Shown here: piece after piece, positions 1 through 64,000 of the stretch
Position numbering within the stretch: the stretch's first letter is position 1
Layout: each line of letters starts with the position of its first letter
Assembly (NCBI GenBank): GCA_964035015.1
Contig: OZ036012.1
Coordinates: 1,877,073 to 1,941,072 of the forward strand
Length of the DNA stretch: 64,000 bases
Reading direction: 5' to 3'
Source: Corallium rubrum
Lineage: Eukaryota > Cnidaria > Anthozoa > Scleralcyonacea > Coralliidae
The notes under the pieces: model-generated
Databases searched by the model: none
The model's input: the letters and a program-made list of their open reading frames with translations, nothing else
Told to the model about the DNA's origin: nothing
Translations under genes and position numbers: made by a program

Positions 1-588
1 TTGATGCTTCACATCAATTCCTACATCGTTTAACATTGCTATAAAGGAGGTACACTCTTTTGCGAAAACACCGCGGAGTGAACTAATCGAGAGATTGACA
101 AATTTAACAGTGCTAAAGTGTTCACTTTGTTGTCTTACTATTTCTGCATATTTGGCTTTTTTGCGCTCTACGTTGTTTTGAAGGTTGGATTCAAATCCCT
201 TTGAAGTAGATAGGAGTAAATCTGGACGACATGTGTCACCAGTGATTATTGAGGGGCTTTTGAATTCAGGAAGATCAACAAAAAGGTTGGAGCAATTGGC
301 AGTTTGTAGGGTCTTGGCAAGAAAGTTCAGAATAGAGTCGTGTCTCCACGTAAAACGTTCAAGGTATGATTGACATCCGGCAACCACGTGTAGGAGAGTT
401 TCTGCGCGTAAGCAAAAGGAACAGTCAGAACGTGATGATATACCCCATATGGAAAGGCTTTTGCGGGTAGGAAGAGAGTTATTAATATAACGCATAGTAA
501 AATTATAGATGTTTTTTGGTAGTTTAGATTGAGAAGCAGACCAGAATTTGTTTAGCTTTGGTAAGGAGAATTTCGTAACATTAGAGAA
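1..588 (-). mobile_element. 3' fragment of a non-LTR retrotransposon (reverse transcriptase C-terminus)
   Basis: The minus strand is open without a stop across the stretch, although it has no start codon and runs off the left edge. The translation has the layout of the C-terminal end of a LINE reverse transcriptase: a basic region, a Cys-x2-Cys...His...Cys zinc-knuckle-like cluster (SDCSFC...LLHVVAGC) and a following WRHDS motif. It stops being LINE-like near 588, where the dispersed repeat at 590 begins, so the fragment was probably cut by that repeat or inserted beside it. It is a dead fragment as far as can be seen. The exact clade is not determined. Confidence 0.65.
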
Positions 589-589
589 C

Positions 590-1510
590 AAAAGGTACGC
601 TATGCGTACATGTATCTGCGCCAAATTTTGTAATAAGATCTTAAACGATCTTACAACATCTTATAAGATTTTAACGACATCTAATAAGATAACAAACGTA
701 TTGGGATATATCTTCACTGCAGTTGAGCCGGATACCGCGTGTTTAAAGTATACCCTGAATCGTCTGTAGGTTTGTGATATTCACGAAACTTCTACAGTTA
801 GATAGAGCGTTAAATTCTGTACAACATATGTGAATTAGAGAACATGGTATAGAATAACAACGGAGAAAAGGCTATTTGAACTGACATGAGCGCAAATATC
901 AAATTGCATTATTACGCTATTTACTTGGCGTACGGTCAAACGCGGTCATATTTAAAGTAAATCAATCGTCTGTAGGTTTGTGCCATTTGGGAAACTTGCA
1001 CGGTTAGATAGAGCGTTAAATTCTGTACAACATATGTGAATTAGAAAAATCGTATAGAATTGCAACGGAGAAAAATATATTTGAACTGAGATGAGCGCAA
1101 ATATCAAATTGAATTATTACGCTATTTACTTGGCGTACGGTCGAACGCGGTCATATTTAAAGTAAATCAATCGTCTGTAGGTTTGTGCCATTTGGGAAAC
1201 TTGTACGGTTAGATAGAGCGTTAAATTCTGTACAACATATGTGAATTAGAGAACATGGTATAGAATAACAACGGAGAAAAGGCTATTTTAACTGACTTAT
1301 TTACTGACATGAGCGCAAATATCAAATTGCATTATTACGCTATTTCCTTGGCGTACGGTCAAACGCAATCATTTTAGAGTATCCCTGAATCATACTACTC
1401 CAATCATACAGCATTGCAATTGACTTTCTTCGAAAATAATGTTGTTCTTCGTCTCACTCCGTAGTTCATACAACATGGCGAGGAAATATAAACAGTCACA
1501 CTACTGCACA
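590..1510 (+). repeat. Dispersed repeat R1, copy 1, with about 205-bp tandem subunits
   Basis: A near-identical sequence occurs again from about 32,186 to 36,672. Inside, a unit of about 205 bp starting near AGATAGAGCGTTAAATTCTG recurs three times (near 802, 1006 and 1211). Each unit contains the GGCGTACGGTC segment and the AATCAATCGTCTGTAGG segment. No convincing protein is encoded. It may be a non-autonomous transposon or a mobile satellite; its superfamily is not recognised. Confidence 0.7.
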
Positions 1511-1939
1511 CATTACAGGTCAGCGGTTACACCAAAAAGTTAACACAGAAACAAACACACAACACGATAGCAATATATCTGCGCGTTGCGCAGATACAAA
1601 AATGAGCCTTGACAGGTCAAGTGGTTTTGAAGTTTATGCTCTTGTCCAGAACGGAAATCTTTGATAACTTCCTTGGTAGAGTTGTAAATATCATACTGAC
1701 TGTTAGTGCTGTTATTAGTTGATTTCCAAAGCTCTTTTATTGATTCGTTGGGAGATGTTTTTAAGGCATTTCGAAGAACTGTTTGACACTGAGTGAATTT
1801 AATAGATGGTGGGAAGATACTTAGACCAAATTTGTTACGGTTAGAAAGACGTTACTCAATGTTCCAGATACTGGTATTTCCAGCCATTTACGGATGTATT
1901 TGTTTACAACAGAATCAATATTTTCAGAGACCCAAGTTT

Positions 1940-2430
<491 letters not shown>

Positions 2431-2433
<3 letters not shown>

Positions 2434-3239
2434 TATTTAACCTAGGTAACTAAAATTACAAGTATAATTTTCATCTAGGCACATGATACTTAGCGCTCAA
2501 GAAAATAGCGCTAAAATCACTTTATGTTCAAAACCATCAGCCCGTTTTTACGCTACAACTACTATCGGTAGAGGAAAAGTAAGTGACAATATTTTTTTAG
2601 TATGGAAAGAGACCTAAAATATAGAACATATTATACAGATTAAATACGAATTCAAACCGCGAGTGTGTGGCTACTAAAGCATTTGCAGACTATAATAAAG
2701 TGTAGAAACTCTGTAAAAACAGTTAAAAAGTTGAGTTTAAAGATATTTGTTATATTTGTTGTTATTTATTGAATGTGACAAGTACTTTTAGATAACAAAG
2801 CAATTCTGTGAAGTAGACTTGGTATAGTTTGATTCCGCGAATGCTGGCCGGTATTCGTAAAACAAGTCACCCAGTGCAAACAGTCTTTTCGTTTTTTAAA
2901 ACAAAAGGTTGTAACTGCTTTAATACTTAAATTGAGAAGGGTGACTGAATATTTCAATTATTTCAGTTATTGATATATTTTTTAGTTTGTACAATTTTAG
3001 CTAATAGACAGTAACAATCTACTTACTCCATTATTTAGGAGAGGTTCATTCTTTCCACAACGACCCTTTTGAAAAAGTTAAAACAAACTTTAAACAACAA
3101 AAAATTATATTAAAACTTACAAGTGCACTATTGGAAATACTGCAATCTGACTGGCTAATCTACTTGATTTGTATACGTGAATAGACAGCGTCAACGTCTG
3201 TCAGTAGTGATGTAGTAACTTACTTATCTACCAGCTTAT
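2431..3239. other. Intergenic or intronic stretch without recognised features
   Basis: AT-rich sequence with frequent stops in all frames. A downstream exon of the fibrinogen-like gene could be here but I could not identify one with matching phase and splice sites. Confidence 0.5.
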
Positions 3240-3632
3240 TTATACTTACCTGCCTACTTACTTACCTACATACTTACTTGCCTACTTACTTTCTATAACT
3301 TACCTACCTACCTGCTTACTTATACCTACCTACCTACCTACCTACCTACCTACCTACCTACCTACCTACCTACCTACCTACCTACCTACCTACCTACCTA
3401 CCTACCCACCCACCTACCTACCTACCTACCTACCTACCTACCTACCTACCTACCTACCTACCTACCTACCTACCTACCTACCTACCTACCTACCTACCTA
3501 CCTACCTACCTACTTACCTACTTCCCAACGTACCTACCTACCTTCCTACCTCCCAACTTACTTACCTACCTACCTACCTACCTACCTACCTACCTACCTA
3601 CCTACCTACCTACCTACCTACCTACTTACTTA
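3240..3632 (+). repeat. (CCTA)n tetranucleotide microsatellite
   Basis: Nearly 400 bases of CCTA units with scattered CTTA and CCCA variants. It lies directly downstream of the last recognised exon of the minus-strand host gene, so it is probably intronic. Confidence 0.95.
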
Positions 3633-3703
3633 CAAACCAAACAAATGTCAAACAGAAATGAAACAAAGCAAGAATTTAACATGGCATAAATGCAAAAGCT
3701 TAC

Positions 3704-3925
3704 CTTTGTTGGTATTTGTCGATCTCCTACTATTTTATACCAAGCTGTATCACCACTTTCTGCTTCTGCCTGGTATTCCATGCACTTATCCCAGACTTTC
3801 TGAGAAGGATGCGATCTTATCCAGAACCAAGCATTCGCTTTTTTTGTAATTGTACCATTTTTTGTTTGACATTTCTCTTCACAATAACCTTCCTTTCCAC
3901 CAACTGGACCGTAACAAGCACAGCA
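3704..3925 (-). CDS. Host gene exon G (fibrinogen-like extracellular protein)
   Basis: This 222-bp minus-strand exon (74 codons) is bounded by an AG acceptor after a T-rich tract and a GTAAGC donor. It is in phase 0 at both ends. It encodes a Cys-rich segment beginning [15 protein letters not shown] and continuing through an AWFWIRS tryptophan patch to WYKIVGD. It follows exon F in frame. This region resembles, from memory, the C-terminal Cys-rich part of coral skeletal organic matrix protein 5-type proteins. The following exon was not found. Confidence 0.72.
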
Positions 3926-4030
3926 CTTTACAAAATAGAAACAATTTATGTTAATCACAAGTTAAATTTTACTTTGTACAACGTATTTTAAGAGCCGAAG
4001 AAAAAGGTAAAAAATATTTTAATTGCCTAC

Positions 4031-4106
4031 TTGACCCTTTTCGCAACCAAAAAATGCTGTGGCACCATTTGCTCTTATAATGGAATCGTTTCTGGCAATT
4101 TGAAAA
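4031..4106 (-). CDS. Host gene exon F
   Basis: A 76-bp minus-strand exon with an AG acceptor at 4107-4108 and a GTAGGC donor. Its first base completes the Ser codon split from exon E. It then reads IARNDSIIRANGATAFFGC and ends in phase 0, which fits exon G exactly. An alternative donor (GTCAAG) lies five bases earlier in transcript order, but using it would break the frame with exon G. Confidence 0.68.
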
Positions 4107-4392
4107 CTATAATTAAAAATATAATGATTTAATTTTTATAAGGTTGGTCATGCTATAACAAGAGAAAGTTGTAAGGAATTCTAAAGTTAGTTAACTAAGG
4201 GTTAAAGTTCATTTATTGCATTACGAGATTGCTTTTCTGGTTCTAAGCAGCATATTTAAAAAGCACATAACAATTTTCCATTTCTTCGGGTTTACACTAA
4301 CCAACATTTTTCTTCTTGTGAGACAAGCTTTTTGCTTTGCTTCGCTTTGCTTTGTATTGCATTGCATTGCATTGCGTTGCGTGCCATCTTCT

Positions 4393-4600
4393 TTCGTTTC
4401 GTTTCGTTTCGTTTCGTTTCGATTCGTTTCGTTTTATTTGGTTTCGTTTCGTTTCGTTTCGTTTCGTTTCGTTTCGTTTCGTTTCGTTTCGTTTCGTTTT
4501 GTTTTGTTTTGTTTTGTTTTGTTTTGTTTTGTTTTGTTTTGTTTTGACTCGGTTCGGTTCGATTTGGTTTGGTTTGGTTTGCTTTTGTATTGTGATTTTG
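4393..4600 (+). repeat. (TTTCG)n / (TTTTG)n pentanucleotide repeat
   Basis: About 40 units of TTTCG that grade into TTTTG, then TTCGG and TTTGG variants. The long Phe/Arg/Val and Lys/Gln/Asn reading frames over it on both strands come from the repeat. It lies in the intron between exons F and E. Confidence 0.95.
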
Positions 4601-4881
4601 TTTTTGTTTCGTTTCCATCTTATTTCGTTTCGTGTCTCTTTTTTCTAGTTGGGTTTGGTTTAGCCTGTGTATAGCCGGAATATACACCTGTAATTCAGTC
4701 TGTGAAAACTCGCAGGATGGCTTGCAACTCCCCGCCGAGTTTCTCAAATCTGAGAAGTCGATTTCGATTGTCCAAATCACAACTCCCGTCTTTTTCCAGT
4801 TACAATTGGTTCTTAGGAATTCTCGTTAGATCAAATAATCCAATCAAATGAACAGTTATGAATCATGAGTCATATTAGTAT

Positions 4882-5885
4882 GTTAACTCTTTCTTGTCCG
4901 AATTGGTCTTTAGTATTTTATTCTGGCTAACGCCAGACGATTTTATTCCATGGCCAGAAATCGAGGACAGTCAGCGGCAGTGGCCTGTGGGCTCAGATTT
5001 AGATGGAAATATTAATTTGAAGACTCTGATGGCTAAATATCGATCATTTCGGCTATAAACAGAAGTCTATAACAACAAATTAAAGTAGAGTTATTCTCTA
5101 AAATGTCTTATTGAGCCATTTCTTACCCAAATATCAAATTACAAAAGGTTTAATCGTCTAGACAGGCCTGTACACTCACTGACTCACAATATTAAATTGC
5201 CGCATAAATTTCGGTTATTATTTCTGAATCCACAGTCTATAACAATATAAATAATACAGCGGTAAAGACCATGGGAACCCCTAGCAACAGTGCTTTTATA
5301 ATGGCGATCAAGAACCCGAATTGTCGAGCAATGTTTTGCTTCTTCACGCTTTCTTGGCGCTTGATGGATTAAATTGCAACGACTCTGCAGCATGAAAACC
5401 CTATATTTCAAGTCGTTTGGGAACAAGTTTAAATACGTTGCAATGCCTTTAGATGCTGGTCAAAACAAAGTATTGTCCACCTCGAATGCGTCTAGATGTG
5501 GGCCCGTGCGAAAAGTCGAATATATGTTGCCAAATTTGCGTCTAAGAAAACCTCACTTCGGCAAATCTTGTGGATTTAACAGGTGTGTATATACAAGGTA
5601 AGAGGTAGGAATATAAGCTTCTCGGGAACAAATTCAAGCTTCACGGATTGACGCCAGATTTTCAGGAGTTGAAGCTTGCCTAATTTGCTAATCTTTTAGA
5701 TGTGGGCCCGTATGAATTCTTCACGGGATCTAATAGAAAATGCGTATTGTGAATTTTCCCCTATCAAATCTATTGAAAGCCGCCATCTTGAAATTATTTG
5801 GGAAGAGCCCAACGCGCATGCTTGTCAGCCATGTTGTCCTCGATTTCTGGCCATGACCTCTGGGGAAGCCCCCGGACAGGAATGA
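4882..5885 (+). repeat. M1 MITE copy interrupted by a nested insertion
   Basis: The left part (4882-4948) begins TTAACTCTTTCTTGTCCG and runs through CTGGCTAACGCCAGACGATT. The right part resumes at about 5856 with CCTCTGGGGAAGC and ends with GGACAGGAATGAGTT. An intact copy at 5901-6003 shows that the two halves are contiguous when uninterrupted. The ends are roughly inverted (GTCC...GGAC), so this looks like a short MITE family of about 100 bp. Confidence 0.65.
4949..5855. mobile_element. Nested non-autonomous element with 21-bp perfect terminal inverted repeats
   Basis: The left end starts CATGGCCAGAAATCGAGGAC and the right end, read on the other strand, starts with the same bases. The element is about 907 bp and interrupts an M1 MITE copy at a clean point (TTTTATTC before, ACCTCTGG after). 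I see no clear target-site duplication. No transposase reading frame is visible. The superfamily is not recognised. Confidence 0.6.
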
Positions 5886-5900
5886 GTTATAAACTATCTC

Positions 5901-6003
5901 TTTAACTCTTTCTTGTCCGAATTGGTCTTTAGTATTTTATTCTGGCTAACGCCAGACGATTTTATTCACCTCTGGGGAAGCCCCTGGACAGGAATGAGTT
6001 AAA
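5901..6003 (+). repeat. M1 MITE copy (intact, about 103 bp)
   Basis: It runs from TTTAACTCTTTCTTGTCC to GGACAGGAATGAGTTAA with the core TCTGGCTAACGCCAGACG. Whole or partial copies of the same family lie at 4882, about 12,605, about 24,450, about 31,840, about 32,790 and 40,298-40,477. Confidence 0.7.
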
Positions 6004-6268
6004 CCACTCAGAATCCATTTCTCAGACCTGAGAAGCTCAGCCGGGGGGTCGACAAGCTATCGTGCAAGTCTTCACAGACTGAATTACAAGTCGATATTTA
6101 AACCGTACACAGGCTAGGTTTGATTTGGATTTGTTTTGATTTATTTTGCATGCTAAAAACCTAAATTTGGTAATGATGCAGGCATAGTTGCTTAGATTGA
6201 TAGTTAATCTGGCACTTGAATCTACTACAACGCAAAATTAAATTGAATGTAATAATCTGATCAATTAC

Positions 6269-6363
6269 CTAAAACTGCCAGAATAATCAACTTGTATTGG
6301 ATATTTAGAATGATATGCGAAACCCCAAAGACATGGTTTTTCAAAGCAGGAGTTCATCATTGT
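6269..6363 (-). CDS. Host gene exon E
   Basis: A 95-bp minus-strand exon with a TTTGCAG acceptor and a GTAATT donor. It starts in phase 0, directly following exon D, and ends two bases into a Ser codon that exon F completes. It reads TMMNSCFEKPCLWGFAYHS and continues to a YSGSF motif. The paired cysteines and tryptophan fit a secreted domain. Confidence 0.7.
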
Positions 6364-6837
6364 CTGCAAAATATAACAATTAAAATTCTATTCAGACACT
6401 AAAAAAACTTTTATTGCATTGTAAAATTAATTTATTACACTTCTTTCTTGTTAAAAGTAGCAAGTTGTAACCCATAACTACTACACTGTACGTCTACAAA
6501 GATTTGTAACTAAACCTGCTAGTAAACGAAACTTCTGTTTTCGATCCGTATTCCAAAACCTTTTAACATCTGGTTTTTATATCTACAGTATACGGAATTT
6601 AACAAACAATCAAAAGGGCCACATTGATTTTACACTTGCAACATCTTTTGACAAGATTTGTAGCTGTCGTTGTGTTTTACGACAAGCAAAATTTGGAGAA
6701 ATATATAATGTACTTTTTTTAGGGAAAGTAGCAAAACAAATAGTCTAAACATCCAAGAACAACATAAACCACAAAAATCTTTATAATATTTAGAAACATA
6801 TATCTCAATTATACATCTATTAATTTAACTGACTTAC
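6364..6837. other. Intron between exons D and E
   Basis: AT-rich sequence bounded by the GTAAGT donor of exon D and the acceptor of exon E. No other feature is recognised. Confidence 0.55.
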
Positions 6838-7027
6838 CCATCCAATTTTTGCTAAAGGATGAGAGTAGATACCAAATTTAGAGCATCTAAACTCTTTAGT
6901 TACAACTTCTTCTGTTTGTAAGTCTTTTACGTAAGCTATGTCTCCAATCCCAGGGGAATCTGCACATCCTCCTTGACCAACAATTAATAATTTTTTTAAG
7001 GGCCGCTTTTTTCTAAGTCGAAAAGAC
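6838..7027 (-). CDS. Host gene exon D
   Basis: A 190-bp minus-strand exon with a TTTTAG acceptor and a perfect GTAAGT donor. Its first base completes the Trp codon split from exon C. It encodes SFRLRKKRPLKKLLIVGQGG, then a C-A-D-S-P-G-I-G-D stretch and a YSHPLAKIGW end. It continues the fibrinogen-like domain of exons B and C. The intron separating it from exon C is about 6.4 kb and is filled with transposon debris. Confidence 0.72.
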
Positions 7028-7594
7028 CTAAAACAAAAACAAGAAACTTTATTAATTTACAATAGTCGTTGTAAGAATTCTTAGGCCCTATTTACATGAA
7101 TAGGGTTGAGTGTTGGAGTCAAATCTCGCATGTTGTTTCTCCTTCTTGCGTTTGCATGAAGAAGACTGAAAGTTTTCAATCTGATCGAAACGGATGACTG
7201 AAGTCAGTCCACGAAGTTGAGTGGATTGACTTGAGATTCAAGCAAGGATCGACTTGAATGTCTCCAATCTGATTCATCTAAAGTCTATAAACAAGGTTTG
7301 ACTTGAAATTGACTTGATACACATGAGTGAAGTTATTTTGTGTTGTGCTAAATGGTAGACCTTGAGGGAAGCACAGAAAATAGTGTTCGAAAACAATGTT
7401 CAAGCAGATCGTACTCCCATGTAAACAAGTGCCCAGGTGACTTCACTGGTGTTTTTCGATCCAATTGGACTGTCAATTCGCTTCATGTAAACAGGGCCTT
7501 CATTCAAATTTCACGCGGATTTTTTTGTTATTCATAAGCCTTCATCTCCCATACAAAATGTATATGGCTTAATGCCTTGGTTCTCGATAATGAA
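7028..7594. other. Intronic sequence, no recognised feature
   Basis: Part of the large intron between exons C and D. Short ORFs here lack support. Two GACTTGA-rich imperfect repeats near 7200-7320 are the only visible structure. Confidence 0.5.
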
Positions 7595-7960
7595 GGGGGG
7601 GATTACATGGACCGGGGCTGGACCGGTCCCGTATATTATATATCAAACGTATGTTGTTTTAACATTTTGATTACATGGCAAACGGAACCCCGTTTGTCGC
7701 AACCGGGCTAACTGTGAAGAAAATGTCCATGTAATTGTTTTTACCCCGGCAAACCGGGCTGAAAAGCTGTTGATCAAACTCGCTTCGATTCGCGTTCCTT
7801 TACGTGACTGTGAGAATAAATAGTGCTGCAAGAAAGGAACTGAAATCGAATATCAAAACGTGGTCTGTGTGTTTCGTGATCATAGCGAATATTTAATAAA
7901 TTAACTAGAAATACATTAATGCAACAACCCGGCCCCTCGCTTCATGTACTTTTCCTTTAC
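7595..7960. repeat. MITE-like element M2, copy 1 (GATTACATGGACCGGG end)
   Basis: The left end begins GATTACATGGACCGGGGCTG. Inside are inverted CCGGG-rich blocks (ACCCCGTTTG, CCCCGGCAAACCGGGCTG). The middle matches, in antisense, the element at 45,236-45,680. No coding potential is seen. The right edge is approximate. Confidence 0.55.
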
Positions 7961-9059
7961 AGTTTTTATGATTATATAGACCAATATTTATATAATTAAA
8001 TATTCTAATTCTTTATCCACCAGATAATTTTCTTCCAAGTACCACTTCATAAAAATTGAGATAAATATTTGATTGTTGTTGCTATGGCTACAATGCTGGA
8101 ATTTACAAACCTGAAAAGTGTGGAAGTTTGCAAAGTCACACATACACTATCAACTATTTGGCAGCAGTATATGTGTATACTGTACAATAAATACAATCAT
8201 GTTATTATACAAAAATAATAATGATTCATATACACTACAGGTGATATTTTATTTAGTAAAACAATGGAAATATCAATTTTTTAATTGCATGTACTAAATT
8301 CACCTATTCCTGCCAAGTTGGCCTCATATTATTATTAATCTTATAATCTACTCCGGCTATCATACTGTATGACACAATCTTTCAGGCAGGAATGGGTTAA
8401 ACAATTGAATGAGTATTTAATATATGCACATTTTTAATATAACCCATTTCTGTGTGGACTGCAAACTCTTATATAATTGCATATTACTAAAACAAATTAG
8501 ATTTACTGTCAACCAAATAAAAATTTCTCACTTTGTTCTAAGCATTCATCAAATATAAGAGTGATAGAATTAAGTCCCTACACAAAGGACATGAGTTTAA
8601 TAAGTAAAATGCAGTGACAGAATGCAGTGAAATGGCAACTAAATTCAAGAGACAGTTAAATACTCACGAAAGTTTTACTTTAATTGGCTATTAAAATAGT
8701 TCACGCACTCAATGGTCTAGAATGAACGAATGCTTGCCTTCTATATTTCAACTTTTCTCATTTCGCTTTTTGTATTTAAAAACAATCTCTGAACTAAAAT
8801 ATTTTCTCTAAGCGAAGACAAATTTTCAAAGTATAATGTTTTTGTGGTATTAACTTTCATTTCATTTTCATCCTGGGCTGCTACACAGGCTTTTCACAGC
8901 TTACTTTTCCTGGTAATTACCTGGTTAAATTTGCAGTAGTTTATCTGAATTTGGTGGTTGATGCATTCACAAACACAGAAATTTTTGCTCGATTTTCAAA
9001 TTCGGGTGTACTCCACGCGAGGCGAGAATAGCATCAACCAGAAGTCCAACCACAGAATA
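7961..9059. other. AT-rich intronic stretch without recognised genes
   Basis: A diverged repeat copy with CCTATTCCTGCC...GGCAGGAATGGGTTAA ends lies near 8304-8400. It resembles the M1-type ends. Nothing else is recognised. Confidence 0.45.
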
Positions 9060-11165
9060 AGGATCAACCAGAAGTCCAACTCGGGAAATGTCGGCCTCGC
9101 GATCCCGGCGCCATTTTGAAAGTAAGTGCCCCCGGAAAATTAGCCCTCTTGACCTTGCGACCCTCGGCCTCCTGTATTCAATTACTCTTGGCCTTCTTCT
9201 GACCTTTTAATTAAATTTATATTGTTATCTGTATATATAAATAATATTTAGTTAATATTTAGTTTAATTAATGCCGACACATTTGTTTATAGAAAAAGAT
9301 GGATAACAATTTCGGAACTACGCATTGTTGAAATACATCGGGTACGTATGTTGTTAGAAATTTTATAAGCTTTCATTTGGTATATAATTCAAATTTTAGT
9401 GTTGCCTGTAACTTTTTAAAATGTTCAAAATGTTCTCACCATTGTTCGTAAAATAATAATTATATAATGGAAATGGACTCCTCACAAGTGTTACGGAATT
9501 TTGGATTTTGTTTTTAACTACTAAAGTACAACCCTGAACAGCATATTTGAAGCAGACTTTTTTGCCACGGACTTTTACCCGTAGTATCCGCGTCCTGAAG
9601 TTTTAATAACCTCGTGGTCAAAGAATTTCATCTCCAACGAAACGTTTTCTAAAGTAAATTACTTATTACTTACTAAATATTATTTATATATGTATAGATA
9701 GCAATATATAAAGTTAATTAAAAGGTCACAAGAAGGCCAAGAGTAATTGAGTACAGGAGCCCGAGGGTCGAAAGGACGAGAGGGAAAATTTCCCGGGGGC
9801 ACTTACTTTCAAAATGGCGAACTGGCGCATGCGCATTAAAATAATGGGACACTTTTTTCCGCGAGTTGGACTTCTGGTTGATCCTTACTCTGTAGTCCAA
9901 CTCTCGGAAAAAAGTGTCCCAATATTTTTATGCGCAGGCGCCAGTCGGCCATTTTGAAAATAAGTTCCCCCGGGAAATTATCCCTCCCGTCCTTACGACC
10001 CTCGGGCTCCCGTAGTCAATTACTCTTGGCCTTCTTGTGACCTTTTAATTAACTTTTTATTGCTATCTATACTATATAAATAATATTTAGTTAAGTAATA
10101 AGTAATTTACTTTAGAAAACGTCTCGTTAGAGATGAAATTCTTTGACCGCGATGTTATTAAAACTTCAGTACGCGGATACAACGGGTAAAAGTCCGTGGC
10201 AAAAAAGTCCTGTACTCACGAAGCTGAGTTTTACATTTCTCGATGATGCCGACACACTTGTTTACAGAGAAAGATGGCTAGAAATTTCGGAACTACGCAT
10301 TGTTGAAATACACCGAGTACGTATGTTGTTAGAAATTTTATAAGCTTTCATTCGGTGTATAGTTCAAACTTCAGTGTTACCTGTAACTTTTTAAAATGTT
10401 CAAAAAGGTTCTCACCATTGACCATTAAAGTTTTATTATCTTTTCATATGTTCAAAAGGTATGAATCCGTATGACTACTAATTTGCACCAAAAACGTTTT
10501 TCTACTTCAAATAGAAATCCGCAAACTTTTCCACTCCTTTCATATTTGAATTAGCTTCTGTTTAAGAAATATCTGAGGTTCATACCAGAAGTCTTTCTGA
10601 ACTGCGAACACCAAAAGTAAACAGCAAAAGGCAAAACAAACTTAAGAAATACATAAATTTCAGACGGTCCAAACCAAAATAATGATGTTTTTTTCCATAT
10701 TTTAAAATACTTCCCAGCAAAAAAATTAAAAGTTCTGACATGAGTAGCACTTGACAGTATCCTCTGCTTCAAATATGCAGTTCAGGGTTGTGCGTTTAGT
10801 ATTTAAAAACAAAATCCAAAATTCTATAACACTTGCGAGGAGTCCATTTCCGTTATATAATTCTTATTTTACGAACAATGGTGAGAACATTCTGAACATT
10901 TTAAAAAGTTACAGGTAACACTAAAATTTGAATTATATACCAAATGAAAGCTTATAGAATTTCTAACAACATACGTACCCGATGTATTTCAACAATGCGT
11001 AGTTCCGAAATTGTTAGCAATCTTTTTCTATAAACAAATGTGTCGGCAAAATCGAGAAATGTAAAACCCGGCTTTGCGAGTGCAGGACTTTTTTGTCACG
11101 GACTTTTACCCGTAGTATCCGTTAATTCACTGAAGTTTTAATAAGCACGTGGTCAAAGAATTCTT
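9060..11165. repeat. Nested foldback cluster F1 (at least two hairpins)
   Basis: Four related segments alternate in orientation: about 9060-9560 (+), 9560-9900 (-), 9890-10,430 (+) and 10,780-11,165 (-). The segments share ACGTATGTTGTTAGAAATTT, AAAAGTCCGTGGCAAAAAAG and TACTCTTGGCCTTCTTGTGA. The centre near 9900 is a tight inverted junction (TTGGACTTCTGGTTGATCC against AGTCCAACTC). A relative occurs at 44,070-45,050. No transposase is visible, so these look like foldback or non-autonomous elements inserted into or beside one another. Confidence 0.7.
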
Positions 11166-13393
11166 CGCGCTAATTACCGTGGCGCCGTGGCGCCCGCTAC
11201 GGCTCTACGAAGGTGGAGGAAACACTTGCAGACTGACTCCTGGATTTTGAAAACCCCGTTCGTCCACGAATGGCCACTTCTGATTGGTGCGGCTTTAGTT
11301 ATTCTGTCAATCAAGTGCAGTCGACCCAACAGAGGTTTCGGTTTTGAGCTCACGTCACAAATCATAAACATAAATAACACTGGGGAAATTTCTCGAAGCT
11401 GGCGGCCTTTCGAAGGATTCCATTATAAATCAAGGTAATGCGCTAATTACAGGTAATTTTTCTTGTTAACAGGTAACAAAAGTAGGTTTTTGCATGCGAA
11501 TAATTCAGTAATGTTTAGTGAGTGTTGACGAGGTCGGGTTTGGTCACCGCACAACTGGTCAAGTTGTGCCCCATATAAAATCGCAATGGGACATCGAACT
11601 TAGGCCAAACTTTAAATCAGCATGTTTAACATGATTATGTCTGCGATTGTACGTGTTTTTAGAATTTCTTGAATATTGTGTTTGCGTGAGTTTTGGAGTC
11701 TGTGAACATTAATATTTTATTATTGCAGAATAGCACTGTAAGCTTGTTTATAAACTACAATTGTTTGCACTTTTTCCTTTATATGCCGCTTAGTATCTGT
11801 TTTAAAAGAAAGTGAATTAAAAATTCCCAAGGCTTAAAACATGCATGGGAACATGTTTGGGTTGTGAACTTTTAAATTTTAGGGTTCACTTTATAATGTG
11901 TCCTGATAATTAAGCCAACTTTGACCTCACGTTTGATCTGATTTTACAACACATTAAAGGAGGTTAAATAACCTTTCAGTCTAATCTGTTTGATATCAGA
12001 TCAAACACTTCAGATCAAATCTTCCGCTATCTTGTATAAAATATGTTAATACAAAGCCTTGTGCTATTGTGTATGTTATTTTTGTGCATGTCACTTGGGC
12101 ACTATTAACTGAATGTGTAATTCTAGGTGATGAATGTCCTGTTTTGTTCTTCTCTGTTTCAACTTGACAATATATTAAAGAAATACTTCAGGTCTAAAGC
12201 TAATTTCGTAATGTAGCAGCACATGAAAATAGAATCATGTTTTAGAAACTGGAGTGCATGCATGATATAGGCCTATACAGGTATTTATATGTTAATAATA
12301 ATCATTAAATCTGTATAAAAACATTAGGAATTGTCTTACTTCAGTCTTCTTGTATTTATGTTGTGATGTGTGAAAGTATTACTAAAAATAAAGCTGTAAA
12401 AGGAGAAAACCATTATATTCCTGTATGCAGTGACCTCACTGTATCTGGTATGAATTCAAAAACAGTCCAGCGGTAGACAACACTCTTTAAAGGTGGTACT
12501 ATATCAAAGACTTCAGAAGGCAGTTTATAAATAGAACTCATAAAATAAGAAATTTTCTTTTTTTACAAGAGTCATTGCTAGCTAGAATTAGCGAATCTCT
12601 TATGCTTTTTACACCAGACAATTTTACTTCTCAAGGGCAAACCTCAATGAGAAATGCTTAACCTTCAATTCTTCCTCGGTGGAATCTGATGTTGAAAATA
12701 GTGGCAATGTCCTAGTAGTGTTCACTTTTAGTATTTTTGTAACAATGTTTAGTTAGCTGGTGTTTTCAGCCTGATATTTGTGATACAAACCATAAGACAG
12801 GAATTGTGTAATGTGGTCTAGCTATGATAGTCATATTCCAATTATTTATCAATAATTTTACGTTTTATTGTCAGAACATTCGGGAAGAAGGCAGGGGGAT
12901 GCATATTTCTGCTTAGAAAATAACTAAGAACATTTACTTCAAACGTTCCGACGCGAGTGGGCCTTCTGTTCGTTTCCTATTCTGTGATATCTTGACTGAA
13001 TCAAACATCTCATCAATTACAGCTGGCATAGTACGGTTTTCACATTTTTAGTTACTCTTGTACTCCATTTGTTCCCGTTTGCAACTAGCTTAAGCGTGTT
13101 TATTTTGTTTCTTCGTTTGAAATCTATAATATTTAATTTATTTTAGTTTTATCGATAAAACGTAGACCGACTTTATTTTGTTCAACCGAAGTAAAACTCG
13201 CTTTTGTTTATTTAACGCTTTATTTTCATTGGTCGGCAGTTGACAAATATGAGGCGATCTGTCTGCAAGCGTTTCCTCACCCAGGATATTAAGAAACGCT
13301 TGCTACTCAGGTTAGTAAAAGATACAGCATCCTCTTCGCTTTTTGGATGGTTTTTTTTGTTTGATTTCCCGAAACAACTTATAATTCACTCAC
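11166..13393. other. Intronic sequence with no recognised gene
   Basis: AT-rich. An M1-core relative (ACACCAGACAATTTTACTTC) lies near 12,608. Near 11,165-11,215 there is a short GC-rich block (GTGGCGCCGTGGCGCCCGC). No exon with the right phase could be recognised between exons C and D, and the two join directly without one. Confidence 0.45.
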
Positions 13394-13602
13394 CAGTGTG
13401 ATTTGGTATCCTTCAAATTATCGCTTGTCGCCACTTGTACTCTGAAATCCAAAACAGAAACATCACCAAATGAACTTGACCACTGAGAATCACCAAATGG
13501 TTTAACAGTACTGTTACTGGATGGAACAGTCCACGTTTTTGTGTTTTTCATGCGACCAATCAACATGTAGCCGCCGCCATCAGTAGTCATATCACACCAA
13601 AC
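13394..13602 (-). CDS. Host gene exon C (fibrinogen-like MTTDGGGY core)
   Basis: A 209-bp minus-strand exon bounded by a GTTATAG acceptor and a GTGAGT donor. It reads VWCDMTTDGGGYMLIGRMKN and onward to VLDFRVQVATSDNLKDTKSHW. The W-C-D-M-T-T-D-G-G-G-(W/Y) core is the hallmark of fibrinogen C-terminal-related domains (known family). It begins in phase 0 after exon B and ends two bases into a Trp codon completed by exon D. Confidence 0.85.
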
Positions 13603-14299
13603 CTATAACAGAACATTCTAAAACTCAATAATAATTCATGAGGAAAACACAAAGAAAATCCATGTTTAATGAGGGTCTATAGATTCCTTTTGATTTTCAT
13701 AAATTTAACTTTGATTTTCTCAACTTAGACAACTTTTTTTTTTATAATAATTACTACACTAATGAACTTATCAAATAGATCGTTTTAGAAATAATTTTCA
13801 GAATTCGTGTCCGTTCTGTATCGGGATACAGGCACTCGGCTTCGCCTCATGTCTGTATACCCCGATACGGAGTGGCCACATATTCTGTAAACAGTACATA
13901 CCAATATTTTAATCAACGTTCTTTTTACACGATTTAATGCAATAAAAAATGTTGACTTTTAAAACCTAGTCCTCTTTCCCTATAACCTTTACATTTTTCA
14001 ATACTCGCACTTACTCACAGTATGTGTATACCTAATAGACTAGCGGTTTTCATGCACAATTTTACAGACTCATTCACTTTGACTTTTATAGACAACTATT
14101 TGTCTTTTATAGCTACGTTTAAAAATATTCTTATTCGTTTCAAACCGTTTAAACACGTTTCGTGTAAGAACTTTAATCTTGATTATTTTTGATATCGCAA
14201 ATATGATAATAAAATTAATAGGTTTCCACCATATATACCAAATATAGTATTGATAATTTAATATTGATCAAAACATTTGATATACCGAAGTATACGAAC
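13603..14299. other. Intron between exons B and C, with one hairpin
   Basis: A palindrome at about 13,815-13,886 pairs GTATCGGGATACAGGCACTC with its complement around GGCTTCGCC. The rest is AT-rich without features. Confidence 0.5.
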
Positions 14300-14421
14300 C
14301 CTTTTTGGTATAGCACGATGAAAATCAACCCAGTAGAAGCCATCTTTAGCCTTGGTATTCTTATTCAAAATATCCAAACAATCATAACCGGGGTTAAAAT
14401 ATTCTCCTGGAGGTTTAGAAC
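14300..14421 (-). CDS. Host gene exon B (fibrinogen-like CLDIL...DGFYWVD)
   Basis: A 122-bp minus-strand exon with a TTTATTTAG acceptor and a GTTCGT donor. Its first two bases complete a Gly codon begun in exon A. It reads SKPPGEYFNPGYDCLDILNK, then A-K-D-G-F-Y-W-V-D. The Cys-x-Asp-Ile-Leu...Asp-Gly-x-Tyr-Trp pattern is the usual start of a fibrinogen-related domain. It ends in phase 0 before exon C. Confidence 0.85.
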
Positions 14422-15479
14422 CTAAATAAAATAAGAAACCACAATTTTGGTGGATAACGTGGATATCTCCTCAAAATTAAATAATGAACTACAAAAAATA
14501 TGGGGTCATCACTTAACGTGGTGATCTTCCGAAAAATATAGTTATTGAAAAATGGGGTCACCACTTAACGTGCGTATCTCCCATATTTTAATTAAAAAAA
14601 ATAATGTTTACTTTCACCAATTGTAATTCACTCTAATAACCCTGACTGTGGAGAACGTTTTTGTAGGGAGTAAATCCTTAAGAAATAGAACCCGTTGTTA
14701 TTTTTTTGGATTTACGCAAGACTAACCAGAACTTCTCAAATACCGAACTTCTCAAATCCTTGCCTAAATAAAACAGCTTATACGTTTACCGTAGTTGATT
14801 TGTTGCTGGCGAAAACTATTCCATGTTTAGATAGAAACAATGGCTTTGTGTTCAACATATTAAAACCAATCCTGATTAACTAAAATATTGCTGAAAAAGC
14901 CTCCTTTCTCAACGTTGTTTCGCGTGGTTTTCTTCCGCCATTTTGATTCTAATTATATATTTAATTATGCGCATGCGCAGTGTTCCCCCCCCCCCCTTAT
15001 CGCATGGCAAATAAACAATATTAAAGACCCATTAAAAAAAGATAACGGATGCCTACTTCCAAAATCTCACCGACATTTAATTAATAAACCTAAGAAAAAC
15101 AAGACCGTATAAATACAGATCCAAATGACGACCATTTTAACCCCAGATGAAAGCACTAAAATTTGATATCGATACGTTGGGTCTCTCTTTTAACTAGTTT
15201 TCTAGTCAAAGATATATTTCGGTAATATCTATCTTACTCCTTTCCGTATTGGAAATATCTTTCTAAGATAATATATTCTTTTATTCTTTTGAAAGTCAAT
15301 TTCTTAAAGTTTCTTTCTTGTTCATTCAACCTTGGCGAGATACTCACGTTATGTAGTGACACTAAGTTTCACTAAACAACTAAATTTTGAAAGAGTAGAA
15401 AGAGAAGAACATAAAACAACACAAGGTTTTCCAACACTTTTGGTGAGTATTGTAGACACCAATTTTCTCTACTTCATAC
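14422..15479. other. Intron between exons A and B
   Basis: It contains two similar GGGGTCA(T/C)CACTTAACGTG segments near 14,502 and 14,552 and a poly-C run at about 14,984. Nothing else is recognised. Confidence 0.5.
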
Positions 15480-15627
15480 CGTCTGTTGTTTTCCAGCTAT
15501 AAGCTCCATTTTCTTCAGTACAAACTAAGATTGTGTCTTTATTTTCACGATCTTTAACCAGTATAAGCTGACCATGGTTTACTTTAGCACATGTTCCTGG
15601 ATCAGAATTTCCACGAATTGTAATTGG
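15480..15627 (-). CDS. Host gene exon A (most upstream exon recognised)
   Basis: A 148-bp minus-strand exon with a TTTGCAAAG acceptor and a GTATGA donor. It reads PITIRGNSDPGTCAKVNHGQ, then LILVKDRENKDTILVCTEEN and GAYSWKTTDG. It ends one base into a Gly codon that exon B completes. The seven exons A-G (15,627 down to 3704) form one open frame of about 350 codons. Together they encode a secreted or matrix fibrinogen-like protein. The N-terminus and signal peptide are not in the recognised part. Confidence 0.8.
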
Positions 15628-17184
15628 CTTTGCAAAAACAAAAAGAGTTTTTCAAATACTAAACAAAATTTTAAGACCATTGGTACATACTGTACAAAAC
15701 AAAGAACTAAAAGGAATAAACAAAGTTAAAGGAATTAAATTAGCTTTCCCAAAAACTCGTTACTACGAAAACAGAGATATAATTATTTTGTGCAAACGAA
15801 TTGTCAAATAAAATATAGGATTATACGTCATGTTCCACGGAAAAGTAAAAGAACGCTCTTTTGACAAGTAAAATTGCGCTTGGTGTGAACAAAGTCAAAT
15901 AATCTGGAATGAAACACAATACAATGAAACAGAATACAAAACAGAATACAAAGGTGATCCTTTTTGCTGGCTCAACCAAAAATAGGATAATGTGATGTAT
16001 CAATCCACTGACTATTTTCAAAAATAAAAAAAAAATAAAATTTTATCTTTCCCAAGTAGAAACGTCTGCCGTTATAAACTCAATAAAATAATAAAGAAGC
16101 CTTTTCGACCTGGCTCGGGTAGAAAGAATTGAGTTGATGTTTTGTGTGACACCGAGACTAGACGAGCATTCCCTGTTTTACGGGAAAACTAAACTGTTTT
16201 GGCCTGCTCAGGTAAGGGTGGGCTAATGACTTCATCCATCGTTTTGTCCAATACAGCAATCCAGCGTTACAGTCGTTTGCAACTCACTTTTCACCCAAAT
16301 CTTCGGAAGTTCGCAAGTTCGTTCGAAAGTTCGTATTTCGTTTTGAACTCTGCATTTGATTTGTTGCTTGGTTTGTAGCTGCCAATCAAATGCGTAGTTC
16401 AAAAACGAACTTTGAACTTCCGAACGAACTTGCGAACTTCCGAACGAACCTCCGAAGATTTGGGTGAAAACTGAGTTGCAAATGACTGTAAACAAGGTAA
16501 AATAATCAATATTGTTCAGTTGACTGTCTCAAGTTCACAGCGCCGCGTTGAGAGAACCTGCTCGCAGGTAAATATCACCGTACTTTCCGTAGGACAAATC
16601 AAGTTTGGCAAGTGTAATAATGCCATATTTATCAGATCATGTTTATTAGATTAAACGAACAAACAAGATATGCACACATATTTAATAATACAACAATCAA
16701 GTAATAGCAAAACATCAAGTAAAAATAATTAGAGCAACAATCAAGTATAAAACTCTAACCTTTAGATAAGCTAAGGGCAACAATACCAAAACTGCCATAC
16801 ACACTTTAAAGAACATTCTGAGAAAAATTAGAAGTTTGTTAAAATATTTTAATAAACTAGCTACATGCGTGCATGTATACATGCAAAAACAGACTAGACA
16901 ACTATAAATCAACATATAATATATTAATTAAAAATAGCGGGATATGAGATAGGGGGTATTTTCATAACCCATGCATTGGATCACTTGCTGGGCGGTGTAC
17001 CTTTGATAATGACCTGCGTGTTGGATACATTGTCGGATAAATTTTACCCACTGAGTACTCAAACTTTGTGTATACAGTTTGTGTTTCAAAATATTAAACT
17101 TCACTTGCATTTCTTGTCAATATCACGCGCAGTTTTGTTGAGGGTATTTAGCAGTAGGGCCAGAAACATACATACACACATACA
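15628..17184. other. Stretch without recognised genes, holding one hairpin element
   Basis: Expected to lie upstream of, or within an intron of, the fibrinogen-like gene. Apart from the hairpin at 16,269-16,490, no exon or promoter could be recognised. Confidence 0.45.
16269..16490. repeat. Hairpin MITE (about 220 bp inverted repeat)
   Basis: The left arm begins ACAGTCGTTTGCAACTCA and the right arm ends TGAGTTGCAAATGACTGT. The inner parts pair through CACCCAAATCTTCGGAAGTT and GTTCG-rich subrepeats. The open frame across it is an artefact of the repeat. Confidence 0.75.
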
Positions 17185-17511
<327 letters not shown>

Positions 17512-19294
17512 GCCTACATGTAATCAAAGACAAATTGCGATTAGGAGCTTTCAGACAAGATTGTAATCGCAGAAATACTGATTTCCAAGATTGTATATCA
17601 CAGAAATACTGATTTCCAACCGAAAAGCATTTTCGTAAAGACAAATCGGGTGGAATCTTCTTTAATTTACTTTCTCGGCATGACCGACTAAAAAAAAAAA
17701 CAATTACACCTAACTCATAGGGTTAGTTCCAATTATCACCCCTAGTATAAACATATAAACCTCTACTTAAATGCTTAAATGGCTTATAGCAAAGACAGGC
17801 CCAGACACAGCCAAACAGAAATTTCTAGCTCTCGGCGGGGAACCGCCAAATTTTGAAAGTTGAAGCCAGCTTCTGCACTGCAGATGTTCAAATGCGTTAA
17901 AGTTTTCTAATGCAGCTGTGGCATCGCAATCATCGCAATTTTGGCGAGTCATTCTAACATTTTACTCTTAGAACTTTTTTACGATAGCAAACTATTCTTC
18001 CTTTCTTAATCTGTTAATAAAATACGTAAATTTGTCAGCGACTCAAAGCGCAATGTTTGATTTAAATATGTCTTGTCAAATCATACTCCTATAATAATAA
18101 GACCATTTATAAATATACGCGGATGACAGGAATAAGTCGCCACTAGTAAGTAAAACGTATTTAACGTATTAATGGCACGAAAACTACGTCCTTACATAAA
18201 ACAAGAAGTTTTGATCAGATCTTACTCCCCAGCCTGTTTATACTTAGGCGGTGTTTTTTTAATTCTGATTTCGCGTCGGTTGTAGTGTAATTATATTACA
18301 ATAGATCGTTTTCACGAGTCCGGCATGAGATTAAGTTCACGCCGACCTAATTTCACTACTAGGTCGCATGCTAGACCGAACTGAAGCACTTTCACCTCTC
18401 AAATTTAATACGTTGTTTTAAATGAAATTGGTGTCAAATTCACTCACATAAAATAATGATTCTCTGGCGGTCATGAGCTGTAAGGTAATTGACACAAATC
18501 TTGACGCAACAGCAAACCAAACCTATATAATTTCAAGACCGGCCTCCGTCGTGTAAACAAAAACCGAATGCAAAATTTAGGCCGGTCCGTGTTCCATGTG
18601 TTTGGGTTTTTTTCTTTATATCACTTGATTAGAATTTTGACTTAAATAAAATTAAGCTCCTTTCGCTGTCCTGTCCTAAACTTTATCAGTGCGCTGCATC
18701 GCTGCGCAACTGAACAGAATTACGAAAATTTTCCTGGAATAAAAACACTGATTGTAGTTGCTACGAAGTCGAAAGGCAATTATTGCTGGCAGCAAAAGGA
18801 AAAAAGAAAATTATATTCTTAAAACGTAAAATATATCTGAAAAGGTCAGCGTTGTGACGCATGTACACTAATAACATAGATGTACATTGCTGTTCGAAAT
18901 AATGCTTTCTCAACTTTTCAGCATTACTTAGATACAACTGTTTCTATTGATAAAAAAATACTGAACCAAAACAATAACAAATTCTAGAGATATCTTCTTC
19001 AAATTTATAGAAATTTTTAATACATGATATTGCGTGTCTACTTTGTTGAAGGGCCTTGAAGCATTTCTCTTATACCCTGCACAAATATTTCAACTTTTTA
19101 CAAGTGTTTATTTAGTCAGTTTTCTTACCTGATCTAAAGTAGTAAGGTATGGCAAATAATTGTCCTTTTATAGAACACTTTGAACTTATAAGTCTTGAAT
19201 TTTCTTGGACGGACTCAACGAGGTATACTTCAAGCAGTGATATGCATCATCATGCCCGCATCACATTATATATATTGCAGTGAAATTAGATATA
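17512..19294. other. Intergenic stretch with no recognised feature
   Basis: AT-rich, with scattered stops in every frame. No exon, RNA gene or transposon end could be supported. Confidence 0.45.
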
Positions 19295-19519
19295 CCGTAA
19301 TTATTCGAATAAACGCCGCGGCGTTTATTAAATTTTTGGCGCTTCAGGTGCGGCGTTTATTCGAGGGCGGCGTTTATTCGAGGGCGGCGTTTATTGCAAA
19401 TTTTGTAACAACAACTGTGAATTTATTAAAAAACTAAGAATAAAATTCATATGTCTTTTAAATATATATAAATATATATGAAAATTGAACTGTTCACTGT
19501 CTTATATAATGACTAAGTT

Positions 19520-20959
19520 TCATTCTATTTCAATGTCACTGTCTCCTTCGTGGTCCGAGTCTAACAGCTGAATAGTAGGGCATGCCTCTTCAACATCAGA
19601 AGACGTGTATTCTTCAGTGTCGAAAGGATTCGTTTCTGGCTCGTCGAGAATATCCAGTTGTGATTTCAGGACGGCTTGTCCAGTGTTGCACGGCTGTCCC
19701 TCCTTGAAACAGTGAATCGCATCATCTTCTGAGCCGTCAACTGGAAGGTTCAATGCACAACTTTTGAACGATTTCTTGATGACATCTGTAGGCAATTCAT
19801 CCCAGGAATCCAGAATCCACTGCAAAATGGTTTTTCTTGGTGGCGCTTTCAAATTCCCAGCTGCTGTTTCTTCGTGAATGCCTACTGTCGCCAGCCATTC
19901 ATCATACCTTTCTGTGCACAATGATTTGAATGGTTTGTTCCAACTTACGTCGGGCGCCTGTATATATTTGGTACAACCTCCCGGGACAATCACGCGATCG
20001 ATTTTCTTGGATTTCAGAGAGTCGGTTATACTGTCCACAAGGTGACACTCGTAGGAGTCCCAAGCTAACAGCCTTCGGTTGAAAGAAAACGCTCCTAGAA
20101 CAGAGTTGGTCCAGGTACGAGTTAATTCAGTGTCCATCCATCCATTTACCGAAGTGGCTACGACCGCTCTACGTTTGAACTCTTCGTTTAGCGCTGCGGA
20201 TTCTCGTTTTGCTCCTTTAAAGACTACCATAGGCTTAAGTTTTGTCCCATCGGCCTTGGCAGCTAAACAAACTGATACTCTAGCCTTTTCATGACCCGTC
20301 GTTTTCAGTGTAATAGTCTTTGTCCCGGTTGCGTCAATAGTGGTTTCGGATACCATATCGCACCAAACTGGAGTTTCATCCATTGCAATGATATCAGAGG
20401 GGCTGTATTCGTGCTTTTTCTGTAGGCGTCTTACTTGAATTACATATGACACGAGTTTAGCTATCATTCGTTCTGGATCCTGTTGAGCAATAGAGGTTTT
20501 TCTTCTCAAAGATAAACCATTTCTCTTCATAAATTTTGCCAACCAGCCTCTTGAAGCTTTAAAGTCGTCGTCAGTCACGTCATTTTGGTTTATATCGTTG
20601 AATGTTACTTGTGCTTTCTTCATTATAAGTTTACTGGAAACTCGAAGACCGCGAGATCGTCTGCTTTCAATCCACTCCATTAAAACTTCCTCTAACTTCG
20701 TGCTTAGCGGTTTTCGGCCAGCTCCACACAATCTACTTCTTTGTTTGACTTTGTTACCTCTTACCGCAAGAACACCTTCGATATCACTCTTCTTTGCTCT
20801 CCATTCTCGTATTCTTCCTTCATCGACTTGAAATTGGCGAGAAGCAGGTCGATTTCCGTGTATTTCAGCATATGCGATTGCTTGTTTTTTTACTGCAAGG
20901 CTGTATTTATGTCTTTTTTGTCCTTTGTGCGAAATTTGGTCCCTATTTGAATCTGCCAT
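19520..20959 (-). CDS. pogo/Tigger-type DDE transposase
   Basis: This 479-residue protein should cut and paste the element at TA sites in the nucleus. It has a psq-like helix-turn-helix (residues about 17-58, ending GRIREWR), a CENP-B-type DNA-binding helix region (about 90-150, including GWLAKFMKRNGLSLRRKTS) and a DDE_1 catalytic core. The likely catalytic residues are D194 (MDETPVW), D301 (AWDSYECH) and D337 (APDVSWNKPFK), with 35 residues between the last two, as in DD35D pogo transposases. An acidic tail (about 440-479) ends the protein. Length is normal for the family and no frameshift is seen, so it may be active. Confidence 0.92.
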   Translation of the reverse strand: MADSNRDQISHKGQKRHKYSLAVKKQAIAYAEIHGNRPASRQFQVDEGRIREWRAKKSDIEGVLAVRGNKVKQRSRLCGAGRKPLSTKLEEVLMEWIESRRSRGLRVSSKLIMKKAQVTFNDINQNDVTDDDFKASRGWLAKFMKRNGLSLRRKTSIAQQDPERMIAKLVSYVIQVRRLQKKHEYSPSDIIAMDETPVWCDMVSETTIDATGTKTITLKTTGHEKARVSVCLAAKADGTKLKPMVVFKGAKRESAALNEEFKRRAVVATSVNGWMDTELTRTWTNSVLGAFSFNRRLLAWDSYECHLVDSITDSLKSKKIDRVIVPGGCTKYIQAPDVSWNKPFKSLCTERYDEWLATVGIHEETAAGNLKAPPRKTILQWILDSWDELPTDVIKKSFKSCALNLPVDGSEDDAIHCFKEGQPCNTGQAVLKSQLDILDEPETNPFDTEEYTSSDVEEACPTIQLLDSDHEGDSDIEIE

Positions 20960-21164
20960 TCCTCATTTGTTGTAGGTTTTGTGCCATTGCATGTGCTAAA
21001 ATATAGATCTAGTTGCAATTAATTAGCATCAATACAAACCGCACTTGCTGATTGGACCACGAGCGATGTTTGTAATTTGAGTAAGTGCGAGTAATAACTT
21101 AATGTCACAAACTTGATGCAAACCTTCTCAAATTTCAAACAAAGTTAACTCGCAAGTCGCAACA

Positions 21165-21653
21165 ATGGCAAGGGCAATGCCAGTAGAGTTCAAAATGTAT
21201 TTCAAGGTAGACTTTGACACGATTATCCGAGGTCACCATGTTTATAAGTCTGTGTGGACTCCCAAAACTCATGAAATACTTGAATGTGAGAAAGATACTC
21301 GCGCAGAGGCAAAGGAACACGATGAAAACGCAATTGGTGTTTATAAACCTCCCACTGGCACGAAGCAGCCGAATTCGAAGAAGACGCTTGCTGGCCACGT
21401 CCCAATTGAGCTGTCTCGCTTATTAAAGAACTTCCTAGACGCAAACACTGAGAACAAACTATTCGCGAAAGTCACTGGAAAAAGAAAGAGAGAAATCGGA
21501 CTAGTTGTACCGGCAAAATTCTCGGCTGTCACCACGGAACTGCGCATAGCAGAAGTTTTAGAGAGAGAACTAAGTAGCAAAGCTATGAAGTATAGCCACT
21601 TTGAACTAAATAACATTGTAATCGAGAAGAATAAATATCCAAGACTGCTTTAG
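21165..21653 (+). CDS. HIRAN-like domain protein carried by the pogo element
   Basis: A 162-residue protein on the strand opposite the transposase. Residues about 25-125 have the HIRAN-type layout: IRGHHVYKSVWTP near the start, an E-x-D-x3-A-I-G-V-Y-K segment, then AGHVPIELSRLLKNFL and a VTGKRKREIGLVVPAKF end. HIRAN domains bind DNA 3' ends in HLTF and related helicases (established). Similar stand-alone proteins occur in transposons of marine invertebrates, from memory. It has its own start 205 bp from the transposase start, so one bidirectional promoter could serve both genes. A role in transposition is inferred only. Confidence 0.6.
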   Translation: MARAMPVEFKMYFKVDFDTIIRGHHVYKSVWTPKTHEILECEKDTRAEAKEHDENAIGVYKPPTGTKQPNSKKTLAGHVPIELSRLLKNFLDANTENKLFAKVTGKRKREIGLVVPAKFSAVTTELRIAEVLERELSSKAMKYSHFELNNIVIEKNKYPRLL

Positions 21654-21838
21654 ATTTAATGTTGTCTTATTTTTTAAAGATAAGTACCGAATAAACGCCG
21701 CGGCGTTTATTAAATTTTTGGCGCTTCAGGTGCGGCGTTTATTCGAGGGCGGCGTTTAATAATATTTTTGCTTGTCCCTGCGGCGTTTATTCGAGGGCGG
21801 CGTTTATTCGAGGAAGGCGTTTATTCGAATAATTACGG

Positions 21839-23924
21839 TATGCTTTAAGTGCGCATGTTGCAAGCTGTTTATTAAGAAAAGCCCTCTTCAGCCCGGAGAG
21901 TGATTAAATCCATAACATTCTAATTGCTGGTTTTATGCAGGTTTATCTCAATATCAAGGTCAGAAATATTTTTTTCTTGAGTAGACTTACAGGTTGATAA
22001 CATGCATATTGAAAATATATATGATTATTAACACCACACTGTAATGTAATATTCTTTCTAAAGAACCTCGAGAACGGCGTATTTGAAAGAGATCTGCTGA
22101 AAGCCGATGAAACGTGCCTTGTCGGGTTGGTTTTTTTTTTTCTTTTAAAGGTTATACGCCGCCGTGGGTTAATTGGGAACGCTAAGTGTGCCTGTACGAG
22201 AATTTCTAAGATTGATTTGCTATATGATGAAAAACGGTTTTGACTATTTCAACTAAAAGAAACCGGTATATATCTGAGTTAAGTGTATCAAGAGACGGCA
22301 GAATTAATACTGAACCAGGCCAACATTCCTTTGGCATTAAAATAAGTTTGCTTGTCTGTGGGTTACTGTTTGCATGCAAGTAAAGTTAGGGTTAGTGTTT
22401 TGGTTAGAAACTTGTAAAATCTTAACATTGAAAACGACAACAATGTAGCTGTAAGTTAGTTTATGTCCACTGTCTTTTTGGCACGTCCGCGGTGATCTTA
22501 ACAGAGTATTACTCGTTCGGTTCTTAAATTTAGTGATATTTAGTCGATCTAAGGGTTCTTTTCTTCAGTGATGAGTACAGTCGTTTTGCCTTAGCGTGGT
22601 TAACAAATGCGGAACACCTGAGTCTGTATAAGTGTGACTCGACCAAAAAAGTTTTAAGATAGTTATACAACCTTGTTAATTCTCTAAAAATTTTCCTGGC
22701 GGTAATGTAATATAGATAAGTCTTGTGGAAACACCGCGGAAAATATTTATTTGCTAATCTTTCGGCCTGTTGAGTTAGGCCTTCCATCAGAGCATCAGCA
22801 ATAACAATGAGCTGTTGGCTTACGTTCATTTAATTAATTTAATTGATCAGTTGCTTACTTTTGTTTGTTGCTTAGTAAATGACGTGAGCCAACAGTTTAT
22901 ATTGTTATTGCTATGCATGTCAGGCCGAAAGCTTAGCAACACAATCATTCTAATTACAAAGCAAATATAGAGTGAAATCCTAAACAGTTAGCAAATTGAA
23001 AAAGTCGATAACTAGCTATAACTAAGAAAAAAATCATTAAACGTGTATTACTATTGCCCAGGTGTAAAATCCCAATGCATTTTTTTCGAACGCGCAAGAC
23101 TTCAAGATACACAGTGCATCGAGATATTAAATTCTTTAGGTTATTTTTACCTTCTCGTTATTAATAGGTCCCCTGGAGTGAACATATCATATAGCGTTGC
23201 AGCGCGAAGTAGATTTAACAAATTATAAGAAACATTCGAATTCTTTCAAACCAAAATGCTTGCTGCGTTTTTTCTTTATCTTACATCCAAAGCCATGATT
23301 GGATTTTGCCTCCCGTACCCCGGTTTATACCAACACAGCGTCAGTCAAGTAGCTGATCAGTTCAAGAATTAAGAAGGGACGAATTTTCAAATTGCAACAC
23401 CTTGGACCTTTTAGGTCACAAGTCTTGCCAATTATCATTTTTCTTAAAACAATTAATATATGAGAGAATTCCTTTAAAGTCTTCGTTTATAAGCGCTTTT
23501 AGTAACTCTCAAAACAGGCTTAGATGTAGAGCCTGTTAGTGTAGTAGTAAGTGCACTAGTTGTTCTAATTTCTATTATTTTGTGATTTATTATTATATGC
23601 CAAATATGACAATCACTTAAACAGCAATGAAAGACGCTGTTATCAACGCGTGTCTTGTGAAATTCAAGTGTAAAGTAAAATTATAGAATACAGAACTAAA
23701 AGAGTTTTCAAATAGACTTAGATCGTTTCTTCTAATCCTAAGGGTCCGATTCATTTGACAATTATGCCGCTTAAGTAGAAAGGTCAATTTTTAGATAAAT
23801 TGTGTTATTGCGCAGTTTAACAGCGCGCTTTGAAAATGTGCTAAATTGAGATTTTTAAAACCCGAAGGGGTCTACCCCGGATTGTTTTCGTGCCAAAAGT
23901 TATTAACTAAATTTTCCGCAGATT
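21839..23924. other. Stretch without recognised genes, holding one hairpin
   Basis: An inverted repeat at about 22,750-22,945 pairs TTTGCTAATCTTTCGGCCTG and GCAATAACAATGAGCTGTTG with their complements. The 99-codon minus-strand frame at 22,530-22,829 overlaps its left arm and has no recognisable domain. The rest is AT-rich. Confidence 0.45.
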
Positions 23925-24094
23925 GTGTTTACACTAGCGCAAGCCTGGCCAAGGCCAAAGCATAGGCCAACAAAAGAAGCAAGCCCAGATATTTTGGCCA
24001 AGGAATGGCCTAGGCTGGCCCAGGACGTGTTTACATTGCCAAAAAATAGGCCAAAGGTAGGCCAAGGCCAGGCAAAGGCTTGTAGTGTAAACAC
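23925..24094. repeat. 170-bp MITE M3 with GTGTTTACAC ends and GGCC-rich interior
   Basis: It begins GTGTTTACACTAGCGCAAGC and ends TAGTGTAAACAC. The interior is dominated by TTGGCC and AGGCC palindromes. A related design, with CCCGTTCACA ends and AGGCC-rich interior, occurs at 40,666-40,843. Confidence 0.65.
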
Positions 24095-24479
24095 GACTTT
24101 TAAGACGGACTGCATTTTTACAGCCCTGAAACGTCCAAGGCTATTTTCTAACCAAGACTCTGTTCATATGAAGCGGGCTGGCTCGGTTACTTGGGCCGAT
24201 TTTATGTCACGAAAATTTTTCTTTGACTACAAAAAGGACATATAATACACCGTGTGCTATACCTACAGAAAATAAAACCCGATTTTGCTTCGCTATTTGA
24301 TTTTGCATTTCTCAGATAGTCGTAATAAGATCTTTGGAGTTTGGGCTAGCCCATCTCATATGCATGAACGGCACTTAAGAGGTCTCTCAAAATAATTAGT
24401 TATCTATATTTTATTGTTTTCGGCATTAACTCGGTCTCGTCTCAGCTTTTTCTGTTTACGAGTAAAATCGTCTGAAGAC

Positions 24480-25072
24480 AGTAGTGATACCCCCCACTAT
24501 GGCGGCGGAAGTAATTAGTATGCAAACGGTGTGTAGCCCCTCATCTCATTAGTATTCATTTTATAGCGGCGCGTTACGTCAGCAAGCCCTAACCCTAATT
24601 CATTATGCATACGTCATTATTTCTCAGGCTCCTATGGGACACTCTAACCCTAATCTCATTACGTCATTCATTCTCATGCTCCTTCAGGACCCCCTAACCC
24701 TAACTTTCCCCCAACCCCCTAGCCCTAGCTTTCATTCAACCCCCCGGTTTTCACTACGTCATACTGACTTATTTATTCATTCTCAGACTCCTTTAGGACC
24801 CTTTTAACCCTAACTTTTCCCCCCAACCCCCACTGTCACTCAACCCCCCGGTTTTCACTACGTCATACCGACTTATTATTTATTCATTCTCAGACTCCTT
24901 TGGGACGTAGTAACCCTAACTTTCCCCCCTAACCCTAGATGTTACTTAACCCCCCGTCATAACCGATAGCTCTCCGACTGATTTCCGAAGTTACGTAAAA
25001 GGCACTCGACTTATATCCTTATATGTAATAGTAATCACCTTCTCATTTAAACACTTTACCCTACTGACAGTA
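24480..25072. repeat. Element 1 left terminal block with CCCTAA-type repeats
   Basis: The sequence from GTAATTAGTATGCAAACGGT at 24,511 recurs in the same orientation at 25,081, a direct repeat of about 570 bp. The right end carries only one copy. The block contains many telomere-like CCCTAACCCTAA and CTAACCCTAACTTTCCCCC stretches. It also has repeated TTTTCACTACGTCAT and TTCATTCTCAGACTCCTT motifs. Confidence 0.75.
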
Positions 25073-25645
25073 ATTAGTATGCAAACGGTGTGTAGCCCCT
25101 CATCTCATTAGTATTCATTTTATAGCGGCGCGTTACGTCAGCAAGCCCTAACCCTAATATCATTATTTATGCTACCCTCTTAACCCTAACTTTCCCCCCT
25201 AAACCAAAGTTGTTACTCAACCCCCTTGGTTTTCACTACGTCATTCCCGATTGGTCTCCGACTGATTTCCGAAGTTACGTAAAAGGCACTGGACTTATCT
25301 CTTTATAACTAATAGAAACCAACTTTCATTTAAACCCTTAACCCTACTTATAGCCAACACTTGTGGGACACGTAGACGTACAGAGCATGCGTACAATAAA
25401 CTTTAACAAAATAGACGTTCTTTACAAGGAACTAAAAAGAAAGTGAGAGAGACACTTTATATTTTTTATCTGAAACCTTGTCTCGATGAGTATAGAGAGT
25501 TTTGGGCAGCCAAAGTGTCTGAATTGGCAGAGCTCATATAGACTCAGATTAATAGCATACATGAATATTATATCAGTTTGGAACTTAAACGGCCATCTTT
25601 ACCCATTTATTTGGACATATGTGCCGACTTGTCGCTTATTTGGCT

Positions 25646-25852
25646 TTAGTGTATAAAGTAAACGATGCCTTGAATGAAGAAACCGTTCGGCAAGCTGTTC
25701 GATAGACATTGAAACACTTTCTTCAGATAAACGGCTGACTCGGCTATTTTATTAACGTCGTCAAGCATCTTGTTAATGTTGCTACGGCTGATATTTGCAT
25801 ATTTATCCTGAGTGCACGTGCAGGAGACAAAAGAAAAACTCATTAGGGGCAA
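25646..25852 (-). CDS. Possible 68-residue protein, left arm copy
   Basis: A small frame without recognised domains. It has a predicted helical middle (NINKMLDDVNKIAESAVYLK) and an aromatic C-terminus. Its mirror copy (30,516-30,722) differs by one residue, but the arms are so similar that this says nothing about selection. It lies downstream of the zinc-binding gene in the same orientation. It may not be a real gene. Confidence 0.3.
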   Translation of the reverse strand: MPLMSFSFVSCTCTQDKYANISRSNINKMLDDVNKIAESAVYLKKVFQCLSNSLPNGFFIQGIVYFIH

Positions 25853-25950
25853 TTAAGAGGATTAAGCGCTTGGGCAGGTCTAGGCGAGAAAGTCATTAAC
25901 GTGTACTTTGCATAAGACAGAATTCACAACAATCGGTTTAAAATATTTAT

Positions 25951-26625
25951 TTACACAAAAAACTCTTGATTATTTAGTGATCTATCGGTAACACTAGCAT
26001 ATGGGCATACAGTACATCTTATAATCCGAAGGCATGGATCATGAGTCTTGAATTCTGTACCACAAACATTACATATCAGATTTCGAATAACGCATTTGTT
26101 AAAATATTTCCACAAACACTTAGGACACTCAATTACATGTGTAAAGTTAACAGGATTCTGACAACGTTCGCAATCAACAGGTTCGTCAATTATAGAATTT
26201 TCTGATTCTATTTCGGTGTAATCTTTATCGTGTTCGGAATCTTCTTCGGAGGAAGTTTCTTCGTTTTCGCTCTCTGATTCTGTTTCTTCTTCTGCCTGCG
26301 CCAACATTGTCAGCACTCGAACATTTTCGATAAGGTTTTTGTCAATGTTAATGTCGGCGAGTCCTTTTACAAATACATTTAGACCAGCTGGTTCGGGAAT
26401 TCCTGAGAAGTAAGGTGATACGCAGTATTCTACCAATTCGGCTATTTTTGTGTTTGGTATAGTTCTTCCTTGATACACAATTTCTCCTTTGGGATTCCAT
26501 GTTAAGTTGACATAGGACGCGAGTAAACTATTCAGCAAAGAAGACGCTGTCGCTTCATCCACTCCGTAGTCAAAGTGTGACAGTATTTCTTTAACACGAA
26601 AATCATCATGTAGTCTTTCTCCCAT
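25951..26625 (-). CDS. Acidic zinc-binding protein of element 1, left arm copy
   Basis: A 224-residue protein of unknown function. Residues 1-110 are a globular, mostly helical region. Residues about 112-149 are a strongly acidic Glu/Ser tract. Residues 150-210 hold ten cysteines, mostly as C-x2-C pairs (C152/C155, C167/C170, C185/C188, C204/C207), plus C178 and C198, which suggests at least two zinc ribbons. An acidic tract followed by paired CxxC motifs recalls small regulatory proteins of animal DNA viruses, but no LxCxE motif is present. The AATAAATATTTT signal overlapping the stop codon probably directs polyadenylation. The right-arm copy (29,743-30,417) encodes an identical protein. It starts 43 bp after the 105-residue gene, suggesting joint transcription. 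Confidence 0.65.
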   Translation of the reverse strand: MGERLHDDFRVKEILSHFDYGVDEATASSLLNSLLASYVNLTWNPKGEIVYQGRTIPNTKIAELVEYCVSPYFSGIPEPAGLNVFVKGLADINIDKNLIENVRVLTMLAQAEEETESESENEETSSEEDSEHDKDYTEIESENSIIDEPVDCERCQNPVNFTHVIECPKCLWKYFNKCVIRNLICNVCGTEFKTHDPCLRIIRCTVCPYASVTDRSLNNQEFFV

Positions 26626-26668
26626 CGTGTTCAGGGTTCGAATGAGGGCCTTTACAAATATCGTTCTT

Positions 26669-26986
26669 TTATATTAGTTCTGCGAGTCCTTCTAAAACAG
26701 GACCAAGTAAGACATCAAGAAATCCTGCGCCTTTTTGAACCAGTATCTCCTTTTTTCTCATAAAACTACTTCGGGGACTAGCCAAAGTTGATATGTCGTC
26801 GCTATAAGGCTTAACGTCTTCAAGCAAAGCAGGTGATAATTGATATTGCATTGACCAAAAGTTCAACATACAATCACAAATGCATCTAATTTGCTCGGGG
26901 CTTGCAGTCTCCAACAGAGCTCGCTGTTGAATAGGTTCACTTGTACATAAAAGTTCAAGAAACGGTTTGTGCTTTTTGATCAACAT
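26669..26986 (-). CDS. pX/core-like short protein of element 1, left arm copy
   Basis: A 105-residue protein. Residues 1-60 are helical (KKHKPFLELLC...SPEQIRCICDCMLN). A basic stretch with RKKEILVQKGAGF follows (about 78-90), and the C-terminus is a hydrophobic, possibly amphipathic helix (LDVLLGPVLEGLAEL). The basic-then-GxGF-then-hydrophobic layout recalls adenovirus pX/pVI-type and adintovirus core proteins, which condense DNA or act on membranes. Similar short frames occur next to packaging ATPases in other invertebrate genomes, from memory. The assignment rests on layout and not on an alignment. Confidence 0.55.
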   Translation of the reverse strand: MLIKKHKPFLELLCTSEPIQQRALLETASPEQIRCICDCMLNFWSMQYQLSPALLEDVKPYSDDISTLASPRSSFMRKKEILVQKGAGFLDVLLGPVLEGLAELI

Positions 26987-27039
26987 CTCTATTTGACAGT
27001 CAGTGTCTAAATGAGGAAAACGCTACCAAAACACACATT

Positions 27040-27430
27040 TTAAGAGGAGGAGGAGAAAGAGGAGGAGGAGGAGAAAGAGGAGGAGGAGGAGGAGGAGGAG
27101 ATGGAGGAGGAGAAAGGAGGAGGAGGAGGAGGAGGAGAAAGAGGAGGAGGAGGAGGAGAAAGAGGAGGAGGAGGAGAAAGAGGAGGAGGAGGAGGAGGAG
27201 GAGGAGAAAGAGGAGGAGGAGGAGGAGGAGGAGGAGAAAGAGGAGGAGGAGAAAGAGGAGGAGGAGAAAGAGGAGGAGGAGAAAGAGGAGGAGGAGAAGG
27301 AGGAGGAGAAAGAGGAGGAGGAGGAGAAAGAGGAGGAGAAGGAGGAGGAGGAGGAGGAGGAGAAAGAGGAGGAGGAGGAGGAGAAAGAGGAGGAGGAGAA
27401 AGAGAAGAAGGAGTAGGAGGAGGAGGAACA
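27040..27430 (+). repeat. Polypurine (GGAGGA/GGAGAAAGA)n array, left
   Basis: About 390 bases of almost pure purine on the plus strand. It forms the inner end of the left arm, and its inverse, a CCTCCT/TTTCTCC array, is at 28,905-29,325. Reading frames through it are artefacts. Such mirror-repeat tracts can form triplexes and often misassemble. Confidence 0.95.
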
Positions 27431-27510
27431 AATAAACACATACATACAAAAGCAGTTAGCTTAAAAATATTTATTTCGGTTTTCGTTCAAACATATACAT
27501 ATAAAAAGTT

Positions 27511-28893
27511 TTAGTAAGGTCTGCTTCTTAGATTATATTTAGGCGTTTTTATTTTAAAGGTAGCGTGATAGTCTTTCTTGTCTTCTGGTGATAATTGTGA
27601 TACATCTTCTTTTGTCATGGGTAAATATTTTGATCTAGTCATCAATAGATGATGTTCATACTCTTCTCTATCATCTGGGGTCATCTTTGCCAAGTCACTT
27701 TCTTTCCAATCCGAAGAGCTTTCCCAATTATGAAAGAAATTATGTTTAAGCGTCGGTTGTTCAACGGTAGGAGGCGGTGTTACAAAATAGGTTTTAGGTG
27801 TAGCATGGAAACTCCACGGAAGATCGTCAGTTTCTTGCTTTATCTCCGGTGTCAAATTTGGTGTATTTTGCTGAGTTTGAAGATTAGTCAGAGGTTGAGA
27901 CTGATTTTGCAGTTGGTTTTGAAACGTCAGAAAACGTCCTAGCTGATTGGAGTAAAGTATGCTCTTTTCTTCAGGTGTTACCTGTGGCGCTTGTACAATA
28001 TCTTGCATTTTTTGTTCTGTATTGTACATGGCATTAACGATTGGAGGTAATTGATAGGATTGCTTTTGTATGAAACTACCCAGCTGTTGCTGCAGGCTTG
28101 AGCTATTTTCTCCAGGTAGAACATTGGTCTTGAGGCGATGATCGTCGTCCGTGGTCGGTTTCAGATCAAGCATTAAATAACCATGAGGACGAGTTGTGGC
28201 TTCCTCGTAACTCTTCATAAATTCATGGACATGACCTGGGTTCACCTGCCGTGCCAAGACAGAAATTTGTTGCTTATCCCTCGGAGACTTGAATAGTACG
28301 ATATAGTGTGCGTTGAGGCTGATGTTTCTTGTTTCTTTGCCTTGGTGAAATATATTCTGAACAATATAGATCACGGAGAGATTCCTGTGATGACTACCTT
28401 TAGTAAATAGACTAGCAATACGTTTATCTCTTCCTGACTGATCCATGAGATCATCGAGGACGATCAGGTTACGTTGAGAGACCTCAAGAAAATTATCAGA
28501 GTCAATGTCGGAAGGTATACCCTCATAGAATTCGATGCCTGGTATTGTTTTGATCATTTCTAAATACATGGGCTGCCATTGCCCATAGCACCAAATGATA
28601 CGTTCGGGAGGAGGATTAATCGTAGTTTTGGCGTTTTCAAGAAGCGTTTTCACCCATACTGTTTTACCACTCTGTGTGCATCCAGCGACAATGCAAGTAA
28701 ATGGATGCTGCATGACTGTTGCGTCATTGAGAAGATGTGCTGGTCTTGAATAAGTACTGTTTTTATGGAAATTTTTTATATGACGTTGCATGTTGAATAG
28801 TGTAGAAAACGTTTTTCCACAAATGCTGCAGACATAAGACATGTTCACTCGTTGAAGAACATGAGCAGAATAAACATTTCTAGAGAATGTCAT
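27511..28893 (-). CDS. A32/FtsK-like packaging ATPase with N-terminal C2H2 zinc finger
   Basis: A 460-residue protein, the only single-copy gene of element 1. Residues 20-43 form a C2H2 finger (CSICGKTF...H...H). An ATPase core follows, with Walker A GCTQSGKT (71-78), Walker B NLIVLDDLMD (142-151) and the HHRNLSVIYIVQN sensor segment (168-180) typical of A32-like viral genome-packaging motors. These motors pump DNA into preformed capsids (established for the family). The C-terminal 200 residues are Gln/Pro-rich with an EEYEHHLLMTRSKY block and a basic KTPKYNLRSRPY end. Methionine 18 (28,842) is an alternative start just before the finger. An AATAAATATTTT signal lies about 45 bp past the stop. 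An ATPase without a capsid gene suggests use of another virus's particle. Confidence 0.88.
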   Translation of the reverse strand: MTFSRNVYSAHVLQRVNMSYVCSICGKTFSTLFNMQRHIKNFHKNSTYSRPAHLLNDATVMQHPFTCIVAGCTQSGKTVWVKTLLENAKTTINPPPERIIWCYGQWQPMYLEMIKTIPGIEFYEGIPSDIDSDNFLEVSQRNLIVLDDLMDQSGRDKRIASLFTKGSHHRNLSVIYIVQNIFHQGKETRNISLNAHYIVLFKSPRDKQQISVLARQVNPGHVHEFMKSYEEATTRPHGYLMLDLKPTTDDDHRLKTNVLPGENSSSLQQQLGSFIQKQSYQLPPIVNAMYNTEQKMQDIVQAPQVTPEEKSILYSNQLGRFLTFQNQLQNQSQPLTNLQTQQNTPNLTPEIKQETDDLPWSFHATPKTYFVTPPPTVEQPTLKHNFFHNWESSSDWKESDLAKMTPDDREEYEHHLLMTRSKYLPMTKEDVSQLSPEDKKDYHATFKIKTPKYNLRSRPY

Positions 28894-28904
28894 ATTATTT
28901 ATTC

Positions 28905-29325
28905 CTCCTCCTCCTCTTTCTCCTCCTCCTCCTCCTCCTCCTCCTCTTTCTCCTCCTCCTCCTCTTTCTCCTCCTCCTCCTCTTTCTCCTCCTCCTCTTT
29001 CTCCTCCTCCTCCTCCTCCTCCTCCCCCTCCTCTTTCTCCTCCTCCTCTTTCTCCTCCTCCTCCTCTTTCTCCTCCTCCTCCTCCTCTTTCTCCTCCTCC
29101 TCTTTCTCCTCCTCCTCCTCCTCCTCCTCCTCCCCCTCCTCTTTCTCCTCCTCCTCTTTCTCCTCCTCCTCCTCCTCCTCCTCCTCTTTCTCCTCCTCCT
29201 CCTCTTTCTCCTCCTCCTCCTCCTCTTTCTCCTCCTCCTCCTCCTCCTCTTTCTCCTCCTCCTTCTCCTCCTCCTCCTCCTCCTCCTCCTCTTTCTCCTC
29301 CTCCTCCTCTTTCTCCTCCTCCTCT
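28905..29325 (+). repeat. Polypyrimidine (CCT/TTTCTCC)n array, right
   Basis: Inverse counterpart of the array at 27,040-27,430, ending CTCCTCTTAAAATGTGTGT, which matches the left arm edge exactly. It differs from the left array in unit order and includes CCCCCTC variants, so the arrays have drifted more than the arms. Confidence 0.95.
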
Positions 29326-29381
29326 TAAAATGTGTGTTTTGGTAGCGTTTTCCTCATTTAGACACTGACTGTCAAATAGAG

Positions 29382-29699
29382 ATGTTGATCAAAAAGCACA
29401 AACCGTTTCTTGAACTTTTATGTACAAGTGAACCTATTCAACAGCGAGCTCTGTTGGAGACTGCAAGCCCCGAGCAAATTAGATGCATTTGTGATTGTAT
29501 GTTGAACGTTTGGTCAATGCAATATCAATTATCACCTGCTTTGCTTGAAGACGTTAAGCCTTATAGCGACGACATATCAACTTTGGCTAGTCCCCGAAGT
29601 AGTTTTATGAGAAAAAAGGAGATACTGATTCAAAAAGGCGCAGGATTTCTTGATGTCTTACTTGGTCCTGTTTTAGAAGGACTCGCAGAACTAATATAA
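29382..29699 (+). CDS. pX/core-like short protein of element 1, right arm copy
   Basis: Mirror copy of 26,669-26,986 with two substitutions (Val for Phe near residue 43, Ile for Val near residue 82). It starts about 50 bp from the polypyrimidine array and runs outwards. Because the ATPase reads the other way, this copy is divergent from it, while the left copy is co-oriented with it. Confidence 0.55.
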   Translation: MLIKKHKPFLELLCTSEPIQQRALLETASPEQIRCICDCMLNVWSMQYQLSPALLEDVKPYSDDISTLASPRSSFMRKKEILIQKGAGFLDVLLGPVLEGLAELI

Positions 29700-29742
29700 A
29701 AGAACGATATTTGTAAAGGCCCTCATTCGAACCCTGAACACG

Positions 29743-30417
29743 ATGGGAGAAAGACTACATGATGATTTTCGTGTTAAAGAAATACTGTCACACTTTGACT
29801 ACGGAGTGGATGAAGCGACAGCGTCTTCTTTGCTGAATAGTTTACTCGCGTCCTATGTCAACTTAACATGGAATCCCAAAGGAGAAATTGTGTATCAAGG
29901 AAGAACTATACCAAACACAAAAATAGCCGAATTGGTAGAATACTGCGTATCACCTTACTTCTCAGGAATTCCCGAACCAGCTGGTCTAAATGTATTTGTA
30001 AAAGGACTCGCCGACATTAACATTGACAAAAACCTTATCGAAAATGTTCGAGTGCTGACAATGTTGGCGCAGGCAGAAGAAGAAACAGAATCAGAGAGCG
30101 AAAACGAAGAAACTTCCTCCGAAGAAGATTCCGAACACGATAAAGATTACACCGAAATAGAATCAGAAAATTCTATAATTGACGAACCTGTTGATTGCGA
30201 ACGTTGTCAGAATCCTGTTAACTTTACACATGTAATTGAGTGTCCTAAGTGTTTGTGGAAATATTTTAACAAATGCGTTATTCGAAATCTGATATGTAAT
30301 GTTTGTGGTACAGAATTCAAGACTCATGATCCATGCCTTCGGATTATAAGATGTACTGTATGCCCATATGCTAGTGTTACCGATAGATCACTAAATAATC
30401 AAGAGTTTTTTGTGTAA
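29743..30417 (+). CDS. Acidic zinc-binding protein of element 1, right arm copy
   Basis: The protein is identical to the left-arm copy, including the acidic tract and all ten cysteines. Identity between the copies points to recent duplication or to gene conversion between the arms. The stop codon overlaps an AATAAATATTTT polyadenylation-like signal. Confidence 0.65.
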   Translation: MGERLHDDFRVKEILSHFDYGVDEATASSLLNSLLASYVNLTWNPKGEIVYQGRTIPNTKIAELVEYCVSPYFSGIPEPAGLNVFVKGLADINIDKNLIENVRVLTMLAQAEEETESESENEETSSEEDSEHDKDYTEIESENSIIDEPVDCERCQNPVNFTHVIECPKCLWKYFNKCVIRNLICNVCGTEFKTHDPCLRIIRCTVCPYASVTDRSLNNQEFFV

Positions 30418-30515
30418 ATAAATATTTTAAACCGATTGTTGTGAATTCTGTCTTATGCAAAGTACACGCTAATGACTTTCTCGCCTAGACCTGCCCAAGC
30501 GCTTAATCCTCTTAA

Positions 30516-30722
30516 TTGCCCCTAATGAGTTTTTCTTTTGTCTCCTGCACGTGCACTCAGGATAAATATGCAAATATCAGCCGTAGCAACATTAACAAGA
30601 TGCTTGACGACGTTAATAAAATAGCCGAGTCAGCCGTTTATCTGAAGAAAGTGTTTCAATGTCTATCGAACGGCTTGCCGAACGGTTTCTTCATTCAAGG
30701 CATCGTTTACTTTATACACTAA
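30516..30722 (+). CDS. Possible 68-residue protein, right arm copy
   Basis: Mirror copy of 25,646-25,852 with one Gly/Ser difference. No domain is recognised, and it may be non-coding sequence. Confidence 0.28.
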   Translation: MPLMSFSFVSCTCTQDKYANISRSNINKMLDDVNKIAESAVYLKKVFQCLSNGLPNGFFIQGIVYFIH

Positions 30723-31330
30723 AGCCAAATAAGCGACAAGTCGGCACATATGTCCAAATAAATGGGTAAAGATGGCCGTTTAAGTTCCAAACTGATATAA
30801 TATTCATGTATGCTATTAATCTGAGTCTATATGAGCTCTGCCAATTCAGACACTTTGGCTGCCCAAAACTCTCTATACTCATCGAGACAAGGTTTCAGAT
30901 AAAAAATATAAAGTGTCTCTCTCACTTTCTTTTTAGTTCCTTGTAAAGAACGTCTATTTTGTTAAAGTTTATTGTACGCATGCTCTGTACGTCTACGTGT
31001 CCCACAAGTGTTGGCTATAAGTAGGGTTAAGGGTTTAAATGAAAGTTGGTTTCTATTAGTTATAAAGAGATAAGTCCAGTGCCTTTTACGTAACTTCGGA
31101 AATCAGTCGGAGACCAATCGGGAATGACGTAGTGAAAACCAAGGGGGTTGAGTAACAACTTTGGTTTAGGGGGGAAAGTTAGGGTTAAGAGGGTAGCATA
31201 AATAATGATATTAGGGTTAGGGCTTGCTGACGTAACGCGCCGCTATAAAATGAATACTAATGAGATGAGGGGCTACACACCGTTTGCATACTAATTACTT
31301 CCGCCGCCATAGTGGGGGGTATCACTACTG

Positions 31331-31404
31331 ACGACTCCCGGGTTTTTAGCATTTTAATCAAACGAACGTTAGTTTGATTAAAATGCTAAAACCCCGAGAG
31401 TCGT
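31331..31404. repeat. 74-bp palindrome at the right edge of element 1
   Basis: ACGACTCCCGGGTTTTTAGC begins a near-perfect hairpin whose other arm ends GAGAGTCGT. The loop is GAACGTTA. It begins within the right target duplication of element 1. Confidence 0.85.
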
Positions 31405-31676
31405 ACTCCGTCGAGAAAAGGTTATAAGACGAAACTTGTGGTTAAATCATTTCCTTGCAATGCGTGAGCGTGCTCCGACCCGCCGAATGACCTTGCGTCA
31501 GCAAGACGTATAATAAAGTAAAAATACCCAGAAAAATCGTAAATTGTACGACAAATAGTTAAAACAAAATAGATGCCTATGACGATAGCAGGGAATCCGC
31601 TAAAGCGTTTAGCCAATTTTTGCGGATACTGGTTGCTAAACCATAATCCGCTATGTCATGAGCGCGGTTGTGTGTG

Positions 31677-31724
<48 letters not shown>

Positions 31725-31838
31725 TGTGTGTGATAATTATGTCCAAAAAGTGGGGGGATGTGTCCCACCCCCACCCCCACCCAGGATTGACGCGCCTGCT
31801 TTCAAGCCCATCGTGTTGTCGAAAAACGTTATCTTTTC

Positions 31839-31872
<34 letters not shown>

Positions 31873-32185
31873 GAGGGGAAATCTCGGATAGTCATGCAAA
31901 GTCTCATGAAAGGGTTAATGGTATTAAGAAATAACTATAAGGCACAATGTTTGAACCAAACTTTTATATTTGAAGTAGTTACTGTTTAATTTCAATTTAT
32001 TTTTAATTTATTCAAAGGTTAATTAAGTTCCCCGCGTATATGCGCGGCATTTGTTTGTTTCTGATGCTCAAACAACAAAACTTGATGCAGTTGATATATT
32101 TCGTATTATACGGCTCTGAAGAAGAGCACAGCGTTTTGAGCCAACTCCATATTTAAATTAAGGCGAATAACATTGCTCACTTGAC
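31405..32185. other. Stretch without genes, with a (TG)n tract and an M1 relative
   Basis: A (TG)n microsatellite lies at 31,668-31,732 and an M1-core copy (GTCTAACGCCAGACGATTTT) at about 31,846. No gene is supported. Confidence 0.6.
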
Positions 32186-32409
32186 TAACAAAAGGTACGC
32201 TATGCGTACATGTATCTGCGCCAAATCTTGTAATAAGATCTTAAACGATCTTACAACATCTTATAAGATTTTAGCGACATCTAATAAGATAACAAACGTA
32301 TTGGGATATATCTTCACTGCAGTTGATCCGGATACCGCGTGTTTAAAGTATACCCCTGAATCGTCTGTAGGTTTGTGCCATTCACGAAACTTCTACAGTT
32401 AGATAGAGC

Positions 32410-35107
32410 CAGGGGCGGATCTACCCTAAAATCTGACCGTGGCTCAGAATCTAGGGGGGTCCGGGGGCATGCCCCCCCGGAAAATTTTGAAAATTAGAGT
32501 CTCTGAAAACGCATTTCCTGCATTTTGAGAGAGATCTAGATCGAGTCATATTGTAGGATCGTTTTATACATGTTTTTCACCGAGATCTTTGTATAAATTT
32601 TACTCAAATCAAAATTTTTCTTTTCTCTTTAAGTTCAAGCCAAGATCTTCTAATTATTCAATAAAATGTTTAGGAGTAATTGATCCAATATGAATCATAA
32701 TGTATGTTTAACGAGTTTTGTGTGACATATAAACTAACCAGTCAAGCAGCTAGGTATCCTTTGCCCATTATTTAGAATTCTATCGAGTATTCTGTCTAAT
32801 GCCAGCCAATTTTTACTTGATCATGAAACAAGAATAATCAAAGCAACCCTGCTAGTGTAATATTAATATTTTAATATTAACAATTTATAGGTATCAGCTA
32901 GCACTTGTCAGACTCCAGATCAGGAAATGGAGTCCCTTTACGTTTTATACTGTCTTTCGGACTCTTTCCCTCGATAAAGCGAGAATAACAACAATGGAGT
33001 TGATGAGAGCCAGAAGAGCCAGAACGTAAACTGAGTTAGTAAATAGATTCGTAAATATCGTCGCTCTATACAGTCCGTCAAACGATTAAGAGAGTGTTAA
33101 ATCGCGCGACTGACAAGTCTCCGAGTCTTGCAGATAATATTTCAAAATTGAACCATGATAGAAATGCTGTGTTTCAGTCGATGAGAATTATATTAATAAA
33201 TAATGTAATGAGAGAGAGAGGTCGCGGCTCTCGGTTTGATCTCATGCTTGTTCTTCAAATTGATCAATGCTTTAAGATTTATAAAGTCTGAGTATAAACA
33301 CCACACAGTCTTATAATATAGTAACTAGCGTCTGACGATCAACAATTTTAGTAGAGAGGAACTCGTACTATAAATAAAGAAACCAAATAAACCAACCTCT
33401 CTTCCTTAATTTTCTTGTGAACTTATCATCTAGTATTTCGACTATCTGTCACAGGCACAATCATTGTCCCTCCATGCGCGCAGCCATTCTTTAATATCAC
33501 TCTGAAGAACTCTGGCCAAGACAGACTGACGTGCACTACCGACTACCGGAGCCGACGATTTGATTATTTCGCAATAAAATTGTAACAAGATATGGCAAGG
33601 GTGGCTGACCGTTGCTCCCGCCAAATTCAGCCACTCTATTCTGGCCCTCTGATTGGTTTGCACCACTTAATAGTCCGCTGACCGTGGCTGAATTTAGCAG
33701 ATCGCTCCGCTGACCGTGGCTGAATTTAGCAGAAGTGTTCTCCAATTTCTTCAGCGAATTCGTAGCACGTTCGGTAACTTTTTCGGCCACTCTCGCCACA
33801 TCCTCGGACTTCTAACTACCTGTGACCGATTGCGGTGCAACTGATTAGCAAAGATGCGAAAATCCGCTGCTATTTTGAAAATCGGTTTAGTATTTTTACG
33901 GTGGCTAATGTCGTTCTTACGTCAACTATCCTTTTGTTATTAATAGTTTTTTATATTTGAAATATCAATTATACTAGAAATACATGAATGCAACAACCCC
34001 TCGCCCACTTTTATTAAATGGTTTTTTAAAACACCCCCACCCACCCACCCTGATTTAAAAGAAGCACTCCTGATATATAACCAATATAAAAACAAACAGA
34101 TTTAAAGCAAATGTTAATCCTCGAGATAATTATAGAATTTATGGATAGGATGACTAACTGATTTAATGAAAGTTGAACATATCAAAGCAAAATTTAGCTC
34201 TGGTTGTAAAAAATATATTGTTTTTATAGGAGGATTCAAAAGGGATTATTTTTAGCAAGCACTTAATGGCTTATGGCTTCCCTGTGTGACTTTGTATACA
34301 TGTTTTGTAAAGGCAGAATTAAAAGTTAACAGCTCAAAATTACACTTATAATAGAGTCTGAGATAAAAACAATTCAGTAGAATCGGATCCCAGAAAGAAG
34401 TATTAAACAGCCCACGTTTCAGTCGAAAATTAGGAAATGCAGCAAAAAAAATCGCCAAAGCATGCAAAGTCAATGAATAACATAAACATAAGCTTATAAA
34501 GGAAGTGTTTTAAGTTAGCTTTAGTTAAGCTGACTTATGGTTTGGACGAGCAAAGGGAAAGCACGAAAACGTGAAGCTGTATATTGTTTAGGTTATAAGA
34601 CAACAAGAATCCTACCATTTATAACTTTAAAATTATTTGACCACTGAGTGACCACAACCAATGCAATTCAGATCGAGTTTTGTTTACCATACAGCGTCTG
34701 GTTTCTTCAGGTTCTCTGGTTTCACTTCAAGATATATTAAACCGGCTGTTTGTATCCTTTTCTTCGTTGTTCTCTTTTATTATTTAAGTAGAACAGGCTC
34801 CATAAAGCCGAAATACTGACAGATTTATTAGTTTTCTTCGTCGCTAGTCACCAGTGCCCAACAATTCTTACCGCGTGACACCGTACCAAACATATATATA
34901 TATACAAATAAACTATTTCACAGATTTCGTCTCCCTCGCTTTTTCTACACGCGTGTAAAATGGACTCCACGCGTGTCGAGATTAGCACCCTCACCGGGCT
35001 CCGGGCCTTCGGCCCGTCGCCCGGCTCGGGGATTATTTAATTTGGAATAATTAGGAAAATCTGACCGTGGCTCAAGCCACGCTCGCACCCCTCTAGATCC
35101 GCCCCTG
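32410..35107. mobile_element. Non-autonomous element with CAGGGGCGGATCTA ends (hAT-like)
   Basis: It starts CAGGGGCGGATCTACCC and ends TCTAGATCCGCCCCTG. CAGGGGCGG-type ends are common in hAT elements. The flanks GATAGAGC and GACTGAGC match at six of eight positions, a possible decayed 8-bp duplication. The subterminal motif CTGACCGTGGCT recurs at several places inside. No transposase frame is visible in 2.7 kb. Confidence 0.65.
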
Positions 35108-35244
35108 ACTGAGCGTTAAATTCTGTACAACATATGTGAATTAGAGAACATGGTATAGAATAACAACGGAGAAAAGGCTATTTGAACTGACATGAGCGCA
35201 AATATCAAATTGCATTATTACGCTATTTACTTGATGGCGTACGG

Positions 35245-35900
35245 CAGTGTTTCCACTTTGCAGGAAATTTCCTGATTCTCAGGAAATCCTGACTTGAAAA
35301 GGAAATTTTCAGGATGAGTTAAAATCTCAGGAAAATCAGGAAATCTCAGGAAAATCAGGAAATCTCAAAAAATCTAAGTAGATTGAGAAAATTTTAAAGA
35401 AAACTTTAACTTTAGCGTGGATTTTTGACTTTCTGTTGTTCACCATTATTACTGTCGGAGGGAGGGGTAGGGTTACAAATAGTTACGAACCTTGGACCTG
35501 GAACCAATGAACATTTAGATTTAATGTTACCATGGTGATAGTTGAGTTCGCGGGCTCTAGGGACTGGGCCTTTGGCCTTCTGTTCTCTATTCTACGCATC
35601 CTTATGGTCATGGATCGATTATGAAAATATGAATATTTATTTTACATTGCTAAAAAGTTTTGATTTCAAGTTAAAACAAAAAAATGTAAGCGCTATTTGA
35701 CTATTTCATCATATTTGTTAATTTCATGATTATACCGTCTGCGATCAGGCTCATTTGGCCCAATATTGAGTGGGTTTGTGAAAAGATATCACGTGATAAT
35801 GTCAAGGAAATTTGAAGGAAATCTAAATAAAATATCAGGAAATATCGGGAAATTTCAGGGCAACAAACAGGAAATCTGGATTTCCGTTGTGGAAGCACTG
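35245..35900. mobile_element. 656-bp hAT-like MITE with perfect 8-bp target duplication
   Basis: The ends CAGTGTTTCCAC and GTGGAAGCACTG are imperfect inverted repeats. The flanks carry GCGTACGG on both sides (35,237-35,244 and 35,901-35,908). The 8-bp duplication and CAGTG ends fit hAT. Internal AGGAAATCTCAGGAAA subrepeats are present near both ends. Confidence 0.85.
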
Positions 35901-36674
35901 GCGTACGGGCGAACGTGGTCATACTTAAAGTAAATCAATCGTCTGTACGTTTGTGCTATTTGGGAAACTTGTACGGTTAGATAGAGCGTTAAATTCTGTA
36001 CAACAATGAACATATGTGAATTAGAGAACATGGTATAGAATAACAACGGCGACAAGTCTATTTGAACTGACATGAGCGCAAATATCAAATTGCATTATTA
36101 CGCTATTTACTTGGCGTACGGTCAAACGCGGTGATATTTAAAGTAAATCAATCGTCTGTAGGTTTGTGCCATTTGGGAAACTTGCACGGTTAGATAGAGC
36201 GTTAAATTCTGTACAACATATGTGAATTAGAAAAATCGTATAGAATTGCAACGGAGAAAAATATATTTGAACTGAGATGAGCGCAAATATCAAATTGAAT
36301 TATTACGCTATTTACTTGGCGTACGGTCGAACGCGGTCATATTTAAAGTAAATCAATCGTCTGTAGGTTTGTGCCATTTGGGAAACTTGTACGGTTAGAT
36401 AGAGCGTTAAATTCTGTACAACATATGTGAATTAGAGAACATGGTATAGAATAACAACGGAGAAAAGGCTATTTGAACGGACATGAGCGCAAATATCAAA
36501 TTGCATTATTACGCTATTTACTTGGCGTACGGTCAAACGCAATAATTTTAAAGTATCCCTGAATCATACTACTCCAATCATACAGCATTGCAATTGACTT
36601 TCTTCGAAAATAATGTTGTTCTTCGTCTCACTCCGTAGTTCATACAATGTGGCGAGGAAATATAAACAGTCACG

Positions 36675-39600
36675 CTACACAGCCAAAAATAGCACAGGTT
36701 GTTGCAACAATGATGGCTGAACAGTACTGTAACAAGGCGGCTATCATGCGTGAACAGCACTGTTGAATGAACAACACTGTTGGATTCACATGGTTGTTCA
36801 ATGTTGTTTCAACAGGCGTGAACAGTGTTGTTGGACAAAAATAGTATGCACACGCGATTTTCTCGCGGTTATTTTGGCGAATCAGTTCGTGAGTGATAAA
36901 AGAAAGGGAAAAGTGTCAAAGTGAACGTTTTCAGTAATATCTGGCATGGAAAAATGAACAGAAGAGAGCCGAATTCTCAATTAAAGCACTCAAAACTTCA
37001 CGTCTTTTCAAAAATATAATAGTTCAATGTTAATTTCAAGTCGTGGCATCTTTCTGCAAGTGTTTTTGTCGCTGAAAATACATACCAAAACCGTGTGGAT
37101 TTACAGTGTCTTGAAGATGAAAAAAAGACAGTTTTCTTGACAGGCGAAGACTGACAGAAAGCTATTATGAAAACTATAAAGAAGTGGATGCTGTTTTTTC
37201 TTAAATATGAAGAAACACAAAGATTGTAAAGAGGTTAATAAAAGGTGAAATCAGAGATCAACTGCTCCAAAAAAAGTTATGGTGTCAGCAGCAAGGAAGT
37301 AATTTTTTTTACTTTTTCTATTCAAAGACAAAGTGGTTTTGTTTTCAACTAATAAAGGTGAGTGTGAACTATCCAAATAACTAATATGTTTAATATTTTA
37401 GTAAGAAATATATTAATAGTAGAAAATAAGTTTCTTCTGACAAATTTTGTCACCCTTCTCATTGACATAATGAGAAGTAACAACTATGATTTCTATTCCT
37501 ATTTAATATTTTTTACCTGATTATGAGGTGTAATCATCAGAGCATTGTAGCTTCAAGCTCATGCATAGCTGACCATATTACATGTAAAAAGTGGCCCCCA
37601 TAATAACTTCACTTGTTTGGTTTTTGGACCACCTTCATAATAGACCACATTTTTGTCATTTTTGTCAAAAATGAGAGGTGGGTATATTAATTGTTGCAAT
37701 GCCTTTTCACATGATGTACTATTAAAAATGATTTCTTGGCAAACTATGCCAAACAATAAAATTCAGTTCAGCCATTTTTGTATGAGGTGTGGAAGATTAT
37801 TTATATTCAATTTGGAAGAAAATCAGCCATTCTATTAAAGGAAGTTAATAGTTGTTCAACCTATTGGGAGGCAGGGTGCATGTGTGTGGGGTTTTTACTT
37901 CATGTTTTTGCATTGCATTTCACATAATGCAAGAAACAAATATGGATCAGGCCCAAGGTTAGATGCATGCATAGAGGACGTGGGGGTGGGGTGGGGTGGG
38001 GTGGTGTGCATGGAGAACTTCCAAAAGTATTTTTTTATAACATTGCATGTTAGAAATTCACAAATCACAATACAGTATTAAATACTTAAAACCATTTACA
38101 CATCACCATTAAAATAGCTCATTTCAAAGCTTTACACAGTACATTACTCTAATTTAAGGTCCTTTTATTTAAAATATAGGGAATACTACATCAGATACCC
38201 AAGAAATTTAGGACTAGCTAGCATGCTCCAGGATGCTAATCTGTACCTGTAGCCATTTGGACTCATCTTTCAGTTCAGGTAATAACATTCCTTTAATATC
38301 AGTGTACATAATAATTGTAAGAGAACTCAAATTAAACTTCTCTTGCAGCCATTATGAAAAATTTTGATGAGAGGAGCTTGGTTGAGTCAACTCATGTAAA
38401 CAGCCCCTAATATTTCCTTTTAGATGTGCCAAATGACTGCAAGATTACTCCAAAATTTCTGTTAAAAAATACAATAAGCATTTAGCAAAAAATACATCAA
38501 AAATATGTTAATACACCAGCACTGCACAACAACATGATGCAGTGCTGCAAGGAAAATATTTTGGTTTTTACAGGAAATGTTTCAGGAAAAAGACAAGAAA
38601 AGAATGAAATATTTAGCTTTGTCAACCAACATTCATTGCACTAAGGCAGAAAAATCCCAACCAAGGTTTCAAGAACTAAATGTGTTCTCTGTTTTTTCTT
38701 TCTTCACAGTATACAGTACGTGGCTTGATTAACAGATATGGCAACAAAATACAATTGATGCTATTGTAAGTATATGTGAGTAAATGCATGAAAAAATAAG
38801 ACCTTAATTAATGGGCAATTTAATTAAACAGGTTTAATTTATTAGAAACTAAATACCATGTTTGATATTTGTCTTTTTATATAGCTTAATGGCACTTGGG
38901 CTTAACAAGAAGCTAGGATAATAGGATATAGTGTATGTAAGTATTTTGCTTTATAGCACTGGCTTCACATGGGGATAATTCGTAGCTGATAGCAATTTAT
39001 AACTATAAAAATCTGATATTTGTTTTTCTTCATTACTGAGTTCACTTTGTAAAGTTCAGTTTTGCCAGACAAGAAGAAATATATTAATTAGAAGAAGAAT
39101 TTGCCGCTTAGCATTCAATATGCGGCTGAAAAATAATAGAAATTGGAGAATTTGTTTACGAATCACGAGTTTCAGGCACTAATCAACTGTGTTTCTTTTT
39201 CTCTTTTAATAGAAATAACATAGTTTGGAAGAGAATTTCAAAACTACGACCAGTGGAGATCAACTCATGAGAAACTTGGATTTTGAATAAAGGAAAATAA
39301 AGACTATATGGCAACTTGCAAGCAAATGTATTGCATCGTAACATTGTTTACTTCGGGCTTTTGTTTCTATACATATAAAAGAACATATATCTTTTTTCAT
39401 TATTCTGATATGTACGTTTAAAACAGAATAAAGTTTTTACATACCTGTTGTTTCAATCGCAGAGTTTTATTTGTCTCCATCTCGAACCCGTTTCTTCTGT
39501 ATTGTGTCGAGTTTTTCGATAGCTTGCGATTTGCCAGTCTCCTTCGCAGCCGTTTTTCTGCCTGTGCTATTCTTCGGTCCTAGGAAAAATAGGATCGAAG

Positions 39601-39983
39601 AATAGGATCGCCATAAGAACGGCTGCGAAGGAGACTAGCTCTTTGCTCGTTGTCGAAGGCTCGAAGCAACCGGGGTAAATTTTCGTACCGGAGTTTTTTA
39701 CGTCCAGGAAAACATCCCTGATACAGCCTGTTGCAACAACATTGTTCACGTCTGTTGGCACAGTAAAAACAGGATTGTTATCAGGCATGATAAACACTGT
39801 TAGAACAACATTGTTCGCGCCTGTTGATTCATCCGTGAACAATGTTGTTCGAACAGGCATGAACAGCACTGTTGACAATACTGTTCACAGGGTGCAGCAC
39901 AGCATTGTTCACGGCTGTTGCGAACAACACTGTTCACGCATGTTGACAACCTGCAACAGGCCTGTGCGTTTTTACGCGTGTAG
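36675..39983. mobile_element. 3.3-kb element with long, internally repetitive inverted ends
   Basis: The left end reads CTACACAGCCAAAAATAGCA and the right end inverts to CTACACGCGTAAAAACGCAC, both followed by CAGG and GTTG-rich sequence. Each end contains several copies of a GTGAACAGTGTTGTT-like subrepeat in both orientations (36,690-36,840 and 39,725-39,960). No transposase is visible inside. A G-rich run (about 37,980-38,005) is present. Frames in the ends are repeat artefacts. Confidence 0.55.
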
Positions 39984-40297
39984 TTCGTGTTGGACATGTT
40001 CGGTATTTCGCTTTTTTTAAGAAAACTAAGCTATTTGGTCGGATAAACTGTACGTATGTTGTAGCCAGCTGAATTATCTTTCTTCCAGTATATTTGATAG
40101 CTTATACAGTGGTTTATTTCTCGAGAAAACATTCGGAGAAGACATTATAATACATATACGGGGAAAAATTTCAAAATAGCGGCCCCTATTTGGGAGGCGA
40201 TATTCCTATTTGGTGATTTGGTCATTTGGTCAGACAAATAATCCAGCAGGCCTCTTGAGTCGTTCCACAAGAAATTAACAATGACCAACCTGCACGC

Positions 40298-40477
40298 ATT
40301 AACTGTTTCCTGTCCGAATTTATTGCTCTCTACTCTTTAGTATTTTGTTCTGCCTAATATCGCCAGACGAGTTTATTCACCTCTTGGAACTCTTTCCTGT
40401 CCGAATTGGTGTGTAGTATTTTATTCTGGCTAACGCCAGACGATTTTATTCACTTCTGGGGAAGCCCTCGCATAGGA
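40298..40477 (+). repeat. Two partial M1 MITE copies
   Basis: TTAACTGTTTCCTGTCCGAA and then CTCTTTCCTGTCCGAATTGG start successive copies. Each runs through CGCCAGACGA(T/G)TTTATTCAC. Confidence 0.65.
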
Positions 40478-40665
40478 ACGATTTATTAATACAGTAAGAA
40501 AATCGCTTTGTATTTACAAAAATATTATTTTTTTCTACGATAAGTACATGTCAGTGGTCGCTACCATTAGCAGAAGGACCCATAAATGCCGCCATTTTGA
40601 AAGTGAAAATGGGGACACATTTTTGGCCAGCACCCGCAGTCCAGTTATATATATAAGTCAGTGGG

Positions 40666-40843
40666 TAAAACCCGTTCACATCAGCATAAACGAGGCCCAG
40701 GCCTAGGCCAGGCTCAGGCCAGCTACTTTCGTCGGCCTAGTTTTCTGGGCCCAGGCCAGGTCCAGGCCAGGTAAAACCCGTTCACACCATCAAAAATCTG
40801 GGCCAGGCCTAGGCCTAGGCCGCTAGTGTGAACGGGGCTTTTG
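40666..40843. repeat. MITE with CCCGTTCACA ends and AGGCC-rich interior
   Basis: Starts AAACCCGTTCACATCAGC and ends CTAGTGTGAACGGGGC. The interior is built from CAGGCC and GGCCTAGG palindromes. An internal second AAAACCCGTTCACACC suggests two overlapping copies. Confidence 0.6.
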
Positions 40844-40899
40844 TCTCTGTACCCTATTAAAGTGCTTATAAACCCAAATATGATATTACTGCATATGGA

Positions 40900-41620
40900 T
40901 TCTATTTAATGTGTACATCGAAACTGTGTCAGATAAACAGAGTGAAGGATAGTTTTGACAAAGTAACGCTTGGCTTAATAATATCATCGCTTGTCATCAG
41001 TAAGCTTTTCTATTGCTCGTCAGTGTGGTCAAATACTTCTGCCAAAAACATTAATAAACTCCAAGCTGTACAGAACTTCGCATGCAGGATAATTACAAAC
41101 ACAAGAAAGTACGAGCATATCACTCCTGCGCTACGCCAAATTGGTTGGCTGCCTATCCGTGAACAACTGCTGCTACGCGACTCGATCATGACGTATAAAT
41201 GTATGAACTCGCTCGCTCCACCATATCTATGCAGCAAATTTAATAAACGCTCTTCCATACACAACCGTGTCACACGTAACAGAAATGATGTACAAATTCC
41301 TTTTTACAGAACTGCTTCTGGACAACGATCATTCCACTATAGAGCTGTAACGCTTTGGAATAATTTAGAAGATAACATTAAACATAAAACGTCTATTAAT
41401 AAATTTAAGAATTTAATGAAGAGCTATTTGTTAGATAATTTTATTAATATTTAGTAATCTACATTTGAACATTAACCGTACATATATTTGTATAATTTAT
41501 AAAAACTTTATAGTTATTCATAATTTTATTACAAAATTTTAAACTGTAATGGGCATTGAAAAGCCCAGTTGGGAATTGCTCAATAAAGTATGTATGTATG
41601 TATGTATGTATGTATGTACA
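40900..41620 (+). mobile_element. 5'-truncated CR1/L2-like LINE, 3' end
   Basis: It contains the end of the reverse transcriptase frame. A short 3' untranslated region with GGGAATTGCTCAATAAAG follows, and the tail is (TATG)n. A microsatellite tail in place of poly-A is typical of CR1/L2-type elements. Confidence 0.8.
40909..41454 (+). CDS. LINE reverse transcriptase, C-terminal fragment
   Basis: A 181-residue fragment that starts inside the RT palm-to-thumb region (LVISKLFYCSSVWSNTSAKN) and continues through LQAVQNFACRIITNTRKYEH and GWLPIREQLLLRDSIMTYKC to the natural stop. The catalytic YADD region is absent because the element is 5'-truncated. It has no frameshift, so the insertion may be fairly recent. 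It is not functional. Confidence 0.85.
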   Translation: MCTSKLCQINRVKDSFDKVTLGLIISSLVISKLFYCSSVWSNTSAKNINKLQAVQNFACRIITNTRKYEHITPALRQIGWLPIREQLLLRDSIMTYKCMNSLAPPYLCSKFNKRSSIHNRVTRNRNDVQIPFYRTASGQRSFHYRAVTLWNNLEDNIKHKTSINKFKNLMKSYLLDNFINI

Positions 41621-41629
41621 TTGTAGTTG

Positions 41630-42135
41630 AATGCCAAAATATTATTTGATTTGAACTTTCATTTGTTGTTATATTGAGGTTTGTATTTCCAAAATGGTAA
41701 TGAGGACAATGTCTATGTAGGCATAATTTGCATACACACTGCTCATTACAGCAGAAATATTACCCAATTCACATGGATATACTTGAATAGTATATTCCAT
41801 ATTTTGTCATATTTTTTTCATTAAAATCTTCAAGCAGTTTATCATAAGAAAAGAAAAAAACACGCACAAATGCCTACATTGACATCATCCTCATTAACAT
41901 CTTGGAAATGCAAACCTCAATATAACAACAAATAAAAGTTCAAGTCAGAAAATATTTGGGCATTCACAAATATTAATAACTTCTTATTAACCGAACGCGA
42001 GGTCTTTACAGAGAAATATCGGACCGAGGTCTTTTTGGTACAGACCGAGCCCGTAGGGCGAGGTTTGTACACAAAGACCGAGGTCTGATATTTCTCTGTA
42101 AAGACCGAGCAAGCGAGGTTAATAAAACGTTTATT
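41630..42135. repeat. Two adjacent hairpin elements
   Basis: The first (41,630-41,965) pairs TTGTTGTTATATTGAGGTTT with its complement near 41,915-41,940. The second (about 41,985-42,135) pairs GAGGTCTTTACAGAGAAATA with its complement, with TTATTAACC/GGTTAATAA at the ends. Both look like foldback MITEs. Confidence 0.7.
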
Positions 42136-43004
42136 ATATGGCATTTTGAAACAACAAACCTTACATTTATACCTTGTCATGATACGTACTTTAGTCAGTT
42201 TAGTGTGACCTCGAGCGTGTGATATAAACTCATCGTTTTCAATGTTGTTGCTTTTGTTGTCATCGCTTTCGGACTCCTAAACTCGCTTCCAGATTGCTCT
42301 CGTCCCAATCATACATAATTTAGTCCTCAGGTTGTTGAATTCACAAAATTCTTGCGGTTTTCTTTCGTTGTTTGTTTGATAATAAGTCTAAACTTTGTTG
42401 GGGTTTTTTCCGCTGGTCATTACGGGAAAGTAATGGACCGCTAAAAATGTTTCTAAGCCAATCACAGCGCGCTATTTCACCGGAAGTGACGCTTGTCATA
42501 TAATAATACAGTTTAAACCTCAATACAAACTATTCACATTATTTATACAGAATCCATATCAGTAATATCTTATTAGGCACTTTAACTTTACTCATAATTT
42601 TCTGGGTTTTTTTTTTGTATTTTGTAGTTAGGGTTCCTGGCAGACTTCAGGCTGAATGAACCAAGTTGGTCAACTATTACTGCTGTGCTTGCGGTTGCTG
42701 TCATATGTGTAGTTTGGTCTCTAAGGTCTAGCGAAAAATGAACCTACAAATACAATTTCAACTAAGTATACATCTACCACAATTCAAACAACTGTTTTAA
42801 CATGTTTTCTTAATAAATAAGTTAACTGGTTTAAATTTATCCTGATAACTAATTGTTGTAATAATGCTTCTTAGAGTTTCATACACATTTTTTGTAATTT
42901 AAATTAAGAACAACACTTATATGTATATGGTATTAACTAAAATGATTGATTATTCTAACCCACTGCTGCCTAGCCTGACTACTAAAGGTTGTTCCTTTGA
43001 GAAA
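42136..43004. other. Stretch without recognised genes
   Basis: AT-rich sequence. No reading frame, RNA or repeat could be supported. Confidence 0.45.
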
Positions 43005-43505
43005 TTAGTAAAATATTCTGGTGTTAGACAGAGTAAAATAGTCTGGTGTTAGACAGAGTAAAATAGTCTGGTATTAGACAGAGTAAAATAGTCTGGTGTT
43101 AGACACAGTAAAATAGTCTGATGTTAGACAGAGTAAAATAGTCTGGTGTTAGACACAGTAAAATAGTCTGGTGTTAGACAGAGTAAAATAGTCTGGTGTT
43201 AGATAGAGTAAAATAGTCTGGTGTTAGGCAGAGTAAAATAGTCTGGTGTTAGGCAGAGTAAAATAGTCTGGTGTTAGACAGAGTAAAATAGTCTGGTGTT
43301 AGATAGAGTAAAATAGTCTGGTGTTAGACAGTAAAATAGTCTGGTGTTAGACAGAGTAAAATAGTCTGGTGTTAGACAGAGTAAAATAGTCTGGTGTTAG
43401 GCAGAGTTAAATAGTCTAGTGTTAAACAGAGTAGAATAGTCTGGTGTTAGACAGTAAAATAGTCTGGTGTTAGACACAGTAAAATAGTCTGGTGTTAGAC
43501 AGAGC
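43005..43505 (+). repeat. 25-bp minisatellite built on an M1-like core
   Basis: About 20 tandem copies of a 24-25 bp unit with the core GTCTGGTGTTAGACAG followed by AGTAAAATA. Variants include AGGCAG, AGATAG and ACACAG, and some copies lack GAG. The unit matches, on the other strand, the core of the dispersed M1 repeat (CTGTCTAACGCCAGACG). Confidence 0.95.
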
Positions 43506-43919
43506 AAAATCTATTTAAGTTATTTCAACTAAAAAAACATATTTCTCTTCAGTACCAACTATGGATATAATGCTCCTCAATTAATACATATATATGTTTA
43601 CAATTTGATTTTGTGCTATAATATTTTCGAAATGCTTTACTTTGACCCTACTATAACGAACAATAAATACTAAACACGATACAATTAGTTCAGTTATATG
43701 GCATGGTGGCACTTTTTTACGTTCATTTAATTTAATTAACTGTTTTGAACTTGATTAGTGTTTGGCTAATAATCCTATTTCCTATTGTTCAAAATCAATT
43801 GAAAAACAGATTATTGTTCACACAAATTGCTGCGGGATACATCCAACTCCTGAAAGCTTGCATCCATTGGGCACATCTAGTAAAACGATACTCACGTGAT
43901 TCAAATTGTGAATTTACTT

Positions 43920-43929
43920 ATAATAATAC

Positions 43930-44017
<88 letters not shown>

Positions 44018-44033
44018 TGATGATAATAATAAT
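43920..44033 (+). repeat. (AAT)n microsatellite
   Basis: AAT units with one ACTATAAT interruption and a short ATGATGATG end. Confidence 0.95.
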
Positions 44034-44069
44034 CAGTATTTGGGGCATCCTATAAATCTCGATACAATT

Positions 44070-45050
44070 TTCCTACAATCTTCTACGTCAATACACCTTT
44101 TCGATAATTACGTCACGCTTCACGAAAACGAGGCTCCCAGGCCAAAGTTTCATAATTTTGATCATCATAGTAATCTCACCATATTTGTTTATGGAAGAAG
44201 ATGGCTAATAACGTCCAAACTATATATGGTAGAAATACATCGTGTACGTATGTTGTTAGCGATTTCATAAGCTTTCATTTGATGTATATTTTAAGTTTCT
44301 ATGTTGTGTGTAACTTTTTAAAATATCCAAAATGTTCGCACCATATATTGCTCGTCAAGTAATAATAATGGACTTCTAACAACTGTTGTAGAATTTCGGA
44401 TATTGTTTTTAAAATACATAACGCACAACTGTGAAACATATATCAAACAGAAGATACTGTAAAATACCATTTGCGGTACAACTTTCAAGTTTCTAGCTTA
44501 AGAGAAAGTATTTTAAAAATGGGAAAAGGTACCATTTAATATCTTGGTTCTGATGGATGTTTGTTGCTTATTAACTTTGTTTTGTTTACAACTCAGGCCA
44601 AGATAATAGTACGTTTTCCCATTTTTAAAATACTTTCTCTTAAGCTAGAAACTTGAAAGTTCTACCGCAAATAGCATTTTACAGTATCTTCTGTTTGATA
44701 TATGTTTCAAAGTTGTGCGTTATGTATTTTAAAAACAATATCCGAAATTCTAGAGAAGTCCATTACTATCACTTGACGAGCAATATATGATGCGAACATT
44801 TTGGACATTTTAAAAAGTTACACACAACATAGAAACTTAAAATATACATCAAATGAAAGCTTATGAAATCCCTAACAACATACGTACACGATGTATTTCT
44901 ACCATATATAGTTTGGACGTTATTAGCCATCTTCTTCTATAAACAAATATGGCAGGATTACTATGACAATCAAAATTGCAAAACTTTGGCCTGGGAGCTT
45001 CGTTTTCATGAAGCGTGACGTAATTATCGAAAAGGTGTATTACATCAACT
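44070..45050. repeat. Foldback element F2 (arms about 450 bp)
   Basis: Left arm about 44,090-44,540 and right arm about 44,605-45,045 are close inverses. Both contain ACGTATGTTGTTAG and AAAATACTTTCTCTTAAGCT (or complements), and both have a GATAATTACGTCACGCTTCA end. The arms share sequence with the F1 cluster at 9-11 kb. No transposase is present. Confidence 0.85.
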
Positions 45051-45235
45051 AATTAAAATAAGAAATTATTAAAATCTAAATCTAAACTAATAATACATGA
45101 TAAAAAGACAAGTCTTGAAAGCAGATTTAAAATAAACTCGGGAATCTAAACATCTTGTGTCTTCATCTTATGTCAGAGAGTTCCACAGTTTTGGTGCCGC
45201 AACAGAGAATGACCTATCACCATAGGATTTCATAT

Positions 45236-45680
45236 TAGGGGGCGATTACATGGACCGGGCTGGCCCGGTTAACCGGGATGAGTTCACGAAAGGATTACAT
45301 GGAGCGGGCTAGCCCGGTAAGCCGGGATGATTTCAGGCCGCAATTCGCAATTATCAAGTAAATAAGGGCAAAGTTACGTTAGTTTTACTTCAGTTTTACA
45401 CTAATTAGTCTATTATTTATTTTGTAGCCCATCGTTAATAAAAAGATTGTTAAAGTCTTAGCTAACCCAAGAAAGCGTCTTCACGAAGACTAATTAATTT
45501 ATTAAATCTTCGCTTTGATCATGAAACACACAAACAACATTGATGTTGTATTTCAGTTCCTTTCGGCACTATTTATTCACACAGTCAAGCAAACGAACGC
45601 GTATCGAAGCGAGTTAAACAGTTTTTCAGCCCGGTTTGCCGGGATGAAAGCGATTACATCGGGACATTCTCATCGAGGGG
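45236..45680. repeat. MITE-like element M2, copy 2
   Basis: Starts GGGCGATTACATGGACCGGG and ends GGGATGAAAGCGATTACATC. CCGGG-rich inverted blocks flank both ends. The middle matches 7750-7900 on the opposite strand. Confidence 0.65.
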
Positions 45681-46400
45681 CAAATCACTCGCTAAAAAGT
45701 GTACGAGACTTTCGGACTTTCAAAAGTCCGGGTATTTTCTCGTTGGACTTTCGGACTTTTGTGATTTTTTGCGGACTTTTGCGGACTTTTTGTGAAAATT
45801 GGTAACGATATTTTCCCATTGTTTTTCATGTTCTGGTCGGGCAATAAGTGAAACTGGGAATGAATTCCAGGAGGCGAATGGGAGAACTAGAAATTGGGTT
45901 AATATTATAATTTATTTTTATTTTTTAATTTAATTATAACTTATTTTAATTTGTGAAAAGTAGTATAGAACATGAGGCTATGGGCGCACTTTTTTTTTTC
46001 TCAACAAAAACAGCCCCCAGATGATCAAATTCAACGAGGAGGGTCGCCCAAAACGGTAAGCTTTTTTAAAAAATTTTTTAAGTATAAGAAAAAGGGACGA
46101 AAAGGGACCCAAACCAAAAAAAAAAATTCTGGAATTCATCAAGAAAGGATGTTTGAAAGGGGAAAATAATTTTCGCGCCTCCAAAAACCCATTTTCGTCT
46201 GCTTATACTTCAAAAAGTGAAAAATGACCACCACCCCTTTTAGACGCTTTTGTTGGATTTGATATGAAACACCCCAAAGCGATCAGGGTTGTGGTTCTGA
46301 CACACATTTCACTTACTCCCCGATTTCTCTTCAGATACTTTTGTCTTGTGTTGATACACATGTTTTCCCACAGTTATACCTCCGGATAGCAATCCAAGAC
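45681..46400. other. Gene-free stretch that should contain the left boundary of element 2
   Basis: It includes several CGGACTTTT repeats (45,715-45,790), A- and T-runs and a low-complexity G/A block. The left terminal inverted repeat of the Polinton could not be placed because its right end is outside the window. Confidence 0.5.
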
Positions 46401-46486
46401 ATGGTATGTACGGCGTGATCATGGCTATAACTTTACCAACGTCACTTTTTAACAGTTTGTCTTTTTGTAATCGTGACAGTTTTAAT

Positions 46487-47236
46487 ATGGAGGAGATTGA
46501 ACTTAAGCCATTAGATCCGAATCATGACCCAGACCCAGACCCTGATCAGGAGGAAACAGATTTTGGGGGCACTGATGCTTTGGGAGACTTTTCAGAGCGT
46601 AATAGTGTTGAATTTGATCACTCTATTGATGGCCCCATTGTGAATAATGTGTCAGAGGACAGAACTGAGAGGATAAGAAGAAGAGCTGCGTATAGGGACT
46701 GTGAGGATTTTTTCATAAATATACTAGAGCTGGAACCACAATGTGCAGATCCACTGTTTATTGACTATCTGATTGATAATAACATATTAAGTATATCCAG
46801 GGAGTTTAGTGAGTCTGGTTTAGTTATCGATTATTCTGTGAAACATTTGGGAGGTGATTTTCAGACAATTGGACGGGCTTTAACTGGGGAGGATGATGAT
46901 TTGCTAAGGGGTGGTATCAGAACACATTATGATGAGTGGACTAAGGCTAACCTAAGTAAGAAACTGAGGAAGGCTGGAATTATGACTGCCATTGGTTTGG
47001 GAGTGATTGCATTAGTAACTGGTCTGTCGGTAGGTCTAACCAGAAAGGGATCTGACATAGTTCATCAGGCTAGGAAATGGGAAAAGTTACATCCGTCGGA
47101 GGGAAGAGACACAATACCATGGACAGAAATACAAACAGCTGGTGGGAAGGTAATTGTTTTCACTGGGGAGTATTTAATAGTGATTATGGCGGCTGGATTA
47201 CTCCTCTACCGTTACCCCACTAAGGGAAATAAGTGA
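46487..47236 (+). CDS. Acidic two-helix membrane protein of element 2
   Basis: The frame is open from 46,406, but the methionine at 46,487 (MEEIELKPLDP) is the better start because it follows an AATATG context and begins an acidic domain like that of the 399-residue protein. The product has about 249 residues. It has an acidic Asp/Pro/Glu N-terminus, a central helical region (CEDFFINILELEPQCADPLF), a KANLSKKLRKAG basic stretch and two membrane segments (MTAIGLGVIALVTGLSVGL and YLIVIMAAGLLLY). Function unknown. It is the outermost recognised gene at the left end and converges on the polymerase gene. Confidence 0.7.
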   Translation: MEEIELKPLDPNHDPDPDPDQEETDFGGTDALGDFSERNSVEFDHSIDGPIVNNVSEDRTERIRRRAAYRDCEDFFINILELEPQCADPLFIDYLIDNNILSISREFSESGLVIDYSVKHLGGDFQTIGRALTGEDDDLLRGGIRTHYDEWTKANLSKKLRKAGIMTAIGLGVIALVTGLSVGLTRKGSDIVHQARKWEKLHPSEGRDTIPWTEIQTAGGKVIVFTGEYLIVIMAAGLLLYRYPTKGNK

Positions 47237-47310
47237 GACCGGTCGGACCGTCTATTTCTTTGGTCATTCTGGGGTATGTATTTTAGCGGGGTGAGAGACC
47301 CCAAGACCTT

Positions 47311-47352
47311 CTGCGCATGCCCAGTGTCACGCGTGACACTACACATGCGCAG
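47311..47352. terminator. Palindrome between convergent genes
   Basis: CTGCGCATGCCCAGTGTCAC pairs with its inverse around a central ACGCGT. It lies in the 120-bp gap between the converging ends of the membrane protein gene and the polymerase. It could act as a transcription stop or as a recombination or replication hairpin. Neither role is shown. Confidence 0.5.
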
Positions 47353-47356
47353 TTGT

Positions 47357-49108
47357 CTATGAGGCGTTTAGGTGTCCGTACGCGTAGGAATTAATCCCAT
47401 CTTCCAGCAGGTATCTCTTATCGTCGAAGCACGAGAGTGACACCTTATTTATTTCATAACTACCCAGATTATGTTTATCACTCCGGATTGTTTTCATTTT
47501 CTGAAACAGTTGTTTCTTACCAAATAGTGTGTCTTTATAGTGTTCATGTCTGATCTGTTTCTTAGTGACACTCTTCTTAATTCCCTTGGCGGTTTTGCCA
47601 CCTGTTCCATTGTCTTTTAGGTAAGAATACATCTTACTTCTGAGACCAACGAATTCGGTTATGGGAACGCCAGCCGTCTCGTCCTTCATCTTTCCAATAA
47701 CCTTTTTGTTCGACTTGTTGTGGTACGGCGAGCTCTCCGGATAGTCTGAGTTGTCAAAGATGTCTTTGTCAGCCCAAAAGTCTTTGTAAACGTCTTCCGC
47801 CTCAATCTCATATGTCAGGCTGTCCGTGTCTGTAAACAACAACTTAGCCCTACTTCCATATTTCTCTAACACATAATTGTAATGAAAATCGTACATTAGG
47901 GTTTTCGATAGATCTAGAATACACATACCGACATACGCCGGTCGGTTTAACGTAAGAACTTCCTTAATCTTATGAACGGCAACAAGGTTTTCGTTGAATA
48001 TTTTAGCGGATACGAAGGTTGGTTTGGAAGCCAGCCTCAACAGCTTCTCCTCACACGTGACCAACCGGACGTCGACACGCTTTCTCAGGTTCTCCATTGT
48101 TTTACCGAAAACGCTGTTATTCATCAGCTTGAAGAAGTCCTTTTCGAAGGCGTTCCTGGCGGCGGTTCTCTTCACCGTGTTGAAGTCGATGTACTGCTTC
48201 AGCCAAGGGGACTGATCGAACAACAAAACCCGGTGAACTTTCTTCACCCTCATCCCAAGTCTGACGTACAGCTGTAGGTTTCTGTAGTGGACAACATACC
48301 TTTCCTTCCCCATCAGGTTGGTTACCAACTTACTCACACCACCAACACTGACACCGAACTTCCCCCTAATCTCAGAACAATACTTCGACAACATATCTTC
48401 CCGTATTTCCATCTTCTCAGGGGCTAATGGGTAGTCGTTGTGTAGATCGTGGAGTTCAGGAGGATACTCAAGATCAACCTCAAGTATCATCCCAGTCCGA
48501 CTGTCATTTTCCGGAAGTTCCCAGGCCAGGTTTTTCAGCTTACCCTCACTCATCCACCTGAATCCGCCAGTCGGAAGGCACTGACTCATAGCCCAACCAT
48601 ACAGATTATTGGCGTCCAGATACATTATATACTTTACAGCCTCGTCCTCACTATACCCCTTCATATATGGGTTGTTGGCTTTCCCATATCTGTTGGCTAT
48701 GTAACTAACACCACCTCTCAGTCCTTTCTCAATGAACTGGAACATGTCGATGTCAGTCATCAGCTCCAGCTCAATCCCAGTCATCTTCAGCATAGCGTCC
48801 CATGCCAACCCAGGTGAGGTGAAATAGTGACAGGGGTCCAACCCATAGTACTGAACACAGGTCTTCCTAAAGTTCTCAAAGACGTCAGCTAACAGCAACA
48901 CATCTGATTTTAGATACACGTCATGGTAGTCCCCCATTGTTCTCATTCCAAACGACTCCCAAACCTTCAAAGCGTGTTGGTAATCGGTGTCTGATATCTC
49001 CTCATCGTTTAGTACGCTATAAAACTCACTCTTTGGTGGTAACTCCGTTTCCTCAAACCGACTGAAGCTGTCCATGTAGTCATAGGGGTAAACACCCTTC
49101 GTCCTCAT
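47357..49108 (-). CDS. polB: DNA polymerase B, C-terminal part (palm and thumb), frameshifted gene
   Basis: A 583-residue frame with the polymerase half of a protein-primed-type family B DNA polymerase, the replicase of Polintons. Motif A is DANNLYG (165-171), motif B KLMNNSVFGKT (327-337) and motif C DTDS (427-430). The Exo III-like YLKSD is at 65-69. Catalytic residues look intact. The same frame stays open upstream of the listed Met to about 49,150, overlapping the end of the N-terminal frame, so the two belong to one gene separated by a frameshift near 49,145-49,160. As it stands the gene probably yields no full-length enzyme. Confidence 0.92.
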   Translation of the reverse strand: MRTKGVYPYDYMDSFSRFEETELPPKSEFYSVLNDEEISDTDYQHALKVWESFGMRTMGDYHDVYLKSDVLLLADVFENFRKTCVQYYGLDPCHYFTSPGLAWDAMLKMTGIELELMTDIDMFQFIEKGLRGGVSYIANRYGKANNPYMKGYSEDEAVKYIMYLDANNLYGWAMSQCLPTGGFRWMSEGKLKNLAWELPENDSRTGMILEVDLEYPPELHDLHNDYPLAPEKMEIREDMLSKYCSEIRGKFGVSVGGVSKLVTNLMGKERYVVHYRNLQLYVRLGMRVKKVHRVLLFDQSPWLKQYIDFNTVKRTAARNAFEKDFFKLMNNSVFGKTMENLRKRVDVRLVTCEEKLLRLASKPTFVSAKIFNENLVAVHKIKEVLTLNRPAYVGMCILDLSKTLMYDFHYNYVLEKYGSRAKLLFTDTDSLTYEIEAEDVYKDFWADKDIFDNSDYPESSPYHNKSNKKVIGKMKDETAGVPITEFVGLRSKMYSYLKDNGTGGKTAKGIKKSVTKKQIRHEHYKDTLFGKKQLFQKMKTIRSDKHNLGSYEINKVSLSCFDDKRYLLEDGINSYAYGHLNAS

Positions 49109-49145
49109 CAGGTCCGACCGGGGACCAAATTCTTCAGCTGTGTAT

Positions 49146-50900
49146 CTAAAGGCATGCCCTGGGAGATTTCCCCACCAACCTATTCAATGAACTACTCATG
49201 AACTGAAAACTGTCCAGAAACACAAGGTTTTTACCTAACATGAAGGCCATGTACTTCTCCATATTATTAGGAATGACGTTAATCTCCTGTCCGAACTTCC
49301 CAATCTCCCCCATGATGAGATGACTATCATAACCCCTCAGGTTGTGTAAGATGACTGGTATCTTATCAGTTAATCTATGATTTCTGTTACAAAGCTGGTG
49401 GGCCGATCCTCGATATCTTCCCGTTACATGACAATGGTCCCGGACCTTAACGTCTTCTGCTACATACTCCCGACCACAGATGTGACACTTTCCAGCGTCC
49501 CTAAAGTCCGCCCTGTCGGAATCATTCAAAACCATGTTCTGGTTGAAATGATCTTTTTTTGTGTTCTCACAATACTCCACCTCTTCCAACATCTTTCCGA
49601 TGAACTTGTTGACAGCACCAGGGCCTCTATACACCTGGACGGGCTTACTATATCTGTCGTCATAACAACAGACAACCTTGTACCCATAACCACAATCAGT
49701 ATGTTTCTGATACTTCTCCATGTATGGTCTCCTCTCTCTCTCCTCTCGGTCTGACTCCGACACCTCCGGTCTGTCGACCTTTTCCGTGATCGCCTCGAAG
49801 TCAGCGTACACAACAAACGGAACGTTTAGCTGTTTATGGAAATTACTGTACTTCAGCACGTTCTTACCGGGGTCAGGCATCCTAACAGCTTGTTTACCAT
49901 TCACACTGATACACACAACCTTATGCTTATCCAAGACCTCCGTTGAACTGAAACATTGGAGGCAGTAAACACAGAAGTGTTTTTTCCTCTTATGTTTTGT
50001 TTTGTTGTACATAAACCTATCAAAGTCCCTGATGAGGACGTAATGTCTGTTGTCCCCGTTGGTTATAATCAGGAGGTTCATAAGGTCGGTATAACTCATT
50101 TCCTCTGATACATAAACCGGAAAGGTTAACCCGTTTTCATAACCAAAGACGTTGATACGTATCTCATTCTGTTTCTCCACCCGGTTGTACTGTTTCTGAC
50201 CCACAGGGAAGCTGATTCCACTATAATCCAAGTCGTTAACATGGTCCTGGTACTTAGACACCCTTTGTGGGTCTTTTGGGACGGGAAACTTATGAGCCAG
50301 ATGACACCACATAAAGCACCTGTCATCACTATTCTTAACGTTGGTCAACCCCTTCCGACTATGTCTCAGCTCCTTCGGGAGGTCGACGTATGACGAGCCT
50401 TCCAGTGGACTGTACACAGTCAGATTAACGTAGTGACCGTCTACTGAGTCTACTGTCCAGCCAGATCCCTCGCTTATCCATCGAGCTATCCTAGTCACCA
50501 CCTCCTCATTCGCGGTGTCAACGTCCTGACCAATCTCACCTTCGTTGATTATAGTCTTGATGTGGCTGTTGAAGTGGGCCGTCTTATAAGTTGTACCGCC
50601 GGACACCTCCTTCTCAAGCGTCACAACCAGCGTCTCAGCGAACTTCAACCCCCTCATCTCAGCCAGCTCCCGACGTAGCAGCCGTACCACATCATTCCTG
50701 AGGGCGTTTACCTGTTCCAGCGGGTGCTGACTCACAACAGCACAGCTGAACGACTTAGTCTTACCCCTCAGGGCTCTGTCTAACTGATTTATGTCATAAC
50801 CGATTAGTCTCTCGTAGAGACGGGGGTCTATATCATCGGGATAGTCAAACATGTCAGGGTCTAAGTCGTCGTCCTGGTGAATCATGACATTTGGATCCAT
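49146..50900 (-). CDS. polB: DNA polymerase B, N-terminal part (exonuclease region), frameshifted gene
   Basis: About 584 residues from the chosen start at 50,900 (MDPNVMIHQDDD), which is preceded by GTTATAACG like other genes here. An upstream in-frame Met lies at 50,921. It has an N-terminal region of Polinton polymerases, a zinc-finger-like C-x2-C...H...C cluster (HFCVYCLQCF), the Exo I motif YADFEA, an HNH-like CHICGREY...HCHVTGRYRGSAHQLCN block and the Exo II-like HNLRGYDSHLI. It ends prematurely at 49,146, where the C-terminal half continues in another frame. Its 5' end overlaps the preceding zinc-ribbon gene by 47 bp. Confidence 0.9.
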   Translation of the reverse strand: MDPNVMIHQDDDLDPDMFDYPDDIDPRLYERLIGYDINQLDRALRGKTKSFSCAVVSQHPLEQVNALRNDVVRLLRRELAEMRGLKFAETLVVTLEKEVSGGTTYKTAHFNSHIKTIINEGEIGQDVDTANEEVVTRIARWISEGSGWTVDSVDGHYVNLTVYSPLEGSSYVDLPKELRHSRKGLTNVKNSDDRCFMWCHLAHKFPVPKDPQRVSKYQDHVNDLDYSGISFPVGQKQYNRVEKQNEIRINVFGYENGLTFPVYVSEEMSYTDLMNLLIITNGDNRHYVLIRDFDRFMYNKTKHKRKKHFCVYCLQCFSSTEVLDKHKVVCISVNGKQAVRMPDPGKNVLKYSNFHKQLNVPFVVYADFEAITEKVDRPEVSESDREERERRPYMEKYQKHTDCGYGYKVVCCYDDRYSKPVQVYRGPGAVNKFIGKMLEEVEYCENTKKDHFNQNMVLNDSDRADFRDAGKCHICGREYVAEDVKVRDHCHVTGRYRGSAHQLCNRNHRLTDKIPVILHNLRGYDSHLIMGEIGKFGQEINVIPNNMEKYMAFMLGKNLVFLDSFQFMSSSLNRLVGKSPRACL

Positions 50901-51510
50901 CGTTATAACAGGGGTGATCACATTCCGTTAGGTGTTGTCTTAACCACTTGGTGTAGAACTTGTCCGTGGTACGGTCCCAACCAAGTTCCTTATACACAAT
51001 CCCGAACAGATTGCCGTCAAACAGATCCTTCGTTTTCCCCTCCCTAAGATCCTTCATACCACCCAGTAACCCAATCCCTCTTCTTGAGCACAGTCTGATG
51101 ATGTAATAATTGTATCTGGACACATTACGACCTCTTATCAGACCCTTACTTCTCATCACCCGAAGAACCTCGGAAAAGTCGGATAAGACAACGTCAACGG
51201 CTGTGTCCCTGACGACTCTGGTGAGTCTCTTCCTCATCCAACTATTCCTCGAATGCTCACTTCTACGACCGGCCGTCCGATATCTCCCGACAACATATCC
51301 ATACTCCGTATCACCACATACTGGACAGGAATACATCTCAATTCTTACCCTCACACGGAATCTGGAACAATCCTCACACCACAACTTTGTACTACATCTG
51401 GGCGGGTTCCAAGCCGGGGCTTCGATCCCCATCTGCTTACAGACCCATCCAACGCTTGAGGGTGACAAATCCTTCAACCCCTTTGGTAAGTCCGACCAGG
51501 AAACAGACAT
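50854..51510 (-). CDS. Zinc-ribbon protein upstream of polB
   Basis: A 218-residue protein that I do not recognise. Residues about 49-72 hold C-x2-C and C-x2-C pairs (CEDC and CPVC), a probable zinc ribbon. Arg-rich helices follow (MRKRLTRVVRD). A second Cys/His cluster is near the C-terminus (CDHPCYNDGSKCH). Basic charge and zinc ligands suggest nucleic-acid binding. It overlaps the polymerase start, so the two may be translated from one transcript. A replication accessory role is inferred from position only. Confidence 0.65.
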   Translation of the reverse strand: MSVSWSDLPKGLKDLSPSSVGWVCKQMGIEAPAWNPPRCSTKLWCEDCSRFRVRVRIEMYSCPVCGDTEYGYVVGRYRTAGRRSEHSRNSWMRKRLTRVVRDTAVDVVLSDFSEVLRVMRSKGLIRGRNVSRYNYYIIRLCSRRGIGLLGGMKDLREGKTKDLFDGNLFGIVYKELGWDRTTDKFYTKWLRQHLTECDHPCYNDGSKCHDSPGRRLRP

Positions 51511-51542
51511 TATAACTAAACCCTAACAAATCCCCTTAACCC

Positions 51543-51963
51543 CTACAAAACAAACCTAGACATTAGATACCCACCAACCAGACCAACAGACCCAATAAAC
51601 AGGGTCTGATACTCTTTCATTTCACTCGATGGTTTGTAATAGTCAGACAACTCAGGCTTCGGCTGGGACGACCCAACGACCTCAGCCCTCTCCAACCTAT
51701 CCTTCAGCAAATCCAGGGCGTGATTCGTTGTGTTGATGTCAGCGTTGGCGTCAGACAGTTCCTGTCTCAAACCTCTGTATCCTATCCTTCCTACCCACCT
51801 CACTCTCATACCATTTCTCCTTTGCCCTAGCCAGCTGCTCGAGGGCGTGGTTGTGTCTCTTAATCTCAGCCTCATATCCGGTGTGATTTAACTTTGAAAA
51901 CAGGAATCCAGCGCCCGCGAAGGCCAAGGCGTTAAACAGTCCACCAGCAACCACACTAGCCAT
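51543..51963 (-). CDS. Coiled-coil membrane protein gene split by a frameshift
   Basis: Two overlapping frames look like one gene. The first (51,963-51,751) starts MASVVAGGLFNALAFAGAGF, a hydrophobic segment, then a charged helix (HNHALEQLARAKEKWYES). The second (51,875-51,543) supplies GLRQELSDANADINTTNHAL, more coiled coil and a C-terminal membrane segment (TLFIGSVGLVGGYLM). From memory, proteins with this first half followed by a K/E-W...R-x2-R...LR helix recur in invertebrate Polintons. The break lies near 51,775. Function unknown. Confidence 0.55.
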
Positions 51964-51988
51964 ATATAATCACACATAACACACTCCG

Positions 51989-52378
51989 TCACAAAGATCC
52001 GATAATAGAACGGATGTTACGCCTATCCCAGTATGGAATCCTGATTAGGTAATGACCGTTGTCCTTGGCGTACTCGTCTTTCATCCGATCGTGTATCTTC
52101 TGTACCCTAAAACGTCTTTCTGCCTCTTCCCGAGTAAACTTACCAGACCAAGTGGAAGGGCTGAAATGTTGTTCACCATCATACTCAATCAGTAAGAAAG
52201 TACCATCGCTGAGAGGCTCTGCGAAGTCATACCTCAAAAGACCGCCACCCAACCCCACTAACCCATCAAAAGTCTTCTCCCTGACCGCCTCAATCCCAAT
52301 AGCGCATAAGGCATCCCACACATTCCTCTCTCCTCTAGACATACGGGGCAGCCAATGTGTCTCGACCTCCACGCTCAT
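51989..52378 (-). CDS. PD-(D/E)XK-type endonuclease-like protein
   Basis: About 129 residues from the methionine at 52,378. The core reads RYDFAE, then LLIEYDGEQHF, a charged helix and HDRMKDEYAKDNGHYLIRIP. This D...E-Y-D-G-E-Q-H...K-D...L-I-R-I-P-Y layout is that of small Vsr/DUF2726-like nucleases common in large DNA viruses (known family). Such enzymes can process recombination or repair intermediates, or cut competing DNA. The predicted catalytic Asp and Glu are present. It sits among small membrane-protein genes in the minus-strand block. Confidence 0.75.
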   Translation of the reverse strand: MSVEVETHWLPRMSRGERNVWDALCAIGIEAVREKTFDGLVGLGGGLLRYDFAEPLSDGTFLLIEYDGEQHFSPSTWSGKFTREEAERRFRVQKIHDRMKDEYAKDNGHYLIRIPYWDRRNIRSIIGSL

Positions 52379-52408
52379 AGTAACCACCGGATACGGAACC
52401 CCCTTAGG

Positions 52409-52642
52409 CTACTTGGACTTCGAAAAAGGGTCAACCGGCAGGTACCCCTTCGACTGGGCATATTTAATCCCAACTGTACTAATTCCAACGGCTAGAGCCA
52501 GCCTAACAGTACCCTTTATAGACTCAGGAGTACCCAAAGGTTCACTCAGGACCTTCCTCGAAGCCATGGAGACCGCCACAGCTCCGCTTGTGATCAGGAG
52601 GGCGTCGTAGAGCTCGTTCATCTGTTCTTTTCGGTCGGTCAT
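52409..52642 (-). CDS. Small two-helix membrane protein
   Basis: 77 residues with hydrophobic segments LLITSGAVAVSMAS and VRLALAVGISTVGIKYA, separated by an EPLGTPESIKG loop. Small proteins of this shape recur in invertebrate Polintons, from memory. The start is preceded by TTAGTGTATA directly at the ATG. Function unknown, perhaps a virion membrane protein. Confidence 0.65.
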   Translation of the reverse strand: MTDRKEQMNELYDALLITSGAVAVSMASRKVLSEPLGTPESIKGTVRLALAVGISTVGIKYAQSKGYLPVDPFSKSK

Positions 52643-52660
52643 TATACACTAACACATATT

Positions 52661-53047
52661 TCACTCATCGAAGGTGTCTAAAACCGGAGGGGTCTGGACG
52701 GGGTTCTGTGGTTCGACAGTTCCTTCCATTACCTTCTCCTCATCAATGGTTTTCAGCCTCTGAACCTCCCTTTTCTCCTGCCTCATAGTGTAATAAAGTG
52801 AGGCCCCACCGATAACCAACCCAACGGTTCCGATGATGTAGCCATAATAGGCTGATCGACCACCACCAACTCCAGAACCAATCTCAGCCGCCAACCGCTC
52901 CCTGGCTTTTCTCTCCTTGGCTGCCTTCGATATCTGAGCCAGTCGTTTACCAGCCTCCACCCGTTTTGGGTCCTTGACTCTTTCCGTCTTGACCACTGAT
53001 GTCACCTTAGGGACTTCCGAGGTTTTTTCAGGTACTACGTCAGCCAT
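52661..53047 (-). CDS. Lys-rich single-pass membrane protein
   Basis: 128 residues. A basic helix rich in Lys/Arg/Ala (KDPKRVEAGKRLAQISKAAK) precedes one membrane segment (GYIIGTVGLVIGGASLYY) and a charged, Pro-rich tail. The start follows TTAGTGTATAG. It could bind DNA on one side of a membrane, but that is inference. The truncated ORF at 63,758 has a similar basic start. Confidence 0.65.
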   Translation of the reverse strand: MADVVPEKTSEVPKVTSVVKTERVKDPKRVEAGKRLAQISKAAKERKARERLAAEIGSGVGGGRSAYYGYIIGTVGLVIGGASLYYTMRQEKREVQRLKTIDEEKVMEGTVEPQNPVQTPPVLDTFDE

Positions 53048-53059
53048 CTATACACTAAT

Positions 53060-53380
53060 CTATGTTTCATCTGTGAGGTCATCTGTAGGAATCTCTGAGG
53101 TCGTTTCTGGGGAATCTGTGAGACCGTCGGCTGGGATCTCTGAGGTCGTCTCTGGGAAGTCTGTGAGACCATCCGTAAGGATCTCTGAGGCTGCTTGTGG
53201 GAAGTCTGTGAGGTCATCTGTAGGGGTTTCTAAGACCGTCGGCCAGACAACAACAGACTCAGTCACGTAGTACTCTCCTCTACGGTTTCTTCTAACACAA
53301 TGTCTCATCACCCCGATAGCTCTTCTGAGTCCGTGGAAGATAATCAGTATGGGTCGTCTAAGTCTCTTTGGAATCTTCAT
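53060..53380 (-). CDS. Small basic protein with a repeated Thr/Glu/Asp tail
   Basis: 106 residues. The N-terminal 40 are basic and hydrophobic (IPKRLRRPILIIFHGLRRAI). Residues about 52-106 are tandem copies of an approximately 14-15 residue unit of the form TSEIPxDGLTDxPE, encoded by a DNA minisatellite at about 53,070-53,230. It is divergent from the kinase gene across a 45-bp gap. Function unknown. Copy number may vary between alleles. Confidence 0.6.
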   Translation of the reverse strand: MKIPKRLRRPILIIFHGLRRAIGVMRHCVRRNRRGEYYVTESVVVWPTVLETPTDDLTDFPQAASEILTDGLTDFPETTSEIPADGLTDSPETTSEIPTDDLTDET

Positions 53381-53425
53381 ATAAAATACAGGAGGTTTAA
53401 AGTTGTACCGTATACCTGAGGTATA
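53381..53425. promoter_or_regulatory. Shared divergent promoter region of the kinase and the repeat-tail gene
   Basis: Only 45 bp separate the two starts. The gap contains TATAAAATACA reading towards the minus-strand gene's ATG and a GAGGTATAATG context at the kinase start. Both fit the TATA-at-ATG pattern of this element. Confidence 0.5.
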
Positions 53426-54298
53426 ATGACTGAGACAAAGCTCGGTGCTCGGCTGATCACCCTCGACGGAAACATCGGTGTGGGAAAGACAACGTTCGTG
53501 AGACCATTCGCTGAAAGAAATGGTTATTACCTTGCTGAGGAGCCAGTTTACGACAATCCATACCTCGAAAGGTTTTACGCCGACCCTGGGAGGTGGGCGT
53601 ATGAGATGGAGACCTGGTTCCTCGGTGAGAGAATTGACGTCTACCTAGAGGCTTTGGAGTTAATCAACGAAGGGAGGAATGTGATCGTAGAGCGAACACA
53701 TCACAGCTGTATGGTTTTCGCTAAGAACTGTTGGCGTAATGGGTGGATAACTGACGAGCAGTTTTCTGATTATTCCAAGATCTTCCACTCACTAAACAAT
53801 CTACTCCCAACCCCTGACGCTCTACTATTCCTGAAAGCCTCGGTTGACACCTGCCACGACCGGATGCTCAGGAGAGGTCGGGAATGTGAAGCCGGTGTGA
53901 CTAAGGACTATCTTGGGTGTATAGAGAGGTATATGGGGGAGATGACTGAGGACATAGCCCTTGAGGGGACCAGGGTGATTACCCTCGATTGGGAAGACTT
54001 CGGTCCGGATGAGTCTGAAGTGGTCGGTACCCTCAGTGAGATCCCTAGCGGATTTCACGGTTGGATGGCTCGTGTGAACGGTCGGGATGTTTACATACCA
54101 GAGATCGTCAGAACCGTTAGCCAGGCCCGGCAGACTCAGCTGAATCGTGGGTCCAGGACGCCAGGACTGGTTATGGTTCCGAGGATCAGTGGGTTAGCTG
54201 TAACACTACCGGATATCCCCCCAACCACAGTCAGTCCAACAGAGACCGTCTCGGGGATCATCTTCAGTCTCTTCAGTCGGGTGTGTTCCCACTTGTAA
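53426..54298 (+). CDS. Deoxynucleoside kinase with altered C-terminus
   Basis: A 290-residue member of the dCK/dGK/TK2-type family, which phosphorylates deoxynucleosides to feed dNTP synthesis. Walker A is GNIGVGKTT (15-23), and AEEPV (38-42) follows. The ERTHHS segment (89-94) stands in the DRS/ERS position and the LID region is RMLRRGRECEAGVTKDYL (146-163). Residues from about 241 are unlike a kinase. They are encoded by DNA that duplicates, in antisense, part of the neighbouring two-helix gene (compare 54,146-54,298 with 54,784-54,930). The catalytic core looks intact, so the protein may still work. A kinase would raise dNTP supply in non-dividing host cells (inference). Confidence 0.88.
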   Translation: MTETKLGARLITLDGNIGVGKTTFVRPFAERNGYYLAEEPVYDNPYLERFYADPGRWAYEMETWFLGERIDVYLEALELINEGRNVIVERTHHSCMVFAKNCWRNGWITDEQFSDYSKIFHSLNNLLPTPDALLFLKASVDTCHDRMLRRGRECEAGVTKDYLGCIERYMGEMTEDIALEGTRVITLDWEDFGPDESEVVGTLSEIPSGFHGWMARVNGRDVYIPEIVRTVSQARQTQLNRGSRTPGLVMVPRISGLAVTLPDIPPTTVSPTETVSGIIFSLFSRVCSHL

Positions 54299-54930
54299 CA
54301 GGTCGGAAATGTGAAGTCGGTGTAACTAAGGATTACCTAGAGCGGATACAAAGGTATACGATAGAAATGGTTTGGAACAAGGGGACTAAGGTGATTGGTC
54401 TCGACTGGGAAGACTTCGGTCCGGATGAATCGGAGGTGGTCGGTACCCTCAGTGGGACCCCTAGCGGATTTCACGGTTGGATGGCTCGTGTGGATGACCG
54501 AGACGTCTACATACCAGAGATCGTCAGTCAGGCCCGGAAGGCCCGGCAGGCTCAGCTGAGTCATACGTCCTATGGTACCGTGTGATCATACTGTCGGAAT
54601 GTGGACAGACCTCAGTCACAATGTCATCGAGTACACGGACGTCGGATAGGAAGACAGTCTCATCGTACTGGACCCCACGTAGGAAGCTTCTGATTTGTGT
54701 CAGGACCTTGTGGTAGCTAACGTGAGCGAATTCACAGTTCTCCAGTCTGCCAGGCATTCCCGACTTGGTCATGTACCCTTGGATTAGGACGCCAGGACCG
54801 GCTATGGTTCCGAGGATCAGTGGGTTAGCTGTGACACCACCGGCTATTCCCCCAACCACAGTCAACCCAATAGAGACCGTCTCAAGGATCATCTTCAGTC
54901 TCTTCAGTCGGGTGTGTTTCCACTTGTAAC
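53876..54930. repeat. Incomplete tandem duplication across the kinase 3' end
   Basis: 53,876-54,145 matches 54,299-54,562, and 54,146-54,298 matches 54,784-54,930. The ancestral unit was the kinase 3' end plus the 3'-proximal part of the convergent two-helix gene. The first copy has lost about 220 bp in its middle. Confidence 0.8.
54299..54585 (+). pseudogene. Duplicated kinase C-terminal fragment
   Basis: It encodes the LID-to-C-terminus portion of the kinase (CEVGVTKDYLERIQRY through IGLDWEDFGPDESEVV) and ends SQARKARQAQ... before a stop. This is probably the original C-terminus of the kinase. It lacks the P-loop and catalytic core, so it cannot be an enzyme. It overlaps the convergent two-helix gene by about 60 bp. 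Confidence 0.75.
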
Positions 54931-55045
54931 AAGTCGCTAACCTATGATAATACGAATAGAGCCGGGTCAGTTTGTCCACTTCAGCCGATTGGAGGTTTTT
55001 ACCAATGTGGTTGAAGCTGACGACGCTTTTCCTCTTTTTCCCCAT
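54524..55045 (-). CDS. Two-helix (SLATT-like architecture) membrane protein
   Basis: 173 residues. A helical N-terminus (VDKLTRLYSYYHRLATCYKW) precedes two close membrane segments (about 55-95: VSIGLTVVGGIAGGVTANPL and LGTIAGPGVLIQ). A long helical C-terminal half follows (HKVLTQIRSFLRG). Helix, two membrane spans, helix is the layout of SLATT-type proteins. Related two-span proteins occur in invertebrate Polintons, from memory. No function can be assigned. Its 3' region was copied in the tandem duplication next door. Confidence 0.6.
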   Translation of the reverse strand: MGKKRKSVVSFNHIGKNLQSAEVDKLTRLYSYYHRLATCYKWKHTRLKRLKMILETVSIGLTVVGGIAGGVTANPLILGTIAGPGVLIQGYMTKSGMPGRLENCEFAHVSYHKVLTQIRSFLRGVQYDETVFLSDVRVLDDIVTEVCPHSDSMITRYHRTYDSAEPAGPSGPD

Positions 55046-55050
55046 TCTAA

Positions 55051-55836
55051 TTACAGATCATATTCAACCATGGTCCTGTTACAAATCTTCTCAATCTCAG
55101 AATTCCCCAGACGACCCTCTACGATCTTCATACCGTAAAAGTTGATGTCTGAATAATACTTCTTAAAACTGTTTAGCCCGAAGACATCCATATAAGACGT
55201 TCCTATCTGATCGATGTTACTGATAAAAAATGAGTCCCTCAGTATTTCACCATTTATCCTAACGTGTGACACTCTAACTCCGGATAGCCAGTGGGCAGAT
55301 ATCAGAATCCTCTTCCCAATGAACTTCGCTGGGATCGTACACTCATAAGTCCTATGTGGTAATGCCCCATCTATAAACAGTTTGTTATTAACCCCAGCTT
55401 TAAACCCAATGCTTCTGCCGAGATGGTTGTCATTATTGGAAACAATCATTTCCCAGGTACCTGACGCCGATCTCACACTGTTCCTCTTTACCACGACAAA
55501 GACCGAAACATCGGTGAACATAAATCTGGGTATGCTAACGTGGAAGCCTGTTCTTATTAAGTACTCAGGGTGAAGGAAGTGGTGGTCGCCAGCAGTGTTA
55601 ATCTGTGGGTTGACACTTGGGGGTCTCCAAAACATGGTTGAGTTGGTTCTGGTCTCACCGTCCCTGTCTTCTATGTAGTCAACAAAGGGAGGGAGTTTGG
55701 AAACCGCGTTCTTACTGGCCCTGGTTACGTTCAGATCGAAGATAACTCTGCTGTCACGGGTCTTTATGTGAGCTTTCAGTCTGTCGTTGAGTTGTTTATT
55801 AGTGATTGGTCTGCTGTAACCATAAAACAGACTCAT
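55051..55836 (-). CDS. Lectin-fold-like protein, copy 1 (putative virion surface protein)
   Basis: 261 residues, a tandem paralogue of the next gene. After a short N-terminal motif (MSLFYGYSRP) and a basic linker, residues about 90-255 have the beta-rich pattern of a concanavalin A/LamG-like domain: VSVFVVVKRNSVRSASGTWE, GFKAGVNNKLF, a RILISAHW strand, VRINGEIL and a terminal YSDINFYGMKIVEGRLG strand. Such domains bind sugars or proteins, which suggests receptor binding. No signal peptide or membrane span is seen. The start follows CCTATAGTAT. Confidence 0.6.
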   Translation of the reverse strand: MSLFYGYSRPITNKQLNDRLKAHIKTRDSRVIFDLNVTRASKNAVSKLPPFVDYIEDRDGETRTNSTMFWRPPSVNPQINTAGDHHFLHPEYLIRTGFHVSIPRFMFTDVSVFVVVKRNSVRSASGTWEMIVSNNDNHLGRSIGFKAGVNNKLFIDGALPHRTYECTIPAKFIGKRILISAHWLSGVRVSHVRINGEILRDSFFISNIDQIGTSYMDVFGLNSFKKYYSDINFYGMKIVEGRLGNSEIEKICNRTMVEYDL

Positions 55837-55864
55837 ATACTATAGGACAGATACCCAGACGCGA

Positions 55865-56650
55865 CTACAGACCGTACTCAGCCATAACCTCCTTACAGAT
55901 CCTCCCGATCTCAGGTTCCCCTAGACGACCCTCCACAACCCTCATACCGTAGAGGTTGATGTCTGAGTAAAAACTTTTTAAGCTGTTTACACCAAGGACA
56001 TTCAGGTAGGGTGTTCCCAGCTGTCCGATGTCACACATAGTGTATGAGTCCCTCAGTATTTCACCATTTATCCTAACGTGTGACACTCTAACTCCGGATA
56101 GCCAGTGGGCAGATATCAGAATCCTTTTCCCGATGAACTTCGCTGGGATCGTACACTCATGAAACCTAGTCGGCGTCATCCCACCGAAAACCAGTCTATT
56201 ACTTACCCCAGCTTTAAACCCAAGGCTTCTGCCATCGTTAACGTTGGCATTGGAAACAATTGTTTCCCAGGCACCCGACGCCGATCTCACACTGTTCCTC
56301 TTTACCACGGCAAAGACCGAAACATCGGTGCCCATGAATCTGGGCACGTTAGCCTGGAAGGCTGTTCTTATTGAGGACTCAGGGTAAAGAAAATGGTGAT
56401 CACCGGTGGTGTTTAGCTGTGGGTTGACACTTGGGGGTCTCCAAAACATGGTTGAGTCGGTCTCACCGTCCCTGTCTTCTATGTAGTCAACAAAATGGAG
56501 TCTGGAGACTGCGTTCTTACTGGATCTGGTTACGTTCAGGTCAAAGATGACCCTGTAGTCGGGCTTCGTGTTAAGGACTTCTCCCAACCTGTCGCTGAGA
56601 TGTTTATTAGTCACTGTGTCCAGTCTGCTGTAACCATAAAACAGACTCAT
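55865..56650 (-). CDS. Lectin-fold-like protein, copy 2 (putative virion surface protein)
   Basis: 261 residues, closely similar to copy 1 along its whole length, including the CTIPAKFIGKRILISAHWLS and VRVSHVRINGEILRDS segments. The copies differ mostly in loop positions (for example the region after NDG/NDN and the PTRFHE/PHRTYE loop). The conserved strands and changed loops fit duplication with diversification of a ligand-binding face. Both copies have the same CCTATAGTAT start context. Confidence 0.6.
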   Translation of the reverse strand: MSLFYGYSRLDTVTNKHLSDRLGEVLNTKPDYRVIFDLNVTRSSKNAVSRLHFVDYIEDRDGETDSTMFWRPPSVNPQLNTTGDHHFLYPESSIRTAFQANVPRFMGTDVSVFAVVKRNSVRSASGAWETIVSNANVNDGRSLGFKAGVSNRLVFGGMTPTRFHECTIPAKFIGKRILISAHWLSGVRVSHVRINGEILRDSYTMCDIGQLGTPYLNVLGVNSLKSFYSDINLYGMRVVEGRLGEPEIGRICKEVMAEYGL

Positions 56651-56676
56651 ATACTATAGGACGTATTTACTGAACA

Positions 56677-57443
56677 GATAATAATAATAACTTTATTTGC
56701 CGTCTTTAGCTTGAGAATTACAACAGCATTACATAATAATACTATAAATAATATACATAATATAATAATATACATAATATAATAATATACATTTCAATTC
56801 TAGTACGCTAAAGCTAATAGGTATATATAATCCAAAGGATGTTTTAAAAGTATTTAAAAAAGGAATATACTATGTAAAAGGTGTTTAAAATACATTAAAA
56901 GATATATACAATCTACGAGCTACCGTTCAATTTTGCTCCTCTGACAGTGAAAGATAGTTTATGTCTGTTTGTACGTGAAGCTGGTACTCTAAAGGATGTA
57001 CTTGACCTTAATTCATGTGTTTGATCTATTGGTGCCTCTAAAAATCGCCTACACCACTGCTCACTGAATTTCATAAAACGTTTAAATTCTTTGCTCGTTG
57101 AAATATCTCGTCTGAGTGCTAATGGGTCAACAGTGTTCCTGGGTAGGCCAATTACGTCTAGACATCTGTTCTGCACTCTTTCGATATCTTCCTCAAGGTA
57201 TTCAGGTAGGCCTCCCCAGATTGGTGACGCATACTCGAGCAACGGTCTGATCTTTGTGAGGAAAGTGGTGAGTCCAACATCTTTAGGAAGATTAGCCTTA
57301 CTACAAACTCTTAGATAATACATCCTCTTGTTTGCTTTTTTCACTATGTCTGACACATGTGTATTCCATTTTAAGTCATTTTGTATGTTAACACCAAGGA
57401 GCTTGAACTCCTTGACTCTCTCCAGTGTCTTCCCTCCAATGCT
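56677..57443 (-). mobile_element. 5'-truncated CR1-like LINE inserted in element 2
   Basis: On the minus strand it runs from about 57,443 to a 3' end with CAAATAAAGTTATTATTATT, an (ATT)n tail at 56,677-56,690. It separates the lectin-like gene from the 470-residue gene. The matching ACAGATACCCAGAC-type spacer on either side suggests that it entered an intergenic region. Confidence 0.8.
56913..57356 (-). CDS. LINE reverse transcriptase C-terminal fragment
   Basis: 147 residues from the listed Met, with the frame open upstream to about 57,440 (a KLLGVNIQNDLKWNTHVSDI segment). It shows the thumb-region pattern ANKRMYYLRVCSKANLPKD and RPLLEYASPIWGGLPEYL, then VQNRCLDVIGLPRN. Catalytic RT motifs are missing through 5' truncation. 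It is a host retroelement remnant and not a viral gene. Confidence 0.85.
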   Translation of the reverse strand: MSDIVKKANKRMYYLRVCSKANLPKDVGLTTFLTKIRPLLEYASPIWGGLPEYLEEDIERVQNRCLDVIGLPRNTVDPLALRRDISTSKEFKRFMKFSEQWCRRFLEAPIDQTHELRSSTSFRVPASRTNRHKLSFTVRGAKLNGSS

Positions 57444-58855
57444 TATTCAATACCCAGATACCCAGACACAGCTGTTAGGACTAGTAGGATTCCCAACTCA
57501 TTGTCTGGTCCCCCGTCCTGACTGGCGGGGCGTTGTGCCTTCTTTGGGGTTAGTGTGGCTGTCTCTAGACTTCGGTCGGTTGTTGTGGGCTTCAGGGGTC
57601 GGGTGTTGTCTAGTGAATCAAGATGATTTCCACCATCCTGATGAGTTTTTTGGGGGTCTGGATTGATGTGAGCCGTGAAGTAATTAATACCATGGTTCAC
57701 ACCAAATTTCATACTGTCATTTGCAACCTGTAGTTTGTTGTTGTAGCCAGCAATCGGATTTTTAAGAATTATAAGGTTGGATGGTAACAGCCAAAGACTT
57801 GGTGAGACTGCTAGATTTAGGACGACATTCGTGTCTGTCACCGCTCTATTCATATTGTTTATCCATGTAGCTGTGTTGTAGTTGATAATACTATCCTCAA
57901 CCAGTTGCCTAAACACTTTCTGGGTCTCCAATGCACTCGCCCTATCACCATATATACTTTGTTTTGTCTTTGCCTGAGCACCAAGAATGGAATAAATAAA
58001 CGCCTCTATGCTCTGATTCAGGAGTAGGAGACCATTTGAGGTTAAACCATCACTCGTCTTTGGTACGAATTTCTTAAAATCTCCACTAACGTCTCTTAAC
58101 CTCCTGGTTCCTTTCCACTTTGTTACTGAGTGCTCGGGGTCTTCCGTGTGTTCTACCTCCTGCCACGTCCATCTCGGTGCCTTATCTTCCTCCATCAGGA
58201 ATGTTGCACCATAGCTTCTCATAATGTCACTTATTTCTGAGTCTGATTTTACATCGAATTCTCTCATAATTCTTCTTATTGTGAAATACAGATGAAATCT
58301 CAAAAGTGACGTAACTTCCGGTGGAACGTCATCACTGGGTGTTAGATGAAGTAACGACACCCCAGAAGCATATGTAGCGACGTACGTCCCCACAAGCGCC
58401 TGGTAATACTTCTCTTTTAGATCCCATTTAGAGTATGAGGAAGTTTTTATATCTAACGGTGGGAGGTCACTTTGAAAATATTCTGTCTCATTAACATAAA
58501 CCCGAAACTGATTGACTGGATAATTCAGAACATATTCCGTTGGAAAATTATCATAGTAATAATATGACCCATGTGTTTTGTACATTGATCTGTGTTGTTT
58601 TCCTTTTGGGATTGTTTGAACGTGACCACCTAATAACCATATTTTTGGAAATCTAGGCGGTGGTTTATTTATTGTTAAATACTTGGTGTAGTTCTTATTG
58701 TTCTTAAACTCCAGATCGCCGGTGTAGATGTATGAGTCACCGACAGGTCCAAAGAACACACCAGGTTCTGACTGACCAAAGACTGAATCAGTTATGAACT
58801 TAGTTCTATCAGCGTATGGGTATTTGGTGAAAAACTCTCTCAGGGTCTTCTCCAT
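57443..58855 (-). CDS. 470-residue Polinton protein with C-terminal membrane segment
   Basis: Not recognised. It is rich in aromatic residues near the N-terminus (REFFTKYPYADRTKFITDSV, GSYYYYDNFPTEYVLNYPVN) and has a helical middle (SLLRFHLYFTIRRIMREFDV). A hydrophilic Thr/Asp/Gln linker runs over about 395-450, and a short C-terminal hydrophobic segment (LGILLVLTAVSGYLG) ends it. Its start is 20 bp from the integrase start in divergent orientation. The stop lies at the LINE junction, so the last residues may have been altered by the insertion. A minor virion component is plausible from size and context only. Confidence 0.65.
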   Translation of the reverse strand: MEKTLREFFTKYPYADRTKFITDSVFGQSEPGVFFGPVGDSYIYTGDLEFKNNKNYTKYLTINKPPPRFPKIWLLGGHVQTIPKGKQHRSMYKTHGSYYYYDNFPTEYVLNYPVNQFRVYVNETEYFQSDLPPLDIKTSSYSKWDLKEKYYQALVGTYVATYASGVSLLHLTPSDDVPPEVTSLLRFHLYFTIRRIMREFDVKSDSEISDIMRSYGATFLMEEDKAPRWTWQEVEHTEDPEHSVTKWKGTRRLRDVSGDFKKFVPKTSDGLTSNGLLLLNQSIEAFIYSILGAQAKTKQSIYGDRASALETQKVFRQLVEDSIINYNTATWINNMNRAVTDTNVVLNLAVSPSLWLLPSNLIILKNPIAGYNNKLQVANDSMKFGVNHGINYFTAHINPDPQKTHQDGGNHLDSLDNTRPLKPTTTDRSLETATLTPKKAQRPASQDGGPDNELGILLVLTAVSGYLGIE

Positions 58856-58874
58856 ATATCATAGGTTAGGTTAT

Positions 58875-59975
58875 ATGGACACCGGGGTCGGGTTGGAACA
58901 GGAATTGAGAGATATCTACTACAATCCGAAAACGGGATATCAGTCGGCTGAACGATTGTACCAAAAGGCGGTGGGAGAGGGTATTGATGTGAGTAGGAAG
59001 GTAGTGAGGGACTGGCTGAAAACACAAGACACGTACACGAGGTATAGACCGGTTGTGAGAAAGCATAAGTTCAGACAGACGTTCGTCAGCCACCTCGGTG
59101 AGCAGATACAGATGGACCTGGTTGATATGGGAAAGTATAAGAACCAGAATAAGGGGTATTACTGGATTTTGACTGCTGTTGAGATTCTGAGTAGGTATGC
59201 TTTCGCTGTTCCCGTTTACAGGAAGGACACTAAAAACATGACCGAGGCTGTGGATAAGCTGTTGGAACAGTTCAAAGACCGCTTTGGCGGTTACCCCGAT
59301 CTGGCTCAGTTCGACGATGGAAAGGAGTTTTACAACGTCGGTGTGAAAGGTCTGCTGAAGGAACGTGGTGTTGAGTACTTCAGTACGTTTTCAGACAAGA
59401 AAGCAGCGATCGTCGAACGGTTTAACAGAACACTTAAGACTGCTATGTGGAAGTATTTCTACACCAAGGGGACTTATAAGTGGATTGATGTCCTGGACGA
59501 CCTCGTTGAGGGTTATAACAACACAAAACACAGTGTCGTTCTGCTGAAGCCTAAGGACGTGGGTAAGTCAAACGAGAATCAGGTCTGGAATACGTTGTTT
59601 GGTCATCATTTTGGTGATCATCCTCTGCCTAAGTTCCGGGTTGGGGACACTGTGAGGGTGTCAAAGTATAAGAGCACGTTTACGAAAGGTTATGAGGCTA
59701 ACTTCACTAAGGAAATCTTCAGGATTACGAAGGTCATCCGTGGTGATCCAAACGTTTACGAGATAGAGGACGCTGAGGGTGAGCCGATTATCGGAAAGTT
59801 CTATGGGGAAGAGCTGTCGCCGGTGGATAAAAAGGATAATGTTTATAGGGTTGAGAAGGTGTTGTTGAGGAAGAAGAGAGTTGGTGGAAGGAAGATGGTG
59901 TTGGTCAAGTGGTTGGGTTATGGTGATAAGCACAACTCATGGATACCCGAGAGTGACGTACAAAACCTGGGTTAA
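58875..59975 (+). CDS. Retroviral-type integrase with chromodomain
   Basis: 366 residues from the Met at 58,875 (MDTGVGLEQ). The frame is open upstream but there it overlaps the divergent gene. The enzyme inserts the element's DNA into the host chromosome. Residues 1-75 form an N-terminal helical/zinc-binding-like region. The RNase H-like core has D81 (QMDLVDM), D147 (AQFDDGKEF) and E181 (AAIVERFNRTLK). A C-terminal SH3-like segment (FRVGDTVRVSKYK) follows. Residues about 318-363 form a chromodomain (YRVEKVLLRKK...VKWLGYGDKHNSWIPES), which in retroelements steers insertion to methylated histones. All motifs look intact. The stop overlaps the next start (TAATG). Confidence 0.92.
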   Translation: MDTGVGLEQELRDIYYNPKTGYQSAERLYQKAVGEGIDVSRKVVRDWLKTQDTYTRYRPVVRKHKFRQTFVSHLGEQIQMDLVDMGKYKNQNKGYYWILTAVEILSRYAFAVPVYRKDTKNMTEAVDKLLEQFKDRFGGYPDLAQFDDGKEFYNVGVKGLLKERGVEYFSTFSDKKAAIVERFNRTLKTAMWKYFYTKGTYKWIDVLDDLVEGYNNTKHSVVLLKPKDVGKSNENQVWNTLFGHHFGDHPLPKFRVGDTVRVSKYKSTFTKGYEANFTKEIFRITKVIRGDPNVYEIEDAEGEPIIGKFYGEELSPVDKKDNVYRVEKVLLRKKRVGGRKMVLVKWLGYGDKHNSWIPESDVQNLG

Positions 59976-60679
59976 TGTATACCTGGGTAATGAGGTTAAC
60001 ATTATTCATTGAAAACGGTGAGAAGACTGTCTACTTCGAACAGCCTATCATGGTGGCAGGTCCAAGACCACAGGTGATGCTGAAGAAAGCAACAGTATAC
60101 TGGAACTACAACAATGTGGTGTCAGGTCTGAACGATTCGGTGTCGTTCGATGGTAAGGAGGCATCCACTCCTGAAGGTTATTTCGACTTTGACGCGTTGG
60201 AAACGTCCGTTAAGGGTTTGGCCGGGACCCACAGTGGTGTGGTTGAGTTTGGGAAGAACGTTCACAACGGAACTTCTAAGGTGAAAACGTCGGAAAAGCT
60301 GAAACTTGGGAAGATGGGTCTTCTTTTGGGTTTCGGTGAGAGTGATGTGATAGATGTTGGTGGTGGTGGGTGGACGAACAGTCCTAATCAGGTGGACATC
60401 AACAGAGGGTTGAGGTATGTCAGGATCTCATGTGACGCGGTTGAGAGTGAGAAAAGTCTAGACAATGGGAGGAGGAGTGATCTGATTGGCACTCTTCCGA
60501 TAACCTCTGAGCAGAGTCTGAAAGGGAGTGTACAGCACTACACAGACATTGAGTCGAAAGCTGAGATCCGTAAGGGTGTTTATGGTAAGATGACCTTTAG
60601 GGTTCGTGGGAATAATGATCATTCGGTAGGTCGGCCGGTTGGGATTGGAGCTGTCCTGCTTGAGTTGTACATAGGTTAG
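59975..60679 (+). CDS. Penton-type minor capsid protein
   Basis: 234 residues, or 229 from the second Met at 59,990. Both starts have a TAATG context. The beta-rich sequence and the motifs VDINRGLRYVRISCD, NGRRSDLIGTLPI, GSVQHYTDI and the end LLELYIG match the Polinton/adintovirus penton family, a single jelly-roll protein that forms capsid vertices. Length is normal for the family. It starts directly at the integrase stop and ends just before the next gene, so this run is tightly packed. Confidence 0.85.
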   Translation: MYTWVMRLTLFIENGEKTVYFEQPIMVAGPRPQVMLKKATVYWNYNNVVSGLNDSVSFDGKEASTPEGYFDFDALETSVKGLAGTHSGVVEFGKNVHNGTSKVKTSEKLKLGKMGLLLGFGESDVIDVGGGGWTNSPNQVDINRGLRYVRISCDAVESEKSLDNGRRSDLIGTLPITSEQSLKGSVQHYTDIESKAEIRKGVYGKMTFRVRGNNDHSVGRPVGIGAVLLELYIG

Positions 60680-60685
60680 TATATA
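60676..60685 (+). promoter_or_regulatory. TTAGTATATA motif abutting a start codon
   Basis: The bases directly before ATG at 60,686 read TTAGTATATA. Closely related strings precede ATG at 61,903 (GTAGTAT), 52,642 (TTAGTGTATA), 53,047 (TTAGTGTATAG), 55,836 and 56,650 (CCTATAGTAT) and 51,510 (TTAGTTATA). This suggests a compact promoter or initiator used across the element. Confidence 0.5.
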
Positions 60686-61885
60686 ATGGCTGAGGGAGGA
60701 GTTGATATCGAAATGGATGATTTCGATGATGGGTGGGCAGACGCTAGGGATGATGCCGACGAGACTGACCCCACTGACTATAGTTGGAGAATTGTACCAC
60801 TTGACCCAGATCCCCCCACAGTCACAGTCGGTACAACAAATGACACAAACAAAAATAGAATGAACACCAGCGGTGATGAACTAATATTGGATGAATATAT
60901 CATAAGCAAAAGAAAAGAAAAACTCAAAGAGTGGCTAAAAGTAGATATAAATACAGCAGCTGGTGAGGCTTCTGAGGAACTGTTATTACAGTCCACATTT
61001 AGTAAAAAAAATGGAATCCCCGATGGTGGAATGGAGTATAAAGGTGTAAAAGTTTTGGTACGTGACCGTGGTGGTGGGGTCAGGCTTAGCACAAACAAAG
61101 CAAATAAAACGATTATTGATGAATTTAAAGATCTGGGAGAAAGGGTTGTGATTGAGAATTCTAAAGGGATAGCCGACCCTACGACCTCTCAGGGAGTTGT
61201 GGATGACATCACCTCACGGACCAACTCAGTGATTAACGATCGGATTGAGGAGAGAAAAAAAGAACTGATAGAACAGGCGGAAAAAATATCCCTACCCGAA
61301 CAGGAAATAAGAGAAATATTTGGGGTAGCAAACCCAAAGGGTACGGATGAGGTGATGATTGAATTTCTTGAACGACAAGTCAAACACTACAGAGTGAAAG
61401 CATTAAAAGGGACTGACCCTTTTGAGAAACAATGGTACAATGACGCCAAAAAATTCACGGAATTAGTGGCAGACAGAATAAGAATTAGGAACGGTGAGAG
61501 ACCTAAATATGAGGAAGCCATGTCTATCTTAGGGAATGAGGCGGAGAACAATGACCTGAATAGGTTGAAAAGGTTTAAGAAGTGGGCTAGGGAGAATATG
61601 GTTGGCCTGTCTGCCATAGCCATCACCATAGCTGGGATCATAACCACAGTAGTCGTTGCCGCCAGAGGTGCCGTCTCGGGGGGAGCGAGGGCTGTTGGTG
61701 GTTTTGCTAAGGCACTCGCTAACCTGGGTAAGAGTTTGGGACCTCTGTTAGCACCACTGTTCAGTTTGATAGCACAGGTTCTGACTTGGGGAGCAAAAGG
61801 GATAGCGTGGTTAGCCAACAATCTATGGGTTTTAGTCATAGCTATGACGTGGTTATTGTATGACTATTGGAAAAACAGAAAATAA
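60686..61885 (+). CDS. Acidic protein with glycine-rich hydrophobic C-terminus (core/membrane-like)
   Basis: 399 residues. The first 30 are strongly acidic (DDFDDGWADARDDADETDPT). A long charged, helical middle follows (including EERKKELIEQAEKISLPEQE). From about 300 come a membrane-like segment (LSAIAITIAGIITTVVVAA), a Gly/Ala-rich amphipathic stretch (GGFAKALANLGKSLGPLLAP) and a final membrane segment (NLWVLVIAMTWLLYD). The acidic start and membrane end echo the 276-codon frame at 46.4 kb. The position between penton and major capsid genes suggests a virion protein, perhaps with a pVI/pX-like role. The stop codon sits inside an AATAAA. Confidence 0.65.
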   Translation: MAEGGVDIEMDDFDDGWADARDDADETDPTDYSWRIVPLDPDPPTVTVGTTNDTNKNRMNTSGDELILDEYIISKRKEKLKEWLKVDINTAAGEASEELLLQSTFSKKNGIPDGGMEYKGVKVLVRDRGGGVRLSTNKANKTIIDEFKDLGERVVIENSKGIADPTTSQGVVDDITSRTNSVINDRIEERKKELIEQAEKISLPEQEIREIFGVANPKGTDEVMIEFLERQVKHYRVKALKGTDPFEKQWYNDAKKFTELVADRIRIRNGERPKYEEAMSILGNEAENNDLNRLKRFKKWARENMVGLSAIAITIAGIITTVVVAARGAVSGGARAVGGFAKALANLGKSLGPLLAPLFSLIAQVLTWGAKGIAWLANNLWVLVIAMTWLLYDYWKNRK

Positions 61886-61902
61886 AACCTGTTATGTAGT
61901 AT

Positions 61903-63144
61903 ATGGCCAACAGAAGTCAGACAGAGCTGTTACCTGGATTTAGACGGGCGAAAATGTCGGAGATTAAGGGACTCCGGACAAGACACACAATCACCATGAA
62001 CCCCAACAAAGTCAACCCTGGTGAGGACCTCTACATCGACATACCAAAGCTAAAACCTGATAGCTGTTTGGTCCCGGGTAGCTTTCACCTATTGTTCGAC
62101 TTCAAAAACATGAACACCAAGTCGTGGTTCCTAAACAATCTTTCCAGGCTTCTGGTTGAGAGGCTGGTCGTTAAGCTAGCCGGCGAGACTGTTTACGATA
62201 ATACAGGTGAAAGTGTCCTCGGTGTGTACAGAGATCTCTGGCTACCGAAGAGTGTAAGGGATCAGATGGTTGGGTATGGGATTGGTCCAGAAAACCTGAG
62301 AAAGTTGATGTCTAAGGACGACAGTGGGGCTTCCTCTGGAGACGCCGAGAAGGTAGCTGACGCTCTGATGCTCACAATCCATGGAGTGAGGATGAAGATG
62401 AGATTGGATAAGATCCTCGGGGACCATGGACTATATGCTCCTTTTGAAATGTACAACAACTTCCGCTATGTCATTAGCCTACCGAAGGCGAGTGACATCA
62501 TGGTGGCCCAGTCAAGTGAATCTGTTGATGGGTACACACTGGAAAACCTTGAGCTGGAGTATGAGACGATTGATAACACCGACATCGCCAGTGAAATAAC
62601 GTCGCTGTACACAGCTGGTCGGTCGCTGTCCTACGAACATGTCACGTTGATGAAGTCAACTGAATGGGTGGCTGGATCAACCCTGATCAACGAACATATT
62701 AACCTACCACGAAAGTCTATGAGAGGGATTGTGATGATGTTCACAAACAAAACCCGAACTGATAGTGAGAAATACGTCTATCCGAACATCGAAAGTGTTA
62801 AGCTAACAATCGAGGGTGTGCCCAACGCTGTCTTCAGTCAGGGGATCCCGAAGAGTCGGTTCTATGATGAAGCTAAAAGACTATTCGGTGGGAAGGAAAA
62901 CACGGATCAGTTTATGACAATCCAAAAGTTCTACAAGGACGCTTTCGCTCTAGCGATTGACTTGAGAAGTATTGAGGACCGTGACAGTGTTGGAACTGGA
63001 AAAAGAATTGTTAACACACAGTCTGGGGTTCTGATTGAGATTACTAAGAAGGTGACTGTGGCTAACGTAGTCTGTCGAATCTTTGTGCTGAGTGATGGTT
63101 TGGTAAATATGGTAAATAAGAATCTAAAATCAATCCAATATTAA
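61903..63144 (+). CDS. Major capsid protein (double jelly-roll, hexon type)
   Basis: 413 residues. The gene lies between the penton-type and ATPase genes, as in other Polintons. The sequence shows the family's beta-rich pattern: TITMNPNKVNPGEDLYIDIP, CLVPGSFHLLFDF near the N-terminus, NLSRLLVERLVVKLAGETVY, then FEMYNNFRYVISLPKAS and a second jelly-roll region with VTLMKSTEWVAG and SVKLTIEGVPNAVF. Major capsid proteins of this group form trimeric capsomers of an icosahedral shell (known). No frameshift or stop interrupts it. The start follows GTAGTAT directly. Confidence 0.88.
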   Translation: MANRSQTELLPGFRRAKMSEIKGLRTRHTITMNPNKVNPGEDLYIDIPKLKPDSCLVPGSFHLLFDFKNMNTKSWFLNNLSRLLVERLVVKLAGETVYDNTGESVLGVYRDLWLPKSVRDQMVGYGIGPENLRKLMSKDDSGASSGDAEKVADALMLTIHGVRMKMRLDKILGDHGLYAPFEMYNNFRYVISLPKASDIMVAQSSESVDGYTLENLELEYETIDNTDIASEITSLYTAGRSLSYEHVTLMKSTEWVAGSTLINEHINLPRKSMRGIVMMFTNKTRTDSEKYVYPNIESVKLTIEGVPNAVFSQGIPKSRFYDEAKRLFGGKENTDQFMTIQKFYKDAFALAIDLRSIEDRDSVGTGKRIVNTQSGVLIEITKKVTVANVVCRIFVLSDGLVNMVNKNLKSIQY

Positions 63145-63753
63145 ATGGACCACCCATTCAATATGCTGATCGTTGGTATGACGGCCTGTGGGAAAACCTG
63201 GTACCTCCTGAAGATGTTAGAAGATGAATACTTCGGGTTCTTCGACTACATCGTTCTGCTCTGTCCAACGTTTAGCTGGAACAAAACCTACACCACCTGG
63301 AAATACATCTCCGACCCGGACTTCATCGCTGTGGACTGTAGTCAGGACGACGTTGAAATTGTACTAGAATATGTTGTTCGAATATTTAAGGGATCCAAAA
63401 CACTGATAGTCCTCGACGACTGTGCCAGTGGGCAACCCGTAAAGAACAGAACAAGTGAGTTGGTTAAATTAGCCTTCAGCGCCCGACACTACAATCTCTC
63501 AACTATCGTAATCACACAACAGCTAACGGCTATCACAAAACCCTACCGGGAGAATATCAGTAAGTTAGTAACGTTCTACAACCCCAACAAAACCGATATG
63601 AAGGTTATTACTGATGACTACCTGGGTGGTTTAGACCGTGATGAGGTTATGGGGATAACTGAAAAGTTAAAAAAGAACAAATACGCTAGGCTTGAGATTA
63701 TGTTAAGGCATCCGTACGCGTATAAGGTGGTTATCCCAAAATCTGGTTTGTAG
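63145..63753 (+). CDS. A32-type genome-packaging ATPase
   Basis: 202 residues, a compact packaging motor. Walker A is GMTACGKT (11-18), Walker B TLIVLDDCAS (86-95), and the RHYNLSTIVITQQL segment holds the sensor glutamines. The start codon follows the capsid stop with no gap, indicating linked expression. It is shorter than the element 1 ATPase (460 residues), lacks its zinc finger and C-terminal extension, and belongs to a different branch by eye. It appears intact. Confidence 0.9.
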   Translation: MDHPFNMLIVGMTACGKTWYLLKMLEDEYFGFFDYIVLLCPTFSWNKTYTTWKYISDPDFIAVDCSQDDVEIVLEYVVRIFKGSKTLIVLDDCASGQPVKNRTSELVKLAFSARHYNLSTIVITQQLTAITKPYRENISKLVTFYNPNKTDMKVITDDYLGGLDRDEVMGITEKLKKNKYARLEIMLRHPYAYKVVIPKSGL

Positions 63754-63757
63754 TAAG

Positions 63758-64000
63758 ATGGCCGAAAAGAAGAGTAAGACGGTGAGAGTTGGAAAAAAAG
63801 TCAAGGCACCCGCTGCAAAACCATCTGAGACATATGTTGGAGAACCAGAAACGGAAATACCTACTGAAATCCCCAACCTCGTCGATGAGCTCATCAATGA
63901 TCTAAAAAAGACTGAGGAAACCAACCCAACACCTCCACCAACCGATGACACCAACAGTAAGAGAAGTGAGCTGATAAAACTGTCAGAGGATGGTGAAATA
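63758..64000 (+). CDS. Basic-start ORF truncated by the window edge
   Basis: Starts 4 bp after the ATPase stop and is open for 81 codons to the edge. The N-terminus is Lys-rich (MAEKKSKTVRVGKKVKAPAA), and an acidic, Pro/Thr-rich stretch follows. A DNA-binding core protein or a Lys-rich membrane protein like that at 52,661-53,047 would both fit. No domain can be named from the visible part. Confidence 0.6.
   Translation, partial: MAEKKSKTVRVGKKVKAPAAKPSETYVGEPETEIPTEIPNLVDELINDLKKTEETNPTPPPTDDTNSKRSELIKLSEDGEI

Follow-up and report, generated by a model that had tools for sequence, protein, structure and literature searches.

Maverick/Polinton elements, as described in the part of PMC8097293 drawn on here, have 5'-(AGT)2//(ACT)2-3' ends, 6-bp target duplications, terminal inverted repeats and a DNA-packaging ATPase. 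Intact elements in vertebrates have a mean length of 16.9 kb, and the (AGT)2 repeats are held to allow jumping-back during protein-primed replication (PMC8097293, same part). Adintoviruses are defined by an OTU-PolB, a hexon and a chromodomain integrase, and genomes with adenovirus-class virion proteins but without a recognizable PolB and integrase have been reported (excerpts of PMC11071296).

Our results reveal an element in Corallium rubrum that belongs close to these systems. The window, a stretch of 64,000 nucleotides, contains an insertion with the same ends, 6-bp duplications, terminal inverted repeats and packaging-type ATPase as a Maverick/Polinton. However, it is only 6.85 kb long, has no polymerase, integrase, protease or recognized capsid gene, carries genes inside its inverted repeats, and has a C2H2 finger fused to its ATPase. 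With adintoviruses and meldviruses it shares a GasderminX-like small protein and an animal host. Yet, while the genomes without PolB and integrase in the excerpted account still carry virion proteins (PMC11071296), neither Pfam searches of the element's open reading frames (ORFs) nor tblastn at 34 places found a hexon, OTU-PolB or chromodomain integrase. We consider it probable that the locus represents a non-autonomous satellite in integrated form, which Polinton or adintovirus enzymes copy and integrate and which its own motor probably packages into helper capsids.

Ends, arms and genes of the element

The insertion spans 6,850 bp, and its boundaries are resolved to a single base by the exact inverted sequence AGTAGTGATACCCCCCACTATGG, found at 24480-24502 on the plus strand and 31307-31329 on the minus strand with 0 occurrences expected by chance. 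The extent given in the original prediction was therefore correct to the base. The features are as follows.

24474..24479, no strand: left flank GAAGAC, target-site duplication, 5/6 against the right flank
24480..31329, no strand: whole element, with exact inverted ends AGTAGT...ACTACT and like ends in other copies
24480..25068, no strand: additional unit at the left end, which duplicates the terminal region in diverged form and has CCCTAA-like motifs
25069..27112, no strand: left inverted arm, an inverted match to the right arm
25646..25843, minus: 65-aa ORF, left copy, doubtful gene
25951..26625, minus: 224-aa protein, left copy, identical to the right copy
26669..26986, minus: 105-aa protein, left copy (ORF)
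27040..27430, plus: left GGA/GAG array, at the inner end of the arm
27511..28893, minus: ATPase of A32-like packaging type with a C2H2 finger, 460 aa or, counted from the second Met, 443 aa; from Pfam, copies and selection
28905..29330, minus: right GGA/GAG array, immediately upstream of the ATPase gene
29256..31299, no strand: right inverted arm, an inverted match to the left arm
29382..29699, plus: 105-aa protein, GasderminX-like, right copy (ORF, structure model, fold match)
29743..30417, plus: 224-aa protein, right copy, with a cysteine-rich, zinc-binding-like tail (by eye)
30525..30722, plus: 65-aa ORF, right copy, doubtful gene
31330..31335, no strand: right flank GACGAC, target-site duplication, 5/6 against the left flank

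The ends and target duplications are of the Maverick/Polinton type; specifically, the element's ends fall within the definition of (AGT)2//(ACT)2 or (AG)3//(CT)3. Between them, the original prediction had placed inverted arms of about 2.2 kb with duplicated genes. The mirrored genes are present, with the 105-aa, 224-aa and 65-aa ORFs in both arms and the ATPase gene single, but the arms proved longer, at about 2.9 kb on the left and 2.4 kb on the right with their arrays included. They are inverted over 2,044 nt, with four single-base differences outside the GGA/TCC arrays in addition to differences in the arrays, and in the alignment the left arm exceeds the right by an end unit of about 0.56 kb.

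The single central ATPase matched Pox_A32 at 31 bits (cutoff, 22.8) and a C2H2 finger at 26.3 bits (cutoff, 25.2), as had been proposed, and it qualifies as a packaging ATPase of the A32/FtsK class. Its family comprises 736 database proteins. Pfam returned nothing for the 105-aa and 65-aa proteins and only subthreshold matches for the 224-aa protein, and another nine ORFs from the element matched no family at an E value of ≤0.1. Structure prediction, suggested for two of the proteins, was informative for one. The model of the 105-aa protein (pLDDT 83.6) matched GasderminX of a box turtle (Terrapene) adintovirus (TM 0.84/0.81; E value, 8e-5; 31% identity), the sole match at an E value of ≤0.001 among 51 fold matches. 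By predicted fold, the 105-aa protein thus matches the GasderminX type of adintoviruses, GasderminX being the name of the Terrapene protein and no formal adintovirus criterion. In contrast, the 224-aa model (pLDDT 41) gave no usable fold, and a sequence search yielded two relatives only. The 65-aa ORF is frequently split or diverged in other copies.

Copies, variant forms and selection

Copies with the same ends and arms, which the original prediction advised seeking in the host genome, are common. For the ATPase, 93 of 2206 candidates were scored, and 89 of the 93 are without a stop; for the 105-aa gene, 150 of 796 candidates were scored, and one has a stop. Among those 150 there are 54 outward-facing inverted pairs on many contigs and 0 convergent ones, with inverted pairs allowed up to 20 kb and convergent pairs only up to 8 kb; the inner gap is up to 6.5 kb in 53 pairs and 19.4 kb in one. 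The architecture of the window element is common to 18 of 21 high-ranking copies, the 20 fetched copies being ranks 2 to 23 of the ATPase list minus two near contig ends, a high-similarity and nonrandom set. Among 19 end-mapped copies, 16 have AGTAGT at each end and three have AGTAGA; because the motifs were searched by pattern and the copies picked for ATPase similarity, these ends are not independently sampled. Five of the 21 copies yielded no end pair (L011, L019, L024, L025 and L027).

The copies sit in different flanks, each with its own target duplication, which is perfect over 6 bp in 13 of the 16 copies with both ends recognized and 5/6 in the window copy. Where two end pairs were possible, in L017 and L026, the pair with a 6/6 duplication was taken (alternatives, 3/6 and 4/6). 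L015 carries three AGT units at one of its ends against two at the opposite one, and its duplication is 2/6 as written and 6/6 only if the third AGT is counted as element. The perfect duplications CACCAC (L010) and TATATA (L016) lie in simple repeats.

Variant forms with these ends also occur. Two ATPase-armed palindromes without the 105-aa and 224-aa genes (L029 and L030) retain the same type of ends and duplications, and an ATPase-free palindrome, predicted beforehand, was then found (L031) with same-type ends intact. The duplications of all three are perfect, but end pairs were listed for them only if the flanks agreed at ≥5/6, so these do not count as independent duplication evidence. There are also deletion forms (L014 and L021). 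Since the ATPase-free palindrome has intact ends and a perfect duplication, the ATPase is dispensable in cis, and selection on it would then have to operate in trans or at the level of the replicating family. The ATPase copies are under purifying selection, with a pN/pS of 0.20 across 26 genes and of 0.11 for the core between types, and this selection spans two subfamilies (pS 0.26). For the 105-aa and 224-aa genes, pN/pS is about 0.5 with few differences, so that selection looks weak.

The arms are homogenized within each copy. Across 34 arms of 18 copies (matches of <900 nt left out), divergence was 0.15% within copies versus 0.84% between them, and 0 of 5,000 label shuffles were as low; a third arm at L011 belongs to a second, partial element alongside. 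Many copies with nearly identical arms point to recent activity, which in turn implies that the host animal lately contained a functional polymerase and integrase, and perhaps particles. Arms made identical at each copying would act like retroviral long terminal repeats, dating insertions and making the replication model testable from sequence.

Missing genes and competing explanations

The absence of polymerase, integrase and recognized capsid genes from the element held up. Among its ORFs, Pfam found no protein-primed PolB and no helicase family; the window element has no rve integrase; and tblastn with PolB pieces of a neighboring Polinton (named by eye) found no match in 41 sequences. These represent 34 places, since L001-L003 and L005-L008 overlap others, and eight are center pieces only (L033-L040). 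Capsid homologs were likewise not found in the element's ORFs or at the 34 places, although the low-confidence model of the 224-aa protein limits how this is read. Capsid, polymerase or integrase genes in other copies would speak against a satellite, and the only case is trivial: an integrase N-terminal fragment of about 57 aa, partly mirrored, at one of the 34 places (L038). This fragment points to an integrase-bearing virus with which the element recombined or from which it descends. The neighbor, 14.6 kb from the element, is of Polinton type and complete at 18.7 kb; it has AGTAGT ends and is flanked by a perfect duplication. It does not qualify as a helper with closely matching ends, since the two have the AGTAGT motif alone in common there, and their ATPases are 28% identical over 153 aa (E value, 7.6e-4). 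The neighbor's PolB and capsid-like ORF were named by eye; neither the C-terminal piece of the PolB nor the capsid-like ORF matched a Pfam family.

An argument can be made that nothing is packaged, and that the locus is an intragenomic, non-autonomous transposon derived from a Polinton, with polymerase and integrase supplied in trans and the ATPase serving another step such as replication or interference with a helper. The ends and perfect duplication of the ATPase-free palindrome fit this account, as does the fact that the element is known here from genome sequence alone. Nevertheless, the A32-like family match, the strong selection on the ATPase core and a companion 105-aa protein related to an adintovirus protein make it unlikely. 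Mirrored ends are also typical of defective-interfering derivatives of adenoviruses and poxviruses, and the element could have arisen in this way by deletion from a larger adintovirus, one end of the genome taking the place of the other, and then been amplified in the host without a life of its own. The integrase scrap and the deletion forms are in keeping with this origin; furthermore, end pairs were sought 3.5 to 9 kb apart in stretches of ≤10 kb, so that autonomous relatives of greater length with the same ends may have escaped notice. Yet the repeated architecture, an ATPase selected across two subfamilies and the size of its protein family argue for an established lineage rather than a one-off derivative, which we judge quite improbable.

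A minimal virus, with the 224-aa protein or another short ORF as an unrecognized capsid or coat protein, would account for the few relatives and poor model of that protein. However, judged by eye, the acidic linker and cysteine-rich tail of this protein suggest a regulatory role, palindromes without the 105-aa and 224-aa genes keep their ends and duplications, and the searches brought up neither a polymerase nor an integrase gene, which makes this reading very improbable. The chance that the inverted arms are an assembly error or a chance repeat is negligible: it is ruled out by the 54 inverted pairs without convergent counterparts, the distinct flanks and duplications, and the four arm differences outside the arrays.

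The satellite reading of the original prediction emerges strengthened, with its two parts at different strengths. Polinton-type copying and integration are strongly supported because of the (AGT)2 ends, the 6-bp duplications, the adintovirus-type 105-aa protein and the lack of polymerase and capsid homologs in the ORFs and the 34 places covered. Also in favor of the satellite are the homogenized arms, the ATPase-free palindrome that was first predicted and later found, the L038 integrase fragment and the complete Polinton-type element nearby. Packaging with a helper's capsid is plausible from sequence, as the ATPase is A32-like and selectively maintained. Under the satellite reading, a helper's protein-primed polymerase would copy the element from its (AGT)2 ends, and the helper's retrovirus-type integrase would insert it with a 6-bp duplication. 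The long arms could pair during replication, allowing one to be corrected from the other and leaving the homogenized arms that we observed, and snap-back at the tandem arrays could generate mirror-image forms such as the three recovered. The element's own selected ATPase would most likely drive its DNA into helper capsids, and the 105-aa protein may aid packaging.

Finger, arrays and comparison with known satellites

The right GGA/GAG array is a possible packaging signal. Two finger types were seen: TLFNMQR adjoins GAG/GGA arrays, and RKEHLLR adjoins GGGG/CCCC arrays. Under the finger code, which we take to predict GA-x for TLFNMQR and GGG for RKEHLLR, the commonest array triplet is the predicted one for both types. 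Divergence within the ATPase also peaks in the finger region (pS 0.82 versus 0.14 to 0.18 elsewhere). The correspondence between finger and array is best regarded as a bold lead. Tentatively, and with more doubt than conviction, we suggest that the single finger reads the array beside its own gene as a packaging signal, and that finger and array are exchanged together. If so, the element would take over helper capsids yet discriminate between its own DNA and that of the helper, and the arms and snap-back forms would multiply the signal. The pairing offers a concrete, testable model of how a satellite could mark its own DNA.

Non-autonomous DNA transposons and foldback elements resemble the element in that the ends alone seem needed in cis and in their inverted arms, but the element keeps a selected protein gene, and its gene-bearing arms are homogenized per copy. 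Transpovirons and virophages are small DNA parasites that need a larger virus and are in part linear, with terminal repeats; a transpoviron is a linear giant-virus element encoding a helicase. As a satellite, the element would likewise be a small DNA parasite dependent on a larger virus, and it too has terminal repeats, but it differs in having no helicase or capsid family found, an animal-type host, and Polinton-type ends and integration. Phage satellites such as PICIs bring their own packaging factor, and the element would similarly redirect the packaging of a helper's capsids, although it is eukaryotic, uses an A32-type ATPase instead of a small terminase, and has unrelated genes. If our interpretation is right, the Polinton-adintovirus world would gain a new tier, one that compares with virophages and phage satellites: satellites of Polinton-type viruses in animals that have retained both a packaging motor and a companion gene of virion type.

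Distribution and architecture of the element

The original prediction of a virus-like element with inverted arms, a shared gene set and a unique ATPase centre was borne out in the window, and its coordinates proved exact. The end motif AGTAGTGATACCCCCCACTATGG occurs without mismatch at 24480 (+) and 31329 (-), and has no other site in the window at up to three mismatches. Between these ends lie two inverted arms, each with a 105-aa, a 224-aa and a doubtful 65-aa ORF, around a single 460-aa ATPase gene with GGA/GAG arrays on either side. When aligned, the arms differ at four bases outside the arrays; three of these fall inside ORFs, and each changes the encoded residue, twice in the 105-aa protein and once in the 65-aa ORF. 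The left arm also has an extra, diverged end unit.

Features in and beside the window
19520-20962 (-): Tc5/pogo-type transposase ORF, 480 aa (Pfam HTH_Tnp_Tc5 and DDE_1)
24480-25200 and 31150-31329: CCCTAA/TTAGGG telomere-like hexamers crowding the element's ends (18 inside the element vs 17 in the remaining 57 kb of the window)
31336-31410: hairpin with about 30 bp per arm, seen by eye, adjoining the element's right end; it may represent a small inverted-repeat element located where the larger element inserted
45959-64694: complete Polinton/adintovirus-like element, 18.7 kb, with its right end 694 bases past the window (read in the continuation, L041)
53420-54295 (+): deoxynucleoside kinase gene inside this Polinton (Pfam dNK, E 1.6e-39)

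The searches proposed for the ATPase and the 105-aa protein recovered many copies in the host genome (474 Mb, 312 contigs). There were 93 scored ATPase matches (of 2206 candidates), 90-100% identical and 89 of them stop-free, along with 150 scored 105-aa matches (of 796 candidates), of which 149 were likewise stop-free. The latter include 54 outward-facing inverted pairs, one same-strand neighbour pair and no convergent pair within 8 kb. Inner gaps are at most 6.5 kb in 53 of the 54 pairs and 19.4 kb in one; other insertions, named by eye, account for the wide gaps of two copies (a LINE-like ORF in L032 and a reverse-transcriptase-like insert in L039; L-numbers denote stretches fetched elsewhere in the genome). 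Whether full copies share their ends and arm structure was also to be checked. Among 20 fetched copies and the window copy, 18 of 21 have a central ATPase between arms with a 105-aa gene on each side, although in some of them an arm gene is broken or frameshifted; the exceptions to this layout are L014, L021 and L028. Both ends were recognised in 16 of the 21 by motif alone, with flanks ignored, and in 13 of these 16 the two 6-bp flanks are identical. Agreement is 5/6 in the window copy and L012, and L015 reaches it only when a third AGT is assigned to the element.

Mirrored forms and arm homogenisation

Three mirrored forms have ends of one kind.

Form A: 105/224 arms round the ATPase (window copy)
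Form B: palindromes with the ATPase in the arms, without the 105-aa and 224-aa genes (L029, L030; L028 related)
Form C: 105/224 palindrome without the ATPase (L031)

Form C was predicted from the other two before L031 was found. Seven of the 54 pairs of 105-aa genes are too close for a whole ATPase gene; L031, fetched whole, is one of them (4,929 bp, duplication TGCATG, no ATPase), and L040, another, has at its centre, the part that was read, 20 aa left over from the ATPase end. L037, also read at its centre, with ends unread, resembles form C, having a wider array centre and no ATPase. The axes of forms B and C fall in tandem arrays, and snap-back copying at such arrays would account for both.

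Over the 105-224 stretch, the mean difference is 0.15% within a copy vs 0.84% between copies, and a within-copy mean as low arose in none of 5,000 label shuffles. For 24 of 31 arms (ties counted) the nearest arm is the copy's own partner. Frame breaks stand at the matching place in both arms of L016, L018 and L027 and, like the divergence figures, say that the arms of a copy correct each other. Such a pattern would result from panhandle or arm-templated repair while a linear genome replicates. Homogenised arms make insertions datable, and the small arm differences suggest that the insertions are young.

Proteins and the putative motor

In Pfam, the ATPase clears the thresholds for Poxvirus A32 and for a single C2H2 finger. 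Databases contain 736 relatives; of the 120 listed, the two with an organism name both come from the stony coral Oculina patagonica, which makes a cnidarian host likely. At E<=0.001, the 105-aa protein has one relative and the 224-aa protein two. One database ATPase, P0054, carries a fused tail that resembles the tail of the 224-aa protein (profile E 1.7e-8, set of 123 proteins). The pair is therefore linked in other settings as well, with both genes on one strand, as they are in the left half of the element. Structure prediction for the 105-aa protein was confident (pLDDT 83.6); the predicted fold had no significant PDB match, and its sole hit at E<=0.001 among 51 was GasderminX of the Terrapene box turtle adintovirus. 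No confident model was obtained for the 224-aa protein. In the arms of L028 and L030, an 88-96-aa ORF that includes a hydrophobic stretch runs antisense to the 65-aa ORF region and may be the true gene at this place.

Across 26 ATPase genes, pN/pS stands at 0.20, and between type A and type B genes (those of forms A and B) it is 0.22 overall and 0.11 in the ATPase core. Such low values indicate that the motor is probably used during propagation, although the ATPase-free form shows the motor to be dispensable in cis. The 105-aa and 224-aa genes, which show few differences, give 0.52 and 0.47. The finger is the most diverged region between the types (pS 0.82). The finger code predicts a preference for GA-x in finger A and for GGG in finger B. 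Upstream, GAG is the most frequent triplet for 21 of the 22 type-A genes, from 21 copies (the exception, L015, has little array left), and GGG for all four type-B genes, from two copies. With as few as two finger types, copies within a type that are not independent, and G-rich arrays being common, we regard the match between finger and adjoining array as a lead. The array of the ATPase-free L031 is AGC/GAG-rich.

Probable dependence on Polinton-type machinery

Neither Pfam nor PHROG detected a polymerase or capsid family in the window element. From the neighbouring Polinton we also took ten proteins, among them its integrase, two PolB pieces and a capsid-like ORF (the last two named by eye), and compared them with 41 sequences from 34 places, a comparison that could miss distant homologues. 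The PolB pieces and capsid-like ORF matched nothing there; cross-matches were weak ones between the two ATPase families, plus one integrase fragment. The fragment, a piece of some 57 aa from the N-terminus of a Polinton-type integrase, lies in the partly mirrored centre of L038 (1330-1987). It sits between two outward-facing 105-aa genes and two mirrored ATPase halves, and its first part is repeated inverted across a loop. The very short piece was named by 31% identity to the neighbour's integrase, and Pfam assigned it no family. This scrap, which does not amount to a gene, reveals either recombination with a virus that carried an integrase or descent from one, and it is possibly the trace of a helper.

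The neighbouring Polinton has a 517-bp TIR at 98% identity, ends AGTAGTATAG, a GTGAAA duplication, and genes for a chromodomain integrase, its own A32 ATPase, a deoxynucleoside kinase and, by eye, PolB pieces. It shows that a predicted integrase gene of the required type is present in the host genome. Its ends have only AGTAGT in common with those of the satellite, so this Polinton need not be the helper. Taken together, the satellite reading in the original prediction is supported for replication and integration by Polinton-type machinery, while self-packaging in helper capsids is plausible.

The end repeats of vertebrate Mavericks are proposed to serve jumping-back during protein-primed replication (PMC8097293). 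The AGT units of L015, three at one end and two at the other, are consistent with slippage of this kind. The same paper gives (AGT)2//(ACT)2 as the commonest ends of vertebrate Mavericks and 6-bp duplications for intact ones (PMC8097293). Satellite copies carry both features, AGT-repeat ends and 6-bp target duplications, and in these respects resemble vertebrate Mavericks.
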